Source: Hydrogenophaga sp. NFH-34 (GTDB taxonomy: Bacteria; Pseudomonadota; Gammaproteobacteria; Burkholderiales; Burkholderiaceae_C). Taken from it: a stretch of DNA of 64,000 bases. This document shows, piece after piece, positions 1-64,000 of this stretch. The stretch's first letter is position 1. The number at the start of each line of letters is the position of its first letter. The stretch is from assembly GCF_021401345.1 (NCBI RefSeq), contig NZ_JACBGE010000014.1:1-64000 (forward strand), read 5' to 3'. The position numbers and the translations under genes are program-made. The notes beneath the pieces are model-generated. The model was not told where the DNA came from, did not search any database, and saw only the letters and a list, made by a program, of their open reading frames with translations.

Positions 1-463
1 TGCCCCAGACGGTGCCGAACAGGCCCACGAAGGGGGCGGTGGAGGCGATGGAGGCGAGCACCGTGAGGCCGCCCTGGGCGCGCGCCAGGTGGTCGTCCAG
101 GCTGCGGCGCAGGCCGCGCTCGATCCAGTCGCTGACGTCCAGGCTGTCGTGCAGCTGGGGCGCGCTGCCTTCCTTGTGCACGATGTGGCGGGCGGCTTCG
201 CGGCCTTCGAGGGCGAGGTTGCGGAAAGGGTTGCCGGGCTCCGCGCCGAGCTTGTCCATGCCTTCGGCGAAGTCGGCGCTGTGCCAGAAGCTCTCGCAAG
301 CGCGGGCCTGGCGGCGCTGGGCACGCTGGTCCAGCACCTTGAGCAGGATGATGACCCAGGTGGTCAGCGACATGATCAGCAGCACGGCGGCCACGCTGCG
401 CGTGACGGCATCGCCCTGGGTCCACACGTGGGCCAGGCCGGAGGAGGCGAAAGAGGGGTTCAT
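1..463 (-). CDS. exbB: ExbB, MotA/TolQ/ExbB proton channel family (3' end cut by window)
   Basis: Inner-membrane proton-channel subunit that, with ExbD and TonB, powers outer-membrane TonB-dependent receptors. About 154 codons are in the window and the C-terminus lies beyond position 1. The N-terminus has a membrane segment (roughly residues 22-42, AAVLLIMSLTTWVIILLK). The last visible residues carry the ExbB signature STAPFVGLFGTVWG in the second membrane region. The start at 463 is preceded by AAGGA at good spacing. It lies 42 bp downstream of tonB on the same strand, so exbD probably follows outside the window. This energises the three receptors encoded just upstream. Family assignment is firm; ExbB rather than TolQ is inferred from the tonB neighbour. 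Confidence 0.9.
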   Translation of the reverse strand, partial: MNPSFASSGLAHVWTQGDAVTRSVAAVLLIMSLTTWVIILLKVLDQRAQRRQARACESFWHSADFAEGMDKLGAEPGNPFRNLALEGREAARHIVHKEGSAPQLHDSLDVSDWIERGLRRSLDDHLARAQGGLTVLASIASTAPFVGLFGTVWG

Positions 464-505
464 GGCGATCCTTGCTAAAAGGGCATCCAGGCCGTGGCGA
501 CCGGT

Positions 506-1213
506 TCAGTTGGGGGCATCGAAACGCACCGGCACCAGCACGGGCAGGCGCTGCGGCACCCCGTTCACGGTCCCGGGCACGAAGGTCCATCGCGGCACCA
601 CGTCCAGCGCCGCCCGGTCCAGCCGGGGAAAGCCGCTGGAGGTCTCGACCTCCACCTGGTCGACCGAGCCGTCGGCGCGCACCCACACCTTCAGCACCAC
701 GGTGCCGTGCTCCATGCGCCGTTCGGACAGCCGCGGGTAGACCGGCAGGGGCCGGTACAGGTAGCGGGCATCGCTGGAAGGCAGCACCACCTGGGGTGCG
801 GCGGGCGTTGCAGGCGCCGGTGTGGGGGCTGAGGTGGCCGGCGGGGCCACCACCACGGCGGAGGCGGAGGCGGGATTGGCCGCAGACGGGGGCACGGGCG
901 CCACCCGCGGTGCGCGGTCCGGCTCGGCATCGGCCGGCACGGGTGGCAAGGACGTTGCGGGCACGGGTGCAGGCGGCGCAGGCACCGGGCGCGGGCGGGC
1001 CGGCGCCGCTGGAGGTGCCTGCGGCAGAGGCCGGGACGCTGGTGGCGGAGCGACCGCTGGCGCAGGCGGTGACTCCATCAACTGGGCCAGTACCTGCACC
1101 GGCACCACCACCTCGGCCGCCCGGTGCAGCAGGCCGGTCTGCAGCGCCCAGAGCACCCCCCCGTGCAGCAGCACCACCAGCAACACCACCGCGTTGCGCC
1201 GACTGAACACCAT
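506..1213 (-). CDS. tonB: Energy transducer TonB
   Basis: Periplasm-spanning protein that couples the ExbB/ExbD proton channel to TonB-dependent receptors. The 235-residue product has a basic N-terminus followed by one membrane anchor (about residues 6-25, AVVLLVVLLHGGVLWALQ). A long Pro/Ala-rich spacer (about 40-140) follows, then a C-terminal TonB domain with the YP motif (PLPVYPRLSERRMEHGTVVL) and a terminal PRWTFVP-type block. I chose the ATG at 1213 because the anchor starts right after it; an in-frame start at 1297 would add 28 residues with no domain. It sits between exbB and the exported DJ-1 genes, suggesting a dedicated TonB for this metal-uptake cluster. Confidence 0.92.
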   Translation of the reverse strand: MVFSRRNAVVLLVVLLHGGVLWALQTGLLHRAAEVVVPVQVLAQLMESPPAPAVAPPPASRPLPQAPPAAPARPRPVPAPPAPVPATSLPPVPADAEPDRAPRVAPVPPSAANPASASAVVVAPPATSAPTPAPATPAAPQVVLPSSDARYLYRPLPVYPRLSERRMEHGTVVLKVWVRADGSVDQVEVETSSGFPRLDRAALDVVPRWTFVPGTVNGVPQRLPVLVPVRFDAPN

Positions 1214-1300
1214 CAAGCCCTTTCTGGTTGCGAAGGCCTGCACGCCCGTCGCAGACCGCTTTCCGGACTGTAGCGAAAAGCCCGGCGGATCCTGCACCGG

Positions 1301-2230
1301 TCAACGCTTCGCGGATGCACGCGCCCGCTCCAACCGTTCGACCAAGGGGTTGACGCCCGCGTCGTACATGGCCGTGAGCATCCACGTCACCAGCCAGTTG
1401 GTCTTCTCGGGCGTCCCCCCCTGGATCGGTGGTGCGGGGTCGTACTCCATGTCGAGCATCACGCCCTGGGTGTAGCGATGGCCCCAGTTGTCGTTGAGCA
1501 GCGCCAGCGACATGTCCATGCCGGCGGTGACGCCGGCCGAGGTCCAGTACTTGCCGTCGACCGTGTAGCGCTCGTTGGCCGGAATGGCCTTGTACTTCTG
1601 GAGAAATGCCTCTTCGCGGTACCAGTTGGTGGAAGCGCGCCTGCCCTCCAGCAAACCGGTGGCGCCGAGAATCCACACGCCGGTGCAGATGGCGCCGGTG
1701 TAGGTGGTGCCCTGGTCGATCAGACGAATCCAGTCGAGCACCTTATTGTCGTAAGCAGCTTCGATGGTGCCGGTGAAGCCGCCGGGAATGATCAGGATGT
1801 CGAGCTGCTTCACCTCATCGATCACCGTGTCGGGGATGACCTGCACCCCCATCACGGTCTTGATCGGCCCCTGCTTCACACCGATCAGCCGTGTGGTGGC
1901 ACCCGCCTGGCCCAGGATGTAGCGTGGCCCCATGAAATCCAGGTCGTTGACGCCGTCGTAGACCAGGATGCCGATCTGGCGGATCGGGTGCTTGGGTCTG
2001 CCCAGGATCGCGTCCATGACCCAGGCATGGTTCTCGGGCGTGATCTCCTGTGGCAGTGGTGCCTTCGGCGCCGCATCATCGGCCGGCCGCCCTTCGATGG
2101 CCGGTGGCGCTGCGCGCGGTGCGGGCTGTTCTCCGCAGCCGCACAGGGCCAACGCACCGGCCAGCGCGGCGGTGCCCAGGCCGCGCATCCCCCCCGGCGT
2201 TCCGAAGCGTTGTGTCATGGTGTTCGGCAT
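1301..2230 (-). CDS. DJ-1/PfpI family lipoprotein
   Basis: A class I glutamine-amidotransferase-like (DJ-1/PfpI) protein of 309 residues or slightly fewer, carrying a lipoprotein signal (GALALCGCGEQ, lipobox cysteine near residue 31-33), so probably anchored on the periplasmic side. The DJ-1 core starts near residue 83 (IGILVYDGVNDLDFMGP), and the nucleophile elbow is AICTGVWILGATGLLEGRRA, with the expected catalytic cysteine. This subgroup resembles isonitrile hydratase and transcription-regulator-type ThiJ domains, but with no DNA-binding part. Start candidates are 2230, 2218 and 2188; all keep the signal. It lies 7 bp downstream of a second exported DJ-1 gene and upstream of tonB. The substrate is unknown. 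Confidence 0.78.
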   Translation of the reverse strand: MPNTMTQRFGTPGGMRGLGTAALAGALALCGCGEQPAPRAAPPAIEGRPADDAAPKAPLPQEITPENHAWVMDAILGRPKHPIRQIGILVYDGVNDLDFMGPRYILGQAGATTRLIGVKQGPIKTVMGVQVIPDTVIDEVKQLDILIIPGGFTGTIEAAYDNKVLDWIRLIDQGTTYTGAICTGVWILGATGLLEGRRASTNWYREEAFLQKYKAIPANERYTVDGKYWTSAGVTAGMDMSLALLNDNWGHRYTQGVMLDMEYDPAPPIQGGTPEKTNWLVTWMLTAMYDAGVNPLVERLERARASAKR

Positions 2231-2237
2231 CCGGGGG

Positions 2238-3080
2238 TCATCGGTGGGTGGTGGGCCGGGTGCCCTGGGCCTGCGCCAGGGCCGCGCGGACCTGTGGCGT
2301 GAAGTCCTTGAACATGTCCGAAACCATGGCGGTGACGGCCGGCGGCGCGGTGTGCGGTGTGCCCGCGTTGAACGGCGGCTCGGGCGCGTACTCGGCCAGC
2401 AACTGCATGGTCTGTGCGTAGGCGGTGTCGCGCAGCATGGCGACGATGGCCAGACCCAGGTCCAGGCCCGCGCTCACACCGGCGCCGGTGATGCGGTTGC
2501 GGTCGTGGACCACGCGCGCGTGGACCGGCGTGGCGCCGACGTCGGCCAGCAGCGCGTGTGTTGCCCAGTGTGTTGTCGCCTGATAGCCGCGCAGCAGACC
2601 GGCCGCACCCAGCAAGAGCGAGCCGGTGCAGACGCTGCTCACCAGTTTGGCGCGGCTGCCGCGCTCGGCCAGAAACGCCAGGGTCTGCGCGTCCTGCATG
2701 GCCGCCACGGTGCCCGCGCCACCACCGGGCACGAACAGGATGTCCAGATCGCGGGGGCACTGGGCCAGCGTGACCGTGGGCGAGAACACGAGTTGGGTGT
2801 CGCTCTCCACCGGTGCCAGGGTCTTGGCGACCTGGTGCACCGTGGCCCCCATCAACCCGGCGAACATGTGCTGCGGTCCCACGACATCCAGCGCGGTCAT
2901 GCCCGGGTAGAGCAGCAGGCCGATCTGCTCCTGGCCGGTCCAGGAGGCGGGCAGGTGGCTCATGTCGTGCGGAGCCGGCGCCTGCCTGGGCGCTGCCGCC
3001 TCGCCACGGGCCAGCCATGGCGAGGTGGCCAGTGCGGCCGCGGCCGCGCGGAGGAACCCTCGCCGTTCAGCGGTGCTCAT
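2238..3080 (-). CDS. Exported DJ-1/PfpI protein, isonitrile hydratase-like, Tat signal
   Basis: A 280-residue DJ-1/PfpI protein resembling isonitrile hydratase (InhA type), an enzyme that hydrates isonitriles to N-substituted formamides with a catalytic cysteine. The elbow reads SVCTGSLLLGAAGLLRGY followed by ATTHW, a pattern characteristic of that family, and the N-terminal YPGMTALDVVGPQ holds the conserved aspartate. The N-terminus has a twin-arginine motif, ERRGFLR, followed by an Ala-rich segment, so the folded protein is probably exported by Tat; cytoplasmic isonitrile hydratases lack this. It lies 9 bp downstream of a TonB-dependent receptor and is followed by a second exported DJ-1 gene. 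The isonitrile substrate is inferred from motif resemblance only. Confidence 0.8.
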   Translation of the reverse strand: MSTAERRGFLRAAAAALATSPWLARGEAAAPRQAPAPHDMSHLPASWTGQEQIGLLLYPGMTALDVVGPQHMFAGLMGATVHQVAKTLAPVESDTQLVFSPTVTLAQCPRDLDILFVPGGGAGTVAAMQDAQTLAFLAERGSRAKLVSSVCTGSLLLGAAGLLRGYQATTHWATHALLADVGATPVHARVVHDRNRITGAGVSAGLDLGLAIVAMLRDTAYAQTMQLLAEYAPEPPFNAGTPHTAPPAVTAMVSDMFKDFTPQVRAALAQAQGTRPTTHR

Positions 3081-3089
3081 GGTCGCGCC

Positions 3090-5261
3090 TCAGTAGTCCA
3101 CGCGCAGCGTGAGCTTGGCGGTGCGCGGGTTGCCCAGCTTGATCCAGTCCTGCACGAACTGGTGGCTGCTGGTGTAGTACTTGCGGTTGAAAACGTTGTC
3201 CAGGTTGAACTGCAGGGACGCTTTGCTGGCACCCAGCGCAAAGCGGTAGGCCACCATGGCATCCACGCGGGCGTAGCCCGGCATCCGGAAGGTGTTGCCG
3301 GAATCCCCTGGTCGCGCGCTCTGCGCGAACACGCCGCCACCCACCGCCCACTGGCTGTCGATGGCGTAGCGCGCCCACAGGCTCGCGGCGTGCCGGGCCA
3401 CGTTGGCCAGCTTCATGCCTTGGTAGGTCGGGTCCCGGGTGACTTCGGTGTCGGTGTAGGCGTAGGAGCCGATCAGCGACAGCTTCGAGGTCACCTGGCC
3501 CGAGATGTCCCACTCCAAGCCGCGCGCGACCGCCTCGCCCATGGTGACCACATTGGTGCCAGTGGGCGAGCGCGGATCGAGCACCGAAGCGCCGCGGTTG
3601 CGCTTGGTCAGCTGGAACAGGGCGACCGTGGAATTGAGCTTGCCGTCGAACAGCTCGATCTTGTGGCCGACCTCGACCTGGCGGCCGCGCTCGGCCGCCA
3701 GGGCGGCGCCCGTGACGGTGTCGCGGCCGTTGTTGGCCGCGACCGCATCCTGGTACTGGGCGTACACGGATTGGTTGGGCGCGAACTGCCACACGGCGCC
3801 CAGGCGCGGCGTGGTGAAGGATTGCTTGTTGGGTTCGGTGCCCGGCATACCGAACACTGCGTTGGTGCGGTCGTGGCGCAGAGCGCCGGTCAGGAACACG
3901 CCATGGCCCAGCGCGAGCTGGTCCTGCACGTAGAAGCTGGTCCAGCGGTTGTGGTCGTCGTAGTCCTGCGGCATGGCCATCATCGGGTCCAGCCCCGGTG
4001 TGTGGCCCAGCATGGGGTTGTAGACATCCACCGACGAGATCTGCTGCATGTAGGTGGTGCCGGTCTTCTTCGTGCGGTAGGTGTCGAAACCCACCAGCAC
4101 GGTGTGGCCGACGCCGCCGGTCTGGAACTTGCCGGTCAGGTCCGCGTTGAACTGATCCACCTGGTAGCGGCCATCAGGGCGCACGCCGAAGTAGTAACGG
4201 CACAGCGGGTCACCCGTGCCAGGGCAGGTCTGGCCGGGCAGCATGCCCATGCCGAGGTCCGCGCGGTAGGTGGCGATGTCCATTTCGGCGGTGTCGCTGT
4301 TCAGGCTCAGCAACCGGCCCTTGAGCTGCCAGGTGTCGTTGAACCGGTGCGAGGCATCGAGCTTGAAGCTCGTGGTCTTCGCGCTGGAGAGGTAGGGCGA
4401 GTCGTTGTACTGGCGCGACCAGGGCAGGTCGGCAGGCCGGTCGCCCACGGCGGGAATGCCGTAGTCGGTGCGGTAGCGGTTGTCGGAATGGTCCAGCGTG
4501 GCGGTGACGCTGGTGCGTGCGTTGGGCACCCAGGCCAGGCCGCCGGTGAAGCTGCTCAGGCGATCCTCGACGAAGTCGCGGATCGAGTCGGTGGTGTAGT
4601 GGGACACGGCCACCCGGCCCCGCAGGGTCGCGTCGGTGTTGAGTGCGCCGGCCGCTTCGATCAGGGTGCGCGAGAGACCGCGCTGGCCGATGGTCTGCTC
4701 GAAACCCCATTCGGGAACGGCAGCGATGGGCTTGGTGACCACGTTGACCAGCCCGCCCGGCTCGGCACGGCCGTAGAGCACGCTGGAGGGCCCCTTGATC
4801 ACCTCGACCGCCTGCACGTTGGCCATGTTGATGGGCACGCCCATGACCTTGGTGCCGTCCAGGTAGTAGCTGGAGCTGCCGGACATCGAGCTCATGGCCG
4901 TCATCGATGTTGTGGGGAAGCCGCGCAGGATGAGCAGCGGCTGCAGGGAACCGTTGAAGCCGAAGTCGTGCTGCACACCGGAAACGTTGCGCACGGCGTC
5001 GGTGAGCGTCAGCGCGTTCTGGTCGTCGATGACCGCGCGGGGCACGACCTGGATGCTCTGGGCGGTTTGCAGCGATGGTGTGTCGGTGCGGGTAGCGGTG
5101 TCGCTGACTGGCGCCTGGTAGCTCTCGGGGACGCCGGTCACGACCACCGTCGGCAGCACCGGCAACGCGGGTGCAGACTGGGCTTGTGCAAGCGGGGCCG
5201 CCGCGGCGGCGCAGGCCAGGGCAACGACGGTCCTGGCGGTGGGGCGTTTCGGGGTGTTCAT
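3090..5261 (-). CDS. TonB-dependent siderophore/metallophore receptor
   Basis: Outer-membrane beta-barrel receptor of 723 residues that imports a metal chelate using TonB energy. It has a Sec signal peptide ending near AQAQS (about residue 28), a TonB-box-like stretch LPTVVVTGV, a plug domain (about 50-180, with SSVLYGRAEPGGLVNVVTK) and a barrel ending in an aromatic-terminated strand (TLRVDY). Two cysteines in CPGTGDPLC probably close an extracellular loop. The ATG at 5261 is preferred because GAGGAG sits 9 bases upstream; the alternative ATG at 5270 touches the ribosome site. It lies 28 bp after the MbnH-type gene and 9 bp before the Tat-exported DJ-1 gene. Ligand not determined; copper or iron chelate is likely from context. 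Confidence 0.9.
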   Translation of the reverse strand: MNTPKRPTARTVVALACAAAAAPLAQAQSAPALPVLPTVVVTGVPESYQAPVSDTATRTDTPSLQTAQSIQVVPRAVIDDQNALTLTDAVRNVSGVQHDFGFNGSLQPLLILRGFPTTSMTAMSSMSGSSSYYLDGTKVMGVPINMANVQAVEVIKGPSSVLYGRAEPGGLVNVVTKPIAAVPEWGFEQTIGQRGLSRTLIEAAGALNTDATLRGRVAVSHYTTDSIRDFVEDRLSSFTGGLAWVPNARTSVTATLDHSDNRYRTDYGIPAVGDRPADLPWSRQYNDSPYLSSAKTTSFKLDASHRFNDTWQLKGRLLSLNSDTAEMDIATYRADLGMGMLPGQTCPGTGDPLCRYYFGVRPDGRYQVDQFNADLTGKFQTGGVGHTVLVGFDTYRTKKTGTTYMQQISSVDVYNPMLGHTPGLDPMMAMPQDYDDHNRWTSFYVQDQLALGHGVFLTGALRHDRTNAVFGMPGTEPNKQSFTTPRLGAVWQFAPNQSVYAQYQDAVAANNGRDTVTGAALAAERGRQVEVGHKIELFDGKLNSTVALFQLTKRNRGASVLDPRSPTGTNVVTMGEAVARGLEWDISGQVTSKLSLIGSYAYTDTEVTRDPTYQGMKLANVARHAASLWARYAIDSQWAVGGGVFAQSARPGDSGNTFRMPGYARVDAMVAYRFALGASKASLQFNLDNVFNRKYYTSSHQFVQDWIKLGNPRTAKLTLRVDY

Positions 5262-5289
5262 CAAAATCATCTCCTCGGTTGGTGGTCAA

Positions 5290-6477
5290 TCAGGGTGGCG
5301 ACGAGCCGCTTGCAGAAGCCGGGCGTGGCCACGGGTCGCCCAATTCGGGACGGGTCAGAAACCGCGCATCGGTCAGCGATTCGAGAAAGGCCACCAGGTC
5401 GGCCACCTCGGCGTCGCTCACGTCGAAGCCGGCCACCAGTTCGCTGCGCATGGGATTGGGCCGACCCTGGGTGTGTGCGGCGCGGCCGGCCACGGCGTAG
5501 TGCTCGCGGATGACCGCGGCCAGCGTGGCCACCGAGCCGTCGTGCATGTAGGGCGCCGTGACCGCCACATTGCGCAGGCTGGGTGTGCGGAACCGGCCGG
5601 TGTCCGCAGGATCGCCGGTGAACTCGACCACGCCAGGGTTGTCGGCCGGGTAGGCGCCACGGCCGTCCACGTCGTAGAGCCCCGTGTTGTGAAAGCCTTT
5701 TTCAGCGAAAGGCAGCCTTGCGTGCAGCACGTTGTCGTTGAAGTTGAAGCCCCCGTGACAGTGGTAGCACTCCATCTTCTCGCCGAAAAACAGGGCCTCG
5801 CCCCGGCGGGCCGCGACGCTGATGGCATCGGGCTGGCCGCCATAGCGGTAGCGGTCGTAGGGGCTGTCGAACGACAGCAGCGTGCGCTGGAAGGCCGCGA
5901 TCGCCTTGGTCAGGGTCGAGAGTGTGTACAGCACCGCAGGGCCCTGCCGGGCCTCGTCCGGAAAGGCTTGGGCAAACAGCCGCTGGTAGGTGGCGTCGGC
6001 ACGCAGGCGCTCGAACAGTGCCTGCTCCTGGCCCGCCAGCCCCATCTCCACCGGGTGCTCGCCGAACAGCGGCACCAGGGCCTGGACTTCCAGCGAGGTG
6101 AGCTGCGGATTGGCCCAGGTCAGGGTGGGCATGTAAGCCACGTTGCCCAGCGCCATGGCGCTGCGCGTGCCGGTGACACCCGTCACGCCGGTGGCCACGG
6201 CCAGGCCATCGGTGAAGGCCTTTTCCTGGTGATGACAGCTGGCGCAGGCCTGCGTGCCATCGGCCGAGAGGCGCTGGTCGTAGAACAGGTGCCGCCCCAG
6301 CGCGACCTTGGCCGGCGTCATCGGGTTGTCGGCCGGCACCACCGGAGGCGGTACCCACGCGGGCAGGTCCCACACGAACACCTCGCGCGTGCTGCCCGAA
6401 AGCAGCAGCCAGGCCCCGGCCACGGTCAGTCCGAACAGGCCCCGGCGAAACCACCGGGCACCGTCAGAACGTCGCAT
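5290..6477 (-). CDS. mbnH: MbnH-family di-heme enzyme (cytochrome c peroxidase superfamily)
   Basis: Di-heme c-type protein of 395 residues related to bacterial cytochrome c peroxidase and MauG. MbnH enzymes oxidise a tryptophan of the partner protein MbnP to kynurenine, creating a copper site. Two c-heme motifs are visible: CASCH at residues 78-82 and CYHCH at 237-241. A hydrophobic segment at about 12-28 serves as signal or anchor. C-terminal blocks TPSLRNVAVTAPYMHDGS and DLVAFLESLT are typical of the superfamily. The start at 6477 overlaps the preceding receptor end by 14 bp; 6528 is a less likely start. The mbnP gene is in the same run, two genes upstream, supporting MbnH over ordinary peroxidase. 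Confidence 0.87.
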   Translation of the reverse strand: MRRSDGARWFRRGLFGLTVAGAWLLLSGSTREVFVWDLPAWVPPPVVPADNPMTPAKVALGRHLFYDQRLSADGTQACASCHHQEKAFTDGLAVATGVTGVTGTRSAMALGNVAYMPTLTWANPQLTSLEVQALVPLFGEHPVEMGLAGQEQALFERLRADATYQRLFAQAFPDEARQGPAVLYTLSTLTKAIAAFQRTLLSFDSPYDRYRYGGQPDAISVAARRGEALFFGEKMECYHCHGGFNFNDNVLHARLPFAEKGFHNTGLYDVDGRGAYPADNPGVVEFTGDPADTGRFRTPSLRNVAVTAPYMHDGSVATLAAVIREHYAVAGRAAHTQGRPNPMRSELVAGFDVSDAEVADLVAFLESLTDARFLTRPELGDPWPRPASASGSSPP

Positions 6478-8539
6478 GGAAGGCCACCTTGAAGCTGCGC
6501 CCTTCCTGGAAGGTGTTGGCGTAGGCATTGCCCGACTGGTAAGCCACCCAGGCCTTGTCGAACAGGTTGGTGATGCCCACGTCCACGCGGTAGCGATCGT
6601 CCGCGAAGGTTCGGCTCACGAACACGTCGTGCAGGCTGTAGCCATTCCGGCGGCGCAGGACCGTGCTGTCGCGATCCTGCGCCGCCACGAGAGTGCTGTT
6701 CCACGACACGCTCAGGTTGTGAGCGGGCCACTGCCGCTGAACCTGAAATACGAGTTTGTCGGGGGGCGCAAACAGGTTCTGCCCGGCATCCGGATCGGTC
6801 ACACGAACGCGCCCGTAGCCCGCCTGGTACTGCCACAGTCCCTGGCGGTAGGCGAGTTCGACTTCCGCACCCTGGCGCCGTGCATGGGGCATGTTCTGGT
6901 ACTGGTAGCGACAACCCAGGCCCGTGGCTGCGCAGGCCGTCTGACCAGGAATGTTGCCCAGGTTGACGCTGGTGATGAGGTCCCGGACGCGCGAGTCGAA
7001 CACCGCCGCGCGCACCGAGAGCCGATCCCCTGCCGACCACAGATCCCGCCGCAGGAATTTGGCGCCGAGTTCGGCGGTCCGGTCCACTTCGGGCCGCAGA
7101 TCTGTGTTGGGCAAGAACCAGGTGAAGGTGCCGAACGTGCTGCGCTGGTACAGCTCGTTGACCGCCGGTGCGCGGAAGCCTTCGCCATAGCTGCCGTACA
7201 GAAGCCATCCGTCGTCCGACGCCCAGGCGAGCGTGGCTTTGGGCGACAGCCGGCTGGCCGAGCGCGCCGCAACCGAACCCTGCTGCTGCCGCGCCTGGAA
7301 GCGATCATGGCGCACGATGGATGTGAAGGTCCACCGGGGTGCCAGCGCCCACTGGGCCTGCCCGTACAAGCCCGTGCCTTCGCGGATGCCCGCAGGGTTC
7401 ACCGGATTGACCGCCAGCGTGGCGGTGCCCGAGGCCGAGTCGAGCGCGTCCCGGTAGTGGTCGCCCCCCACAGAGAGCCGGTGCGCCCCCCACGCCCGGG
7501 CCAGATGGAAGTGGGCACCGTCTGTGGTGGTGACCGTGCGCTGGCGATTGGCAATGGGCGCATTCTGGTAGCGCGGGTCGGTGCCGAAAGCGTCGAGACG
7601 GCTGTCCAGCTCCGAGCGGTACACGCTGGCCTCGGCCTGCAGGCCGGTCGCCGGATCTTCCGGTTCCCAATGCCCCTTGAGGACAGTGTTGTGCTGCCGG
7701 ATGTGGGTCGGCTGCAGATAGGGAATGGACGCGGTGTCGGTCACTTTCCGGTAGACCCCCACCTGCGGGTTGTTGGGAGCCAGGTTGTCGCTGTTGTAGA
7801 ACTGGTGCGACAGTTCCAGCCGTGCCTGCGACACCGGCTGGACCCCCAGCTTGAGCAGGCCCGTGTCAGCGTCGCCGTCGTTCGGGTCGATGTAGGTACC
7901 CCGCGCCTGGCGGATCTTCCCCCAGCTGTGCCGCCCCACGGCCAGCAAGGCGTCCACGCGGTCATTGCCGCCGTAGACCCGGGCATTCACCCGGTTGGCG
8001 CCGTCGGCACTGGCATGGCCCAGCCGGACCCCGCCGCCCACGCTGTGTCCATCGGTCAGCAGATCGCGGGCCGACAGGGTGGTCAGCGCCAGCACGCCGC
8101 CGTTGCCGCCCGTGCCGTACAGCGCCGAGGCCGCGCCCCGCAGCACCTCCACCTGGCGCAGGAAGTACGGATCCGCGTACAGCGGCGACTTCATCGCGGG
8201 CGACTGCAGATCGTTCTGCCGCGCGCCGTCGAGCAACAGGGTGATCGATGCGCCCGAAGCCCCCCGGATGGTGGGAACCAGACCGTCGGCGCGCTGCCCC
8301 CCGCCCAGCTCGACATTGGGCATCGCACGCAGCACCGGTTGCAGGGTGGTCGCCTGCCAGTCCTCGATCTGTCCGGCATCGGCGGCACTGACCGAGGCCG
8401 CTGTGCGCTCCACGCTCTCGCGCTGCTTGTTGGCCACGACCACCACGGTCTCGAGTTCGACCGGGGGGGCCTCGGCCCACGCGGCCATGCTGCAGGAAGC
8501 CAGTGCCAGGGCACAGGGGGTGTATCGAAAGATCGTCAT
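6464..8539 (-). CDS. TonB-dependent receptor of the MbnP/MbnH cluster (heme/hemoglobin receptor-like)
   Basis: Outer-membrane receptor of 691 residues with a signal peptide ending at WAEA (about residue 24) and a TonB box LETVVVVA directly after it. The plug (about 45-160) includes PTIRGASGASITLLLDGAR and EVLRGAASALYGTGGNGG, followed by a barrel ending SFKVAFHATF. The overall pattern resembles heme/hemoglobin-type receptors. Cysteines in CAATGLGC probably form a loop disulfide. It lies between mbnP (50 bp upstream) and mbnH (overlapping), so the three genes look like one unit; receptors commonly accompany this pair. The ligand may be a copper chelate, but nothing in the sequence proves it. 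Confidence 0.87.
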   Translation of the reverse strand: MTIFRYTPCALALASCSMAAWAEAPPVELETVVVVANKQRESVERTAASVSAADAGQIEDWQATTLQPVLRAMPNVELGGGQRADGLVPTIRGASGASITLLLDGARQNDLQSPAMKSPLYADPYFLRQVEVLRGAASALYGTGGNGGVLALTTLSARDLLTDGHSVGGGVRLGHASADGANRVNARVYGGNDRVDALLAVGRHSWGKIRQARGTYIDPNDGDADTGLLKLGVQPVSQARLELSHQFYNSDNLAPNNPQVGVYRKVTDTASIPYLQPTHIRQHNTVLKGHWEPEDPATGLQAEASVYRSELDSRLDAFGTDPRYQNAPIANRQRTVTTTDGAHFHLARAWGAHRLSVGGDHYRDALDSASGTATLAVNPVNPAGIREGTGLYGQAQWALAPRWTFTSIVRHDRFQARQQQGSVAARSASRLSPKATLAWASDDGWLLYGSYGEGFRAPAVNELYQRSTFGTFTWFLPNTDLRPEVDRTAELGAKFLRRDLWSAGDRLSVRAAVFDSRVRDLITSVNLGNIPGQTACAATGLGCRYQYQNMPHARRQGAEVELAYRQGLWQYQAGYGRVRVTDPDAGQNLFAPPDKLVFQVQRQWPAHNLSVSWNSTLVAAQDRDSTVLRRRNGYSLHDVFVSRTFADDRYRVDVGITNLFDKAWVAYQSGNAYANTFQEGRSFKVAFHATF

Positions 8540-8589
8540 GGGGTTTCTTGGAAAAAGCACGAACACTCGGAGCGGGAATGCGCCCGCGA

Positions 8590-9483
8590 TCAGCGGCGGC
8601 TGAACAGTTGCTGGAGCCCCGCAGCGGGTTGACCGTCGAAAGGCAGGCCCAGCGCCCCCATCACGGGCGGGCAATCGGCATCGCCCGGAAAGCTCATGCA
8701 GCCCGGTGAGGTCTGGGGAGCGTTGACGTCCACATTGGCCTGAGCGAGCACGCGGCCGATATCGGCCACCACGGTGTGGCGGCCCGGATCGAAGTCCGGG
8801 AACGCAACCACCACGCGGTTGGGGTTCTGGCAGGCGCTGGGCGCGCTGGTGCGGCTGGCGGCAGCGCACACGGTGCTGCCCAGGTGCACCGAATAACGCG
8901 TGGTCGGGCCCTGCGGGCCTGCAGCGCCCGGCTTCTCCGGGGACAGGCCGCTGGAGGTGGTGTCGAACTTCAGGAACTTGTAACCACCCTGCCAGTTCCA
9001 GAACATCGCCGTGCTGTTCAGCGGCGAGGGGGCCACCGTCGGGTCGCCATGGTTGAGCGCGAAAGGCACCCCCAGCGTGAAACGCACACCGGTGTAGCTG
9101 CCGGCCGGTACCGTGCCCCGCACCTGGGTGTTCATGCCCGTGGTGCCATTGCGGCACACGCCCGCGCCGTTCTCGAAGTCGAGCAGCGCCACGTTCTGGA
9201 ACTGCCAGACGCCGTCCTGGGCCAGTTGCACGGGCACCGCCTCACCGCCGGCCGTGAGCATATGGACTTCGCTGACGTAGAAACGGAAGTCCGAAGGGGT
9301 GACGGTCGAACCGGTGCTGCCGATACCGGTATAGCGCTGGCCGCACTGGAAGGGCTGACCCAGGACTTCGGCCGCAAAGTTCAACGTCACGGGCTGCGTC
9401 CCGCTCGCTGTCGGCGCCGAGGCGCATGCTGCCAGCAGGGCCGAGAGAGCCAGGGAGGTGGCCAGTAAAAACGGACGGTGCAT
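8590..9483 (-). CDS. mbnP: MbnP-family copper-binding lipoprotein
   Basis: A 297-residue protein of the MbnP family (formerly the four-Cys partner of the 'metallo-mystery pair'). In characterised members the MbnH partner converts a conserved tryptophan to kynurenine, which then helps bind copper. Here the N-terminus has a lipobox LLAAC with the lipidated cysteine at residue 20. Further cysteines lie at 47, 110, 206, 218, 262 and 271. Candidate target tryptophans are W93 (GVWQFQN) and W162/W164 (MFWNWQGGYKF). The C-terminal CMSFPGDADC is also typical. The ATG at 9483 is chosen because it begins the signal sequence. It is 38 bp downstream of a PCuAC gene, consistent with a copper role. Confidence 0.88.
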   Translation of the reverse strand: MHRPFLLATSLALSALLAACASAPTASGTQPVTLNFAAEVLGQPFQCGQRYTGIGSTGSTVTPSDFRFYVSEVHMLTAGGEAVPVQLAQDGVWQFQNVALLDFENGAGVCRNGTTGMNTQVRGTVPAGSYTGVRFTLGVPFALNHGDPTVAPSPLNSTAMFWNWQGGYKFLKFDTTSSGLSPEKPGAAGPQGPTTRYSVHLGSTVCAAASRTSAPSACQNPNRVVVAFPDFDPGRHTVVADIGRVLAQANVDVNAPQTSPGCMSFPGDADCPPVMGALGLPFDGQPAAGLQQLFSRR

Positions 9484-9521
9484 CACGATCTCCAAAATGT
9501 CTGAAAGGAACAAAAACGGCG

Positions 9522-10022
9522 TCAGTGCGCGTGGGGGGCGAGGGCCCCGGGCTTCTCTGCACGGGGTGTCTGGACCCAAACCGTGACGGTGTGCGTGCCG
9601 GCGTGTTCGAACACCAGCGTCACCGGGAAGCGGTCTCCGTCCCGCAAAGGTGACTTCAGGTTCAGCAACATGAGGTGAACCCCCTGGGCATCGCCGTGCC
9701 GCAGCGACACGGTGGTCTGGGCCGGCAGATCGAGCGCGGGTTGTGCCCGCATGCGCATCACGTCTCCGTCCATCTGCATCCGGTGGATCTCCACACGTTC
9801 GGCAGCGGGCGTGGTGGCCGACAGCAGCCGGTCGGGCGTGCGACCGGTGTTCCTGATGCCGCGGAAATACACCGCGCCGGTGTTCAGGCCCGGCCGTGTG
9901 GGGGTGGCATAGGGGTGATCGATGCGCAGTGCACCGGCCTTGAAGTCGTGCGCATGGGCCACGACCCCCAGCGCTCCCAGGGACAGCGCCACGGCGGCGC
10001 TCCAGACCATTCGTCGTTGCAT
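9522..10022 (-). CDS. PCuAC-family periplasmic copper chaperone (first copy)
   Basis: Periplasmic Cu(I) chaperone of the PCuAC/DUF461 family, 166 residues, which passes copper to acceptors such as cytochrome oxidase. A signal peptide (about 1-24) ends before HDFKAG. The Met/His copper site is visible: VEIHRMQM (H80, M82, M84), VMRM (M89, M91) and GVHLML (H116, M118), matching the family pattern of HxM, M and HxM. The C-terminus ends in a short His-rich tail (APHAH). It sits between a PepSY protein gene (26 bp upstream) and mbnP (38 bp downstream). A second PCuAC gene lies 3 kb upstream. Nothing is missing from the copper site. Confidence 0.92.
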   Translation of the reverse strand: MQRRMVWSAAVALSLGALGVVAHAHDFKAGALRIDHPYATPTRPGLNTGAVYFRGIRNTGRTPDRLLSATTPAAERVEIHRMQMDGDVMRMRAQPALDLPAQTTVSLRHGDAQGVHLMLLNLKSPLRDGDRFPVTLVFEHAGTHTVTVWVQTPRAEKPGALAPHAH

Positions 10023-10048
10023 GAAAAACTCCTTGAATGCGCGGCCGG

Positions 10049-11464
10049 TCAGCTCAGCGCGGTCTTGAGCGCTGGCAGACGCGAGATCACCAGCCAGTCG
10101 AGCAGCAGCACGCCCAGCAGCACGGCGCCGGACAGCGGGAACAGCACCGCCGTAACCAGCATCACCAGCGCCCCGGTCTTCCAGCGCGCGGCGCGGGCGG
10201 GCACGCCGGGGGCCACCAGACGGCCGGCGCCAGCGGGACGGCGCTTCCACCACATGACGATGCCGCTGACGCACAGGAACACCACCGCCAGACAGAACAC
10301 CACGTTGAGCACCGCACTCCACAGCCCCATGTCGCCCTGGTGCAGCGCAATGCCCACGGCCATGGCCTTGGCCATGGGCGAGTAGTCGGCAAACGCGGCC
10401 TCGGCCAGCACCTGGCCGCTGTAGCGGTCGATGTGCAGATAGCGGTCGTGGGTGGGGTTGCTCAGGTCGCCGCTCATGCTGTCGGCGCTGACGGTGTAGA
10501 CGCCGCTCTCGCTTTGCGGCACGGCGATGCGGAACTGCCCGCTGAAGCCGCTGCGGCGCGCGAAGTCGGCCACGGCGTCGAGGTTGACCGGCTGGCCGGA
10601 CGGAATGCCGGGGGCGCCGGCCTGCGAACCGGACACGGGCAGCGGCGTCTGCTCCAGCCCCCAGGGCACTTCCTTGAGGCCGTTGGCCGAGAGGCTGGCG
10701 TGGGTGGCGTCGGACAGCGGCACGTTGTCCCACTTGGTGGCCGGGAAACTGCCCCAGGGCTGCACGAACTGGTTGCCCCACACGCCCGACCAGGCCAGCC
10801 CGCTGAGCAGAAAGCCGAGCAGGATCACGCCGATCCAGGCCCCCACGCTCACATGCCAGGCCTTCCAGGCCGCGCGACCCCGCTGCGCCCAACCGGGCCA
10901 GAACAGCTGGCGCCAGCCCCCGGGGGTGCGCGGCCAGGCCATGTACAGCCCGGTGAGAATCAGCACGATGCCCAGGCCGGCGGCGATTTCGATCAGGCGA
11001 TCGCCCACGTCGCCAATCAGCAGCGTGCCATGGATCTTCTCGGCCCAGGCGAAGACGGTGTCTTCCTTGTTCACGACACGGATCACGCTGGCGGTGTACG
11101 GGTCCACAGCCACCGATTCGGTGCGGCCATCCACCCCCACGTCAAACCAACTGGGCGCGGTGGCGGTCTTGGGCGCCAGGTAGCTGCGCAACTGCCCTTG
11201 CGGCCACTGCGCCAACGCGGCCTCGGCCTGCGTGCTCACCGGCACGGTCTGCGCCTGCGGGCTGACCACGATCTTCATGCCCAACCGGGTCTGGAAACCG
11301 GTGAAAAACACCATCACCAGCCCGGTCACGGCCAGCATCAGCAGAAAAGGCACCACGTACAGGCCGGCGTAAAAATGCCAGCGCCAGGCCAGGGCGTGGA
11401 ATCGGCCCAGCGCGGGTTGGCGCGGGGCGGCGGCCCGTTCGGCCTGGGCGGGATGGGGTGTCAT
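10049..11464 (-). CDS. PepSY-associated membrane protein
   Basis: Integral membrane protein of 471 residues of the PepSY-TM family, often found with TonB receptors and iron or copper uptake genes, where members are suspected to act as reductases or in uptake across the inner membrane. I see a first membrane segment at about 30-50 (FYAGLYVVPFLLMLAVTGLVM), then a large periplasmic region, a helix near 175-195 (AAGLGIVLILTGLYMAW), one near 225-245 (WIGVILLGFLLSGLAW), and C-terminal helices near 375-395 and 435-465. The W/H-rich first helix (WRWHFYAGLY) fits heme or metal ligation. The ATG at 11464 is chosen over an upstream in-frame start. It is followed after 26 bp by a PCuAC gene. Confidence 0.85.
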   Translation of the reverse strand: MTPHPAQAERAAAPRQPALGRFHALAWRWHFYAGLYVVPFLLMLAVTGLVMVFFTGFQTRLGMKIVVSPQAQTVPVSTQAEAALAQWPQGQLRSYLAPKTATAPSWFDVGVDGRTESVAVDPYTASVIRVVNKEDTVFAWAEKIHGTLLIGDVGDRLIEIAAGLGIVLILTGLYMAWPRTPGGWRQLFWPGWAQRGRAAWKAWHVSVGAWIGVILLGFLLSGLAWSGVWGNQFVQPWGSFPATKWDNVPLSDATHASLSANGLKEVPWGLEQTPLPVSGSQAGAPGIPSGQPVNLDAVADFARRSGFSGQFRIAVPQSESGVYTVSADSMSGDLSNPTHDRYLHIDRYSGQVLAEAAFADYSPMAKAMAVGIALHQGDMGLWSAVLNVVFCLAVVFLCVSGIVMWWKRRPAGAGRLVAPGVPARAARWKTGALVMLVTAVLFPLSGAVLLGVLLLDWLVISRLPALKTALS

Positions 11465-11505
11465 GTTTGTCTCCTCGGACCTGTCGACAGATGGAAAAAA
11501 GAGGT

Positions 11506-12153
11506 TCAGGCCGCCGCGGCCTGCCATGCCGGGGCGGACGCGTCGTTGGCGCTGGCAAACCAGCGCAGCGCCGGCGTCTGGGTGGCAGGCGGCCCGGGCT
11601 TGCGGCTGCGCGGCGGCAGCAGGCGCGCCAGTGCGCGGCAGACGGTTTCGTGTTTGGCGTCCACCACCTGGGCCACTTCGCGCAGGGCAGGCAGCGCCTC
11701 GCGGATGTGGTCAGACAGCGCGCGCGCCTCGGCGTCGTCGCCCTGGGCCTGCCGCCAGGCATGGCCCAGCAGTTGCAGCAGGTGCACCAGCCGCTGCGGA
11801 ACCGGCCCGGTGCGCAAGGCGGCCATGTCCTGGCAACGCGTCTGCTGCTGCATGAGCGCCTGGCGCAGCAGGGTGTCGCGTTCGGCATCGCTGTCAAAAC
11901 GCACAGAAGCGAGCCGCGCCGGGGTCAGCGCGGTGGCGCTGTAGCGGTAGGCCTGGTCGCACAGGGCTTCGATGCCCACCAGGTCACCAGCCAGGGCGAC
12001 CTGCACCAGTTGCCGGGTGTGGCCGATCACGCGATCGATACGGATTTCGCCGCTGACCACACGCCAGAGCGGCCCGCGCTCGCCGCTGGCGAACACGGAT
12101 TGGGAGGCGGGGCACACGAGCACCGCCGACGAAGAAGACGAAAGAGAAGACAT
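11506..12153 (-). CDS. Crp/Fnr-family transcriptional regulator
   Basis: A 215-residue cytoplasmic DNA-binding protein of the Crp/Fnr family. The N-terminal half is a compact cyclic-nucleotide-type sensory domain (GPLWRVVSGEIRI, then GDLVGIEALC). The middle is the long dimerisation helix (about 95-135). The C-terminus has a winged-helix with recognition region LREVAQVVDAKHETVCRALARL. The N-terminal FNR cysteine cluster is absent, but single cysteines occur at 14, 65, 107 and near 170. It is the only regulator inside the metal-uptake run, 41 bp upstream of the PepSY gene, so it is the obvious candidate to control these genes. The effector is unknown. Confidence 0.85.
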   Translation of the reverse strand: MSSLSSSSSAVLVCPASQSVFASGERGPLWRVVSGEIRIDRVIGHTRQLVQVALAGDLVGIEALCDQAYRYSATALTPARLASVRFDSDAERDTLLRQALMQQQTRCQDMAALRTGPVPQRLVHLLQLLGHAWRQAQGDDAEARALSDHIREALPALREVAQVVDAKHETVCRALARLLPPRSRKPGPPATQTPALRWFASANDASAPAWQAAAA

Positions 12154-12237
12154 GTCCTGCTCCTGAAAGGCCGGAAGACAGGCAGGCCCGACCGGGTCTG
12201 CCCCCGGCGGCGCACCAGCGCCGCCTCACCGAGCGGT

Positions 12238-12675
12238 TCAGGCCGGAGGACCCCGGGCAGGCAGCGGCCCGGTGGGGGCCGGTATCACCGGCTCGGCCGG
12301 TGGCGCCCGCGACAGGCGCATCAGCAGCCCGGCCGGCAGGCCGAGCGTGGGCGTTTCATCGGGCAGGCAGCGGTCCAGCGACAGGCCGCACAGCGCGCAG
12401 TGGTCGAGCGCGCCAGCATGCAGCCCTGCAGCGGGCTGCTCGCGCGCCGGCTCCGCCGCCTGGGCCTGGGCGCTGGCCACGTCGACCTGCACCCAGCGGA
12501 TGCCGCCGGGGCCGCAAATCTCCACCCAGCCGCTGCCCGGCGCCGCCGCGCCCGGCGGCCCGCCACCGGCCCCCAGCGCGCGCGAGAACGCGGGCGCCAG
12601 GCTGGCCAGCAGCATCATGGCCAGCACCCAGCGGGTGAGGCCACGGGCCGTGACGGACAGGCGGGAGAGGGTCAT
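12238..12675 (-). CDS. DUF2946-type small membrane protein with HCALC motif
   Basis: A 145-residue protein with a single N-terminal hydrophobic helix (about residues 14-33, RWVLAMMLLASLAPAFSRAL) and a C-terminal DHCALCGL motif (C93, C96). Further cysteines lie at 54 and 103. This arrangement matches DUF2946, a family of unknown function recurrent beside copper genes such as PCuAC and TonB receptors. The CxxC with a flanking histidine suggests metal or heme binding on the periplasmic side. It lies 36 bp downstream of a PCuAC gene. A second protein with the same design is at 15527-15886. The function is not established. Confidence 0.75.
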   Translation of the reverse strand: MTLSRLSVTARGLTRWVLAMMLLASLAPAFSRALGAGGGPPGAAAPGSGWVEICGPGGIRWVQVDVASAQAQAAEPAREQPAAGLHAGALDHCALCGLSLDRCLPDETPTLGLPAGLLMRLSRAPPAEPVIPAPTGPLPARGPPA

Positions 12676-12711
12676 CGGGCGAGCGGGATCAGCGCCTCAG
12701 GGCTTCTCCGG

Positions 12712-13224
12712 TCAGTGCTTGTGCGCGCCGTGGCCACCCTGGTCGCCCTGGGGCGCGGCCATGCCGGCGCTGTTGATCGGACGGGCGGGCGCCTGCAGCT
12801 CGACGGTCTCGCGCTTGCCGTCCTTGCCTTCGAAGACCAGGGTCAGCGGCACGGTGTCACCGGCTTTCACCTGGCTCTTCAGATCCATCAGCATCACGTG
12901 GTAGCCACCGGGCTTGAGTTCCACGGCCTTGCCGGCGGGCAACTCCAGCCCGGCCGGCAGGGCGCGCATTTTCATGACGTTGTTGTCCATCGCCATTTCG
13001 TGGATTTCCACCACGCCGGCGACGGGCGACTGCACGGCCACCAGCTTGCTGTCAGCCTTGGCCGTCAGCTGCATGAACGCGCCGGTGGCTTTTTGCTGGG
13101 CGACGGTGGCACGCACCCAGGCGTCCTTGACGTCGACGCTGGTGCTGCCGTGGGCGTGGCCGTCGTGGGCGGCGGCGCTCAGCGAAGCCAGGGCCATGAG
13201 GCTGGCGGTGATGAAGGTTTTCAT
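12712..13224 (-). CDS. PCuAC-family periplasmic copper chaperone (second copy)
   Basis: Second PCuAC copper chaperone of the cluster, 170 residues. A signal peptide (about 1-19) precedes an unusually His-rich mature N-terminus (HDGHAHG), and the C-terminus is also His-rich (GGHGAHKH). The Cu site is intact: VEIHEMAM (H75, M77), VMKM (M84, M86) and GGYHVML (H109, M111). The added His-rich ends, which suit Cu(II) binding, are weaker in the first copy. The ATG at 13224 has AGGAGC-type bases upstream. It follows a TonB receptor gene (53 bp) and precedes the DUF2946 gene. The role is delivery or buffering of copper entering through the receptor. Confidence 0.93.
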   Translation of the reverse strand: MKTFITASLMALASLSAAAHDGHAHGSTSVDVKDAWVRATVAQQKATGAFMQLTAKADSKLVAVQSPVAGVVEIHEMAMDNNVMKMRALPAGLELPAGKAVELKPGGYHVMLMDLKSQVKAGDTVPLTLVFEGKDGKRETVELQAPARPINSAGMAAPQGDQGGHGAHKH

Positions 13225-13277
13225 GGGTAAGCTCCTTGGACAGGGGATGGAAAACAGAAAGAAATAACAGGCAACGC

Positions 13278-15335
13278 TCAGGGCATGCGCCAGCTCAGGC
13301 CGGCGTAGACCGCGCGGCCGTCGCCCGGGAAGTAATAGGCCCCGTCGGCGCCCCGCACCTGGGCCTGCACCGCGGTGGTGGCCACGTAGCGGCGATCGCT
13401 CAAATTGCGGCCTTCGACGAACCAGCTCCAGCCCTGGCCCAGTTCGCCGCTGAACGAGAGGTTCCACAGCGCGTACCCCGGGGCCGACACGGTGTTGGCG
13501 TGGTCGACCCAGGTTTTGCCGGGCAACCACTCCAGACCGGGCGTCACGGTCAGCCACGGCGCGGCCTTCCAGCGCAGTTCGGCACGCAGCAGGTGCGGCG
13601 GAATGCCGGCCAGGCGCTTGTCGCCATAGAGCGGATCACCGTCGAAGCGGAAGTCGTTGTAGAGGTACTGGAGGCGCAACGCGAACGACGGCGCCACCGG
13701 CACGCTGGCCGACAGCTCCAGCCCCTGGTGCACGGTGCGGTCGGCGTTGGTCGTGCCCAGCGCTGCGCCGGTGGCGTCGGTGAGTGCCAGCAGTTCGTGG
13801 CGGACCCGCGCGTGGTAGACCGCCATGTCCCACGAAAGGTCCCCCGCGCGACCGCGCCAGCCCGCTTCGACCGTGGTGGCCTTTTGCGGATGGCCCAGCG
13901 GCCATTGCGGCCGAACCACCATCTCGCCAATGGGCGGCACTTCGTCGCTGCCACTCACGTTGGCGTAGGCCTGGGCCGTCGGGGTCAGCGCGTACAGCAC
14001 GCCCAGCTTGGGGGCCACATGGTCGAATGCGGTGTCGTAGCTGGCCGAAGGCGTGGTGTGGTTGTCTACCCGCCGCTTCACCCGGACCGCCTGGGCCCCG
14101 GCCTGCACGGTCCAGCGTTCATCCAGCCCGTGCGCGTATTCGCCGTACAGCGTGTCCTGGCGCGCACGCAAGGTATTGCGGCCGGTGGCCGCGCCGGCCT
14201 GCCCGCCCACATTGGCGAAGCGCCATTCTTCCCCCTTGAGACGGGCCGAGGACAGGCCGGCCGTGAGCTGCCGCGTCAGCCCCGCTGGGCCCCACGCGGC
14301 CACCACGCGCGAATCGAAACCGCTGTCGCGCAGGTCCTGCTGGAGGATCCCCATGGTCATGGCGTGGAACCGGTCGCGCTCGGAGGTGTGGGCCACGGTG
14401 GTCCAGCGCACCTGGTCGCTGAGCTGCCACGTGGCCCGCACGGCCCCCCGGGTGCGCGTGTAGTTGTTGACCGCGTTCTGGTTCACATAACCGGGCGCGG
14501 CCTGACGCGGATCGGTGTTCAGGGCCGCACGGGTCAGGCTGCCGGGCATCTGCAGATCGGCATCAAGGTAAGCCAGGAAGGCGCGCAGCTCCAGCCCCTC
14601 CCCCACCTGTGCCCCCACGTTGGCCGAAACGCGGCGGGTCCGCGTGGCCGACTGTTCGCGCCAGCCGTCCTGGCGGCTGTCGCTGACACTGAGATAGCCA
14701 TCCAGCGCCTCATGGCGGCCGGCCAGGCTGGCCTGCACCTGCTGCTGGCCGAAAGAGCCCGCCTGCAGCCGCAGCGACGCGCGCGGCGCCGTCAGGCCAG
14801 TGGGGGAGACAAAGTTCACCGCACCCCCCAGGCCGTTGGCCCCGTACTCCAGCGCGTTGGCGCCGCGCCAGACTTCGACGTACTGCGTGGACAGCGGATC
14901 GACGGACTGGAAATCACCGGCCCCGTCGGCCTGGTTCAGCGGTGTGCCGTCCTGGTAGATCTGGATGCCCCGCATCAGGAACCCGCGCTGGATGCCCGAA
15001 CCCCGGATGGAAAACCGCGCCTCCTGCCCGTGCCGGGTCTGGGCCAGCACCCCGGGCGCCCAGGCCAGGGCATCGGTCAGCGTGGCAGCGCGCCCCTGGC
15101 GGAAGCTGTCGGCCGTGACCAGCGCCGTGCCACCAGCACGCTGTGACAGGGCTTCCCGGGCTTGCTCCTGGGCTTGCTCGGCCAGCGCGTCGACCGACCC
15201 GCTGGCGCGGACCTCCACCGTGGGCAACACCGGAAGGGGCGCCGCAGCGGGCGCGGCGGTCTGCGGCCAGGCGGCCGCGGGCATGAACAAGGCGCCTGCC
15301 GATACGCAGCACGCCCACCATCGCAAAGAAACCAT
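13278..15335 (-). CDS. TonB-dependent receptor, FecA/YncD-like
   Basis: Outer-membrane TonB-dependent receptor of 685 residues with a signal peptide ending near AWPQ (about 25) and a TonB-box region LPTVEVRAS. The plug (about 65-185) contains FSIRGSGIQRGFLMRGIQ and VEVWRGANALEYGANGLGG, and a C-terminal barrel strand ends GLSWRMP. It lacks the CPNHMNP-type plug sequence of the OprC/NosA copper receptors, so a copper ligand is inferred only from the PCuAC chaperone encoded 53 bp downstream. No STN domain is present, so it is a transporter rather than a signalling receptor. It begins the larger part of the metal-uptake run, after a 190-bp upstream gap in which I see no clear operator. Confidence 0.87.
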   Translation of the reverse strand: MVSLRWWACCVSAGALFMPAAAWPQTAAPAAAPLPVLPTVEVRASGSVDALAEQAQEQAREALSQRAGGTALVTADSFRQGRAATLTDALAWAPGVLAQTRHGQEARFSIRGSGIQRGFLMRGIQIYQDGTPLNQADGAGDFQSVDPLSTQYVEVWRGANALEYGANGLGGAVNFVSPTGLTAPRASLRLQAGSFGQQQVQASLAGRHEALDGYLSVSDSRQDGWREQSATRTRRVSANVGAQVGEGLELRAFLAYLDADLQMPGSLTRAALNTDPRQAAPGYVNQNAVNNYTRTRGAVRATWQLSDQVRWTTVAHTSERDRFHAMTMGILQQDLRDSGFDSRVVAAWGPAGLTRQLTAGLSSARLKGEEWRFANVGGQAGAATGRNTLRARQDTLYGEYAHGLDERWTVQAGAQAVRVKRRVDNHTTPSASYDTAFDHVAPKLGVLYALTPTAQAYANVSGSDEVPPIGEMVVRPQWPLGHPQKATTVEAGWRGRAGDLSWDMAVYHARVRHELLALTDATGAALGTTNADRTVHQGLELSASVPVAPSFALRLQYLYNDFRFDGDPLYGDKRLAGIPPHLLRAELRWKAAPWLTVTPGLEWLPGKTWVDHANTVSAPGYALWNLSFSGELGQGWSWFVEGRNLSDRRYVATTAVQAQVRGADGAYYFPGDGRAVYAGLSWRMP

Positions 15336-15526
15336 GAAGATCCACCATCACCGTCGACCCGCCCCGGTTCGACAGGGCCACAGATCGGACGGGGCCCCTG
15401 GGGCCTGACCACCGCAAGAAGATCGGTACCGGGCGGGCCTGCCGCTGCGATACCGAACCGATTGCCGCCGTTCACCGCCGCGATGTCACGGGCCACAGAG
15501 CCCGGAACGCGGAAGCCGGCGACCGT

Positions 15527-15886
15527 TCAGGCGGCGGCCGGCGGGCCGCGGGGGGGCAGTGGTGCCCCGGTCAGGGCCGCGATGTGTGCGGCCGTGAAAG
15601 GATGCAGCGCCTGGCTGAGCGGCTGCACCGGTTCAAAATCCCACGCGATGGCCGGCGTGGGCGGCGTGACCACGAGGCACGCCGGGCAATCGAGCGACGA
15701 ATGGGGCGAGACCACGGCTTCGCCGTTGCTGTCCACCACCACCAGCTTCATGTTGCCCGCCGCCGAACACACCATCTCCACCGAGTGGGGCTGAATGATC
15801 GGCGAGGCCACCGCAACGCCCAGCGTCAACACGAACCACGCCAGGACGAGGCGTGCGAGCGTGGTGGCAGCGCGCAGGGATTGCAT
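15527..15886 (-). CDS. Small DUF2946-like membrane protein with DCPAC motif
   Basis: A 119-residue protein with an N-terminal membrane helix (about 10-28, LARLVLAWFVLTLGVAVA) followed by a short exported part. That part has a cysteine at 40 (MVCSAAGNMKLVV) and a C67-x-x-C70 pair in LDCPACLV. This matches the layout of the HCALC protein at 12238-12675 and DUF2946-like proteins in general. It lies at the upstream edge of the metal-uptake run, 190 bp before the receptor at 15335, and ends in a Pro-rich tail. A metal-related role is inferred from position and cysteines; no function is known. Confidence 0.65.
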   Translation of the reverse strand: MQSLRAATTLARLVLAWFVLTLGVAVASPIIQPHSVEMVCSAAGNMKLVVVDSNGEAVVSPHSSLDCPACLVVTPPTPAIAWDFEPVQPLSQALHPFTAAHIAALTGAPLPPRGPPAAA

Positions 15887-15894
15887 GGCCCCGA

Positions 15895-16698
15895 TTATGA
15901 AGGAAGCCCGCGCCGATCAGGAAGACTGTGCGCCGTATCGGGCGTGGCCGCACCGCAAAGGCCGCCCACCGCCACACGCAGATCGCGGGCCCAGGCGCGG
16001 CGGTCGCGCCCGTCGGCCCGCTGGGGATCGCCGTAAAACACCTCCGCCCCGACCCCCGTGGTGCGCAGCGTGCGCCACACCGATTGCAGCAAGGTGGTGT
16101 CGCCCACGAACAGCGGCGCCTCGCTGGGCTCGCCGGTGGCCGTGTCCACGAAGCGCAGACCGACGGGCAGCGCGGGCGCCTCGGCCACGATGGCGGCCTG
16201 GATCAGGTTGGCATGAAAAGGCAGCAGCGCGCGGCCGTCGCCCGTGGTGCCTTCAGGAAAGACCGCCAGCCGGGCATGGCCGCGCAGACCCTCGGCCATC
16301 TGGTGCACCACGCGCATGGCGTCGCGGCGTTTTTCCCGTTCGATGAAGAGCGTGCCGGCACCGGTCACCAGGGTGCCCAGCACCGGCCAGCGCTTGACGT
16401 CGGCCTTGGACACGAAGCGCACCGGCTGGGCCGCGTTCATCACCAGGATGTCGAGCCAGGAGCTGTGGTTGGCCACCAGCAGCACCGGCCCGCGGGAGGG
16501 CAGCTCCCCCTGCACGCGCAGCGCCACGCCCAGGATGCCCAGCATCTGCCGCGACCATTCGCGCACCAGCAGGTCGCAGGCCTCGGGCGTCAGACGGCCG
16601 AATTCGCTGCGGATGGTCCAGATGCCGCGCAGCACATGGGTCACGGCACGCACGATGCGCCACGCCGCCTGCAGGGGCGAGCGTCGGCCCGCCGCCAC
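15895..16698 (-). CDS. plsC: 1-acyl-sn-glycerol-3-phosphate acyltransferase (PlsC family)
   Basis: Membrane-associated acyltransferase that makes phosphatidic acid from lysophosphatidic acid, or a related lysolipid acyltransferase. The catalytic motif NHSSWLD (N77-D83) matches NHx4D, and FPEGTT (about residue 144) is the glycerol-phosphate-binding block. With the GTG start at 16698 the product is 267 residues, normal for the family. This start lies one base after the pyrC' stop and has AGGCAGGGG upstream. An ATG at 16767 would overlap pyrC' by 68 bp and add a Trp/Cys-rich stretch that looks non-native. The tight spacing suggests co-transcription with the pyrimidine genes, a gene order I believe is common in this family. 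Confidence 0.85.
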   Translation of the reverse strand: MAAGRRSPLQAAWRIVRAVTHVLRGIWTIRSEFGRLTPEACDLLVREWSRQMLGILGVALRVQGELPSRGPVLLVANHSSWLDILVMNAAQPVRFVSKADVKRWPVLGTLVTGAGTLFIEREKRRDAMRVVHQMAEGLRGHARLAVFPEGTTGDGRALLPFHANLIQAAIVAEAPALPVGLRFVDTATGEPSEAPLFVGDTTLLQSVWRTLRTTGVGAEVFYGDPQRADGRDRRAWARDLRVAVGGLCGAATPDTAHSLPDRRGLPS

Positions 16699-16699
16699 C

Positions 16700-18028
16700 T
16701 CAGCCCCTGCCTTCGTAGGCGACGTAGCCGCCCACCAGGGTCCAGCGCACGCGCGCCGGCATTTCATGGCCTTCGAAGGGTGTGTGCACCCCCTGGCTGC
16801 GCAACTGACCGGGCTGCACCGCCCAGCTGTCGTTCGGGTCGAACAGGCACAGATCGGCCACCCCCCCGACGGCGATCTGCCCGACGCTGTGCTGCAGCGT
16901 GCCCAGCGCCGAGCCCAGGACCTGCTGCGGCCCGGTGGTCAGCGCGGCCAGCGCCTGCATCAGGCCCAGCCCCTCCTGCTGCGCCCATTTGACCGACAGG
17001 CCCAGCAGCAGCTCGACCGCCGTCGCTCCAGGCTCGGCTTCGGCAAACGGCAGCACCTTGGCGTCGCTGTCGACGGGGTTGTGGTCGGACACCAGGGCAT
17101 CGACCGTGCCATCGGCCAGGCCGGCGCGCAGGGCCTCGCGGTCGCGCTGCTGGCGCACCGGCGGCTGCAGGCGCAGGCGGCTGTCGTAATAGCCGATGTC
17201 CACATCGGCCAGGTGCAGGTTGTGCACGCTCACGTCGCAGGTCACGGGCAGCCCCTCGGCCTTGGCCTGGCGCACGAGCTCCAGCCCGGCGGCACTGCTC
17301 AGGCGGCACAGGTGCACGCGCAGGCCTTTTTCGCCAGCCGCGCGGCTGGCGCTGTGCACGCTGCGCAGCAGATCGAACAGGGTGTGCAGGGCGATGGTTT
17401 CGGCCGTGACCGGGATGCCCGACAGGCCCATGCGCGTGGCCAGCGGGCCGCTGGCGGCCACGCCCTTGCCCAGCCACGGGTCCTGCGGCCGCAGCCAGAC
17501 CGTGTAGCCGAACGTCGCCGCGTACTGCAACGCGCGCTGCAGCACCTGGGTGTTGACGATGGGCACCTCGGCCTGGCCGAAACCGATGCAGCCCGACTCG
17601 GTCAGCTCGGCCATCTCGGTCAGCACCTCGCCCTGCAGGCCGCGCGTGAGCGCCCCGAGCGGGAACACGCGCGACTGGTGCAGCTTTTCGGCTCGGAACT
17701 TGAGCATGTCGACCAAGCCCGGTTCGTCAAGCACGGGGTCGGTGTCGGGCGGGCAGACCAGCGCCGTCACGCCGCCGGCGGCGGCCGCGGCCATCTCGCT
17801 TTCGAGCATGCCCGCGTGTTCCTGCCCCGGCTCGCGCAGGCGCACGGCCAGATCGACCAGCCCCGGCGCCACCACCAAGCCGCTGGCATCGATGGTGCGG
17901 TTGGGGTGGAAGTCGGCCGCCACGTTGCCGACCGCGATGATGCGCCCGGCGGCGATCGCGATGTCGGTGATTTCATCGCGCCCGGTGGCGGGGTCCATGA
18001 CGCGGCCGTTCTGGATCAGGATCTTCAT
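16700..18028 (-). CDS. pyrC': Dihydroorotase-like protein, metal-binding histidines missing (PyrC', PyrX type)
   Basis: A 442-residue amidohydrolase of the type I dihydroorotase family. Active enzymes carry D-x-H-x-H-x-REPG for zinc; here the same place reads DLAVRLREPG (D59-G68), so both histidines are replaced (Ala61 and Arg63). The later DHNP aspartate block is retained. Such pseudo-dihydroorotases are known in Pseudomonas and relatives, where they form a structural complex with aspartate transcarbamoylase, while another gene supplies the catalytic dihydroorotase. pyrB is nearby (19226-20182), but hisC intervenes. I therefore call it a likely non-catalytic PyrB partner, and expect a separate active pyrC elsewhere in the genome. 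Confidence 0.88.
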   Translation of the reverse strand: MKILIQNGRVMDPATGRDEITDIAIAAGRIIAVGNVAADFHPNRTIDASGLVVAPGLVDLAVRLREPGQEHAGMLESEMAAAAAGGVTALVCPPDTDPVLDEPGLVDMLKFRAEKLHQSRVFPLGALTRGLQGEVLTEMAELTESGCIGFGQAEVPIVNTQVLQRALQYAATFGYTVWLRPQDPWLGKGVAASGPLATRMGLSGIPVTAETIALHTLFDLLRSVHSASRAAGEKGLRVHLCRLSSAAGLELVRQAKAEGLPVTCDVSVHNLHLADVDIGYYDSRLRLQPPVRQQRDREALRAGLADGTVDALVSDHNPVDSDAKVLPFAEAEPGATAVELLLGLSVKWAQQEGLGLMQALAALTTGPQQVLGSALGTLQHSVGQIAVGGVADLCLFDPNDSWAVQPGQLRSQGVHTPFEGHEMPARVRWTLVGGYVAYEGRG

Positions 18029-18116
18029 GCTGCCTCAACTCGCTGACCGGCGACCGGTCGTTCTTTCCATTCAGGGATGCCACGCGCCGCAGCCGCTCCC
18101 CGCACCACACCGGGCT

Positions 18117-18158
18117 GCGCCAGAGGGGGGAGACGTCGCAAAGCGGCGCAGGGGGACG
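18117..18158. repeat. GC-rich intergenic repeat, copy 1
   Basis: Contains GAGGGGGGAGACGTCGCAA followed by AGCGGCGCAGGGGG, closely matching the copy at 21217-21273. It fills the end of the 129-bp gap between pyrC' and hisC. Similar AGCGGCGCAGGGGG elements are scattered between genes in Comamonadaceae. Confidence 0.55.
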
Positions 18159-19229
18159 TCACGCCAACACCTCGTCGATGGCCGCCACCAGGCGCTCGCA
18201 TTCGGCCTGCGTGCCGATGGTGATGCGCAGGTGGTTGTCAATGCGGGGCTGGCGGAAATGCCGCACCAGGATACGCCGCTCGCGCAGCGCCTGCATCAGG
18301 CCGGCGGCCGGGTGGTCCGGGTGCGCCACGAACAGGAAGTTGGCACACGACGGCAAACAGGCAAAACCGCGCGTCGCCAGCGCCGCCGCCAGCCATTCGC
18401 GCGAGGCGATGGTCTGCTGCCGCGTGTGTTCGAAGTGCGCTTCGTCGGCCAGCGCCGCCTGCGCGCCAGCCTGGGCCAGACGGTCCAGCGGGTAGGAATT
18501 GAAGCTGTCCTTGACCACGGTGAGCGCTTCGATCAGCGCCGCCTGGCCGAGCGCGAACCCGACCCGCAGACCGGCCAGCGCGCGCGACTTGGACAGCGTC
18601 TGCACCACCAGCAGGTTCGGGAATTCGGGCACCAGCGCGGCGGCACTCTCGGCGCCGAAATCCACATAGGCCTCGTCGATCACCACCACCGACGTCGGGT
18701 GGGCCCGCAGCAGCGCCCGGATGTCGGCCAGCGGCAGGGCCACGCCGGTGGGCGCGTTCGGGTTGGGCAGCAGGATGCCGCCGTTGGGCCGTTCGTAGTC
18801 GGCGACCCGCACCGCGAACTGCGGATCGAGCGGCACCTGCTCGAAGGCCGCCCCGTACAGGTTGGCGTAGACCGGGTAGAAGCTGTAGGTGATGTCGGGA
18901 AACAGCACCGGCCGCTGATGCCGCAGCAGCGCCATGAAGGCCAGCGCCAGCACCTCGTCGGAGCCGTTGCCCACGAACACCTGCGCAGCCTCCAGACCGA
19001 AACGGCTGGCCACGGTCTGGCGCAGCGCCAGCGACTGGGGGTCGGGGTACAGGCGCAGGCGCTCGTCTGCCGCGGCCCGGATCGCGGCCAGCGCGCGCGG
19101 CGACGGCGGGTACGGGCTCTCGTTGGTGTTGAGCTTGATCCAGCCTTCACCCTGCGGCTGCTCACCCGGCACGTAGGCGTGCAGGCCGCGGATCGCCGGG
19201 CTCCAGAACGGCGAGGCGGGCACAGTCAT
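18159..19229 (-). CDS. hisC: Histidinol-phosphate aminotransferase (HisC-like)
   Basis: PLP-dependent class I/II aminotransferase of 356 residues, the step converting imidazole-acetol phosphate to histidinol phosphate in histidine synthesis. Visible signatures are [12 protein letters not shown] near the N-terminus, [28 protein letters not shown], and the lysine motif [14 protein letters not shown] (Lys214). Its start overlaps the pyrB stop by 4 bp (ATGA), so translation is coupled. A 129-bp gap with a repeat follows before pyrC'. This is an unusual place for a histidine gene. It could be a paralog used for another aromatic or imidazole substrate, but motif content fits HisC well. Confidence 0.88.
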
Positions 19230-20182
19230 GCCTCGTTCCCGGCCACGATGCTCAGCACCGCCATGCGCACCGCGATGCCGAAGGTCACCTGCGGCAGGAT
19301 CACGCTCTGCGGCCCGTCGACCACGGCCGACTCGATTTCGACGCCGCGGTTGATCGGGCCCGGGTGCATGACGATGGCATCGGGTTTGGCCCAGCGCAGG
19401 CGCTCGATGGTCAGGCCGAAGCTCTTGAAATACTCCTGGCTCGACGGCAGCAGCGCGCCGCTCATGCGCTCGTTCTGCAGGCGCAGCGTGATCACCACGT
19501 CGCAGTCCTTGATGCCCTCTTCCAGCGTGTGACACACGCGCACGCCCAGGTGCGAGAGGTCGCTGGGCACCAGGGTGCGCGGGCCGACCACACGCACGTC
19601 GGGACAGCCCAGCGTGGTCAGCGCGTGGATGTCGCTGCGCGCCACGCGCGAGTGCAGCACGTCACCGACGATGGCCACCGACAGGTTGCTGAAGTCTTTC
19701 TTGTAGTGCCGGATGGTGTACATGTCCAGCATGCCCTGCGTGGGGTGCGCGTGGCGGCCATCGCCGGCATTGACCACGTGCACGTGGGGCGCCACGTGCT
19801 GGGCGATCAGGTAGGGCGCGCCGCTTTCGCTGTGGCGCACGACGAAGATGTCGGCCGCCATCGCCGAGAGGTTGGCGATGGTGTCGAGCAGCGACTCGCC
19901 CTTGGCGGTGGAGCTGCGCGCGATGTCCAGCGTGTACACGTCGGCCGACAGGCGCGTGGCAGCGATGTCGAAAGTGGTGCGGGTGCGGGTGCTGTTTTCG
20001 AAGAACAGGTTGAACACGCTCTTGCCGCGCAGCAGCGGCACCTTCTTGACCTCGCGGTCGCTGACGCTGACGAAGTTGGTCGCGGTGTCCAGAATGTGCG
20101 TGAGGATGTCGCGCGACAGGCCTTCGGTGGACAGCAGGTGGATCAGCTCGCCGTTCTTGTTGAGTTGCGGGTTGCGGGCCAT
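19226..20182 (-). CDS. pyrB: Aspartate carbamoyltransferase catalytic subunit
   Basis: Cytosolic enzyme joining carbamoyl phosphate and aspartate to carbamoyl-aspartate, the committed step of pyrimidine synthesis. The 318-residue product carries the carbamoyl-phosphate signature [12 protein letters not shown], the catalytic [11 protein letters not shown] block and a C-terminal [12 protein letters not shown]. No regulatory PyrI gene is adjacent; the pyrC' product encoded downstream is the expected structural partner. It lies 5 bp after pyrR and overlaps hisC by 4 bp, so pyrR-pyrB-hisC look like one transcript. Confidence 0.96.
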
Positions 20183-20187
20183 GGTGT

Positions 20188-20706
20188 TCAGGCTTCCTTG
20201 TTTTCCAGCACGAAATGCAGGCGGCCGTCGGCGTCGCGGCCGAGCTCGATCGACTGGCCTTCCGGCAGGGCCTGCCGCGCCGCGCTGAAGGTGGCTTCCA
20301 CCGGCAGTTCGCGGCCGCCACGGTCGATCAGGACCGCCAGTTGCACGCTGGCCGGGCGGCCGTAGTCGAACAGCTCGTTGAGTGCGGCGCGGATGGTGCG
20401 CCCGGTGTAGAGCACGTCGTCGATCAGCAGCACGTGGGCACCGGCGATCTCGAACGGCAGCGCCGTCTGTTCGCTGTGCGCCAGGCCGCGGCGCGCAAAG
20501 TCGTCGCGGTGCATGGCCGACGAGATCACGCCGTGCGCCCCGGGCCACCCCAGGTCGCGGTGCAGGCGCTCGGCCAGCCAGGCGCCGCCGGAGGCAATGC
20601 CCGCCAGGTGGATCGGCTGCGGCGTGGCGGCGGCCAGGGCTTTCACCCCCGCGAGCAGCGCGCCATACAGTTGCTCGGCATCGGGCAACGGGGTCGGGGA
20701 AGTCAT
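20188..20706 (-). CDS. pyrR: PyrR: pyrimidine regulator / uracil phosphoribosyltransferase
   Basis: A 172-residue type I phosphoribosyltransferase-fold protein. The PRPP-binding loop [16 protein letters not shown] is intact, as is the N-terminal [13 protein letters not shown] block, as in PyrR proteins. In Gram-positive bacteria PyrR attenuates pyr transcription; in beta-proteobacteria its regulatory role is less defined, and it may act mainly as a UMP-forming enzyme or regulator. It overlaps the ruvX stop by 4 bp and is 5 bp upstream of pyrB. I see no obvious attenuator hairpin between pyrR and pyrB, because there is no room for one. Confidence 0.92.
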
Positions 20707-21107
20707 GACGGCAGGCTCCTCAGAAACTGTTCCAGAATGATGCAGGCTGACGCGCTGTCGGCGTCGCGGGCGCCCAGGCTGTGGGCTTCGGTGGTGCTGT
20801 AGCGCTCGTCCACCTCGAACACCGGCAGACCGAAACGGCCCCGCAACTGGCGGGCGAACTTCTGCGCCCGCGCCGTGTTCTCGTGCGCGGCCCCATCGGG
20901 GTGGAACGGCACGCCCACCACCAGCGCATCGGGTTGCCATTCCTTCAGCCTCGTGGCGATCTGCACGAAACGCGCATCGCCCTCGGCCGTGATCGTGCCA
21001 CGCGGCGTGGCCGTGCCCGTAAGCCGGTTGCCCGTGGCCACCCCGGTGCGCTTGAGACCATAGTCGAAGGCCAGAAATGTCTGGCCCGAAAAAGGCGACG
21101 ACGCCAT
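20703..21107 (-). CDS. ruvX: RuvX/YqgF Holliday-junction-resolvase-like protein
   Basis: Small RNase-H-fold protein (134 residues) of the YqgF family, linked to 16S rRNA 5' end processing and to junction resolution. The first strand motif [14 protein letters not shown] carries the conserved aspartate. The middle block [10 protein letters not shown] and the C-terminal DERYSTTEA with ARDADSASA supply the other acidic residues. The ATG at 21107 gives the normal family length. It overlaps pyrR by 4 bp and follows yqgE after a 169-bp gap containing a repeat. The yqgE-ruvX pairing is widespread. Confidence 0.93.
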
Positions 21108-21216
21108 CAGGCCAACTCCGCAACACGCGAAGGGTTGGAAAGAAACCCCACGCCAACGAAGGGAAGCCCCAATCCGCAGGGCAGCGTGGAACCGGCTTGG
21201 CCGGGCCACGGCTGCC

Positions 21217-21273
21217 GTCCCCCTCCCGCCGCAGGCGAGAGAGGGGGAAGACGCGAAGCGGCGCAGGGGGTGT
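21217..21273. repeat. GC-rich intergenic repeat, copy 2
   Basis: Has CCCCCTC and GAGGGGG arms that can pair around a CCGCCGCAGGC loop region, then AAGACGCGAAGCGGCGCAGG and GGG. The second half matches copy 1. Located between ruvX and yqgE; the hairpin could stop transcription from yqgE into the ruvX-pyr genes, or be a mobile repeat remnant. Confidence 0.6.
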
Positions 21274-21276
21274 GCA

Positions 21277-21867
21277 TCAAGCATGCCCCGCATCGGGCGA
21301 CAGCATCCAGGACTGCAGCCCCAGCAGCGCCATGGCCCGGTCGTAGCGTTCGGTCACCGGCACGTCGAAGATGAGCGCCGGATCGGCCTCCACCGTCAGC
21401 CAGCTGTTTTCGGTGATCTCGGATTCAAGCTGGCCTTGCCCCCAGGAGGCATAGCCCAGGGTCACGAAGACCCGGCGCGGCCCCGCACCCGAAGCCATGG
21501 CTTCGAGCACGTCGCGCGAGGTGGTCATCTCCAGCCCGCCCGGAATCGACATCGTGGAGGCGTAGACCGATTCGCCCTCGCCCGCCTCGATGGCGTCGTG
21601 CAGCACGAAGCCGCGCTCGGTCTGCACCGGCCCGCCCTGGAACACCGGCAACGCGCTCAGGTCGTCGCGCTGCAGTGGCAGTTCCACTTTTTCGAACAGC
21701 TGGGGCAGCAGGATGTCGCTGGGTTTGTTGATCACCAGCCCCAGGGCGCCGCGCTCGCTGTGCTCGCACATGAACACCACGCTGCGGCCGAAAAGCTCGT
21801 CGCTGAGGCCGGGCATCGCAATCAGGAAGTGATTGGTCAGATTGATGGGGGCAAAATCAGCGGGCAT
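21277..21867 (-). CDS. yqgE: YqgE/AlgH family protein (UPF0301)
   Basis: A 196-residue cytosolic protein of the YqgE/AlgH (DUF179) family. The family start LTNHFLIAMPGL, the block SVVFMCEHSERGALGLVINKP and FVTLGYASWGQGQLESE are all present and full length. The biochemical role is not established; AlgH was named from alginate regulation in Pseudomonas. The gene is divergent from the photolyase gene (67-bp intergenic region) and upstream of ruvX. Confidence 0.94.
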   Translation of the reverse strand: MPADFAPINLTNHFLIAMPGLSDELFGRSVVFMCEHSERGALGLVINKPSDILLPQLFEKVELPLQRDDLSALPVFQGGPVQTERGFVLHDAIEAGEGESVYASTMSIPGGLEMTTSRDVLEAMASGAGPRRVFVTLGYASWGQGQLESEITENSWLTVEADPALIFDVPVTERYDRAMALLGLQSWMLSPDAGHA

Positions 21868-21934
21868 CCGGTGATTTTAAGCGGCCCCCTCCGGCCCACC
21901 CGCACACCTTCAGCCCCCTTTCACGCAGTTGCGC

Positions 21935-23470
21935 ATGAACCGTTACGACCGAGGCCTGATGTGGTTCCGCCGCGATCTGCGGGCGGAAGACAACGCCGCC
22001 CTGCACCACGCGCTGCGCCAGTGCCGGCAGGTCTGGTGCGTGTTCGTTTTCGACACCGACATTCTCGACCCGCTGCTGGCGCGTGGACTCGAAGCAGACC
22101 GCCGGGTGGAGTTCATTCGCGAGTCGCTGGTCGATCTGGACCAGCGGCTGCGTGCCCTCGGCGCCGCGCACGGCCAAGTAGCCACCGGGCTGATCGTGCG
22201 CCATGCCCGCGCCCGCGACGCCATCCCGGCCATCGCCCAGGCCCTGCACGTGCAGGCCGTGTTTGCCAACCACGACGACGAACCCGACGCCAAGGCACGC
22301 GACGCCCACGTGCTCGGGTCGCTCGCGCACGCCGGCATCATGTTCCACGGCTTCAAGGACCACGTGGTCTTCGAGCGGCGCGAGGTGCTGACGCAGGCCG
22401 GACAGCCCTTTGGCGTGTTCACGCCCTACCGCAACGCCTGGCTCAAGGCGTTGACCCCGTTCTACCTGCAGCCCTACCCCATCGACCGCCACGCCGCCAG
22501 CCTGGCGCCGCTGCCTGGCCCGGAGGGCGGCGAATGGAACACCCCGGTGCCGCGCCTGTCCGACATCGACTTCGCGCCCACCAACCTGTCGCAACTGCCC
22601 CTGCCCACCGGCGCCCGCGGGGCGCAGCGCCTGTTCGAGGATTTTGTCGAGCGCATCGACCGCTACCACGAGACGCGCGACTTCCCGGCGATCAAAGGCC
22701 CCAGCTACCTGAGCGTCCACCTGCGCTTCGGCACGATCTCCATCCGCCAGGTCGCCTCCGTGGCCTACCAGATGCACCTGCAAGGCCTGCAAGGCGCCTC
22801 CACCTGGTTGGGCGAGCTGATCTGGCGCGACTTCTACCACCAGATCCTGGCCAACTTCCCGCACGTGGTAGAGCGGGCCTTCCGGCCCGAATACGACGCC
22901 ATCCGCTTCGAACACGGCAAACACGCCCAGACCCTCTTCGACACCTGGCGCGAAGGCCGCACCGGCTACCCGCTGGTGGACGCAGCGATGGCGCAGATCA
23001 ACCAGACCGGCTACATGCACAACCGGCTGCGCATGGTGGTGGCCAGCTTCCTGGTCAAGGACCTGGGCCTGCACTGGCACTGGGGCGAACGCTACTTCGC
23101 CGACCACCTGATCGACTACGACCTCGCGGCCAACAACGGCGGCTGGCAATGGGCGGCTTCCAGCGGTTGCGATGCCCAGCCCTGGTTCCGCATCTTCAAT
23201 CCGGTGACACAGAGCGAAAAATTCGACCCGCAAGGCAAGTTCATCCGCCGCTACCTGCCCGCCTTGCAGGCCCTGCCCGACAACGCGGTGCACGCCCCCT
23301 GGCAGGCACGGGAACTCGAACTGCTGGCGGCGGGCGTGCAACTGGGGGCCACCTACCCCGCACCCGTCGTCGACCACGCCCAGGCGCGCGAGCGCACGCT
23401 GCAGCGCTACGCGGTGGTCAAGAGCCGGGCGGCTGCCCCTTCGCCCACCGGGTCACACGGGCACCGCTGA
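21935..23470 (+). CDS. phr: Deoxyribodipyrimidine photolyase (class I CPD photolyase)
   Basis: Light-driven DNA repair flavoenzyme that splits cyclobutane pyrimidine dimers. The 511-residue protein has the N-terminal antenna domain (GLMWFRRDLRAEDN, about 8-130) and the FAD-binding helical domain. In the latter, WLGELIWRDFYHQIL, TGYPLVDAAMAQI, YMHNRLRMVVASF and DLAANNGGWQWAASSG are classic photolyase blocks. The conserved tryptophan path seems present. I use the ATG at 21935; a TTG six bases upstream is in frame. It is convergent with the pilL end (19-bp gap). Confidence 0.95.
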   Translation: MNRYDRGLMWFRRDLRAEDNAALHHALRQCRQVWCVFVFDTDILDPLLARGLEADRRVEFIRESLVDLDQRLRALGAAHGQVATGLIVRHARARDAIPAIAQALHVQAVFANHDDEPDAKARDAHVLGSLAHAGIMFHGFKDHVVFERREVLTQAGQPFGVFTPYRNAWLKALTPFYLQPYPIDRHAASLAPLPGPEGGEWNTPVPRLSDIDFAPTNLSQLPLPTGARGAQRLFEDFVERIDRYHETRDFPAIKGPSYLSVHLRFGTISIRQVASVAYQMHLQGLQGASTWLGELIWRDFYHQILANFPHVVERAFRPEYDAIRFEHGKHAQTLFDTWREGRTGYPLVDAAMAQINQTGYMHNRLRMVVASFLVKDLGLHWHWGERYFADHLIDYDLAANNGGWQWAASSGCDAQPWFRIFNPVTQSEKFDPQGKFIRRYLPALQALPDNAVHAPWQARELELLAAGVQLGATYPAPVVDHAQARERTLQRYAVVKSRAAAPSPTGSHGHR

Positions 23471-23489
23471 AAGCGGCGCCCCGGCCCCA

Positions 23490-26400
23490 TCAGGCCTGGG
23501 CTTCGCTGCGCGCGTAATGGGCGATCAGCGCCAGCAGCTCGTCTTCCGCGTAGGGTTTGCCCAGGTAGTGGTCGACGCCGAGCTCGCGCGCGTGGTCGCG
23601 GTGCTTGGTGGCGATGCGCGAGGTGATCATGATCACCGGCAGGCTGGCCAGGCGCGGGTCGTTGCGCAGGTTGCGCACGAGATCGAAGCCGTCCATGCGC
23701 GGCATTTCGATGTCGGACAGCACCACCGACGGCCGCTCGCCCTGCAACTTCTCCAGCGCCTGCAAGCCATCGGCAGCCAGCACCACCCGGTAGCCTTCGC
23801 GCTGCAGCAGGCGCTGCGTGACCCGCCGCACCGTGATCGAATCGTCGACCACCAGCACCAGCGGCACGGCGTTCGGCACCAGATCGGCCACCACCGGTTC
23901 GTGCGCCTGCGGCGCTTGCTGCTGCTGGGCCAGTACCCATTCGCGGACCTGGGCGCCATACACGGTGGACAAAGCCACCGGGTTGTAGATCAGAGCGACG
24001 GCCCCCGAAGCCAGCACCGACATGCCGGCCAGGCCCGGCAGGCGCGACAGCTGCGGCCCCAGGTTCTTGACCACCACTTCCTGGTTGCCCAGCACTTCGT
24101 CGACATGCATCGCCACGCGCTGCGCCGCCGAGCGGAAGATCACCACCGGCAGGGTACGGCCCTGCAGTTCCTGCGACTGCGGCGAAGCCTGCAGCAGAGC
24201 ACCCGCCCAGTAGAACGGAATGGCCTCGCCACCGGCCTGCAGCGTGCCGCTGGCGTAGGCCTGCGTCAGCTCGTCGGCGGAAACCCGGCGCACGATTTCC
24301 ACCAGATTGGACGGAACCCCGAAGGCCAGCGAACCGGCCCGCACCATCACCACCTGGGTGACGGCGGTCGTCAGCGGCAGCACCAGCTTGAAGCGCGTGC
24401 CCTGGCCCGGTTGCGTGCTGGTTTCGACACGCCCCCCCAGGGCGACCACGTCGTTGCGCACGACGTCCATGCCCACCCCACGCCCGGCCAGCGCCGAGAC
24501 CTCGGTGGCTGTGCTCAGGCCAGGCGCAAACACCAGTTGCGCAGCCTCTTCGTCGGACAGCTGCGTCCCGGGCGTGACGAAGCCCTGGGCCTCCGCCTTT
24601 TCCCGCAGCTTCGGCAGGTTGAGCCCGGCACCATCGTCCTCGAAGGTGACCGACACGTCGTTGAGTTCCTGCTGCAGCCGGATGTGGATCTGCCCTTCCG
24701 GTGGCTTGCCGGCGGCCATGCGCACGTCCGGCGTTTCGATGCCATGCACCACGCTGTTGCGCAGCAGGTGTTCAAACGCAGCGGTCATGCGGTCGAGCAC
24801 GCCGCGGTCCATTTCGATGGCACCGCCCGTCATGTCCAGCCGCACCTGCTTGCCCGACTCCTTCGACGCCTGGCGCACCACGCGGTACAGGCGCTCGGAA
24901 ATCCCTTCGAACTCCACCATGCGCGTGCGCAGCAGGTCGCGCTGCAACTCGCGGGTCTGGCGGGCCTGGGCGGCCAGGCCGTCTTCGGTCGCGTCCACGG
25001 CGCGCTGGAGGTTGCGCTGCACGGTGGCCACGTCGTTCACCGACTCGGCCATCATGCGCGTGAGCTCCTGCACCCGCGTGAAGCGGTCGAACTCCAGCGG
25101 ATCGAAGGACTGGTTGGCGTCCTTGGCCTGGGCCAGGCGCGACTGCATCTGGGTTTCGGCCTGCAGTTCGATGTCGCGCAACTGCTGGCGCAAACGGTCG
25201 AGGTTGCCCGTGAGGTCCTTGAGCGAACCGCGCAAGGTCACCAGTTCGGACTCCAGACGCGAGCGGGTGATGATCACCTCCCCGGCCTGGTTGACCAGCC
25301 GGTCGAGCAGCTCCGGGCGCACGCGCACGGCCGCGCCCGCCGCACGTGCCGGGGCCGTGGGCCCTGGCGGCAAGGCCAGACCCTGCAGCCCGGGAACAGC
25401 AGGCGCCATGCTGGCCGACACAGCCAGTCCATCCACGGCTTCGGGTGCCGGAGCGGCAGGCGAGAACACCTCGGGCAACGGTTCGCCAGCAGCCGGGGTA
25501 TCCGGTTGCAAGGGCGCCGCCGAAAGGTCCTGTTCCGGCGCCGTTTGCACCACCCCTTGGCCCGGCGAGTCGTTGCGCCGCAGAAGGTCAAACCGGGCGC
25601 TGATGGCGTCAAACGACGCCAGCAACGGCTCGACATCCGCGCTGCGGTGAACGTCGGAACCCAGGCGTTCGGCCTCGGTTTCCATGCGGTGGGCCATTTC
25701 GCCCAGGCGCAGGGCGCCCGCGAGTCGCGCGCTGCCCTTGAGGGTGTGCAAAGTGCGCAGCACTTCGCCCCGGGCACTGGCGTTTTCCGGCCTTGCCACC
25801 CACTGGCGCAGGGCCCCGCCCAGATGGGGCAGCAGTTCCTGCGCTTCGTCGGCAAAGATGGGGAAGAGATCGACGTCGATGGTGTCCAGCGCATCGATGT
25901 CGTCATCGATGTCCTGCACCGGCCCGTCGCGGCGGGGCGCGGGCGGCTCCAGTGCCGTCATCGCGCCGAAGGTCGACACGCCAAAGTCGGCCGGGGTTTC
26001 ATCAGCGGGCAAAGGCTCCGCCACCACCAAGGCGTCGCCAACTGCCCACGGGCTGTCCAGGGGCGAAGCGAGCGGATCGAAATCACCCTCGTCCAGACTC
26101 GGCAAGGGCTCATGGGTCACGGCGTCGAGCGCGGCGATCAGCTCCGCCGACGGCTCCTTGTAGAACCCGGCGGCAAACTGGTGCAGCAGGCGGCGGATGT
26201 CTTCGGCCGCATCGACAAACAGTTTCGCCCGCTCGGCGCTCACGGGCTGGCCGGCCTGCTGGTGCGAGGCGGCCACACCCAGGGCGTGCTCGAGGGCGCG
26301 GGCAATGCGCGAGAGCGGCTCGAACCCCACCGTGGCGGAGCTGCCGGCCAGCGAGTGCGCCAGCGCCTCGGCCTGCCCACCCAGGGGTTCGTGCCGTTCC

Positions 26401-29400
26401 AGCGCCCATTCGGCCAGACCATTGCCCAGCCGGCGGGACCATTCGTCGGCCTCGTTGAGGTACACGTTGTAGAGCCGGATGCCGATGCACAGCGGGCCGA
26501 TGACCTTGGTGTCATCGGCCATGTTCGCCGCGTCTGCGGATTCCTCAGCCACGACCGTGACCGCCGGCATGTCGCTGTCAGCGGTCACCAGCCCCTCGTC
26601 GGCGCCTGCTGTGGGCGATGCCGGTTCCGACTCGGGGTCGGGCGCTGGTGCCTCCTCCGCGTCGCTGACGGTCACGGGCTGGTGCTCTTCCGGCACGGCG
26701 GCTGGTGCAGGCGCCTCCGGCACTTCGGCTGGGAGCGACAGCTCCGGCCAGTCGACCGAGAACGCCGAAGCCGGCATTTCCACCACCTCGACCGCTGCCG
26801 TGTCGGGCGCGGGCGGCTCGATCGGCGGGAAGCTCATACCCGCCGGCGCAGACGCCTGCGCCGGCTCGTCAGACGCCTCGACCGCACGGTCCGACAACGC
26901 GGCCAGACGCTCGAAATCGATGGCCTCCAGAGACGGCATCTCTGCGGGTAGCGGCTCGGCACCGGGCACGGGAATTCCCGCTGCCAGCAGATCCTCTTCG
27001 GTGATCGTGTCTTCATCGAACGGCGCCGTTTCGACAAAATCGCCATCGAACTCCACGGTGACCGGCAAGGGCCCCTCGCCATCGGCTTGCGGCACCAGGT
27101 CCGGCGTCACCTCGGCTTCGGTGGCCTCGTCGAACGGCACCACCGGTGCCGCCAGCACCGCGTCATCGGATACCGGTTCAACCGGGGCGTCAACGGCCGC
27201 CACGCCCGACAGGGACAGTTCACGCCGCTCCAGCCGCCAGGCGTCGGCACTGGCACGGAATGGCTGCGGGCGCCAGTGGTCAGCACGGCCCTGGGCAATG
27301 TCTTCCACCCACTGGCCCAACGCGTCGAGCGCCTCGGTGGAAAGCGACAACAGACCGGACTCGACCGCGCCCTGTTCGGCCAGCGCCGCGTTGAGCGCCT
27401 GCTCCAGCGCCCAGGCGGCTTCGCCGAAATCGGTGAGCCCGACCATGCGCGAGCTGCCCTTGAGGGTGTGAAAAGCCCGGCGCAACGCGGTCAGGGGTTC
27501 GAGCTGCCCAGAAGCCTGGCGCAGGCCCTCGATGGCGGCGTGGCCCTGCCCCGTCACTTCGCGGGCTTCCTCCAGGAAGATATCGAGCAGATCGCCGTCA
27601 TCCTCGTCGTCCGCACCGGCGCTTTCCGCCTGTGCGGGTGCCGCCGGTGGCGACACCGCCCCGGCCAGCCCCACCAGAGCCTGCGCGCCTTCCAACGCAT
27701 CGGGACGCACCACGGCCTGCGCGGCATCGCGGGCGGCCTTGGCCACCCCCGCATGCTCGGCCAGCGTCGCCTCGTCGGCCAGACGGTCCAGGCGCTGGCT
27801 GAGATCCACCAGATCGGTGCCCTGCTGCACATCGTCAACAACCCGCTGCACATCCTCGCTGAGGGCCAAGGCCTCGCGCTGGGCTGGGCGCGGCTCGGCC
27901 GATTCGCCCCGGCGCCCCATCATGGGCAGCAGCTCACCACGTTCCTCGTCAAACACGAAGAGCTTCTTGGCCAGCGCCGGCTGGTAGCTGAGCATGTCGA
28001 TCAGGAAACCCAGCGCGCTGAGGTTGTTGCCGAGCAGCCGCAGGCTCTCGCCTTCGGCCAGCGCGCTGTCTTCGTGCAGGCTCTGTTCGATCACGGTGCG
28101 CATGCGCGACACCGTCTGCACCGCCGGCTCCAGGCCGAGCACCGACAACACGCCCCGCATCTGCGACAACTGGGACACGGCGGCGTGCAAGCCGCCCTTC
28201 TCGGCAGGGGTGCGGAAAAACTGGTCGAGCGATTTCTCGGCCTCGGCCAGCGACACCTTGAGCTCGCCGACCACCGAGCCCATCGTCTGGCGATCGCTGA
28301 TGCGGCGGTACAACTGCTCCATCCAGGGTTCGAGCGGTTGCGGTGCCTGCCCCGACAACACCCCTTCGAGGCGCTGCGCCAGCGCTTCGGTCCGCCGCGA
28401 CAGCTCGGCATCGTTCGGGTCGAAGTCCTCGAACGTGGCCTCCAGATAAAGGGTCGTGGTCGCCACCTCCATCGCCAGCTCGGGGCGCACGCCCTGGCTG
28501 CTGCGGACCGCAAAATCGACCGCCTTGAGCAGGGCCTTGGCCAGCGCCTGGCTGCCGGGATGCAGCTTGATCAGCGAGTCACCGATCAGGCTGAACTGGT
28601 CCAGCACCTGGCGCGCCCGACTGGTATCGCCACCGGTGAAAAGGGACCAGGATTCCTTGGCCGCCCCGATGCGCTTGCGCGCCTGCGCGAGCACGGCCGG
28701 ATCGTATTGGCCCAGTTCGGCGCGGGCGTAGTCGACACGCGGCTCCTGCTCCAGCCCGAACGCCTGCCGCACCGCCCGGACATGGGGCGCCGGCGCATCC
28801 GCCGGCAAGGTGGCCTGCGCACAGAAGAACAGCAGGTCGTGAATCAGCGTCTCGGACACCTGCTGCTGTCCCTGGGCCAGGGTCGTGTACTGCAGCAGCA
28901 CGCGCGACGCGGCCCGCTTCACGTACAGATCACCCGGTAGGGCGTCCAGTGCCAGCGCCTCGAAATAGGCTGCGGCGACGCGCCAGAAAGTGGTTGCGCG
29001 CACCGCACCGGCGCTGGCGGACAGCCCTGCACAGAGGCGCACCAGTTGCTGCGCCGCCGCGGGGCTGCGGGTCTTGATCGAGAGCAGCACCAGACGGTCC
29101 AGCATCGAGCGGATGCGCACGTCGGGCTGCAGGGGGGCCACGTCGGCCGGCGCGCCCATTTCCTGCCCGCGCTGCTCAAACGGCCACAGATCGGCCGGGT
29201 GCACCCGCTCGGCTGCCGCCAGTGCCTGCACATCGCGGTACTGGGGGAACAGCGCCACGGGCGACAACACCTTGTTGCCCAGCACGGCTTCCAGGTATTC
29301 GATCAGGGCAAAGCTGGCCTGCTCGACCTGGATGGCGGCGGCCTCGGTGCAGGTCTGCGGCTTCTGGATGAAGCGGTGAACCGCAGCCTCCATGGCCCGC

Positions 29401-29663
29401 AACACCTGCGCGGGCGCCCCCAGCCCCACCATCTCCAGCGCCCCCACAGCCTGGTGCAGCTGCTGCCGCGCCAGACGCAGCGAAGCCGGGTCCACCGCCT
29501 CCAGGTCCTCGCGGTGGGACTGCTCGTGCTCGCGCAGGAAACGGCGAACCGCCTTGTTCGCGCCGTCCAGCGACTTGCGCAGTTCATCGAACACCCAGGC
29601 CAGTGGCCCGAGGTCGGCCAGAGATGCGTCTTCGGGCGATCGGTGGGACGTGGAATCGGACAT
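23490..29663 (-). CDS. pilL: PilL/ChpA hybrid chemosensory histidine kinase
   Basis: Very large CheA-type kinase (2057 residues) controlling type IV pilus extension and retraction. Domains in order: an N-terminal Hpt-like region (LHQAVGALEMVGLG, about 64), a FimL-like stretch, a true Hpt at about 734 (AFHTLKGSSRMVG), a degenerate Hpt at about 1111 (HSLAGSSATVG), another Hpt at about 1309 (LHTLKGSARLAG), acidic Pro/Ala linkers, dimerisation, HATPase (N-box HLLRNSVVHGIE at about 1634; DDGAGLNL; GRGVGMDVV), a CheW domain (about 1768-1905) and a receiver (LVLVVDDSITVRR, phospho-Asp in LSDIEMPRMDG). Pseudomonas ChpA has more phosphotransfer domains. It is the last gene of pilG-pilH-pilI-pilJ-pilL. 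Confidence 0.94.
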   Translation of the reverse strand: MSDSTSHRSPEDASLADLGPLAWVFDELRKSLDGANKAVRRFLREHEQSHREDLEAVDPASLRLARQQLHQAVGALEMVGLGAPAQVLRAMEAAVHRFIQKPQTCTEAAAIQVEQASFALIEYLEAVLGNKVLSPVALFPQYRDVQALAAAERVHPADLWPFEQRGQEMGAPADVAPLQPDVRIRSMLDRLVLLSIKTRSPAAAQQLVRLCAGLSASAGAVRATTFWRVAAAYFEALALDALPGDLYVKRAASRVLLQYTTLAQGQQQVSETLIHDLLFFCAQATLPADAPAPHVRAVRQAFGLEQEPRVDYARAELGQYDPAVLAQARKRIGAAKESWSLFTGGDTSRARQVLDQFSLIGDSLIKLHPGSQALAKALLKAVDFAVRSSQGVRPELAMEVATTTLYLEATFEDFDPNDAELSRRTEALAQRLEGVLSGQAPQPLEPWMEQLYRRISDRQTMGSVVGELKVSLAEAEKSLDQFFRTPAEKGGLHAAVSQLSQMRGVLSVLGLEPAVQTVSRMRTVIEQSLHEDSALAEGESLRLLGNNLSALGFLIDMLSYQPALAKKLFVFDEERGELLPMMGRRGESAEPRPAQREALALSEDVQRVVDDVQQGTDLVDLSQRLDRLADEATLAEHAGVAKAARDAAQAVVRPDALEGAQALVGLAGAVSPPAAPAQAESAGADDEDDGDLLDIFLEEAREVTGQGHAAIEGLRQASGQLEPLTALRRAFHTLKGSSRMVGLTDFGEAAWALEQALNAALAEQGAVESGLLSLSTEALDALGQWVEDIAQGRADHWRPQPFRASADAWRLERRELSLSGVAAVDAPVEPVSDDAVLAAPVVPFDEATEAEVTPDLVPQADGEGPLPVTVEFDGDFVETAPFDEDTITEEDLLAAGIPVPGAEPLPAEMPSLEAIDFERLAALSDRAVEASDEPAQASAPAGMSFPPIEPPAPDTAAVEVVEMPASAFSVDWPELSLPAEVPEAPAPAAVPEEHQPVTVSDAEEAPAPDPESEPASPTAGADEGLVTADSDMPAVTVVAEESADAANMADDTKVIGPLCIGIRLYNVYLNEADEWSRRLGNGLAEWALERHEPLGGQAEALAHSLAGSSATVGFEPLSRIARALEHALGVAASHQQAGQPVSAERAKLFVDAAEDIRRLLHQFAAGFYKEPSAELIAALDAVTHEPLPSLDEGDFDPLASPLDSPWAVGDALVVAEPLPADETPADFGVSTFGAMTALEPPAPRRDGPVQDIDDDIDALDTIDVDLFPIFADEAQELLPHLGGALRQWVARPENASARGEVLRTLHTLKGSARLAGALRLGEMAHRMETEAERLGSDVHRSADVEPLLASFDAISARFDLLRRNDSPGQGVVQTAPEQDLSAAPLQPDTPAAGEPLPEVFSPAAPAPEAVDGLAVSASMAPAVPGLQGLALPPGPTAPARAAGAAVRVRPELLDRLVNQAGEVIITRSRLESELVTLRGSLKDLTGNLDRLRQQLRDIELQAETQMQSRLAQAKDANQSFDPLEFDRFTRVQELTRMMAESVNDVATVQRNLQRAVDATEDGLAAQARQTRELQRDLLRTRMVEFEGISERLYRVVRQASKESGKQVRLDMTGGAIEMDRGVLDRMTAAFEHLLRNSVVHGIETPDVRMAAGKPPEGQIHIRLQQELNDVSVTFEDDGAGLNLPKLREKAEAQGFVTPGTQLSDEEAAQLVFAPGLSTATEVSALAGRGVGMDVVRNDVVALGGRVETSTQPGQGTRFKLVLPLTTAVTQVVMVRAGSLAFGVPSNLVEIVRRVSADELTQAYASGTLQAGGEAIPFYWAGALLQASPQSQELQGRTLPVVIFRSAAQRVAMHVDEVLGNQEVVVKNLGPQLSRLPGLAGMSVLASGAVALIYNPVALSTVYGAQVREWVLAQQQQAPQAHEPVVADLVPNAVPLVLVVDDSITVRRVTQRLLQREGYRVVLAADGLQALEKLQGERPSVVLSDIEMPRMDGFDLVRNLRNDPRLASLPVIMITSRIATKHRDHARELGVDHYLGKPYAEDELLALIAHYARSEAQA

Positions 29664-29698
29664 GGCGATCGGATGGGGGTTCGGAACGTGTCGATGAA

Positions 29699-31960
29699 TC
29701 AGGCGATCTTGAACCGCGCCACCGACTGGCGAAGTTCCTCGGCCACCGCCGAGAGTTCACGCACCTGCTCGGCGGTGGAGCGCGTACCCTCACCGGTCTG
29801 CTCGGTCACCGCAAAAATGTGCTGGATGTTGCCCGCCACCTCGTTGGCCGACTGGGCCTCGCGAGAGGCTGCGCTGGAAATCTGCTCGATGAGGTCGGCC
29901 AGCCGGCGCGACACGCGGTCGATCTCGGACAGCGCCGTGCCGGCGTTGTCGGACAGGCGCGCCCCTTCCACCACACCCTGCGTGGAACGTTCCATGGCGG
30001 CCACCGCATCCTGCGTATCGGTCTGAATGGCCTTCACCAGCGCCGCGATCTGGCGCGTCGCATCGCCCGACCGTTCGGCCAGCCGCTGCACTTCTTCCGC
30101 CACCACCGAGAAGCCCCGACCCGCCTCACCGGCCGAGGCGGCCTGGATGGCGGCGTTGAGTGCCAGCACGTTGGTCTGCTCGGTAATGTCGGAAATCAGC
30201 TCGGTGATTTCGCCGATCTCCTGCGACGATTCGCCCAGCCGCTTGATCCGCTTGGAGGTTTCTTGGATCTGGTCACGGATCGCATTCATACCGCCAATCG
30301 CGTCTTGCACCGCCTTCAGGCCCGATTCGGCGGCTTCCAGCGAAGCCCGCGCCACCGTGGCGGATTCCTGCGCCTGACCGGACACTTGGTTGATGCGCTG
30401 CGCCATGTCCAGCACCGACTGGCCGGTTTCGCGGATCTCCCGCAACTGCTCCGTGGAGGCGGCCAACAGTTCGGTCGACGTGCTTTCGACGGCGGCCGTG
30501 GTTTGCGCCACCCGTTGCGCCGTGGCCTGCACGTTGCCCACCAGCGACCGCAGTTCCTCGACCGTGTAGTTCACCGAGTCGGCGATGGCGCCGGTGATGT
30601 CCTCCGTCACCGTGGCTTCCTGGGTCAGGTCGCCTTCGGCCACCGTCTGCAACTCGTTCATGAGCCGGAGAATGGCCGCCTGGTTGGCGTCGTTGACCCG
30701 CTTGGCATCCTGCTCCAGCGACTCGGCCGACAGCCGTTGCGACTCGGCAATCTGCTGACGCTGGCGGCTGTCCTGCAGCTGCACATAAGCCAGGCCCCCA
30801 CCGCACAGCAGCACGAACAGCGTCGACAGCAGCAGGGCCACCAGTTCACCACCACCCAGCCCCGAACGGGCCGACAGCCCGTCCTGCAGCTTCTGCAACC
30901 CCAGCCGCAGCGGTTCGCTGTCGGCCACGATGCCTGCCTGCGCTTCGCGCGCCGACACCAACCCCTGCAGGTTCCCCAGAATCGCACCGGCCTCCACCCG
31001 GGTTTCGTCATAGAGCTTGAGCAGGGCCCCGAGCCGCTCGCGCACCTGCGCATCGCGCGCCGGGGCCAGGCGCAGTTCGCTGCTGCCATTGAGCAGACCT
31101 TCGGCCACTTCCTTGAAAGTGTTGAGGTCCTTGCCGAGCAGGAACACCGCCTCGGGACTCACCCCCTCCATGGTCAGGAACTCGTTGGCCGACTTGCCGA
31201 TGCGCTGCGTCAGCATCACGAGTTGGCCGGTGGCCGAAATCTCGGCCGCCTGCGCACCCTGTTGCAACTTGAGCGAAGACACGGTCTCGGCGATTTCCAG
31301 CAGATCGGACGTCTGGCGGTTGATGGAACGCAGCGCGTCGCCCACCTGCGTCAGGATCTGTTGCTGGGCCAGCACGGCCGCCGCATTGCGCTCGGCCCGG
31401 TCGACCCGCGGCGCGATCTCTTCCAGCGACGCACCGAACTCGGGCCCCACCGCGGCCAGCGACATCGCGTCGTCGCCCTGCTTGAGGCCGCGCACCGAGC
31501 GGGCCAGCACGTCGGCGCTTTCGCGCACCTCGGCGAAGGCGGGCACACTGCCCACCAGCGCCTGCGACACGCTCTTGGCCAACCGCTGGGACTGCATCAA
31601 CGCCTGACCGCTGGCGGCCACCTGCTGACCGAACTTCTCGGTCTGGGTGAGGATGAAGAAGATGGTGGCCAGCAGCACCACCGCGCCCAGCCCCAGCAGG
31701 GTCAGCAGCGAGCGGCGGTGCACCTCGACCGGCTTGCGACCCAGCAGGGGAACCGACACCGTCTCCAGGTCCACAGGTCCGGCATCCCCCTCGTCCGGCG
31801 CCAGCCGGCTTTCCGCAAAGGGTTGGACGGTCGCAGCGGGCGCCAGCCGCGCGGCCGCGAGCTCGGCCAGGTCCTGGTCCGTCGCGCGCGAGAGGTCCAC
31901 GTCCTCGTTGCCCACCTCCTTGCGCTTGAACAGCCCCTGAAGTCGATCAAACATGGCCAT
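29699..31960 (-). CDS. pilJ: Methyl-accepting chemotaxis protein PilJ
   Basis: Chemoreceptor of the Pil-Chp system, 753 residues, inner membrane. A cytosolic N-terminal stretch is followed by a first membrane helix (about 78-98, [19 protein letters not shown]), a periplasmic helical sensor region with PilJ repeats (about 100-365), a second membrane helix (about 370-395, [18 protein letters not shown]), a HAMP-like link and the MCP signalling hairpin (tip around [20 protein letters not shown]). The ATG at 31960 is supported by GGAAGG seven bases upstream; the ATG two codons later is also possible. It is 35 bp before pilL and after pilI. It senses pilin or surface contact in relatives. Confidence 0.95.
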
Positions 31961-32048
31961 GAAACAACCTTCCAACGATGAGTGAACTAATGCCCGGACC
32001 GGAACCGGGCTCCGGCCTTGAAGAAAACCCTGGCTCCCGCGCGCCGCA

Positions 32049-32573
32049 TCACGCCGCGATGGCCAGGAACTCGGCCTGACTGGCCAGCACGCCCAGGTCC
32101 AGCTCTTTCCAGACCCGGCCCTGCGCGTCGGTCAGTTGGCGCGGAACAAAGCCCGGCGCTTCCGGCGGCGTCGGCTCCACCGACGTGAACACGGACGGAT
32201 TGCGCAGCCCGAGCAGGCGATCCACCCACAGGACCGCATTGACCCCGAAGGTGGGGTTCAGACTGACCAGCCGCGCATCCATGCTCAACCGGTCACCGCC
32301 GGCCGCGTCGACGCCGAGGAAACCGGCCAGGTCGACCACACCGAACAGCCCGCCGCGCAAGCTGGCGACCCCCGCATACCAGGACTTGGTGAAAGGCACC
32401 TTCTGCACCCCGGACCACGGAAAGATCTCGCCCGACTGGACAAGGGGCACCAGAAACCCCTGGCCGGCCACTTCAATGGCCAGCCAGGAGGCGGTGGCGG
32501 CTTCGGCCCGGGCGGCGGTCAGACGCCGCGCCAAGCGTTCCTGCAATTCTTTGAGGGACTGGCGTTTGGCCAT
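32049..32573 (-). CDS. pilI: CheW-like adaptor PilI
   Basis: Cytosolic CheW-domain scaffold (174 residues) linking PilJ to PilL. The CheW fold is seen from about residue 28 ([21 protein letters not shown]) through the [15 protein letters not shown] block to [11 protein letters not shown] Pro-rich insertion (about 128-140) precedes the final [16 protein letters not shown]. The ATG at 32573 gives the usual PilI length. It lies 23 bp downstream of pilH and 88 bp upstream of pilJ. Confidence 0.93.
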
Positions 32574-32596
32574 GCTGTGCTCGAAGATGCCGACCG

Positions 32597-32962
32597 TCAG
32601 CCGATGGCCCGGATCTTGGACAGCAGTTCCTCGGCATTCACCGGCTTGGTCACGTAGTCCCGGGCACCCTGGCGCATCCCCCAGACCCGGTCGGTCTCCT
32701 GGTTCTTGCTGGTGCACATCACGATGGGGATTTCCGAATATTGCGGGTCGCGCGCAATGGCCCGGGTCAACTGAAAACCGTTCTGCCCCGGCATCACCAC
32801 GTCCATGAGGATGAGATCGGGTTTTTGCTCGCTGAGCTTGCGGAATGCCTCCTCGGCATTCTCGGCCGTGCGGACGCTGTAGCCGTTCTTGCCCAGCAGG
32901 TCCGACAGAACCATCAGTTCGGTCTTGGAATCGTCAACGATCAGGACACTTCGAATGGGCAT
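32597..32962 (-). CDS. pilH: Response regulator PilH
   Basis: Single-domain CheY-like receiver (121 residues) of the Pil-Chp system, involved in pilus retraction. Acidic residues are in VLIVDDSKTEL, the phosphoacceptor aspartate in LILMDVVMPGQNG, and the conserved lysine in DYVTKPV. No output domain is present. Its ATG shares one base with the pilG stop (TGATG on the minus strand), so the two are translationally coupled. An in-frame GTG one codon upstream is less likely. Confidence 0.94.
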   Translation of the reverse strand: MPIRSVLIVDDSKTELMVLSDLLGKNGYSVRTAENAEEAFRKLSEQKPDLILMDVVMPGQNGFQLTRAIARDPQYSEIPIVMCTSKNQETDRVWGMRQGARDYVTKPVNAEELLSKIRAIG

Positions 32963-33354
32963 CACGCGGCTCCGGTTGAATGCATACCGAACTGCTGCAC
33001 GGCCTGCAGCAGCTGGTCCTTGGTAAACGGCTTGGTCAGGTATTCCTGCGACCCGACCATGCGGCCACGGGCCTTGTCGAACACCCCGTCCTTGGAAGAC
33101 AGCATCACAACGGGAATGTCGGCAAAACGGGCGTTGCGCTTGATGATCGCGCAGGTCTGGTAACCATCCAGGCGCGGCATCAGGATGTCGCAGAACACCA
33201 GATCGGGTTTGTAGTCGTTGATCTTGGCCAGCGCATCGAATCCGTCGTCGGCCAGCAACACCTCATGCCCTCCCTGCTTGAGGAAGATCTCCGCACTGCG
33301 CCGGATGGTGTTGCTGTCGTCCACCACGAGGACTTTCAAAGGCGTGGAACTCAT
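32962..33354 (-). CDS. pilG: Response regulator PilG
   Basis: Single-domain receiver (130 residues) that promotes pilus extension in Pil-Chp systems. The acidic pocket is VLVVDDSNTIRR, the phosphoacceptor is in LVFCDILMPRLDG, and the conserved lysine is in EYLTKPFTKDQL. First gene of the chemosensory operon proper, with a 93-bp gap to rubredoxin upstream; its stop overlaps the pilH start. Confidence 0.94.
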   Translation of the reverse strand: MSSTPLKVLVVDDSNTIRRSAEIFLKQGGHEVLLADDGFDALAKINDYKPDLVFCDILMPRLDGYQTCAIIKRNARFADIPVVMLSSKDGVFDKARGRMVGSQEYLTKPFTKDQLLQAVQQFGMHSTGAA

Positions 33355-33447
33355 GCGCGCAGGCTCCCTGGTTGGGTGATCGTTGGGTCAAGGGTGGCGG
33401 GCGATTCGAAGCCTTCCCGAACGTCGTTCCGTGATCCAGCCGCCGTT

Positions 33448-33621
33448 TCAGATCTGGACCATTTCAAAATCTTCCTTGCGTGCACCGCACTCCGGACAGG
33501 TCCAGTTCATGGGGACCTGATCCCACGGCGTGCCGGGGGCAATGCCGTGGTCGGGCGCACCCGCTGCCTCGTCGTAAATCCAGCCGCAGATCAGGCACAT
33601 CCAAGTCTTCGTTTCGGGCAT
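33448..33621 (-). CDS. rubA: Rubredoxin
   Basis: Small (57-residue) mononuclear iron electron carrier. The two CxxC knuckles, MCLICGWIYDEAAG and WTCPECGARKEDF, ligate a single Fe. Length and the YDEAAGAPDHGI loop are typical of aerobic bacterial rubredoxins that serve alkane hydroxylase or oxidative-stress reductases. The ATG at 33621 starts the conserved MPETKTW; upstream in-frame codons lack a domain. It is divergent from thiD and 93 bp upstream of pilG. A 20-bp palindrome lies in front (33641-33660). Confidence 0.95.
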   Translation of the reverse strand: MPETKTWMCLICGWIYDEAAGAPDHGIAPGTPWDQVPMNWTCPECGARKEDFEMVQI

Positions 33622-33640
33622 GGTTATAGAGGGCGATGGC

Positions 33641-33660
33641 ATAGAATGCAATCATTGTAT
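33641..33660. promoter_or_regulatory. Palindrome between rubredoxin and thiD
   Basis: The sequence reads ATAGAATGCAATCATTGTAT. Its arms ATAnAATG and CATTnTAT are exact inverted repeats around CAAT. It sits 20 bp upstream of the rubredoxin ATG and about 100 bp before thiD. It looks like an operator for one or both divergent genes. It resembles a Fur core but is one base short between the arms, so the regulator is unknown. On the minus strand TTGCAT and TATAAC are 17 bp apart here, but that would place the start of transcription inside rubredoxin. Confidence 0.4.
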
Positions 33661-33763
33661 CGAGCCATGACAGCCCCTCCGGTCACACATCCATGGCTTT
33701 GTCGCGAGGGCCCAACCCGATCTGCCGGCCATCGCCCTCACGACCCCGTTCATCGCGCCCTCC

Positions 33764-34708
33764 ATGTCTGACTCCCCCGAATCCGGCGCCACCAACCTCT
33801 CCCTGTCCGCTGCCGAAGCCACCCTGCCCTGCGCCATGGTGTTCAACGCCAACGACCCCAGCGGTGCGGGCGGGCTCAGCGCCGACCTCACGGCCATGAG
33901 CAGCGCTTCGGCGCACGTGCTGGCCGTGGTCACGGGCAGCTACGTGCGCGACACCACCGAGATCCACGACCACGTCGCCTTCGACGAGGAAGCCGTGGCC
34001 GACCAGGCACGCTGCGCCCTGGAGGACATGCCGGTGCAAGCCTTCAAGGTGGGCTTCGTGGGCACCCCCGAGAACCTCAGCACCATCGCTGAAATCACCA
34101 GCGACTACAGCGAGACGCCGGTGATTGCCTACATGCCCGACCTGTCCTGGTGGGATGAACTGGCCATCGAGACCTACCTCGATGCTTTCGCCGAACTGCT
34201 GCTGCCCCAGACCACGGTGCTGGTGGGCAACCACAGCACCCTGTGCCGCTGGCTGCTGCCCGAATGGGAAGGCGACCGCCCCCCCAATGCCCGCGAAGTG
34301 GCCCGTGCGGCCGCCGTGCACGGCGTGCCCTACACCCTGGTGACCGGATTCAACGCAGCCGACCAGTACCTGGAAAGCCACCTCGCCAGCCCCGAAAGCG
34401 TGCTGGCCAGCGCGCGCTACGAACGCTTCGAAGCCACTTTCAGCGGCGCCGGGGACACCCTGTCGGCCGCGCTGTGCGCCCTGATCGCCGGCGGCAACGA
34501 CCTGCAGACAGCCTGTGCCGAGGCCCTGACCTATCTGGACCAGTGCCTGAACGCCGGCTTCCAGCCTGGCATGGGCCACGCAGTTCCCGACCGGCTGTTC
34601 TGGGCGCACGAAGATGATGCGACCGACGAAAGCGCCGAAGACGGCGAGCCCACCCCGGACAGCGCGCTCGACGCCGACGACTTTCCGCTCGACACCACCA
34701 AGCATTGA
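33764..34708 (+). CDS. thiD: Hydroxymethylpyrimidine/phosphomethylpyrimidine kinase
   Basis: Cytosolic ribokinase-fold kinase phosphorylating HMP and HMP-P for thiamine synthesis. The 314-residue product has the substrate block [16 protein letters not shown] near the N-terminus and the C-terminal anion hole [12 protein letters not shown] with the catalytic aspartate. An acidic C-terminal tail (about 285-314) is a local extension. It is 14 bp upstream of hemL on the same strand and divergent from rubredoxin. I see no TPP riboswitch in the short leader. Confidence 0.9.
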
Positions 34709-34722
34709 GGGAACTCCCCGCC

Positions 34723-36021
<1,299 letters not shown>

Positions 36022-36084
36022 GACCACAACGCCTCCTGGGATTCAGTCCCTGAAAGAACGGCCATCTGGCGGCTCCGGCCTGCA

Positions 36085-38481
36085 TCACCAGCGACGGGTG
36101 GCCGTGACGATGGCCTTGCGCGGCTCTCCGTAGAAGCAGCCGTACATGGCGCAGCTGCCGATGTAGGTTTTGTCCGCCAGGTTGCTCACGTTCAGGGCCA
36201 ACCTCCACAGACCGGTGTCGTACGCCACCATGGCGTCAAACAACGTGAAGGCCGGCACGCTCACGGCCAGTCCGTGAGCGCGACCACGTGCCTCGCCGAC
36301 GTAACGAGCCCCAAGGCCGACCTTCAGCGCCGAAAGCCCAAACGCGCCAAAGTCGTGATCCCCCCAGAGCGATGCCTGGTGGTCAGGCACACCGATCGAT
36401 CGCTGCCCCCTTTCTTCGGGCTGCAAAGGGCTGGCCCGCAGCGTGCGGGCGTCGGTGTAGGCATAGGCGGCAATCAGGTTGACGTGGCGCCCGATGCGGG
36501 TGCGGGCTTCCAGCTCCAATCCCTGGGAGCGCACCCGGCCCTGCTGGATCATGTGGTTCACGTCCAGCGGATCGGTCACGGTGACATGGTCACGCGTCAA
36601 CCGGTAGACCACCGCCGACAGCAGGGTTTCCGTGCCGGGGGGCTGAAAACGCACCCCCGCCTCCACCTGCTCACCGCTCGTGGGTTTGAAGCGACGCCCC
36701 AGGCGATCGGTGCCGGTGGTGGGTTCGTAAGACTCGCTGTAGCTCAGAAACGGCGCCACCCCGTTGTCCGCCAGGTAGACCAGCCCAGCGCGGCCGGTGA
36801 AGGCGTGGCTCTTTTCGCCATCGGCGCTCTTGTCACCGGAAAAGAGTGCCTGCTCGTCATAGCGCACGGTGTCGTACCGCCCGCCCAGCAGCATCGCCCA
36901 GCGCTGATCGATCTTGATCTGGTCCTGTGCGTACACGCCCATGCGTTTCATCCTGGAAATGGACGAATTGGATGCGGGAGCTGCTGGTCCACGCTCGGCG
37001 CCGTACACCGGTGCGTACAGATCCAGCGGCGCGCTGTCGCGGTTGTAGCGCTCATCCCGATGGCGCGGGGTGGCGTAATCGAAACCCGCCAGCAGGGTGT
37101 GCTGCACGTTGCCGTGTGAGGTCTGGTACTGCAACGAGGTGTCCATCGTCGTCGCCGATGAGCGGTCCTGACGATCTTGGGCACCCCGAAAGGCGGTGGT
37201 GCGCAGATCACTCTCCAGCCCCCAGATCCACGCGTTGTTGTACACATTCTCGGCACGGTAGTGGCGCAGACTGTGGCGGAGTTTGAGCTGCTCGCTGAAG
37301 GCGTGCTCGAACAGATAGCCGACGCTGTGGCGCTGGAGGTGGAACCGGTCGTAACCGGGCTCGCCTGTGAAGCGGTTGCGCGGCAATCGACCGCTGGGGT
37401 TGGGCAGCACGGTGCCGGGGCCTGGCAGGCCGTAGACATAGGCCGTCTTGTCTTCGTGGTACTCGGCCAGCAAAGTCAGCGAGGTGTCCGCGCTGGGCTG
37501 CCAGCGCAGGGCCGGCGCCAGGTAAGTGCGGTCATCGGGCACGTGCTCGACAAAGCTGTCGCTGTCCCGTCGGAGAAAGGTCAGCCGGTACGACCAGTCG
37601 CTGCCGTCTCCCAACGCCCCGCCGAAATCCCCCGACACCTGGCGCCGGCGAAAGCTACCGACCTCCACATTGAGCTCACGCAGCGGCGTCGCCGTCGGGC
37701 GCTTGCTGATCGTGTTGATGATGCCGCCGGGCGCAGCAGCGCCGTACAGCACCGACGCTGCGCCCTTGAGCAGTTCGATGCGCTCGAGCCCATAGGGCTC
37801 CTGCTGACCGTTGTAGTAGTTGACGCTGTACGGTGTACCGTCCCGGTAGTGGCTGCCGACACTGCCGGTCTGGAACCCGCGCAGAAACATGCCGTCGGTT
37901 GTTCGGTCCATGCCTTCCGTGCGGCTGACGCCGGCCACATAACCCAGCGCGCCTTGCAGGCTTTGCGCCTTCAGGGTGTCGATCTCTTCCGCCCCGATGA
38001 CGGTGATCGACTGCGGCGTCTCGATAATCGAGCTGTCGGTCTTGGTGCCGGTCGCGCTGCGTCGTGCCACGTAACCGCTGACCGGACCTGTGGCGGCATC
38101 ACGCTCGGCGCTGGCACGCACCACCACTTCGGGCAGAACGGTGCCGCCAGGTGCCGGGCGCTCGATCACCAGTGTTCGCCCTTGCACCCGCCCTTGCAAA
38201 CCGCTGCCGGCCAACAGGGTCCGCAGTGCCTGCGCCACGTCCTGCAGGCCGAGGATCGGGGGCGCCTGCCGCCCCTGCGCGAGCTCCGGCGCAAAAGCCA
38301 GTTGCAGCCCGGCTTGGCTGGCCAGTGCGGTGAGCGCGGGCGCCAGCGGTTGCGCGGGAATGTCGAAATGCACAGTCTGTGCCATGGTGGCCTGTATCTG
38401 GAGTGCCAGGCCCAGGGCCAGGGCCGCTCTGGCCACCACACGGGTGCGCGGCAGGGAAGAAGCGGGGAATCGGTGGTGCAT
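36085..38481 (-). CDS. TonB-dependent siderophore receptor with STN signalling domain
   Basis: Outer-membrane receptor-transducer of 798 residues, of the FpvA/FecA class. After a signal peptide (to about ATMAQ, residue 35) comes an STN domain (about 38-110, FDIPAQPLAPALTALASQAG to LVIERP) that contacts an inner-membrane anti-sigma factor. Next is a TonB-box-like VVVRAS, a plug (about 135-260, with VLYGAAAPGGIINTISKRP) and a barrel ending KAIVTATRRW. Extracellular cysteines occur in SCAMYGCF near the C-terminus. It lies 119 bp downstream of the sigma/anti-sigma fusion gene, its obvious signalling partner. Ferric siderophore is the likely ligand, given the Fur-like box upstream of the pair. Confidence 0.93.
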   Translation of the reverse strand: MHHRFPASSLPRTRVVARAALALGLALQIQATMAQTVHFDIPAQPLAPALTALASQAGLQLAFAPELAQGRQAPPILGLQDVAQALRTLLAGSGLQGRVQGRTLVIERPAPGGTVLPEVVVRASAERDAATGPVSGYVARRSATGTKTDSSIIETPQSITVIGAEEIDTLKAQSLQGALGYVAGVSRTEGMDRTTDGMFLRGFQTGSVGSHYRDGTPYSVNYYNGQQEPYGLERIELLKGAASVLYGAAAPGGIINTISKRPTATPLRELNVEVGSFRRRQVSGDFGGALGDGSDWSYRLTFLRRDSDSFVEHVPDDRTYLAPALRWQPSADTSLTLLAEYHEDKTAYVYGLPGPGTVLPNPSGRLPRNRFTGEPGYDRFHLQRHSVGYLFEHAFSEQLKLRHSLRHYRAENVYNNAWIWGLESDLRTTAFRGAQDRQDRSSATTMDTSLQYQTSHGNVQHTLLAGFDYATPRHRDERYNRDSAPLDLYAPVYGAERGPAAPASNSSISRMKRMGVYAQDQIKIDQRWAMLLGGRYDTVRYDEQALFSGDKSADGEKSHAFTGRAGLVYLADNGVAPFLSYSESYEPTTGTDRLGRRFKPTSGEQVEAGVRFQPPGTETLLSAVVYRLTRDHVTVTDPLDVNHMIQQGRVRSQGLELEARTRIGRHVNLIAAYAYTDARTLRASPLQPEERGQRSIGVPDHQASLWGDHDFGAFGLSALKVGLGARYVGEARGRAHGLAVSVPAFTLFDAMVAYDTGLWRLALNVSNLADKTYIGSCAMYGCFYGEPRKAIVTATRRW

Positions 38482-38600
38482 AGAAGATCGTCCTGGATAG
38501 GGCATGAAGAAAAGGCTTTCTTCTGCTGGACGAACGAATCGGCACAACCCTGAAGCTTTTTTTGAGAGAGCGAAGCGACGTCGCATCGCGGAACGCAACG

Positions 38601-39884
38601 CTAGCGAGCCATCAGCATGACGCCACCCTCGCTGTCGCGCACGGCACGCACCGGCAAGACAGCGGGCAAGGCCTGCAACCAGTCGTCCCACTGAGCGATC
38701 TCGACCGTGCCGCTGACACGCAGTTGGGCCGTCCTGGGGTCGGCACGGAGATCGACTTTCGCATAACGTGCCAGGCGTTCCACGGCCTCGCCAAGGGGCA
38801 CCGCGTCGAAATGAACGCGCCCCTGCCGCCACGCCGCCGCTGGGCCAGTGACCGCCTGGCTCCGCCCGTCCGGCGCCACGCGAAGCCCCTGGCCCGCCGT
38901 CAGCCCTGCCGCCAATACCTGCGCGGAGCGCGCGACCCGCACACGGCCCGATTCGACCTGCACGAGCACCGTGCCGGCCGGCTCGATGTCGACACCGAAC
39001 CGCGTGCCCAGAACGGTGACACTCAGCGCCCCCACCTCCACCGTGAAAGGGCGATCGGCATCGGTGCTGACGGCAAAAAAAGCGGCTCCCCGCAGCAATC
39101 GCACAGTGCGGCGGCGCGCATCGAAAGCCATCTCCACACGGGTCTGCGCATCGAGCGTGAGCATCGAACCGTCGGGCAAACCCTGTTGCAGACGCTGCCC
39201 TTGCGGCGTCGACAGAGCCGCCGCCCAATGCAGCGCCTGGGTCTGCCGGTAGCGCCAGCCTCCGGCCAGGCCCAGCACCCCCACCGCCGCCGCCCCCAGC
39301 AGCGAAGCCAGGCTTTTGCGCCGCCCCTGTGTCGGGCCGCCCAGGCCGCGCCGGGGCTCCCCCCGCCAATGTCGAAGCGCAGTATCCACCCGGTCATGGG
39401 CCGCCATGAGGTCGCGCTCCACGGTATTGAGCGACACCCCCAGGCGCAAGGCGATATCGGCCTGCGCTTCGCCGTGGATACGGTGCGCCACAAAGACATC
39501 GCGTACCCTGGCCGGCATCGCCATCAGTGTGGCGTCAAGCGCGCTCAGAGCCTGGCGGTACATCAGGCCTTCGGCCACATCGGGCGTGTGGTCGACGCCC
39601 GCTCCAGCCTCCCTCCCTTGCTGCAGATGGGCTTGCAACCAATGTGCGCGGCGTTGGCGGTCCTGCCCGAGGTTGGCCGCCACGGTATAGAGGTACGCCC
39701 GGGCATCGGCTGCCGGACCGCAGGATGCTTCAGTGCCCGCCTGCTCGGCCAACCGCAACCAGGTCTCGTGTGCCACCTCACGGGCATCCTCCACACTGCC
39801 CAGACGGCGACGCAAAAAGCGCACGATGGCTTCGTAGCGCTGGGGAAACTCGTTCAGGACAAGGGACAGAGCCGGGGGACGCAT
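38601..39884 (-). CDS. Fused ECF sigma factor and FecR-like anti-sigma factor (membrane-tethered sigma)
   Basis: One 427-residue open frame joins two normally separate proteins. Residues about 12-80 are sigma region 2 (NEFPQRYEAIVRFLRRRLGS, VAHETWLRL) and 108-165 region 4 (AMPARVRDVFVAHRIHG, DIALRLGVSLNTVERDLM). A membrane helix follows (about 191-209, LASLLGAAAVGVLGLAGG). The periplasmic FecR domain is at about 225-320, with the Gly-Thr at 293-294 (VTVLGTRFGV) where FecR proteins self-cleave, and a C-terminal STN-like domain at about 355-425. Little remains of the cytosolic FecR anti-sigma domain. Similar hybrids are known (IutY of Pseudomonas putida) but rare. I infer a membrane-held sigma released by proteolysis when the adjacent receptor signals. 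Confidence 0.9.
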   Translation of the reverse strand: MRPPALSLVLNEFPQRYEAIVRFLRRRLGSVEDAREVAHETWLRLAEQAGTEASCGPAADARAYLYTVAANLGQDRQRRAHWLQAHLQQGREAGAGVDHTPDVAEGLMYRQALSALDATLMAMPARVRDVFVAHRIHGEAQADIALRLGVSLNTVERDLMAAHDRVDTALRHWRGEPRRGLGGPTQGRRKSLASLLGAAAVGVLGLAGGWRYRQTQALHWAAALSTPQGQRLQQGLPDGSMLTLDAQTRVEMAFDARRRTVRLLRGAAFFAVSTDADRPFTVEVGALSVTVLGTRFGVDIEPAGTVLVQVESGRVRVARSAQVLAAGLTAGQGLRVAPDGRSQAVTGPAAAWRQGRVHFDAVPLGEAVERLARYAKVDLRADPRTAQLRVSGTVEIAQWDDWLQALPAVLPVRAVRDSEGGVMLMAR

Positions 39885-39912
39885 GGCCGGCGAGCATACC
39901 GGATTTATCAAG

Positions 39913-39925
39913 AATGAATCTCATT
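39913..39925. promoter_or_regulatory. Fur-box-like palindrome upstream of the sigma/anti-sigma gene
   Basis: AATGAATCTCATT is a perfect AATGA-N3-TCATT inverted repeat. It equals both arms of the Fur consensus core AATGATAATCATT, and the 19-bp window matches the classic Fur box at 13 of 19 positions by my count. It starts 29 bp upstream of the sigma/anti-sigma ATG, where a promoter would lie, implying iron-repressed expression. The same interval also precedes the DUF6172 gene on the plus strand. Confidence 0.6.
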
Positions 39926-40060
39926 AACAACCCATACCCCGACCCACCCGGATGGGGCGGAGATGCCAGGACAGACCGTGGCCGGAGGCTCTGGCGGTGA
40001 TAATCCGCCCCCTGCATCACGTCCATCCCGGGCCGTGGCCACCCGAGAAGGACAGCCCCC

Positions 40061-40390
40061 ATGCGCAAGACCTACCCCCTGCAAGCCCAAGGCAAAAAGC
40101 ACCCCGACCGCGTGCTCGATGCCGTCAAGCACGACATCCGCCGTTATTTCCGGCGCGAGCGCGGCCGCCCACTGCCCGAAGGCGTGGATTTCTGGGACTT
40201 CGACTGCAAGGTTGGCGCCACGGCCGACAGCGCCGAAACGGTGCAGGTGAGTGAAGTCATCGCGACGGTGGACGCGCTCGCCCAAACGGGCATCGACGCG
40301 GTGTACGTGGAGATCCTCGGCAAGCACGGCGTGCGAACGCCCCGCCCGCCGAAGATCGACACGCCGGCCGAGTCGCCCTCGCAAGACTGA
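40061..40390 (+). CDS. DUF6172-type conserved hypothetical protein
   Basis: A 109-residue basic protein of unknown function. It has KKHPDRVLDAVKHDIRRYFRRERGR followed by LPEGVDFWDFDCKVG, a conserved block I associate with DUF6172, then VSEVIATVDALAQTGIDAVYVEIL. No signal or membrane segment. The start at 40061 is the first ATG and begins the conserved MRKTYPLQ. It is divergent from the sigma/anti-sigma gene and tail-to-tail with the RNA helicase gene, adjoining it with no gap. Confidence 0.7.
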   Translation: MRKTYPLQAQGKKHPDRVLDAVKHDIRRYFRRERGRPLPEGVDFWDFDCKVGATADSAETVQVSEVIATVDALAQTGIDAVYVEILGKHGVRTPRPPKIDTPAESPSQD

Positions 40391-41692
40391 TCAGCGCGAG
40401 CCCGGCTCTGATCCCCGGGCCGCACCGGTGCCGGCGGCCTGGGCCGCACGCAGCTTGTCCTTTTTGCTGGGTCGCCGCCCCTTGATCCCGCCACCATCGG
40501 CGGCGACCAGCGGTGCCGCTGGCAAGGGTGCGTCCGTCGGTTCGAAGCCCGCCACGGGCTTGGGCGTCAGGTCGATCTGTTCGCGTTTGCAGATCAACGC
40601 CCAATGGGCGTGGGTCTCGGCGGTCACAAAACTCCAGGCTTCGCCTGCCGCGCCGGCACGACCGGTGCGGCCGATGCGGTGGGTGTAATCGGTGGCCGAG
40701 CGCGGCAGGTCGTGGTTGACCACCACGGGCAGGCTGTCGATGTGAATGCCTCGTGCGGCCAGATCGGTGGTCACCAGCACCTGCAACCGCCCGGCCTTGA
40801 AATCGGCCAGCACACGCTGGCGCGCGCCCTGCGCCAGCTCGCCATGCCAAGGTGCCGCGCCGATCCCGGCCCGTTGCAGTTTGGTTGCGACGTGCTCGCA
40901 GGCATGGCGGGTGGCCACAAACACCAGCACGCGCGACCAGCCTTGCGTGCTCAGCAGGTGGCGCAGCAAAGAGGTGCGGTTGCGCGCGTCCACCGCGACA
41001 GCGTGCTGCCGGATGTCCGGCTGTGGGTGCCCATCGTCCGATGGCGGGGCGTCGGCGGCGACGACTCCCAGGCGCACCGGGTCGCGCAGCACCGCTTCGG
41101 CCAAAGCCTGCACCTCGGGAGCGAAGGTGGCCGAAAACAGCAGGGTCTGGCGCCGGGCGGGCAGCAGCGCGAGCACGCGCTGCAGTTCGTCGGCAAAGCC
41201 GCTGTCGAGCAGGCGGTCGGCCTCGTCGAGCACGAGGTGCTGCACATCGCCCAACCGCACGGCGTTGTGCGCCACCAGATCCAGCAGGCGGCCGGGCGTG
41301 GCCACCACGATGTCGGCGCCGCCGCGCAGCGCCAACATCTGCGGGTTGATCGACACACCGCCGTGCACCACCCCCACGCGCAGGAACAGCGGATAGGCCA
41401 GGTGGGTCAGCACCTCGCCCACCTGCAACGCGAGCTCGCGCGTGGGCAACAGCACCAGGGTGCGCACGGGCCGGCGGTAACCGTCCTTGCGCGCGGCGCG
41501 TTCGTGCCCTTGCACCAGCGGCAGTGCATAGGCCAGCGTCTTGCCCGAGCCGGTCGGCGCTGCGGCCCAGACGTCGCGGCCTTGGGTCGCCGGCGCCATG
41601 GTCTGGGCCTGGATGGCGGTGGGTTCGGTCAACCCGAGATCGGTCACCGCGCGACGCAACGCGGGGCTCAGCCGAAAGTCATCGAAGCTCAT
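40391..41692 (-). CDS. DEAD-box ATP-dependent RNA helicase (RhlE-like)
   Basis: Cytosolic RNA helicase of 433 residues. Motifs in order: Q motif with TEPTAIQAQTMAPA, Walker A APTGSGKT (about 44-51), PTRELALQV, TPGRLLDL, DEAD (VLDEADRLLDSGF), SATF, then ARGIHIDSLPVVVNHDLP and HRIGRTGRAG in the second RecA domain. The C-terminal tail is Lys/Arg/Ala-rich (KKDKLRAAQA), as in RhlE-type proteins. Targets are not deducible; ribosome assembly is usual. A 64-bp gap with a degenerate repeat copy separates it from purH upstream. Confidence 0.92.
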   Translation of the reverse strand: MSFDDFRLSPALRRAVTDLGLTEPTAIQAQTMAPATQGRDVWAAAPTGSGKTLAYALPLVQGHERAARKDGYRRPVRTLVLLPTRELALQVGEVLTHLAYPLFLRVGVVHGGVSINPQMLALRGGADIVVATPGRLLDLVAHNAVRLGDVQHLVLDEADRLLDSGFADELQRVLALLPARRQTLLFSATFAPEVQALAEAVLRDPVRLGVVAADAPPSDDGHPQPDIRQHAVAVDARNRTSLLRHLLSTQGWSRVLVFVATRHACEHVATKLQRAGIGAAPWHGELAQGARQRVLADFKAGRLQVLVTTDLAARGIHIDSLPVVVNHDLPRSATDYTHRIGRTGRAGAAGEAWSFVTAETHAHWALICKREQIDLTPKPVAGFEPTDAPLPAAPLVAADGGGIKGRRPSKKDKLRAAQAAGTGAARGSEPGSR

Positions 41693-41710
41693 GCGAAACG
41701 CCGAAGGCGC

Positions 41711-41747
41711 GCCACGGAGGGGAAAGCCGCAACGCGGCGCAAGGAGA
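41711..41747. repeat. GC-rich intergenic repeat, degenerate copy 3
   Basis: GGAGGGGAAAGCCGCAACGC followed by GGCGCAAGGAGA resembles copies 1 and 2 with several changes. Lies in the 64-bp gap between the RNA helicase and purH genes. Confidence 0.4.
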
Positions 41748-41756
41748 GCATCACCT

Positions 41757-43355
41757 TCAGTGCCGGAAGTGGCGCACGCCGCTGAACACCATGACCACGC
41801 CTCGCTCGTTCGCCGCGTCGATCACTTCCTGGTCGCGCATGGAACCGCCCGGCTGGATGACACAGGTGGCGCCGTGGTCGATCACCACGTCCAGGCCATC
41901 GCGGAACGGGAAGAAGGCGTCGCTGGCGACCGCCGTGCCTTGCAGCGAGAGCTTGGCGTGTTCGGCCTTGATGCTGGCGATGCGGGCCGAGTCGAGCCGG
42001 CTCATCTGGCCAGCGCCCACGCCCATGGTCATGCCATCCTTGCAGAACACGATGGCATTGCTCTTGACGTACTTGGCCACCTTCCAGGCAAACATCAGGT
42101 CGTCAAGCTGTTGCGCGGTGGGTTGCAACTGGGTCACGACCTTAAGGTCGGCCAGCACCAGTTCGTGGTTGTCGGCGGTCTGCAGCAGCAGGCCCGAGCC
42201 CACGCGCTTGGCGTCCATGGCGTTGCGGCCCTGCTCCCAGGCGGTGGCGCCGCCCTGGGGGAGCGCGATCTTCATCAACCGCACATTGACCTTGGGCTTG
42301 AAGATTTCCAGCGCTTCGGGGGTGAAGTCGGGCGCCATCAGCACTTCGACGAACTGCTTGACCACGGCCTCGGCCGCCGCCTTGTCCACCGTGCGGTTGA
42401 AGGCGATGATGCCACCGAACGCGCTCGTCGGATCGGTCAGGAAGGCCTTGGCATAAGCCTCGTGGGCATCCTTGCCCACCGCCACGCCGCAGGGATTGGC
42501 GTGCTTGACGATCACGCAGGCGGGCGCGTCGAAGCTCTTGACGCATTCCCAGGCCGCGTCGGCATCGGCGATGTTGTTGTAGCTCAGTTCCTTGCCCTGC
42601 AGCTGGACGCCTGTGACCAGCGAACCGGGCGCGGGGTACAGGTCGCGGTACAGCGCGGCTTGCTGGTGGCTGTTTTCGCCGTAGCGCAGGTCCTGCACCT
42701 TGATGAACTGGCCGTTGGACTGGCCAGGAAACAGGTTGCGGGCCGGCACATAGCTCTCGGCCAGCTTCTCTTCCTCAAACGCCACCGACGACAGGTAGTC
42801 GCTGATGGCGCCGTCGTACTGAGCGATGCGGTTGAAGGCGGCGACCGACAGCGCAAAGCGCAGCTTGTCGCTCAGCTTGCCGGCGGCCTTGAGTTCGGCG
42901 ATCACGGCCTCGTACTGGCCGGCGTCGGTGACCACGCCCACGTCCTTCCAGTTCTTGGCGGCGCTGCGCACCATGGCCGGGCCGCCGATGTCGATGTTCT
43001 CGATCGCATCGGCCAGCGTGCAGCCGGCCTTGGCCACGGTGGCCTCGAACGGGTACAGGTTGACCACCAGCAGGTCGATGGTTTCGATGCCGTGCTCTTT
43101 CAGCGCGGCCATGTGCTCGGGCAGTTCGCGGCGGGCCAGCAGGCCACCGTGCACCTTGGGGTGCAGGGTCTTGACGCGACCGTCCAGCATCTCGGGGAAG
43201 TTCGTGACCTCGGCCACTTCGGTCACCGGCAGGCCCTTATCGGCCAGCAGCTTGGCGGTGCCGCCGGTGGAAAGGAGCGTGACACCCAGGCCGTGCAGGG
43301 CCTGGGCAAATTCGACGATGCCGGTCTTGTCGGAGACGGAGAGCAGTGCGCGCAT
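41757..43355 (-). CDS. purH: Bifunctional AICAR formyltransferase / IMP cyclohydrolase
   Basis: Performs the last two steps of IMP synthesis. The 532-residue enzyme begins with the IMP cyclohydrolase domain ([38 protein letters not shown]). The AICAR transformylase domain follows, with [26 protein letters not shown] and the terminal [15 protein letters not shown]. Third gene of dusB-fis-purH, 37 bp after fis; the length is standard. Confidence 0.97.
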
Positions 43356-43392
43356 GACTGTGGAGGATGAGGGTGGATGGAGAAAACGGAAA

Positions 43393-43629
43393 TCAGAGCA
43401 GGTGGTGGTCGAGCAGCTTCTTGCGCAGGGTGTTGCGGTTGAGCCCCAGCCATTGCGCTGCGCGCGACTGGTTGTGCTGCGATTGCGCCATCACGACTTC
43501 GAGCAGGGGCTTCTCGACCGCCTTGACCAGCATGTCGTAGAGGTCCGAAGGCTCGGTGCCCCCTAGGTCGCGAAAATAGGTTTCCAGGTTGGCGCGCACG
43601 CAATCGTGCAGGTTCTGCGGGTTGCTCAT
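43393..43629 (-). CDS. fis: Fis-family DNA-binding protein
   Basis: Nucleoid-associated regulator of 78 residues, shorter than enteric Fis, as is normal for beta-proteobacteria. The C-terminal helix-turn-helix is complete ([19 protein letters not shown]), and the N-terminal helices carry [10 protein letters not shown]. Sits between dusB (21 bp upstream) and purH (37 bp downstream), the classic dusB-fis operon. Confidence 0.95.
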
Positions 43630-43650
43630 GGTCTTGTGATGTCTGGCCAG

Positions 43651-44706
43651 TCAGGCGGCCAGTCTCCAAAGTGGTTCCTCTTCGGGTGCCGGCAACGGCC
43701 GGCCGTCGAGCGCCAGCCCGGCGGCCCAGGCGTCCAGGGCTTCGCCCACGCAATGCACCTGCGCATCGGCGGTGGTCAGGGCGTTGACGCGGCGGCGGAA
43801 AGCCTCCGCCTCCGCCGCGGGCACCGGCAGCGAACGTGCGTACCAGCCCAGGTGCTTGCGCGCGCTGCGCACGCCGGTGAATTCGCCGTACAGCTCGTGG
43901 TGCTCGGCCAGGTGCTCCAGCAGCCAGCCTTTCACTTCGCCCAAGTCCGGGGGCGGCAGATGCCCGCCCGTGGTCAGGTGGTGGGCGATTTCGCGGAAGA
44001 TCCACGGCCGCCCCTGGGCGGCACGCCCGATCATCAGCGCATCGGCGCCGGTCTGGCGCAACACAGCGGCCGCGTTTTCGGGGGAATCGATGTCGCCATT
44101 GGCCACCACCGGAATGCGCACGCGGCTCTTGATCTGGGCCACGGTGTCGTGTTCGGCACGACCGCTGTAGCCCTGCTCGCGCGTGCGGCCGTGCACCGTC
44201 AACATCTGCACGCCGGCCGCCTCGGCCGCCAGCGCGATCGTGGGCGCGTTCTGCACGCTGGCACACCACCCGGTGCGCATCTTCAGCGTGACCGGCACAC
44301 CCTGCGGCGCGCAGGCGGCCACGACCGCCTCGACGATGGCCAGGGCCAGGGCCTCGTCCTGCATCAGCGCCGAACCGGCCCATTTGTTGCAGACCTTCTT
44401 GGCCGGACAGCCCATGTTGATGTCGATGATCTGCGCGCCGCGGTCGATGTTGTAACGCGCGGCATCGGCCATCATCTGCGCATCGGTGCCCGCGATCTGC
44501 ACCGCGATCGGCGCGGGTTCGCCCTGGTGATCGGCGCGGCGCGACGTCTTGAGGCTGTCCTGCAGGTCGGGCCGGCTGGTCACCATCTCGCTGACCGCAT
44601 AACCCGCGCCCAGCCGCTTGCACAGCTTGCGGAACGGCCGGTCCGTCACCCCGGCCATCGGGGCAACGAACAAAGCGTTGGGCAAGGTGTAGGGACCCAG
44701 TTGCAT
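43651..44706 (-). CDS. dusB: tRNA-dihydrouridine synthase B
   Basis: FMN-dependent enzyme reducing uridine in the tRNA D-loop. The 351-residue product has LFVAPMAGVTDRPFR at the N-terminus, the catalytic cysteine block NMGCPAKKVCNKWAGSAL, LTVHGRTREQGYSG and the phosphate-binding VVANGDIDSPENA. I take the ATG at 44706 (MQLGPYTL), which starts the conserved region; in-frame ATGs upstream (44805, 44769) add low-complexity sequence. First gene of dusB-fis-purH, divergent from the YqaA-like gene. Confidence 0.95.
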   Translation of the reverse strand: MQLGPYTLPNALFVAPMAGVTDRPFRKLCKRLGAGYAVSEMVTSRPDLQDSLKTSRRADHQGEPAPIAVQIAGTDAQMMADAARYNIDRGAQIIDINMGCPAKKVCNKWAGSALMQDEALALAIVEAVVAACAPQGVPVTLKMRTGWCASVQNAPTIALAAEAAGVQMLTVHGRTREQGYSGRAEHDTVAQIKSRVRIPVVANGDIDSPENAAAVLRQTGADALMIGRAAQGRPWIFREIAHHLTTGGHLPPPDLGEVKGWLLEHLAEHHELYGEFTGVRSARKHLGWYARSLPVPAAEAEAFRRRVNALTTADAQVHCVGEALDAWAAGLALDGRPLPAPEEEPLWRLAA

Positions 44707-44866
44707 GGCTCGGGCGAAGGCGGAGAACTCGGTGGTGGCGGCGGGAAGGGAAGACCCCGGCGCCAGCATCGGCGGACCCGGTGGAAACGGGCGGGGGACG
44801 CGCATTGTATCTGCCTCTTTTTTCAGCAGGCGATATGCTCGCGACTTCCTCCCTCACGCCCCGCCC

Positions 44867-45349
44867 ATGCCCGACTGGTTCTCTGCCCTGCTGAACACCC
44901 TGGCCTTGCCCGAGGTCGGATTGAGCACCGTTTTTGTCGTGGCCACGGTTTCGGCCACGCTCTTGCCCATGGGCTCCGAACCGGCGGTGTTTGCCCTGAT
45001 CAAGCTGAACCCGTCCCTGTTCTGGCCCGCGATTCTCGTGGCCACCGCCGGCAACACCCTGGGTGGCGCCATCAGCTGGGGCATGGGATACGGCGCGCAC
45101 CACGCGGTGGACAAGGCCCGGCACACGCCCACCGAATGGCGCGCGCTGCGCTGGCTGGAGCGCTTCGGGCCCAAAGCCTGCCTGCTGTCCTGGCTGCCGG
45201 GCGTGGGCGACCCGCTGTGCGCCGTGGCCGGCTGGCTGCGGTTTCCGTTCTGGCCCTGCGTGGTCTACATGGCCATCGGCAAGTTCGCCCGCTATCTCAC
45301 AATGACCGGCGCGCTGATGTGGGTGTTTCCCGGGGGACTGTCGCTCTGA
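44867..45349 (+). CDS. DedA/YqaA-family membrane protein
   Basis: Integral membrane protein of 160 residues in the SNARE-associated/DedA superfamily, YqaA type. Hydrophobic segments are at about 15-35, 42-62, 108-130 and 138-158. The blocks LPMGSEPAVFALIKLNP, GNTLGGAISWGMGYG and LLSWLPGVGDPLCAVAGWLR are characteristic; the last holds the conserved G-DP. DedA proteins function in membrane lipid (undecaprenyl-phosphate) flipping, but the YqaA branch is not characterised. Starts at MPDWFSALL; divergent from dusB. Confidence 0.82.
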   Translation: MPDWFSALLNTLALPEVGLSTVFVVATVSATLLPMGSEPAVFALIKLNPSLFWPAILVATAGNTLGGAISWGMGYGAHHAVDKARHTPTEWRALRWLERFGPKACLLSWLPGVGDPLCAVAGWLRFPFWPCVVYMAIGKFARYLTMTGALMWVFPGGLSL

Positions 45350-45387
45350 GCGGTGGCCGCGATACTGCGGCGCCCACACCGCGCCCC

Positions 45388-46584
45388 ATGACCCCGCCTG
45401 CCGCTCCCCCATCCACCGCCCCGCGCCTGCCCGCCAGCCTGTGGGCGCTCATGCTGGGCAACTTCGTCATCGGCACCGGGGTGATGGCGGTGCCGGGCAC
45501 CCTCAACGACATCAGCGCCTCGCTGGCCGTGTCGGTGCCCCAGGCCGGTCAGCTCATCACGGTTGGCGCCGCGCTCATCGGCGTCGGCGCGCCCGTGTTC
45601 GCCGGCCTGGTCGCCGGCTGGGACCGGCGGCGCCTGCTGACCCTGTGCATGCTGTGGTACGCCGTGTTCATGGCCGCCTGCGCGCTCGCCCCGCACTACG
45701 GCACGCTGCTGCCCCTGCGCGTGCTGGCCATGGTGCCTCCCGCGATCTTCACGCCCCAGGCCGCGGCCTGCGTGGGCCTGCTGGTACCCATGGCCGGCCG
45801 GGGGCGGGCCATCACCTTCGTGTTCCTCGGCTGGTCGGTGGCATCGGTGCTGGGCATGCCACTGTCGGCATGGATCGGCGGCCTGCTCGGCTGGCGCTGG
45901 GCTTTTGGCCTGGTGGCCGTGCTGGCCCTGGCCAGCGCCGTCGCAGTCTGGCGCGCCATGCCCGACGGCGTGCGGCCGGCCGCGCTGACGCGCCGCGACT
46001 GGGCCAGCACCCTGGCCTCGCCGGCGCTGATGATGGCGGTCGGGGTCACACTGCTGTCCGCATTCGGGCAGTTCGTGCTGTTTTCCTATTTCGCCCCCTA
46101 TTTCCAGCAGGTGTTGCGCCCCGGGACCGGCACCCTGTCCTTGCTGTTTCTCTGGTTCGGCGCTTTCGGGCTGGTGGGCAACATGCTGGTGTCCCGGCGG
46201 ATCGACCGGCTCGGCCCGCCGCGGGCGGTGCTGCTCACCCTGGGCGCCATGGCGTTGAGCCTGGCCCTGTGGCCGCTGGGCACCAACGCGCTCTGGGTCC
46301 AGATGCTGGTGCTGGTGCCCTGGGGACTGGGCTGTTTCGCGTGCAACTCCGCCCAGCAGGCCCGGCTCGTGCACATGGCACCGGCACTGGCCCCGGCCAC
46401 GGTGGCCCTGAACACCTCGGCCATCTACGGCGGACAAGCCCTGGGAGCCGCCCTGGGCGGTGCGCTCATTGCCCAGGGTGGCATGCTGCGGCTGCATGCC
46501 GTGGGCCTGGTGCTGATGCTGCTGGCCATGGCGCTGAGCACATGGGCCACGCGGGTTCAGAAACGTTCGGTGGGCAGCAGGTAG
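45388..46584 (+). CDS. MFS transporter, drug-efflux-like
   Basis: Inner-membrane major facilitator of 398 residues with about 12 hydrophobic helices, probably a proton-coupled exporter. The first helix begins ALMLGNFVIGTGVMAVPGT. A basic cytoplasmic loop after helix 2 (AGWDRRRLLT) matches motif A of drug:H+ antiporters, and motif C-like glycines occur in FLGWSVASVLGMPLSAWIGG. Closest in feel to the arabinose/chloramphenicol efflux (AraJ, Cml) group. Substrate unknown. Its 3' end overlaps the convergent pseudouridine synthase-like gene by 28 bp. Confidence 0.85.
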   Translation: MTPPAAPPSTAPRLPASLWALMLGNFVIGTGVMAVPGTLNDISASLAVSVPQAGQLITVGAALIGVGAPVFAGLVAGWDRRRLLTLCMLWYAVFMAACALAPHYGTLLPLRVLAMVPPAIFTPQAAACVGLLVPMAGRGRAITFVFLGWSVASVLGMPLSAWIGGLLGWRWAFGLVAVLALASAVAVWRAMPDGVRPAALTRRDWASTLASPALMMAVGVTLLSAFGQFVLFSYFAPYFQQVLRPGTGTLSLLFLWFGAFGLVGNMLVSRRIDRLGPPRAVLLTLGAMALSLALWPLGTNALWVQMLVLVPWGLGCFACNSAQQARLVHMAPALAPATVALNTSAIYGGQALGAALGGALIAQGGMLRLHAVGLVLMLLAMALSTWATRVQKRSVGSR

Positions 46585-47330
46585 CGCCACTGCCCGGCGT
46601 CCAGCCCGGTCAGCGCAACGCGGCCCAGACGCTGGCGGCGCACACTGGCCACGGCCAGCCCGGCACGCTCGACCAGAAACGCCGGCTGCCCGGGCACGCA
46701 TCCCTTGAGGGCCAGACGCAGACGGCGGTCGCTCTGCCAGCTGGCGCGTGCCGGCGGCAGACGGCGCCCGTCAAAGGTGACCGCCTGTGCGAACGAACGG
46801 AGCACGGACTCGCGTGCCGCGGCGTCGGGCACCGGGGCGGTGGCGGCCAGGTCCAGCAGCCACTCATGCTCCAGATCGGCCGCCGTTTCGCCGAGCTTTC
46901 GCGCCACTCCCGGCGACTGGGTGAAGACCATCAGGCCCGACGCGTCCCGGCTCAGGGGCAGCAAGGCTTGCAGGCGGTGGCGGTGCACGCGCAGGGCTCG
47001 CACGCGCGAGCGGTCGGCGGGCGAGCCCTGCGCATCGGCCAGCCACAGCAGCGCGGTGTCGGTGGGCACATGCAGGCCCTCGGGCACCTGGACGCCCGCC
47101 GGCTTGTGCCAGAGCAGGGTCACCGGCCCCAGGTCTTCGGGTCGCGCACCTTCGTCCAGTGCCACCGTCTGGGCCGGCACCACCCGCGCTTCCGGCGCTT
47201 CGACCACCTGGCCATCGACCCGCACCCAGCCGCCCGCGATGTAGCGTTCGGCCTCGGCGCGCGAGCAACCCAATTGAGCGGCCAGGCGCTTGGCCAGGCG
47301 CTCACCCACCGGGCTGGCGCTGTCGTCCAT
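46557..47330 (-). CDS. RsuA/RluF-like pseudouridine synthase family protein with divergent catalytic motif
   Basis: A 257-residue protein with an N-terminal S4 RNA-binding domain (about 11-60, ERLAKRLAAQLGCSRAEAERYI) and an RsuA-type catalytic fold (LLWHKPAGVQVPEG, about 72-85; GLMVFTQSPGVARKL). In active members GRLDxxTxGL supplies the catalytic aspartate; here the equivalent is LPLSRDASGL (124-133), with Ser127 at the aspartate position and the only nearby Asp two residues later. The enzyme may be inactive, use another residue, or act as an RNA-binding protein. The C-terminal KGCVPGQPAFLVERAGL is normal. Next to ychF, 0-1 bp apart. Confidence 0.75.
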   Translation of the reverse strand: MDDSASPVGERLAKRLAAQLGCSRAEAERYIAGGWVRVDGQVVEAPEARVVPAQTVALDEGARPEDLGPVTLLWHKPAGVQVPEGLHVPTDTALLWLADAQGSPADRSRVRALRVHRHRLQALLPLSRDASGLMVFTQSPGVARKLGETAADLEHEWLLDLAATAPVPDAAARESVLRSFAQAVTFDGRRLPPARASWQSDRRLRLALKGCVPGQPAFLVERAGLAVASVRRQRLGRVALTGLDAGQWRYLLPTERF

Positions 47331-48424
47331 CAGACGTTGAACAGGAAGTTCATCACGTCGCCGTCCTTGACGACGTATTCCTTGCCTTCGGCGCGCATCT
47401 TGCCCGCGTCCTTGGCGCCCTGCTCGCCCTTGAAGGCGATGAAATCGTCAAAGGCGATGGTTTGGGCGCGGATGAAGCCGCGCTCGAAATCGCCGTGGAT
47501 CACGCCAGCCGCCTGCGGGGCCGTGTCGCCGATGTGGATGGTCCAGGCGCGCACTTCCTTCACCCCGGCGGTGAAGTAGGTCTGCAGGCCCAGCAGCTTG
47601 AAGCCGGCGCGGATCAGGCGGTTCAGCCCCGGTTCGTCCTGGCCCAGTTCCTTGAGAAATTCCAGCCGGTCGGCGTCGTCCATCTCGGACAGTTCGGCCT
47701 CGATCTTGGCGCAGATGGCCACCACCGGCGCGTTCTGCGCGGCGGCGTACTCGCGCAGGCGGTCCAGGAAGGGGTTGTTCTCGAAACCGTCCTCGGCCAC
47801 ATTGCCGACGAACATGGCCGGCTTGGCGGTGATCAGGCACAGGGGCTTGAGCAGCACCTTTTCCTGGTCGCTGAGTTCCAGTGTGCGCACCGGCTTGCCC
47901 TCGTCGAGCACGGCCTGCACCTTGGTCAGGATCTGCACCAGCGCCGCCGCTTCCTTGTCATTGCCGCTCTTGGCGGCCTTGGTGTAGCGCTGCAGGCTTT
48001 TTTCCACCGTGGTCATGTCGGCCAGGCAGAGTTCGGTCTGGATCACCTCGATGTCGGCGATCGGGTCGACCTTGTTGGCCACGTGGATGACGTTGTCGTC
48101 CTCGAAGCAGCGCACCACGTTGACGATGGCGTCGGTTTCGCGGATGTGGGCCAGGAACTGGTTGCCCAGGCCTTCGCCCTTGGAGGCACCCGCCACCAGG
48201 CCGGCGATGTCCACGAACTCGACGATGGCCGGCACGATACGCTCGGGGCTGATGATCTCGGCCAGTTGCGCCAGGCGCGGATCGGGCACCTCCACCACGC
48301 CCACGTTGGGCTCGATGGTGCAGAAGGGGTAGTTTTCGGCGGCGATGCCGGCCTTGGTCAGGGCGTTGAAGAGGGTGGACTTGCCGACGTTGGGCAGGCC
48401 CACGATGCCGCATTTGAGGCTCAT
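47330..48424 (-). CDS. ychF: Redox-regulated ATPase YchF
   Basis: Obg-family P-loop ATPase (364 residues) that binds ribosomes and modulates stress responses. Motifs: [14 protein letters not shown] (G1, 8-21), a switch region with [19 protein letters not shown], the ATP-selective NxxE variant ([10 protein letters not shown]) and a C-terminal TGS domain ([20 protein letters not shown] to [13 protein letters not shown]). Full length. Its stop abuts the S4/pseudouridine synthase-like gene start. A dRS3-like inverted repeat lies just upstream. Confidence 0.97.
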
Positions 48425-48514
48425 GGCGAGGCTTTCGGGTTCAGGGGAAACGGGGGATTTTAAAGAAGCGCCTGTCTGAAGGGCTGCACAGCCCCGAACG
48501 ACCGCCGTGGCTGG

Positions 48515-48534
48515 ATTCCCGCCTCTGCGGGAAT
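48515..48534. repeat. dRS3-like inverted repeat (ATTCCC-N8-GGGAAT)
   Basis: ATTCCCGCCTCTGCGGGAAT forms an 8-bp perfect stem with a four-base loop. ATTCCC-N8-GGGAAT is the form of the Neisseria dRS3 element, and similar repeats are scattered in many beta-proteobacteria. It lies in the intergenic region between ychF and the MOSC gene. On either strand it could also form a stem that stops transcription, though there is no T tract. A smaller GGGCTG/CAGCCC hairpin precedes it (48481-48494). Confidence 0.6.
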
Positions 48535-48586
48535 GACGGGGATGCTGCGCCCGTGACGCGCGCAGCGGTAAAGCGAGCGGGGCCGA

Positions 48587-49492
48587 TCAGTCAAACGCCC
48601 AGTCGGCGCTCACCGCCTGCCCCACCCGCAGCACCAGGCCGTCGCCTTCCAGAACGATGGCGTTCATGCCGAAGGTCAGGGCGCCACCGAGGCGCCGGTC
48701 CTGCCGGTAGGCCTGCAGCGCGTCGTTCACCGCCGGGTAGGACTGGGCCGTGTCGGGATCGATGTTCGGAATCGGGCAGCGCGAGCAGGGTTTGACGTTT
48801 TCCAGCGCCGCCACCCCGTCGGCCGTGTGCACGCGCCAGGCCCCGATGCGGTCCTCGTCGTGAGGCTCCACATCGGCCAGCACGATGTTGGCGCGAAAGC
48901 GCCGCTGATCCACCGCAGCTTCGCCCGCCGCCCCGAGGCGCCGGTTGAGCTCGGCCACCGAAGCGGTGCTGGTGACCAGCACGCTGAACCCGTCGGCGAA
49001 CTGCGCAAACGCCGCGCGACCGCCCGTCCACTTTTCGCTGCAGCGCCGCTGCACCTCGGGATCGAAACGCACCAGACGCAGCTTTTTCAGCGCCGGCGGT
49101 GCCTCGGGCGCGAGGAAGTCACTGAACCACTGGGCCGCGACGTCGCCCATGTCCCAGGCGTCGACCTCGTCGTCCCACACGCGCACCCGGCGCGGGAACT
49201 CGGCGGCTTCGAGCGACAGGTGCAGGGCCAGCATGCCGGGCGCGCGCAGCACCAGTTGTCCAAGCCGGAAAGCCGGCTGGATCAGGGCCATGCGTGGCAG
49301 CTCGCGCTGGGTCACGAACCCGCCGGTTTCGTCCACCACCATCCAGGCCCGGTCCCAGGCCAGGCCGGTGGGCGTGAGCTCGGCCTCCGGCATGGCGACG
49401 CCGGCACAGGATTTCACGGGGTAGACCCAGAGTTCGGCGATACGGGCCAGGAGGTCGGCCGAAGCATCGGCCTGCGGCAAGGAATCGGTCAT
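48587..49492 (-). CDS. MOSC-domain protein (YcbX/mARC-like)
   Basis: A 301-residue molybdenum-cofactor-binding protein. An N-terminal MOSC_N barrel (about 14-120, IAELWVYPVKSCAGVAMPEAE) is followed by the MOSC domain (about 150-295). That domain has FRANIVLADVEPHDED and VKPCSRCPIPNID, where the first cysteine is the expected Mo ligand. Family members reduce N-hydroxylated compounds; E. coli YcbX has an added 2Fe-2S domain, but this protein ends after MOSC, so it needs a separate electron donor. Divergent from the UbiH-type gene. Confidence 0.85.
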   Translation of the reverse strand: MTDSLPQADASADLLARIAELWVYPVKSCAGVAMPEAELTPTGLAWDRAWMVVDETGGFVTQRELPRMALIQPAFRLGQLVLRAPGMLALHLSLEAAEFPRRVRVWDDEVDAWDMGDVAAQWFSDFLAPEAPPALKKLRLVRFDPEVQRRCSEKWTGGRAAFAQFADGFSVLVTSTASVAELNRRLGAAGEAAVDQRRFRANIVLADVEPHDEDRIGAWRVHTADGVAALENVKPCSRCPIPNIDPDTAQSYPAVNDALQAYRQDRRLGGALTFGMNAIVLEGDGLVLRVGQAVSADWAFD

Positions 49493-49567
49493 GCGGGCAA
49501 CAGGGCAAACAGGAGGGTCATGGGCGGGCAACAGGGCCGCATTGTGCCCGGCGCCTAGAATCCCCGC

Positions 49568-50752
49568 ATGATTTCCAGCCCTTCCCGCCCAGGCGCCCCA
49601 CGCCGGTACGACGTCGTCATCCGGGGTGCCGGCGTGGTCGGCCAGACCCTGGCCCTGCTGCTGGCGCGCGAGCGCCTCAAGGTCGCGCTGGTAAGCCCGC
49701 CCCGCGCTACCCCGGGCACGCCCGACGTGCGCGCCTACGCCCTCAACACCGCCGCCCGCGATCTGCTGCGCTCGGTGCGTGCCTGGCCGGAGGCCTCGGC
49801 CCCGCACAGCGGCGCGGCGGCCGACGCGTCGGTCACTCCGGTCACGGCCATGGCGGTGCACGGCGACCAGGGCGGCGAGCTGCACTTCGATGCCAGCGCC
49901 CTGGGCACCGACGCCCTGACCTGGATCGTGGACGTGCCGGCGCTGGAGCAGCGCCTGGCCGACGCGGTGCATTTCCAGGCCGGCATCGACCGGCTGGACG
50001 CCCCGCCCACGCTGCCCGCCCCGCTGACGGTGGTGTGCGAAGGCCGGCGCAGCAGCACGCGCGCCGAATGGGGCATCGACTACGACACCCACCCCTACCC
50101 CCACAAGGCCATCGCCGCCCGCCTGACCTGCGAACGGCCACACGGCGGCGTGGCGCGCCAGTGGTTCCGCGACGGCGAGGTCATGGCCCTGCTGCCGCTG
50201 GGCGGCGCCCAGGGGAACTCTGTGGCGCTGGTCTGGTCTGTGCAGGCACAGCGGGCCGACACTTGGCTGGCAGCCGGGCCCGAAGCCCTGGCCGAAGCGG
50301 TGCAGGAACGGGCCGGCCAGACCCTGGGAAACATGACGCTGCAAAGCGCCCCCCAGGCCTGGCCGCTGGAACTGGCGCGCGCCCGGCGGTGGATCGCCAC
50401 CCAGGGGCGTGCCAGTGTGGTGCTCGCGGGTGACGCGGCCCACGCCATGCATCCGCTGGCCGGGCAAGGCCTGAATGTGGGCCTGGCCGACGCAGCGGAA
50501 CTGGCGCGGGTGCTGCACGGCCGGGAGTTCTGGCGCGAGCTGGGTGACCCGCGGCTGCTGCGCCGCTACGAACGGGCGCGGCAGGCCGACGTGGGGGCCA
50601 TGAGCCGGCTGACCGACGGTCTGTTCAGCCTATTCGCCCAGCCCGACGCCCGCGTGCAGGCCCTGCGCAACTGGGGCCTGCGCAGTGTGGACCGCCTGGG
50701 CCCGCTGAAACACTGGCTTGCGCGCCAGGCCATGGGCCAGCACGCGCTGTGA
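49568..50752 (+). CDS. FAD-dependent UbiH/UbiF/VisC-type monooxygenase
   Basis: Flavin hydroxylase of 394 residues from the group acting in ubiquinone ring hydroxylation. The N-terminal FAD fold VIRGAGVVGQTLALLLARE (about 17-35), the middle DG-like region and the second FAD motif VVLAGDAAHAMHPLAGQGLNVGLADAAEL (given here as its parts VVLAGDAAHAMHPLAGQG and NVGLADAAEL) are clear. Which ring position it hydroxylates cannot be told from sequence. It is followed 43 bp later by a DsbC-like gene on the same strand. Confidence 0.88.
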   Translation: MISSPSRPGAPRRYDVVIRGAGVVGQTLALLLARERLKVALVSPPRATPGTPDVRAYALNTAARDLLRSVRAWPEASAPHSGAAADASVTPVTAMAVHGDQGGELHFDASALGTDALTWIVDVPALEQRLADAVHFQAGIDRLDAPPTLPAPLTVVCEGRRSSTRAEWGIDYDTHPYPHKAIAARLTCERPHGGVARQWFRDGEVMALLPLGGAQGNSVALVWSVQAQRADTWLAAGPEALAEAVQERAGQTLGNMTLQSAPQAWPLELARARRWIATQGRASVVLAGDAAHAMHPLAGQGLNVGLADAAELARVLHGREFWRELGDPRLLRRYERARQADVGAMSRLTDGLFSLFAQPDARVQALRNWGLRSVDRLGPLKHWLARQAMGQHAL

Positions 50753-50795
50753 GCCGACCGACTTGTTGTCTATCAGGAGAGCCTTCGGGCCTGGC

Positions 50796-51512
50796 ATGAA
50801 CCTTCTCAAGAACACCCTGGCAGCGCTGCTGGCCACCACCCTGTCGCTGGCGGTCTTCGCCCAGGAAGCCACGATCCGCAAGAACCTGGCCGAGCGGCTG
50901 CCCAACCTGCCCAAGATCGACGAGGTGAGCAAGACCCCGATGCCTGGGCTCTACGAAGTCCGCATCAACGGCAACGAGGTGCTCTACACCGACGAACAGG
51001 GCAACTACCTGATCCAGGGCAACCTCATCGACGCGCGCAACCGGGTCGACCTGACCGAACAGCGGCTGGACAAGCTCTCGGCGGTGGCGTTCGATGAGCT
51101 GCCGCTCAAGGACGCCTTCACCATCGTGCGCGGCAACGGCAAACGCAAGCTGGCCGTTTTCGAAGATCCCAACTGCGGCTACTGCAAACGCTTCGAACGC
51201 GACCTGGCCAAGATCGACAACGTGACCGTGCACGTGTTCCTCTATCCCATCCTGGGCGGCGATTCACCGGAAAAGTCCCGCAACATCTGGTGCGCCAAGG
51301 ACAAGGGCAAGGCCTTCCTCGACTGGATGACCAAGGACGTCACACCGCCCACCGCCCAGTGCGAAGCCGGCGCGCTGGCCCGCAATACCGAGTTCGGCCG
51401 CAAGATGCGCATCACCGGAACGCCCACCATCTTCTTCGCCGACGGCTCGCGTGTGCCCGGCGCCATCGGCGCCGACCGGGTGGAAAAGCGCCTGAACGAG
51501 ATCAAGAACTGA
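50796..51512 (+). CDS. dsbC: DsbC-like thiol:disulfide interchange protein
   Basis: Periplasmic protein-disulfide isomerase of 238 residues. A signal peptide (1-22, ending VFAQ) leads to the N-terminal dimerisation domain (about 25-90) and a thioredoxin domain. The active site is CGYC (C127-C130, in FEDPNCGYCKRF) and the cis-proline loop is TGTPTIFF. Two further cysteines (NIWCAKD and AQCEAGA) form the second, structural disulfide seen in DsbC. The start at 50796 is the ATG before the signal sequence. It may assist folding of cysteine-containing exported proteins encoded here. Confidence 0.93.
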   Translation: MNLLKNTLAALLATTLSLAVFAQEATIRKNLAERLPNLPKIDEVSKTPMPGLYEVRINGNEVLYTDEQGNYLIQGNLIDARNRVDLTEQRLDKLSAVAFDELPLKDAFTIVRGNGKRKLAVFEDPNCGYCKRFERDLAKIDNVTVHVFLYPILGGDSPEKSRNIWCAKDKGKAFLDWMTKDVTPPTAQCEAGALARNTEFGRKMRITGTPTIFFADGSRVPGAIGADRVEKRLNEIKN

Positions 51513-51525
51513 GCCCCGTTCGCCC

Positions 51526-52011
51526 ATGACCCCGGTGGCCGCCTCCGAACTGCACGATCCGCAGGACCTCGCGCTGGTGCGCACCCTCGGCCACGCCGGC
51601 CTGCTGCCGTTCATCGGCCTGGCCGTGCTGCTCTGGCTGGTGGAACCGGGCCTGCAAGCCTGGGTCGCCATGGCGATCACCGCCTACGGCGCGCTGGTGG
51701 CATCGTTCCTGGGCGGCATCCACTGGGGCATCGGCTGGCACGCGCTCGGCCATCCGGACGCCGGCGTGCCCCCGCGCCATCCCTGCCGCCCCCATTTCCT
51801 CTGGGGCATCGTGCCACCGCTGCTGGCCTGGCCCGGCATCCTCATGCCCCCGTTCGCGGGCCTGGCCTGGCTGGGCTTCCTGTTCGTGCTGTGCTATCTG
51901 GCCGATCGCACGCTCTATCCCCGTGCCGGGCTGCAAGCCTGGCTGACCCTGCGCTTCCGCCTGTCTGCGGTGGCGGCGCTGTGCTGCTTCGTCGGAGCCG
52001 GTGCGCTCTGA
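51526..52011 (+). CDS. DUF3429 membrane protein
   Basis: A 161-residue inner-membrane protein with four or five hydrophobic segments (about 24-42, 46-66, 90-112, 115-132, 142-160). The FLGGIHWGIGWHALG block, with its HW pair, and LAWLGFLFVLCYLADR match DUF3429. No function is established for the family. It lies 13 bp after dsbC and 13 bp before the M61 peptidase gene, so these are probably one transcript. Confidence 0.85.
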   Translation: MTPVAASELHDPQDLALVRTLGHAGLLPFIGLAVLLWLVEPGLQAWVAMAITAYGALVASFLGGIHWGIGWHALGHPDAGVPPRHPCRPHFLWGIVPPLLAWPGILMPPFAGLAWLGFLFVLCYLADRTLYPRAGLQAWLTLRFRLSAVAALCCFVGAGAL

Positions 52012-52024
52012 CCGCCCCGACCCG

Positions 52025-53869
52025 ATGACCACCACCCGCCCCCCTGCCCGTCCCGCCCGCCCGAAACGCGCCGCCCGCCCGGCCGAAACGCCGGCCGGCG
52101 TGCACCTGCGCGTGGCCATCCCCGATCCGCACCGACACCTGTTCGCGCTCACGCTGACCATTCACCACCCCAGTGCGCGCCAGCGCGTGTCGCTGCCGGT
52201 CTGGATCCCGGGCAGCTACCTGGTGCGCGAGTTTTCGCAGCACCTGCAGAACCTCCAAGCCACCCAGGGTGGACAGGCCGTGGCGGTGCGCCAGCTCGAC
52301 AAACACAGCTGGCAGATCGATGCCCAAGCCGGTCAGCCGCTGGAACTGCGCTACGAGGTCTACGCCTTCGACGCCTCGGTGCGCACCGCCTTTCTCGACG
52401 CCACGCGCGGCTTCTTCAACAGCACCAGCCTGTGCCTGCGGGTCGCGGGCCAGACCGCACAGCCCCACACGCTGACGCTGGCCGCCGACGATCTGCCGGC
52501 CGGCTGGCGCGTCGCCACGGGCCTGAGCCCCGAGCAGGCCGATGCCGACGGCCGTGGGCGCTACCGGGCAGCCGACTACGACGAGCTGGCCGACTGCCCG
52601 GTCGAGCTGGGCACCTTCTGGCAAGGCGATTTCGAAGCCTGCGGCGTGCCCCACCGCTTCGTGGTCAGCGGTGCCGGCGCGGGCTTCGACGGCGAACGGC
52701 TGCTGGCCGACACGCGCCGCCTCTGTGAAGCGCAGATCCGCTTCTGGCATGGCGACCAGGCACCGCCCTTCACCCACTACGTGTTCATGCTGCACGCCAG
52801 CGCCGACGGCTACGGCGGCCTGGAACACCGCAACAGCACCGCCCTGATCTGCCAGAGGGCGGATTTGCCCCCACGCTCCGCCGCTGCGCGGGCCACCACC
52901 CCGCTCAAGGCCGCTGACGGCTACACCACGCTGCTCGGGCTGATCAGCCACGAGTACTTCCACACCTGGAACGTCAAGCGCCTGCGGCCGGCCGAGTTCG
53001 CCCACTACGACTACGCGCACGAGAACTACACCGAGCTGCTGTGGTTCTTCGAAGGCTTCACCAGCTATTACGACGACCTGTTCCTGCGCCGCGCGGGCCT
53101 GATCGACAACCTCGCCTACCTGCAACTGGTCACCAAGACCGCCAACCAGGTGCTCCAGACGCCGGGACGCCACCTGCAGAGCGTGGCGCAGGCCAGCTTC
53201 GACGCCTGGATCAAGTACTACCGCGTCGGCGAAAACACGCCCAACGCCACCGTCAGCTACTACACCAAGGGAGCGCTGGTGGCGCTGTGCCTGGACCTCA
53301 CGCTGCGCGCGGCCGGCACCGGCTCGCTGGACGACGTGATGCGGCACCTGTGGGCCGCCTGTGCCGGGGGCCCGGTGCGCGAGGCCGACATTGCCCGGGC
53401 GCTGCGCGCGGTCGGCGGCCGCAGCTTCGCCCGCGAATTGCGCGACTGGGTGCACGGCACCGACGACCTGCCGCTGGCCGAGCTGCTGCGCGCGCAAGGC
53501 GCCAGCGTGGACCGCGACAAGGCGCCGCTGGCGCAGCAACTGGGGCTGCGCGTGAGCGAATCCGGCGGCATCACCGTCAAGACCGTGTTGCGCGGTGGCG
53601 CGGCCGAAGCGGCCGGGCTGGCGGCTGGCGACGAATGGCTGGGCATCGAGATACCGCCGCCGCGGCGCGGCCAGCCCGCCGAAGCCTGGCAGATCCGCAA
53701 ACTCGACGAGCTGCCCCTGCTGCTCGGCGCGCGGCGGCGCTGCACCGCGATCGTCGCGCGCGACCGCCGCCTGCTGCGCTGCGAGCTGGTCTGGCCCGAA
53801 GAACCTGTGCAGGCGCTGCGGGTAGGCCCGGCCGACGCCCAGCGCCTGCAGGCCTGGCTGGCCCCCTGA
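52025..53869 (+). CDS. M61-family (glycyl aminopeptidase-like) metallopeptidase with PDZ domain
   Basis: A 614-residue zinc peptidase. After a Pro/Arg-rich N-terminus comes an M61 N-terminal beta domain (about 25-190, with LPVWIPGSYLVREFSQHL), and a gluzincin catalytic domain. The latter has H309-E-Y-F-H313 in LISHEYFHTWNVKRLRP and the downstream ENYTELLWFFEGFTSYYDD, with the third zinc ligand. A C-terminal PDZ domain (about 500-590, GGAAEAAGLAAGDEWLGI) completes it. There is no convincing signal peptide, so it is probably cytosolic. Convergent with paaK. Confidence 0.9.
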   Translation: MTTTRPPARPARPKRAARPAETPAGVHLRVAIPDPHRHLFALTLTIHHPSARQRVSLPVWIPGSYLVREFSQHLQNLQATQGGQAVAVRQLDKHSWQIDAQAGQPLELRYEVYAFDASVRTAFLDATRGFFNSTSLCLRVAGQTAQPHTLTLAADDLPAGWRVATGLSPEQADADGRGRYRAADYDELADCPVELGTFWQGDFEACGVPHRFVVSGAGAGFDGERLLADTRRLCEAQIRFWHGDQAPPFTHYVFMLHASADGYGGLEHRNSTALICQRADLPPRSAAARATTPLKAADGYTTLLGLISHEYFHTWNVKRLRPAEFAHYDYAHENYTELLWFFEGFTSYYDDLFLRRAGLIDNLAYLQLVTKTANQVLQTPGRHLQSVAQASFDAWIKYYRVGENTPNATVSYYTKGALVALCLDLTLRAAGTGSLDDVMRHLWAACAGGPVREADIARALRAVGGRSFARELRDWVHGTDDLPLAELLRAQGASVDRDKAPLAQQLGLRVSESGGITVKTVLRGGAAEAAGLAAGDEWLGIEIPPPRRGQPAEAWQIRKLDELPLLLGARRRCTAIVARDRRLLRCELVWPEEPVQALRVGPADAQRLQAWLAP

Positions 53870-53890
53870 GCCGCACGCCGTCGCGGCGCC

Positions 53891-55186
53891 TCAGCCGTGG
53901 CGCAGGTCCAGCACCCGCTTGGCCTTGCCCTGGCTGCGCTCCACGCCGCCTTCGGGCCGCAACGCGACCTCGACGCTGCTGCCGACATAGACCTTGATCT
54001 CGTGCCGCAGCAGCTCGGCCGCCGCGCGCGCCTCCAGGCTGTCGGGTGACAGGCCCGGCCGGGTCTCGACCGCCACGGTCAGCTCGTCCATGTGCCCATC
54101 GCGGCGCAACAGGCACTGGTAGTGCGCGGTCAGTTCCGGGCGCCGGAGGATCAGTTCTTCGATCTGCGTCGGGAACACGTTGACGCCGCGCACGATCATC
54201 ATGTCGTCGCTGCGGCCGGTGATCTTTTCCATCCGGCGCATGGTGCGCGCCGTGCCGGGCAGCAGGCGCGTGAGGTCGCGCGTGCGATAACGGATGATGG
54301 GCAGCGCCTCTTTCGTGAGGCTGGTGAACACCAGCTCGCCCATCTCGCCGTCGGCCACCGGTTCGCCCGTTTCGGGGTGGATGATCTCGGGATAGAAATG
54401 GTCTTCCCAGATCGTCGGGCCGTCCTTGGTCTCGACGCACTCGTTGGCCACGCCCGGCCCCATCACCTCGGACAGGCCGTAGATGTCGACCGCGTCGATG
54501 TCCATGCGCGCCTCGATCGCCACGCGCATGTCGTTGGTCCAGGGCTCGGCACCGAAGATGCCGAGGCGCACGCTGCTCTCGCGCGGGTCCCGCCCCTGGC
54601 GCTCGAATTCGTCGGCGATGGCCAGCATGTAGCTGGGCGTGACCATGATGATGTCGGGCCGGAAGTCCTCCATCAGCTGCACCTGGCGCTCGGTCTGGCC
54701 ACCGCCGAAAGGCACCACGGTCAGCCCCAGTTTTTCGGCGCCGTAGTGCGCGCCCAGGCCGCCGGTGAACAGCCCGTAGCCGTAGCTCACGTGCACCATG
54801 TCGCCGGGCTTGGCGCCGCTGGCCCGGATGCTGCGCGCCATCACCGTCGCCCAGGTGTCGATGTCGCGCAGCGTGTAGCCCACCACGGTCGGCTTGCCGG
54901 TGGTGCCGCTGCTGGCGTGAATGCGCGCGCACTGCGCGCGCGGTACCGCGAACATGCCGAACGGGTAGCTGTCGCGCAGGTCCTGCTTGGTGGTGAACGG
55001 GAACTTGGCCAGATCGGCCAGCGAGCGGCAGTCGTCCGGGTGCACGCCGGCTTCGTCGAACTTGCGGCGGTAGACCGGTGAGTTCCGGTAGGCGTGGCGC
55101 AGTGTGGCCTGCAGGCGCTTGAGTTGCAGACCCCGCAGTTCGTCGACGCTGGCCTTTTCGATGGGTTCGAGCGGAAAGGGGTTCAT
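53891..55186 (-). CDS. paaK: Phenylacetate--CoA ligase
   Basis: Adenylate-forming enzyme that activates phenylacetate to phenylacetyl-CoA, the entry step of the paa pathway. The 431-residue product has KFPFTTKQDLRDSYPFG, the ATP loop IHASSGTTGKPTVVGYT, the YGLSEVMGPGVA block and the hinge GRSDDMMIVRGVNVFP. The ATG at 55186 overlaps the paaI stop by 4 bp (ATGA) and has GAGGAG eight bases upstream; a GTG at 55192 is too close. Third gene of paaG-paaI-paaK. Confidence 0.96.
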   Translation of the reverse strand: MNPFPLEPIEKASVDELRGLQLKRLQATLRHAYRNSPVYRRKFDEAGVHPDDCRSLADLAKFPFTTKQDLRDSYPFGMFAVPRAQCARIHASSGTTGKPTVVGYTLRDIDTWATVMARSIRASGAKPGDMVHVSYGYGLFTGGLGAHYGAEKLGLTVVPFGGGQTERQVQLMEDFRPDIIMVTPSYMLAIADEFERQGRDPRESSVRLGIFGAEPWTNDMRVAIEARMDIDAVDIYGLSEVMGPGVANECVETKDGPTIWEDHFYPEIIHPETGEPVADGEMGELVFTSLTKEALPIIRYRTRDLTRLLPGTARTMRRMEKITGRSDDMMIVRGVNVFPTQIEELILRRPELTAHYQCLLRRDGHMDELTVAVETRPGLSPDSLEARAAAELLRHEIKVYVGSSVEVALRPEGGVERSQGKAKRVLDLRHG

Positions 55187-55623
55187 GCGCACGGCTCCTC
55201 CGGAAACACCTGGCCGGGAATCACCGCGCTCTTGCCGCGGAACACGGCCACCACCTCGCCGTTCTGGTTGGTGACCCGCATGTCGTAGATGCCATGCCGG
55301 CCCTGCAGCACCTGCTCGGCGCCCTCGCAGGTCAGCACATCACCTTCCAGACCGGGCTTGAGAAATTCGATGCTGCAGCCCGCCGCCACCGCGTTGCGGT
55401 TGTAGCTGTTGCAGGCGTAGGCAAAGGTGGTGTCGGCCAGGGTGAAGATGAAGCCACCGTGGCAGATCCGATGCCCGTTGAGGTGCAGTGGCTGGACCGC
55501 CATGCGCAGCACGGCGCGGCCGGGCTCGACGCTCACGATCTGAATGCCCATGGTTTCGCGCGCCGCCACGTCGGCCGCGAACATGGTGTCACCGACTTGC
55601 CGGGCGCGTTCTTCCGGGCTCAT
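55183..55623 (-). CDS. paaI: PaaI hydroxyphenylacetyl-CoA thioesterase
   Basis: Hotdog-fold acyl-CoA thioesterase (146 residues) that rescues CoA from stalled ring-hydroxylated intermediates in phenylacetate degradation. The block GHRICHGGFIFTLADTTFAYA carries the catalytic HGG...D arrangement of PaaI. Its start is one base from the paaG stop and its stop overlaps paaK. Confidence 0.95.
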   Translation of the reverse strand: MSPEERARQVGDTMFAADVAARETMGIQIVSVEPGRAVLRMAVQPLHLNGHRICHGGFIFTLADTTFAYACNSYNRNAVAAGCSIEFLKPGLEGDVLTCEGAEQVLQGRHGIYDMRVTNQNGEVVAVFRGKSAVIPGQVFPEEPCA

Positions 55624-55624
55624 G

Positions 55625-56431
55625 TCATTGCCCCTTGAACCGCGGGGCGCGCTTTTCGCGGAACGCCATCACGCCTTCGATGTAGTCGTGCGTGCGGCCC
55701 AGCGCCGATTGCGTGTCGCGCTCGGCATCGAGCTGCGCGTCCAGCGTGCGCGTGGACGCGTCACGCAGCAGCGCGCGCGTGGCCACCAGGGCCTGGGTCG
55801 GCATCACCGCCAGGCGCTCGGCCATCGCCAGCGCGGCGGCCAGCGGATCGTCCTGCACGTCCCAGATCAGGCCCCACTCCTTCGCCTGCTGCGCGGGCAG
55901 CTTGTCGCCCGTCATCGCCAGCGCCATGGCGCGCGCCAGCCCCAGCCGCTCGACCAGGAACCAGCTGCCGCCGGCATCGGGGATCAGGCCGATCTTGCTG
56001 AAGGCCTGGATGAAACCGGCACCCGGCGCCGCGATGGCGATGTCACAGGTCATGGCCAGCGAAACGCCGGCGCCGGCCGCCACCCCGTTGACCGCCGCCA
56101 CCACCGGGAACCGCAGCGACTGGATGCGCCGCGCCGTGGGGTTGAAGGCCTGGTCGATCACCGGCCCGGGGTCGGCCCGCTGCACCAGATCGGGCCCGGG
56201 CTCGAAGTCGAACTCGGCCAGATCGGCGCCAGCACAGAACCCGCGCCCGGCGCCGGTGAGGACCGCCGCGCGGATGGCCGGATCGGCTTCGGCGCGGTCC
56301 AGCGCCGCCCAGAGGTCGCGGTGCATCTGCCGGGTGAAGCTGTTGAGGGCATCGGGCCGGTTGAGCGTGAGCAGGGCGACGGCACCGCGTGCTTCGTACA
56401 GCACGGTACCGCCCGGAGCGGGGGTGTTCAT
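55625..56431 (-). CDS. paaG: 2-(1,2-epoxy-1,2-dihydrophenyl)acetyl-CoA isomerase
   Basis: Crotonase-fold isomerase (268 residues) turning the ring epoxide of phenylacetyl-CoA into the oxepin in the paa pathway. FCAGADLAEFD supplies the oxyanion loop, and FIQAFSKIGLIPDAGGSWFL, with an aspartate in place of the usual crotonase glutamate, fits PaaG. The start at 56431 begins MNTPAPGG; the next in-frame start would extend into the operator. First gene of paaG-paaI-paaK. The ring epoxidase (paaABCDE) is not in the window. Confidence 0.92.
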   Translation of the reverse strand: MNTPAPGGTVLYEARGAVALLTLNRPDALNSFTRQMHRDLWAALDRAEADPAIRAAVLTGAGRGFCAGADLAEFDFEPGPDLVQRADPGPVIDQAFNPTARRIQSLRFPVVAAVNGVAAGAGVSLAMTCDIAIAAPGAGFIQAFSKIGLIPDAGGSWFLVERLGLARAMALAMTGDKLPAQQAKEWGLIWDVQDDPLAAALAMAERLAVMPTQALVATRALLRDASTRTLDAQLDAERDTQSALGRTHDYIEGVMAFREKRAPRFKGQ

Positions 56432-56500
56432 GAAAAGGGGTCTCCTGGGCCACCGTACCCGGCGGCGTGGTTCGAAGGGAATGTGCCAATCTACCATTGA

Positions 56501-56516
56501 CCGACCAATCGGTCGG
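56501..56516. promoter_or_regulatory. TetR-type palindrome (PaaR-like operator)
   Basis: CCGACCAATCGGTCGG has perfect six-base arms, CCGACC and GGTCGG, around AATC. This is the ACCGACCNNTCGGT-type operator of TetR regulators of paa genes in beta-proteobacteria (PaaR). It lies 70 bp upstream of the paaG ATG and 87 bp upstream of the crotonase ATG. The regulator gene is not in the window, so the assignment rests on the motif and its position. Confidence 0.6.
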
Positions 56517-56562
56517 CTAATGTTTTCCCTGAGACATCCGCCCGTCAAACGGGCCGCTATAG

Positions 56563-56578
56563 TTGACGTTTACGTCAA
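56563..56578. promoter_or_regulatory. MerR-type palindrome (LiuR-like operator)
   Basis: TTGACGTTTACGTCAA is a perfect inverted repeat of seven-base arms around TT, 25 bp upstream of the crotonase ATG. It closely resembles operators of LiuR-type MerR regulators of branched-chain amino acid and acyl-CoA catabolism. The crotonase may therefore be regulated separately from the paa operon. No merR gene is in the window. Confidence 0.5.
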
Positions 56579-56602
56579 TCATCCCCACCCACCGAGGACA
56601 CC

Positions 56603-57391
56603 ATGAGCGAGACCACCTCCCCCGAACTGATCACCGTGCGCACCGAGGGCCGCGTGGGCATCGTGACCCTGAACCGCCCCAAACAGCTCAACGCGCTGAA
56701 CAACCAGCTCATGGACGAGCTGGGCGCCGCGCTCAAGGCCTTCGACGCCGACGAGAACATCGGCTGCATGATCGTCACCGGCAGCGAAAAAGCCTTTGCC
56801 GCCGGTGCCGACATCGGCGCCATGGCCACCTACACCTTCTCGGACGTCTACAAGGGCGACTACATCACCCGCAACTGGGAAACCATCCGCAGCGTGCGCA
56901 AGCCGGTGATTGCCGCCGTGAGCGGCTTCGCCCTGGGCGGCGGCTGCGAGCTGGCGATGATGTGCGACTTCATCATCGCCGCCGACAACGCCAAGTTCGG
57001 CCAGCCCGAAATCAAGCTGGGCATCATCCCCGGCGCCGGCGGCACGCAGCGCCTGCCGCGCGCGGTGGGCAAGGCCAAGGCCATGGACATGGCGCTCACC
57101 GGCCGCATGATGGACGCCAGCGAAGCCGAACGCGCCGGCCTGGTCAGCCGCGTGGTGCCGCTGGACAAGCTGATGGACGAAGCCCTGGGCGCCGCCCTGC
57201 AGATCTGCGACTTCTCGCAGCTGGCCGTGATGGCCGCCAAGGAATCGGTCAACCGCGCGTTTGAAAGCGGCCTCTCGGACGGCGTGATGTTCGAGCGGCG
57301 CCTGTTCCACGCCCTGTTCGCCACCGCCGACCAGAAGGAAGGCATGGACGCGTTCGTGAACAAGCGGGCGGCCGTGTTCAAACATGCTTGA
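56603..57391 (+). CDS. Enoyl-CoA hydratase (crotonase family)
   Basis: A 262-residue hydratase adding water to trans-2-enoyl-CoA in fatty acid or aromatic degradation. The oxyanion loop [11 protein letters not shown] and both catalytic glutamates are present: E116 in [12 protein letters not shown] and E136 in [19 protein letters not shown]. It could serve as PaaF, but it is transcribed divergently from paaG behind its own LiuR-like palindrome, so general beta-oxidation or branched-chain use is equally likely. The last codons carry the tRNA promoter. Confidence 0.9.
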
Positions 57392-57417
57392 GCGCGCGCC
57401 AAAAAACTGGCTATAAT
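57388..57417 (+). promoter_or_regulatory. Sigma-70 promoter of tRNA-Met
   Basis: A -35 element TTGAGC (57388-57393) and a perfect -10 TATAAT (57412-57417) are separated by 18 bp. They lie immediately upstream of the tRNA, with transcription starting near 57424. The -35 overlaps the stop codon of the crotonase gene. Confidence 0.75.
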
Positions 57418-57428
57418 GCGCGTCTTTC

Positions 57429-57505
57429 GGCGATATAGCTCAGTTGGTTAGAGCGCAGCATTCATAATGCTGATGTCGGTGGTTCAAGTCCACCTATCGC
57501 CACCA
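57429..57505 (+). tRNA. tRNA-Met (CAT, elongator)
   Basis: Full 77-nt cloverleaf. The acceptor stem GGCGATA pairs with TATCGCC, followed by discriminator A and encoded CCA (57503-57505). The D arm has AGCTCAGTTGGTTAGAG, the T arm GGTTCAAGTCC, and the anticodon CAT is at 57463-57465. The initiator type is excluded because the first pair is normal (G-C), not mismatched. A lysidine-modified Ile2 tRNA cannot be excluded by anticodon, but the body resembles elongator Met. Confidence 0.93.
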
Positions 57506-57511
57506 GACAAG

Positions 57512-57545
57512 AAACCCCTGAAGACGCCGTTTTCAGGGGTTTTTT
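57512..57545 (+). terminator. Rho-independent terminator after tRNA-Met
   Basis: AAACCCCTGAA (57512-57522) pairs with TTCAGGGGTTT (57532-57542) as an 11-bp stem with a nine-base loop, ending in a run of six T's (57540-57545). It is placed 6 bp after the tRNA CCA end. Confidence 0.9.
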
Positions 57546-57578
57546 CTTGCCCGGCTTTCTTGCGACACCGGAGCGACC

Positions 57579-58139
57579 ATGGCCCTCAAATCCACCATCT
57601 TCAAGGCACAGCTGTCGATCGCCGACATCGACCACGGCTACTACGCCGACCACGCGCTCACCCTGGCCCGCCACCCGAGCGAGACCGACGAGCGCATGAT
57701 GGTGCGCCTCGTGGCGCTGGCGCTGCAAGCACACGAACTGCAGGACACCTGCGGTGGCGACGGCACGCTGGCCTTCGGCACCGGGCTCAGCGACCCGTCC
57801 GACCCCGATGCCCACCTGACCGACTTCACCGGCCGCAAACGCCTGTGGATCGAGGTCGGCCAGCCTGAAGACAAGCCACTGGCCAAAGCCTGCAGCCAGT
57901 CCGACGCGGTCATCGTCTACGCCTTCGGGCACGCGGCCGAGGTCTGGTGGCGTGGCATCGAAACCAAGCTCACGCGGCTGGACAAGCTCCAGGTCTGGCG
58001 CCTGCCAGCCGAGCAGGCCCAGGCGCTGGTGTCGCTGGCCGAGCGCAGCATGCAGCTGCAGGCGCTGATCCAGGACGGTGCGCTGACCCTGTCCAGCCCG
58101 CTGGGCAGCGTGCATCTGGAGCCCGTGCGCTGGAAGTGA
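57579..58139 (+). CDS. yaeQ: YaeQ family protein
   Basis: A 186-residue cytosolic protein of the YaeQ family, which has a PD-(D/E)XK nuclease-like fold and unknown function; it was once implicated in RfaH suppression. The start MALKSTIFKAQLSIADIDHG and the middle LWIEVGQPEDKPLAKACSQSD are diagnostic. Full length. It follows the tRNA terminator, so it has its own promoter; I could not identify it. Confidence 0.93.
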   Translation: MALKSTIFKAQLSIADIDHGYYADHALTLARHPSETDERMMVRLVALALQAHELQDTCGGDGTLAFGTGLSDPSDPDAHLTDFTGRKRLWIEVGQPEDKPLAKACSQSDAVIVYAFGHAAEVWWRGIETKLTRLDKLQVWRLPAEQAQALVSLAERSMQLQALIQDGALTLSSPLGSVHLEPVRWK

Positions 58140-58226
58140 GACGCAGCACGCGCCGGGCCGCGTGAGACAATTGCACCTGCTTTGGCCGCCGCCCGGACGG
58201 CCGTTCACAGCCTCTGGATCTACACC

Positions 58227-58589
58227 ATGAACCGCTGCCCCACACCATCCCGACACGCCCCGCGCCTTGCCGGCCTGCTGGTCGCCGCCGCGCTGGCGGC
58301 CCTGGCCACCAGCGCATCGGCCCAGGCCGTGCGCGACTTTCCCGCCAACGCCTGGCGCGGCACCCTGGTGGTGACGCAACCGCCGGCGATCACGATCGAC
58401 GGCCAGGCCGCCCGCCTCTCGCCCGGCGCCCGCATCAAGGGCCCGAACAACACCCTGTTGCTGTCGTCCACCCTGGTCAATCAGGAGCTGACGGTCAACT
58501 ACACCGTGGAAGCTCACGGTCTGGTGCACGAAGTCTGGGTGCTGACCGACGCCGAAGCCGCCGAAAAGCGCGCCCGCGCCGGCGAATAA
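58227..58589 (+). CDS. Exported hypothetical protein
   Basis: A 120-residue protein with a clear Sec signal peptide (1-34, Arg-rich then LAGLLVAAALAALATSASAQ). It has a small mature domain of about 85 residues (VRDFPANAWRGTLVVTQ, VNQELTVNYTVEAHGLVHEVW) that looks beta-rich. I do not recognise the family. It lies 87 bp after yaeQ and 117 bp before miaB; it may share the miaB promoter region. Confidence 0.7.
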   Translation: MNRCPTPSRHAPRLAGLLVAAALAALATSASAQAVRDFPANAWRGTLVVTQPPAITIDGQAARLSPGARIKGPNNTLLLSSTLVNQELTVNYTVEAHGLVHEVWVLTDAEAAEKRARAGE

Positions 58590-58706
58590 CCCCCCCCCGA
58601 AAACCTGCCCCCGACGCACCCGGGACCGGCCTGGCCGGCTTCGGGGACGACCTCCCGCCAGCAGGCGCCACCACCGCGCGGCCGGGGGCCATTGGAAACC
58701 CACCCC

Positions 58707-60053
58707 ATGAGCAAGAAGGTCTACATCAAGACGTTTGGCTGCCAGATGAACGAGTACGACTCGGACAAGATGGCCGACGTGCTCGGCGCCGCCGAAGGCT
58801 TCGAGAAAACCCAGGACCCGGAAGAGGCAGACCTGATCCTGTTCAACACCTGTTCGGTGCGCGAGAAGGCGCAGGAGAAGGTGTTTTCCGACCTCGGCCG
58901 CGTCAAGCACCTCAAGAAGAAGGGTGTGCTGATCGGCGTCGGCGGCTGCGTCGCCAGCCAGGAAGGCGCCGAGATCATCAAGCGCGCGCCCTTCGTGGAC
59001 GTGGTGTTCGGCCCGCAGACCCTGCACCGCCTGCCCGAGATGCTCAAGGCGCGCGACCGGCTGAACCAGCCGCAGGTGGACATCAGTTTCCCCGAGATCG
59101 AGAAGTTCGACCACCTGCCGCCCGCGCGCGTGGAAGGCGCCTCGGCCTTCGTCTCCATCATGGAGGGCTGCAGCAAGTACTGCAGCTACTGTGTGGTGCC
59201 CTACACCCGCGGTGAAGAAGTCAGCCGCCCGTTCGAGGACGTGCTGGTGGAAGTGGCCGGCCTGGCCGACCAGGGCGTCAAGGAAGTGACGCTGCTGGGC
59301 CAGAACGTCAACGCCTACCGCGGGAAGATGGGCGACACCGACGAGATCGCCGACTTCGCGATGCTCATCGAATACGTGGCCGACATCCCCGGCATCGAGC
59401 GCATCCGCTACACCACCAGCCACCCCAACGAGTTCACCCAGCGCCTGATCGACACCTACGCCAAGGTGCCCAAGCTGGTGAGCCACCTGCACCTGCCAGT
59501 GCAGCACGGCTCGGACCGCATCCTGATGGCCATGAAGCGCGGCTACACCGCCATGGAATACAAGAGCACGATCCGCAAGCTGCGCGCGATCCGGCCCGAC
59601 ATTGCCATGAGCAGCGACTTCATCGTCGGCTTCCCCGGCGAGACGGAAGAAGACTTCCAGAAGATGATGAAGCTGATCACCGACGTCGGCTACGACAGCA
59701 GCTTCAGCTTCATCTTCAGCCCGCGCCCCGGCACGCCCGCGGCCAACCTGCCCGACGACACGCCGCACGCCGTCAAGCTCCAGCGCCTGCAGCACCTGCA
59801 GGCCACCATCGAGGAAAACGTGCGCCGCATCAGCGCCAGCCGCGAAGGCACGGTGCAGCGCATTCTGGTCGAAGGACCGTCGCGCCGGCCGGGCAAGGAC
59901 GGCGCCGCCGAGCTGATGGGCCGCACCGAGTGCAACCGCATCGTCAACTTCGACGGCGGCCCGAACAGCGCCCGCCTGGTCGGTCAGATGATCGACGTGA
60001 AGATCACGCAGGCGCTGCCGCACTCCCTCCGAGGCGAAGTCCTGGTGAAGTGA
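58707..60053 (+). CDS. miaB: tRNA-2-methylthio-N6-dimethylallyladenosine synthase
   Basis: Radical-SAM methylthiotransferase modifying A37 of tRNAs reading UNN codons. The 448-residue enzyme has the N-terminal MTTase domain with cluster cysteines C12 ([10 protein letters not shown]), C49 ([10 protein letters not shown]) and C81 (GGCVAS). The radical-SAM motif C155-x3-C159-x2-C162 is in [18 protein letters not shown], and a TRAM domain ends the protein. The ATG at 58707 begins [11 protein letters not shown]. All cluster ligands are present. Confidence 0.97.
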
Positions 60054-60176
60054 GATGAGTCCACCGTCTGCATCCGGAGTGCGTGCCTTGGTCGAGGATG
60101 CGGTGGCACCGGCTTTGGCGGACCACCCATATCGCCTGCTTGAAGGGGGCACGCGCGGCGTGGCGAGGGTGAAATC

Positions 60177-61592
60177 GTGAATTTCCGGTTCTCGTTTCCG
60201 CAACTGCTGCTGGTGGCGTTCCTGCTGATCGGATCGCTGCTCGGCGCCACCGCGCTGCGGGCGCTGTTCACGCTGGAAAACCTCATGGCGCAAAGCCGTG
60301 ACGGGGCCACCCAGGCCATCGAGCTGAGCACCGCCGCCCAGTCGCTGGCCGAGCGCAGCGTGGCCATGGAACGCGCCGCGCGCCAGTCGCTGGTGCTGCG
60401 CGACGCCCAGTTGCGCCAGCGCTTCGAAGAAGCGGCCGTGCTGGCGCGCGGCATTCTGGTGCGCCTCAAGGACAACGAGCTGCCACCGGAACTCGCCACC
60501 GCCTGGCAACGGCAGCTCGACGACATTGCCGCCCTGCTCGACGGCCCTCCCGAAACCGCCCTGGAGCGCGAACGCGAGGTTGCTCGCGCTTTTCGCGAAC
60601 TCGACATGCACAGCGGCGCCATCGCCCAGAAGGTGCAGGCCATCATTGGCGGCCGCAACGCGGCCCTGCAGGCGCGCTTCGAGCGCAACCGCCAGCAACT
60701 GGCGGTGCAGGTGATCGGCTCGATCCTGCTGGCCGCCGCCCTGGCCGTGGGTTTCGGCATCTGGCTGACGCGCCCGCTGCGCCGGCTGGAGAAGGCGATC
60801 GTCGGGCTGGGCGAAAACCGCCTGGGCGAACCGATCGACATTCCCGGCCCGCCGGACATCCGCAGCGTGGGCCAGCAACTGGAATGGCTGCGCCTGCGCC
60901 TGACCGAGCTCGAAGCCGACAAGGCGCGCTTTCTGCGGCATGTGTCGCACGAACTCAAGACGCCGCTGGCCTCGCTGCACGAAGGCGTGGCCGTGCTGGG
61001 CGATGGCATCGCCGGCGAACTCAACGCCGATCAGGCCGAGGTGGTGCGCATCCTGCAGGGCAACACCCAGGCCCTGCAACACCAGATCGAGACCCTGCTG
61101 CGCTTCAACGCGGCCGCCTTCGAGGCGCGCCAGCTGAACCGAGAAATGACCGATCTGCGGGCCCTGCTGGAAACCCAGGTCGAGGCCCAGCGCCTGCGCT
61201 GGCAGACGCACCAGTTGGACGTGCAGGTCGATGGGCCGGCGATTTCGCTGCCGGTGGACCGAGACAAGCTGGCCTCGGCACTGGGCAACCTGCTGTCCAA
61301 CGCCATCCGTTTCTCGCCCTCCGGCGCCACGGTGCGGCTTTCGCTCTCACGCCAGCCCGGCCGGGTGCTGATCGACGTGCAGGACCAGGGCCCCGGCGTC
61401 GCGCCGGCAGACCGCGAACGCATCTTCGAACCGTTCTACCGGGGAGAACGCCAGCCGGCCGATGCGGTCAAAGGCTCGGGCATCGGGCTGTCGATCGTGC
61501 ACGAGTACATTCTGGCCCACGGAGGCCGCATCGACCTGTTGCCCGGCGGCCCCGGCGCCCATTTCCGCATCGAACTGCCCCATGCAAGCTGA
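60177..61592 (+). CDS. glrK: Sensor histidine kinase, GlrK/QseE-like
   Basis: Inner-membrane sensor kinase of 471 residues. Two membrane helices (about 10-30, LLLVAFLLIGSLLGATALRAL; 180-200, VQVIGSILLAAALAVGFGIW) flank a helical periplasmic domain. HAMP follows, then the H-box RHVSHELKTPLASLH with phospho-His258, the N-box NLLSNAIRF, and ATP-lid motifs DQGPGVAP and GSGIGLSIVHEYILAHGG. The start is GTG at 60177. Its end overlaps the lipoprotein gene by 11 bp, followed by the response regulator: the glrK-qseG-glrR order of enterics. Confidence 0.9.
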   Translation: MNFRFSFPQLLLVAFLLIGSLLGATALRALFTLENLMAQSRDGATQAIELSTAAQSLAERSVAMERAARQSLVLRDAQLRQRFEEAAVLARGILVRLKDNELPPELATAWQRQLDDIAALLDGPPETALEREREVARAFRELDMHSGAIAQKVQAIIGGRNAALQARFERNRQQLAVQVIGSILLAAALAVGFGIWLTRPLRRLEKAIVGLGENRLGEPIDIPGPPDIRSVGQQLEWLRLRLTELEADKARFLRHVSHELKTPLASLHEGVAVLGDGIAGELNADQAEVVRILQGNTQALQHQIETLLRFNAAAFEARQLNREMTDLRALLETQVEAQRLRWQTHQLDVQVDGPAISLPVDRDKLASALGNLLSNAIRFSPSGATVRLSLSRQPGRVLIDVQDQGPGVAPADRERIFEPFYRGERQPADAVKGSGIGLSIVHEYILAHGGRIDLLPGGPGAHFRIELPHAS

Positions 61593-62235
61593 CCCCTGGC
61601 AGCCGCCTTCGCCGCGCGCTGCCCCCCTGCCCCGCGCCGTCTGCCTTCTCTCGCTGACGCTGCTCGCCGCCTGCGCCACCCCGGTGGCGCCGCCGCCGGC
61701 TCCCCGCCCTGCCGAAACCGCCGTGGCCGCACCCCCGGCGCCGGCCGCACAGCCCCCCGCCCCCGTGGTGGACCTGTCGCCCCCGCCCGCCCCGCCGCCG
61801 CCCCGGCTGGACGCCCCGATGCCGGCCCTCGTCAGCGCCCTGGTGTACGCCGACCGCCTGCGCAGCCTGGGAGCGGCCGAACTGGCCGCCGAGCAGGTGC
61901 AGATCGGCGAACCGGGCAACGCGCCCGAGCGCCTGATGCAACTGGCGCTGGTGCTGTCGCAGACCCACCAGGCCCCCGACACGGCCCGGGCGCTGGCGAT
62001 GCTGCAAAGGCTCATGGCCATCAACGCGCCCGAGGCGCTGGAGCTGCGGCCGCTGGCCCGGCTGCTGGCCGGCCGGCTGCAGGAAAACCGCCGACTCGAA
62101 GAACAGGTAGACCGCCAGGCCCAGCAGTTGCGCGAGGCGCAGCGCCGCATCGACATCCTCAACGACCGGCTGGAGGCCATGCGCGCCATCGAGCGCAGCC
62201 TGACGCCCCGCCCGCCGGCCCGCCCCCTGCCATGA
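61582..62235 (+). CDS. qseG: QseG-like lipoprotein
   Basis: A 217-residue exported lipoprotein. A signal peptide with lipobox LLAAC (Cys near residue 31) is followed by a long Pro/Ala-rich linker (about 34-80). A helical region (about 85-150, ALVYADRLRSLGAAELAAEQ) and a charged coiled-coil (about 160-205, LEEQVDRQAQQLREAQRRID) complete it. In enterics QseG links the kinase to the outer membrane or transport. Overlaps glrK by 11 bp and glrR by 4 bp. Similarity to QseG rests on position and architecture more than on sequence. Confidence 0.75.
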   Translation: MQADPWQPPSPRAAPLPRAVCLLSLTLLAACATPVAPPPAPRPAETAVAAPPAPAAQPPAPVVDLSPPPAPPPPRLDAPMPALVSALVYADRLRSLGAAELAAEQVQIGEPGNAPERLMQLALVLSQTHQAPDTARALAMLQRLMAINAPEALELRPLARLLAGRLQENRRLEEQVDRQAQQLREAQRRIDILNDRLEAMRAIERSLTPRPPARPLP

Positions 62236-63632
62236 GCACCGCTCCCAGCCCGCGCGCGCGCCTGCTCGTCGTCGACGACGACGCCGACATGCTGCGCCTG
62301 CTGTCGATGCGGTTGGGCGCGGCGGGCTACCAGGTCACGGCCGTCGGCTCGGCCGAAGCCGCGCTGAGCCAGCTCGACATCGAGCGGCCGCAACTGGTGC
62401 TCTCCGACGTGCGCCTGCCCGGCAAGGACGGGCTGGCGCTGTTCGACGAGATCCGCAGCCGCCACCCGTCGCTGCCGGTGATCCTGCTGACCGCGCACGG
62501 CACCATTCCCGACGCGGTGGAGGCCACTCGGCGCGGCGTCTTCACCTACCTGACCAAGCCCTACGACGCCAAGGAACTGCTGGAGCGCATCACCCAGGCC
62601 CTGGCACTGAGCGCCCCCGCGCTGCCCGCGAGCCCGGCCGACGAGACCTGGCGCGCCGAGATCGTCAGCCGCTCCAGCCGCATGGCCGACCTGCTGGCCG
62701 AAGCCCGCCTGGTGGCCCAGGGCGACGCCAGCGTGCTGCTGCGCGGCGACAGCGGCAGCGGCAAGGAGCTGCTGGCGCGCGCCATCCACCGCGCCAGCCG
62801 GCGCGCCCGCAAGCCCTTCGTCGCGGTGAATTGCGGCGCCATTCCCGAAGCGCTGCTCGAATCCGAACTGTTCGGCCACATGAAGGGCGCCTTCACCGAC
62901 GCCCACGCCAACCACAAGGGCCTGTTCCAGGCCGCGGACGGCGGCACGCTGCTGCTCGACGAAATCGGCGACATGCCGCCAGCGCTGCAGGTCAAGCTGC
63001 TGCGCGTGCTGCAGGAAAAGGCGGTGCGCCCGCTCGGCTCCAGCCAGTCGATCCCGGTCGACGTGCGCATCATCTCGGCCACGCACCGCGACCTCGAAAC
63101 CGCCATGGCGCAGGGCCAGTTCCGCGAAGACCTGTACTACCGGCTGAACGTGGTCACGCTGAACCTGCCCACGCTGGCCGAGCGGCGCGAAGACATTCCC
63201 CTGCTGGCCAACCACTTCCTGGCCCAGCTCGCGGCCAAATACGGCAAGCGCAGTTCCGGCTTCGCGCCGGAAGCGCTGAAGGCCCTGACCATGGCGAGCT
63301 GGCCCGGCAACGTGCGCCAGCTCTACAACGTGGTCGAACAGGTCTGTGCCCTGTCCACCACCCCGCTGGTGTCGCTGGCCCTGGTGCAGCGTGCGCTGCG
63401 CACACCGTCGGTCGAAGTGCTCAGCTTTGCCGACGCGCGCCAGCGGTTCGAGCGCGAATACCTGGTCGGCCTGCTGAAGATGACCGACGGCCACGTCGCC
63501 GACGCGGCCCGGCTGGCGCAGCGCAACCGCACCGAGTTCTACCGCCTGCTGCAGAAACATGCGCTCACGCCGGGCCTGTTCAAAAGCGACGGCCCGAACG
63601 GGGAATCGCAGGACGCTGTCGCCGATTCGTGA
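62232..63632 (+). CDS. glrR: Sigma-54-dependent response regulator, GlrR/QseF-like
   Basis: NtrC-class activator of 466 residues. The receiver (1-120) has D15-D17 and the phosphoacceptor Asp59 (VLSDVRLPGKDG). The AAA+ domain (about 145-375) has Walker A GDSGSGKE (172-179) and Walker B GGTLLLDEIGDMP, and the sigma-54-contact loop reads GAFTDA (219-224) instead of GAFTGA. A short C-terminal helix-turn-helix (DAARLAQRNRTEFYRLL) binds DNA. Two perfect TGTC-N10-GACA sites, the enteric GlrR recognition form, lie at its 3' end and just downstream. Third gene of glrK-qseG-glrR. Confidence 0.92.
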   Translation: MSTAPSPRARLLVVDDDADMLRLLSMRLGAAGYQVTAVGSAEAALSQLDIERPQLVLSDVRLPGKDGLALFDEIRSRHPSLPVILLTAHGTIPDAVEATRRGVFTYLTKPYDAKELLERITQALALSAPALPASPADETWRAEIVSRSSRMADLLAEARLVAQGDASVLLRGDSGSGKELLARAIHRASRRARKPFVAVNCGAIPEALLESELFGHMKGAFTDAHANHKGLFQAADGGTLLLDEIGDMPPALQVKLLRVLQEKAVRPLGSSQSIPVDVRIISATHRDLETAMAQGQFREDLYYRLNVVTLNLPTLAERREDIPLLANHFLAQLAAKYGKRSSGFAPEALKALTMASWPGNVRQLYNVVEQVCALSTTPLVSLALVQRALRTPSVEVLSFADARQRFEREYLVGLLKMTDGHVADAARLAQRNRTEFYRLLQKHALTPGLFKSDGPNGESQDAVADS

Positions 63633-63634
63633 CA
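63617..63634. promoter_or_regulatory. GlrR-type site 1 (TGTC-N10-GACA)
   Basis: TGTC at 63617-63620 and GACA at 63631-63634 are separated by exactly ten bases, the pattern recognised by GlrR/QseF upstream of E. coli glmY. The site overlaps the glrR stop codon. Its centre is about 180 bp upstream of the sigma-54-like -24 element at 63797, a normal enhancer distance. Confidence 0.6.
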
Positions 63635-63637
63635 ACC

Positions 63638-63664
63638 CCAAGCCCTTGATTTCCAAGGGTTTGG
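63638..63664 (+). terminator. Hairpin after glrR, no T tract
   Basis: CCAAGCCCTTG (63638-63648) pairs with CAAGGGTTTGG (63654-63664) with one G-T wobble and a five-base loop. It starts 6 bp after the glrR stop. It lacks a T run, so it may be an RNA stabiliser or a weak terminator for the glrK-qseG-glrR transcript; it sits between the two GlrR-type sites. Confidence 0.45.
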
Positions 63665-63683
63665 CTCCGGCCCGCCGCCCATT

Positions 63684-63701
63684 TGTCGCCGACTGGCGAC
63701 A
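63684..63701. promoter_or_regulatory. GlrR-type site 2 (TGTC-N10-GACA)
   Basis: TGTCGCCGACTGGCGACA: TGTC and GACA are ten bases apart, and the arms extend to a perfect seven-base inverted repeat TGTCGCC/GGCGACA. It lies 67 bp from site 1 centre to centre and about 105 bp upstream of the sigma-54-like -24 element. Confidence 0.65.
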
Positions 63702-63796
63702 AAAACCCCCTCCAACCCCGCGCCAACGCCCGTCAGCCGGCGTCGTTACATTCAAAAACCATAGCATCCCGTTGATCTGAAACGGTTTTTTGGACC

Positions 63797-63812
63797 TGGC
63801 ATAGGGTTTGCC
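63797..63812 (+). promoter_or_regulatory. Sigma-54-type -24/-12 promoter before opgG
   Basis: TGGCATAGGGTTTGCC carries GG at 63798-63799 and GC at 63810-63811, spaced exactly as in the sigma-54 consensus TGGCACG-N4-TTGCA, with TTGC intact. Transcription would begin near 63823, the A of the downstream ATG. A second structure overlaps: ATAGGG-TTTG-CCCTAT (63801-63816) is a perfect six-base inverted repeat. Confidence 0.6.
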
Positions 63813-63822
63813 CTATCTGGGC

Positions 63823-64000
63823 ATGACCTTCCGGATTTCTTCCCTTTTGCCGCGGCAGCGCCACCGCCGTCTGGCCGGTGCCGTGGCACTGGTCGCGGGG
63901 CTGGCCGCGGGCTGGGGCCCGGCGCAGGCGATGGACTGGGACGCCCTGGCAGAACTGGCGCGCACCCGCGCTCAAGCACCTTTCGAGGCCGCCAGCGACA
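63823..64000 (+). CDS. opgG: OpgG/MdoG-like periplasmic glucan biosynthesis protein (5' part only)
   Basis: Only the first 59 codons are in the window. They encode a signal peptide (1-36, RQRHRRLAGAVALVAGLAAG ending AQA) and the beginning of the mature protein, MDWDALAELARTRAQAPFEA. This resembles the F-x-F-D-D-V-A-x-x-A-x-x-x-A-x-x-P-Y start of OpgG/OpgD proteins, which make osmoregulated periplasmic glucans. The ATG has no ribosome site because the sigma-54-type element sits directly before it; a TTG at 63847 would also keep a signal peptide. Assignment from so little sequence is tentative. Confidence 0.55.
   Translation, partial: MTFRISSLLPRQRHRRLAGAVALVAGLAAGWGPAQAMDWDALAELARTRAQAPFEAASD

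Follow-up and report, generated by a model that had tools for sequence, protein, structure and literature searches.

A sigma factor/FecR fusion in Hydrogenophaga sp. NFH-34 and its relatives that has lost the anti-sigma domain and is probably held by its membrane tether

The 64,000-nucleotide stretch of Hydrogenophaga sp. NFH-34 DNA analysed here (contig NZ_JACBGE010000014.1, positions 1 to 64,000; hereafter the window) encodes, on the reverse strand at 38601–39884, an ECF sigma factor and a FecR-type sensor joined in one polypeptide. The fusion is real, and it is not a one-off. We consider it probable that the protein is a one-component, Fur-controlled cell-surface-signalling (CSS) regulator, in which a membrane tether would replace the anti-sigma domain and proteolysis would free the sigma factor for the receptor gene. 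The fusion, the lost domain, the conserved twin arginine and Gly-Thr pair, the Fur box, the STN-bearing receptor and the clade to which the protein belongs are all read from the sequence.

The fused gene starts with an ATG at 39884 and is translated in a single frame, with zero internal stops, into 427 residues followed by a stop codon. Pfam recognises the two regions of a FecI-like ECF sigma factor, region 2 at residues 19–82 (39639–39830; PF04542, 28.3 bits) and region 4 at residues 115–161 (39402–39542; PF08281, 39.2 bits), both above their cut-offs, and TIGR02937 scores 49.4 against a cut-off of 42.9. Further along the same strand come a linker predicted to be disordered (residues 174–192, 39309–39365), a twin arginine within it (R188-R189, 39318–39323), a single membrane helix seen both in an AlphaFold2 model and by hydropathy (residues 193–217, 39234–39308), and a periplasmic FecR domain (residues 224–316, 38937–39215; PF04773, E = 4.9e-20) in which Gly293-Thr294 (39003–39008) occupies the position of the FoxR/FecR self-cleavage site. 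The chain ends in an STN-like subdomain, approximately residues 351–427 (38604–38834). Translation, Pfam and the model thus bear out the first-pass annotation, which had placed sigma regions 2 and 4, one helix and a FecR domain with a Gly-Thr self-cleavage site in a single frame of 427 residues.

The AlphaFold2 model, built from an alignment of 41 fusions from the family sample described below, has a mean pLDDT of 87.6 and a pTM of 0.57. It places the sigma helices within residues 6–173, drops below a pLDDT of 50 at 182–191, and continues with the helix at 193–217, a beta domain and a terminal alpha/beta part. The best PDB match found by Foldseek is PupR (6OVK), with a TM-score by target of 0.81 over the periplasmic half, followed by a Parabacteroides anti-sigma factor and then by ECF sigma factors. 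The periplasmic part of PupR is described as comprising CJM and STN subdomains (PMC7186176), which fits the “STN-like end” of the earlier annotation; PF04773 and the 6OVK fold together point to the same composition here. That end is upheld by fold and is weak by sequence, as FecR_C reaches only 11.8 bits, below its cut-off of 24.4.

What the protein lacks is the cytosolic anti-sigma domain. Pfam finds no DUF4880 match in it, and the linker, which lies where DUF4880 sits in two-gene FecRs, is 19 residues long by the model (174–192), or 31 if counted from where the Pfam match to region 4 ends; the near-absence of this domain had been proposed from the outset, with a linker of about 25 residues. 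DUF4880, the cytosolic anti-sigma domain of CSS regulators such as FecR and PupR, is missing from all 41 of the fusions scanned (seven fusions from named genomes lay outside the scan) and from both IutY-type proteins (L217, L218), as against 68 matches in 70 two-gene FecRs after thinning. The Hydrogenophaga genome itself carries the domain in five of five two-gene FecRs. Two of its eight FecR matches (C33, C72) are likewise devoid of it, and we do not count these as CSS regulators because no sigma match is reported beside either.

Two short motifs of the FecR half have been kept throughout. R188 is present in all 48 distinct fusions and R189 in 47, the exception being a lysine; this twin arginine before the helix is the remainder of the cytosolic FecR tail. 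Taking the most hydrophobic 17-mer as the helix, “RR” occurs near it in 67 of 94 two-gene FecRs and in neither IutY-type protein, in both of which the two model columns are empty. E. coli FecR is Tat-dependent, and the Hydrogenophaga genome has TatC. Pfam TAT_signal gave no match among those listed for the 41 fusions, and matched two of the 70 two-gene FecRs; a title on the Tat-dependence of E. coli FecR is cited in PMC9249621. Gly293 and Thr294 are invariant (48/48). Among two-gene FecRs each of the two is present in 93 out of 94, and neither IutY-type protein (0/2) has the pair. FoxR is reported to cleave itself at such a Gly-Thr pair (PMC11637429).

The surroundings of the gene fit an iron-responsive CSS locus. 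A Fur-box-like site on the same strand (39910–39928), 25 bp before the ATG of the fusion, agrees with a Fur consensus at 14 of 19 positions; it is the best match in the window, and none as good occurs in 40 random windows. Sites scoring at least 12/19 precede 28 of the 41 fusions as against 11 of 410 random stretches, with start codons assigned by rule. Downstream of the fusion and on the same strand lies a gene for a TonB-dependent siderophore receptor of 798 residues (36085–38481, ATG at 38481) with STN, plug and barrel, its STN signalling domain (38158–38307) scoring 30.7 bits with PF07660 against a cut-off of 28.4. The regulator thus has an STN-bearing TonB receptor beside it, as is usual for CSS systems, and a same-strand receptor frame follows 40 of the 41 fusions, two of them at more than 1 kb, with an STN domain in 39 of the 40. 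Among NCBIfam models, the siderophore-receptor model TIGR01783 exceeds its cut-off; the three top-ranked models stay below theirs, with FhuA leading at 523 bits (cut-off 803), ahead of a general siderophore receptor and then FoxA. Because FhuA and FoxA rank among the nearest models, the ligand is likely to be a hydroxamate siderophore.

Several loci deserve separate mention. One fusion locus (L138, G305:C10, identical with the L159 locus of Vandammella animalimorsus) has no receptor in the stretch examined; the next frame looks, from a sequence motif, like an exopolyphosphatase-type gene. At L114 and L115 the receptor frame is in two pieces beside an intact fusion frame. On plasmid NZ_CP133752.1 of Pseudomonas aeruginosa (L186) the haem receptor gene hxuC is accompanied by a sigma/FecR pair. 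Receptor and regulator kinship also disagree among L099, L104, L106 and L108: the closest regulator (L104, 65% identity) goes with a receptor only 42% identical, whereas the regulators of L106 and L108 (63 and 62%) go with receptors of 72 and 74% identity, a pattern suggestive of receptor swapping.

Between fusion and receptor, 38528–38554 (reverse strand) is a candidate only for the receptor promoter, its motif having been chosen after inspection and the results being mixed. The pattern, made after viewing 22 intergenic stretches, occurs in 18 of 37 clade loci versus 21 of 2050 random stretches; at held-out loci its strict form is found in none of seven, and a looser form in one of seven against a background of 59/2100. 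Trained on nine loci, a weight matrix reaches an empirical p < 0.05 in 16 of the 28 untrained loci of the clade, in three of seven hold-outs, and in none of four fusions outside the clade. PvdS-like and FecI-like promoter patterns are not enriched (0/41 and 1/41).

From these features a working scheme can be proposed, whose insertion route, self-cleavage, proteolysis, sigma release and target promoter are borrowed from work on IutY, FoxR and FecR. Upon iron shortage, Fur would permit expression of the gene, and the protein would enter the inner membrane, perhaps via Tat by means of its twin arginine. There the helix and its short linker would keep the sigma factor at the cytosolic face, and the FecR half would lie in the periplasm. 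The FecR half is probably self-cleaved at Gly293-Thr294, its pieces remaining together non-covalently before any signal, and the STN domain of the adjacent receptor would shield it. Once the ferric siderophore binds, the periplasmic half would become exposed to an S41 protease and subsequently to an M50 site-2 protease, and the freed sigma factor would go on to transcribe the gene of the receptor. In this scheme the membrane tether would stand in for DUF4880; since no anti-sigma domain remains, silencing should fall to the tether.

Release by regulated proteolysis, also proposed from the outset, appears to be the likeliest mechanism. In IutY, aerobactin is described as triggering Prc and RseP, by which the sigma domain is freed (PMC5411451), and the anti-sigma factor of the Fox system is reportedly kept from proteolysis by the signalling domain of the receptor (PMC11637429). 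The Hydrogenophaga genome contains a full-length M50 match, a candidate site-2 protease, and a single S41 match (G000:C18:62561-63109) in a 505-residue frame; given that this is the only S41 match, the first cut may be made by a protease other than the Prc known from IutY and Pseudomonas. The activity of E. coli FecI is described as requiring an N-terminal piece of FecR (PMC9249621), so a freed fused sigma factor would have to act without one; IutY cut after residue 168 reportedly works without such a piece (PMC5411451).

The sigma factor might instead act while still bound to the membrane, the periplasmic half altering its conformation or access with no release at all. The disordered linker of the model would accommodate this, and the cytosolic sigma domain of IutY is said to be itself tightly membrane-associated (data not shown there; PMC5411451), but IutY truncations that keep the helix are reported to depend on RseP for activity (PMC5411451), and we judge this reading unlikely. 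Truncated IutY proteins were also undetected in the absence of RseP (PMC5411451), so the proposition that a tether alone silences the sigma factor is not clean even in IutY. Inhibition in trans by another cell protein, such as a two-gene FecR, could draw on the five DUF4880 FecRs of the genome and on the two-gene pairs that lie within the 13-kb stretch examined at five of the 41 fusion loci (L100, L103, L105, L124, L135). The window's contig, however, has no DUF4880 match, and at most fusion loci no two-gene pair is seen in the 13-kb stretch, which leaves this explanation with a slim chance. That the protein is a decayed regulator, constitutive or dead through loss of its anti-sigma domain, would account for the absence of the canonical inhibitory domain, but sits poorly with the invariant residues in both halves across the fusions and with the Fur-box-like sites and STN receptors that accompany them; we consider it very improbable.

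Such fusions had been thought rare, and a search of related genomes had been proposed as a check; the relatives turn out to be fused, and rarity does not hold for the family, in which at least 30 of 397 sampled genomes carry a fusion. This sample was a profile search with four candidates scored per genome and frames extracted from chosen matches, so its counts are lower bounds; it yielded at least 41 single-frame fusions, some genomes having two or three copies. One of the 41 (G082) is a copy on a Diaphorobacter plasmid, and another (L112) starts about 28 positions into the model. With the window protein counted and duplicates removed, there are at least 48 distinct single-frame sigma-FecR fusions, besides two IutY-type proteins. 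Within the genus, 67 genomes searched with the protein gave three full-length single-frame matches (the genome itself, G006 and G013). A scan of named genomes found at least 24 loci, namely 15 single-frame fusions (in Acidovorax, Rhodoferax, Pseudorhodoferax, Variovorax, Comamonas, Vandammella and a Burkholderiaceae assembly), one frame-broken fusion (L158), and four each of two-gene systems and sigma-only matches. Outside the family, a class-wide search of 370 genomes (best four candidates per genome) gave no full-length fusion among the matches listed, one candidate (G530) proving on inspection to be two frames. In 398 inferred Pseudomonadaceae genomes, with the best four candidates of each, at least two full-length fusions are among the matches listed; none is among those listed for seven genomes around G774. 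In L131 (G263:C31) and L158 (Acidovorax sp. CCYZU-2555) the reading frame changes between the sigma part and the FecR part, and these are frameshifted copies or assembly errors.

That a normal fecI and fecR were joined here by a missed stop or frameshift in sequencing or assembly is scarcely credible, for while two genes are the usual form of such systems and frame-broken fusions exist (L131, L158), with at least 48 distinct single-frame fusions, and fused relatives present in independent assemblies, neither chance nor a missed frameshift is tenable, no frameshift was found between the halves, a linker of 57 bases cannot hide the 43-residue DUF4880, and the contig has no match to that domain.

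To place the protein among its relatives, we built one tree from 168 columns of the sigma part and another from 229 columns of the FecR part, each by a quick search without bootstrap. Thinning left 117 rows, namely 45 of the 48 fusions, two IutY-type proteins and 70 of 94 two-gene pairs. Both trees recover an identical clade of 41 fusion rows that contains the window protein, with SH-aLRT values of 97 (sigma) and 95 (FecR). The IutY-type proteins, L101/L102, L135 and L136 fall outside it in both trees; L136 is a long branch of uncertain position in the sigma tree. The label fused or two-gene changes five times in each tree, and well-supported branches force three changes (sigma) and four (FecR). 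AU tests on 44 chosen rows covered the joining of the clade with IutY, with L101/L102 and with L135, the last two groups being named after the trees were seen. Joining the clade with IutY gives p-AU values of 0.0375 for sigma, just under 0.05, and 0.0015 for FecR; joining it with L101/L102 gives 0.0045 and 0.0018, and with L135, 0.0014 and 0.00025. Because three small lineages of fusions, as well as the presumed IutY orthologs, branch outside the window clade, the sigma/FecR fusion looks to have arisen more than once. Label counts alone cannot distinguish fusion from splitting, and fusion is the likelier direction since a split would have to regain DUF4880. The fusions L101 (G006) and L102 (G013), from the window's own genus, form a separate lineage with a very short linker that groups with two-gene systems, and neither has a Fur-box-like site above 9/19 near its chosen start.

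IutY of Pseudomonas putida KT2440 (PP2192; PMC5411451) had been offered as the precedent, and as a parallel it stands: there too an ECF sigma factor, one helix and a FecR half are described in one chain, and its presumed orthologs, like the fusions, are without DUF4880. Its partner receptor, IutA, is described as a typical one for CSS (PMC5411451). As kin IutY is not supported. Our comparison was made through L217 and L218, two proteins of inferred Pseudomonadaceae genomes that we presume to be IutY orthologs; both are 374 residues long from the chosen ATG, as against 427, and both carry all nine residues (D210, R231, A240, F251, V253, W301, L313, L317 and L320) that are named among constitutive IutY mutants (PMC5411451). 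The window protein has eight of the nine, L317 being V. Neither presumed ortholog has the twin arginine ahead of its helix or the Gly-Thr pair, and both branch apart from the window clade, so that common descent with IutY as a fusion is disfavoured; identity of the window protein as an IutY ortholog is rejected by both trees, by the AU tests and by these missing motifs.

With FecI/FecR, FoxI/FoxR and PupI/PupR the fusion shares the sigma type, the FecR domain, the Gly-Thr pair, the PupR fold, the STN receptor and the Fur-like site; unlike it, these are two proteins, with a FecR partner that bears DUF4880 (68/70 here). The Actinobacteria ECF48, ECF52 (SCO4117) and ECF53 proteins resemble it in joining a sigma factor to a membrane-spanning regulatory extension for which proteolytic activation is expected (PMC8999054), but they are set apart by their description in that review, which gives them a zinc-finger anti-sigma domain and extensions without FecR or a TonB receptor. 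L101/L102, L135 and L136 are single-frame sigma-FecR proteins without DUF4880, as is the window protein, but stand outside its clade in both trees.

A sigma/FecR fusion as such is already known from IutY, which has been called unique (PMC5411451, PMC9249621); a review lists proteolytic regulation for some ECF243 members and gives IutY as the only characterised case (PMC8999054). We found no literature on the window clade, although the 2021 re-classification of ECF sigma factors may list such proteins, so that earlier notice is possible. As judged from its presumed orthologs, the Gly-Thr pair and the twin arginine distinguish the window clade from IutY. Because the fusion is repeated and none of the 43 Pfam-scanned fusions (the 41 and the two presumed IutY orthologs) has an anti-sigma domain, a general rule may be put forward, which we hold to be evenly balanced between right and wrong: where the sigma factor is covalently tethered, the membrane would itself be the anti-sigma factor and DUF4880 dispensable, and the window clade would stand next to IutY as a second class, one that is larger and differs in mechanism, being Tat-inserted and pre-cleaved at Gly-Thr, with its sigma factor held at the membrane by a non-covalently paired sensor. 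The domain is missing every time the sigma factor is tethered, and a conserved fusion clade with apparently independent parallels amounts to a natural experiment on the purpose of the anti-sigma domain. Whether tethering suffices to silence a sigma factor thereby becomes directly testable in a one-component, receptor-coupled switch.
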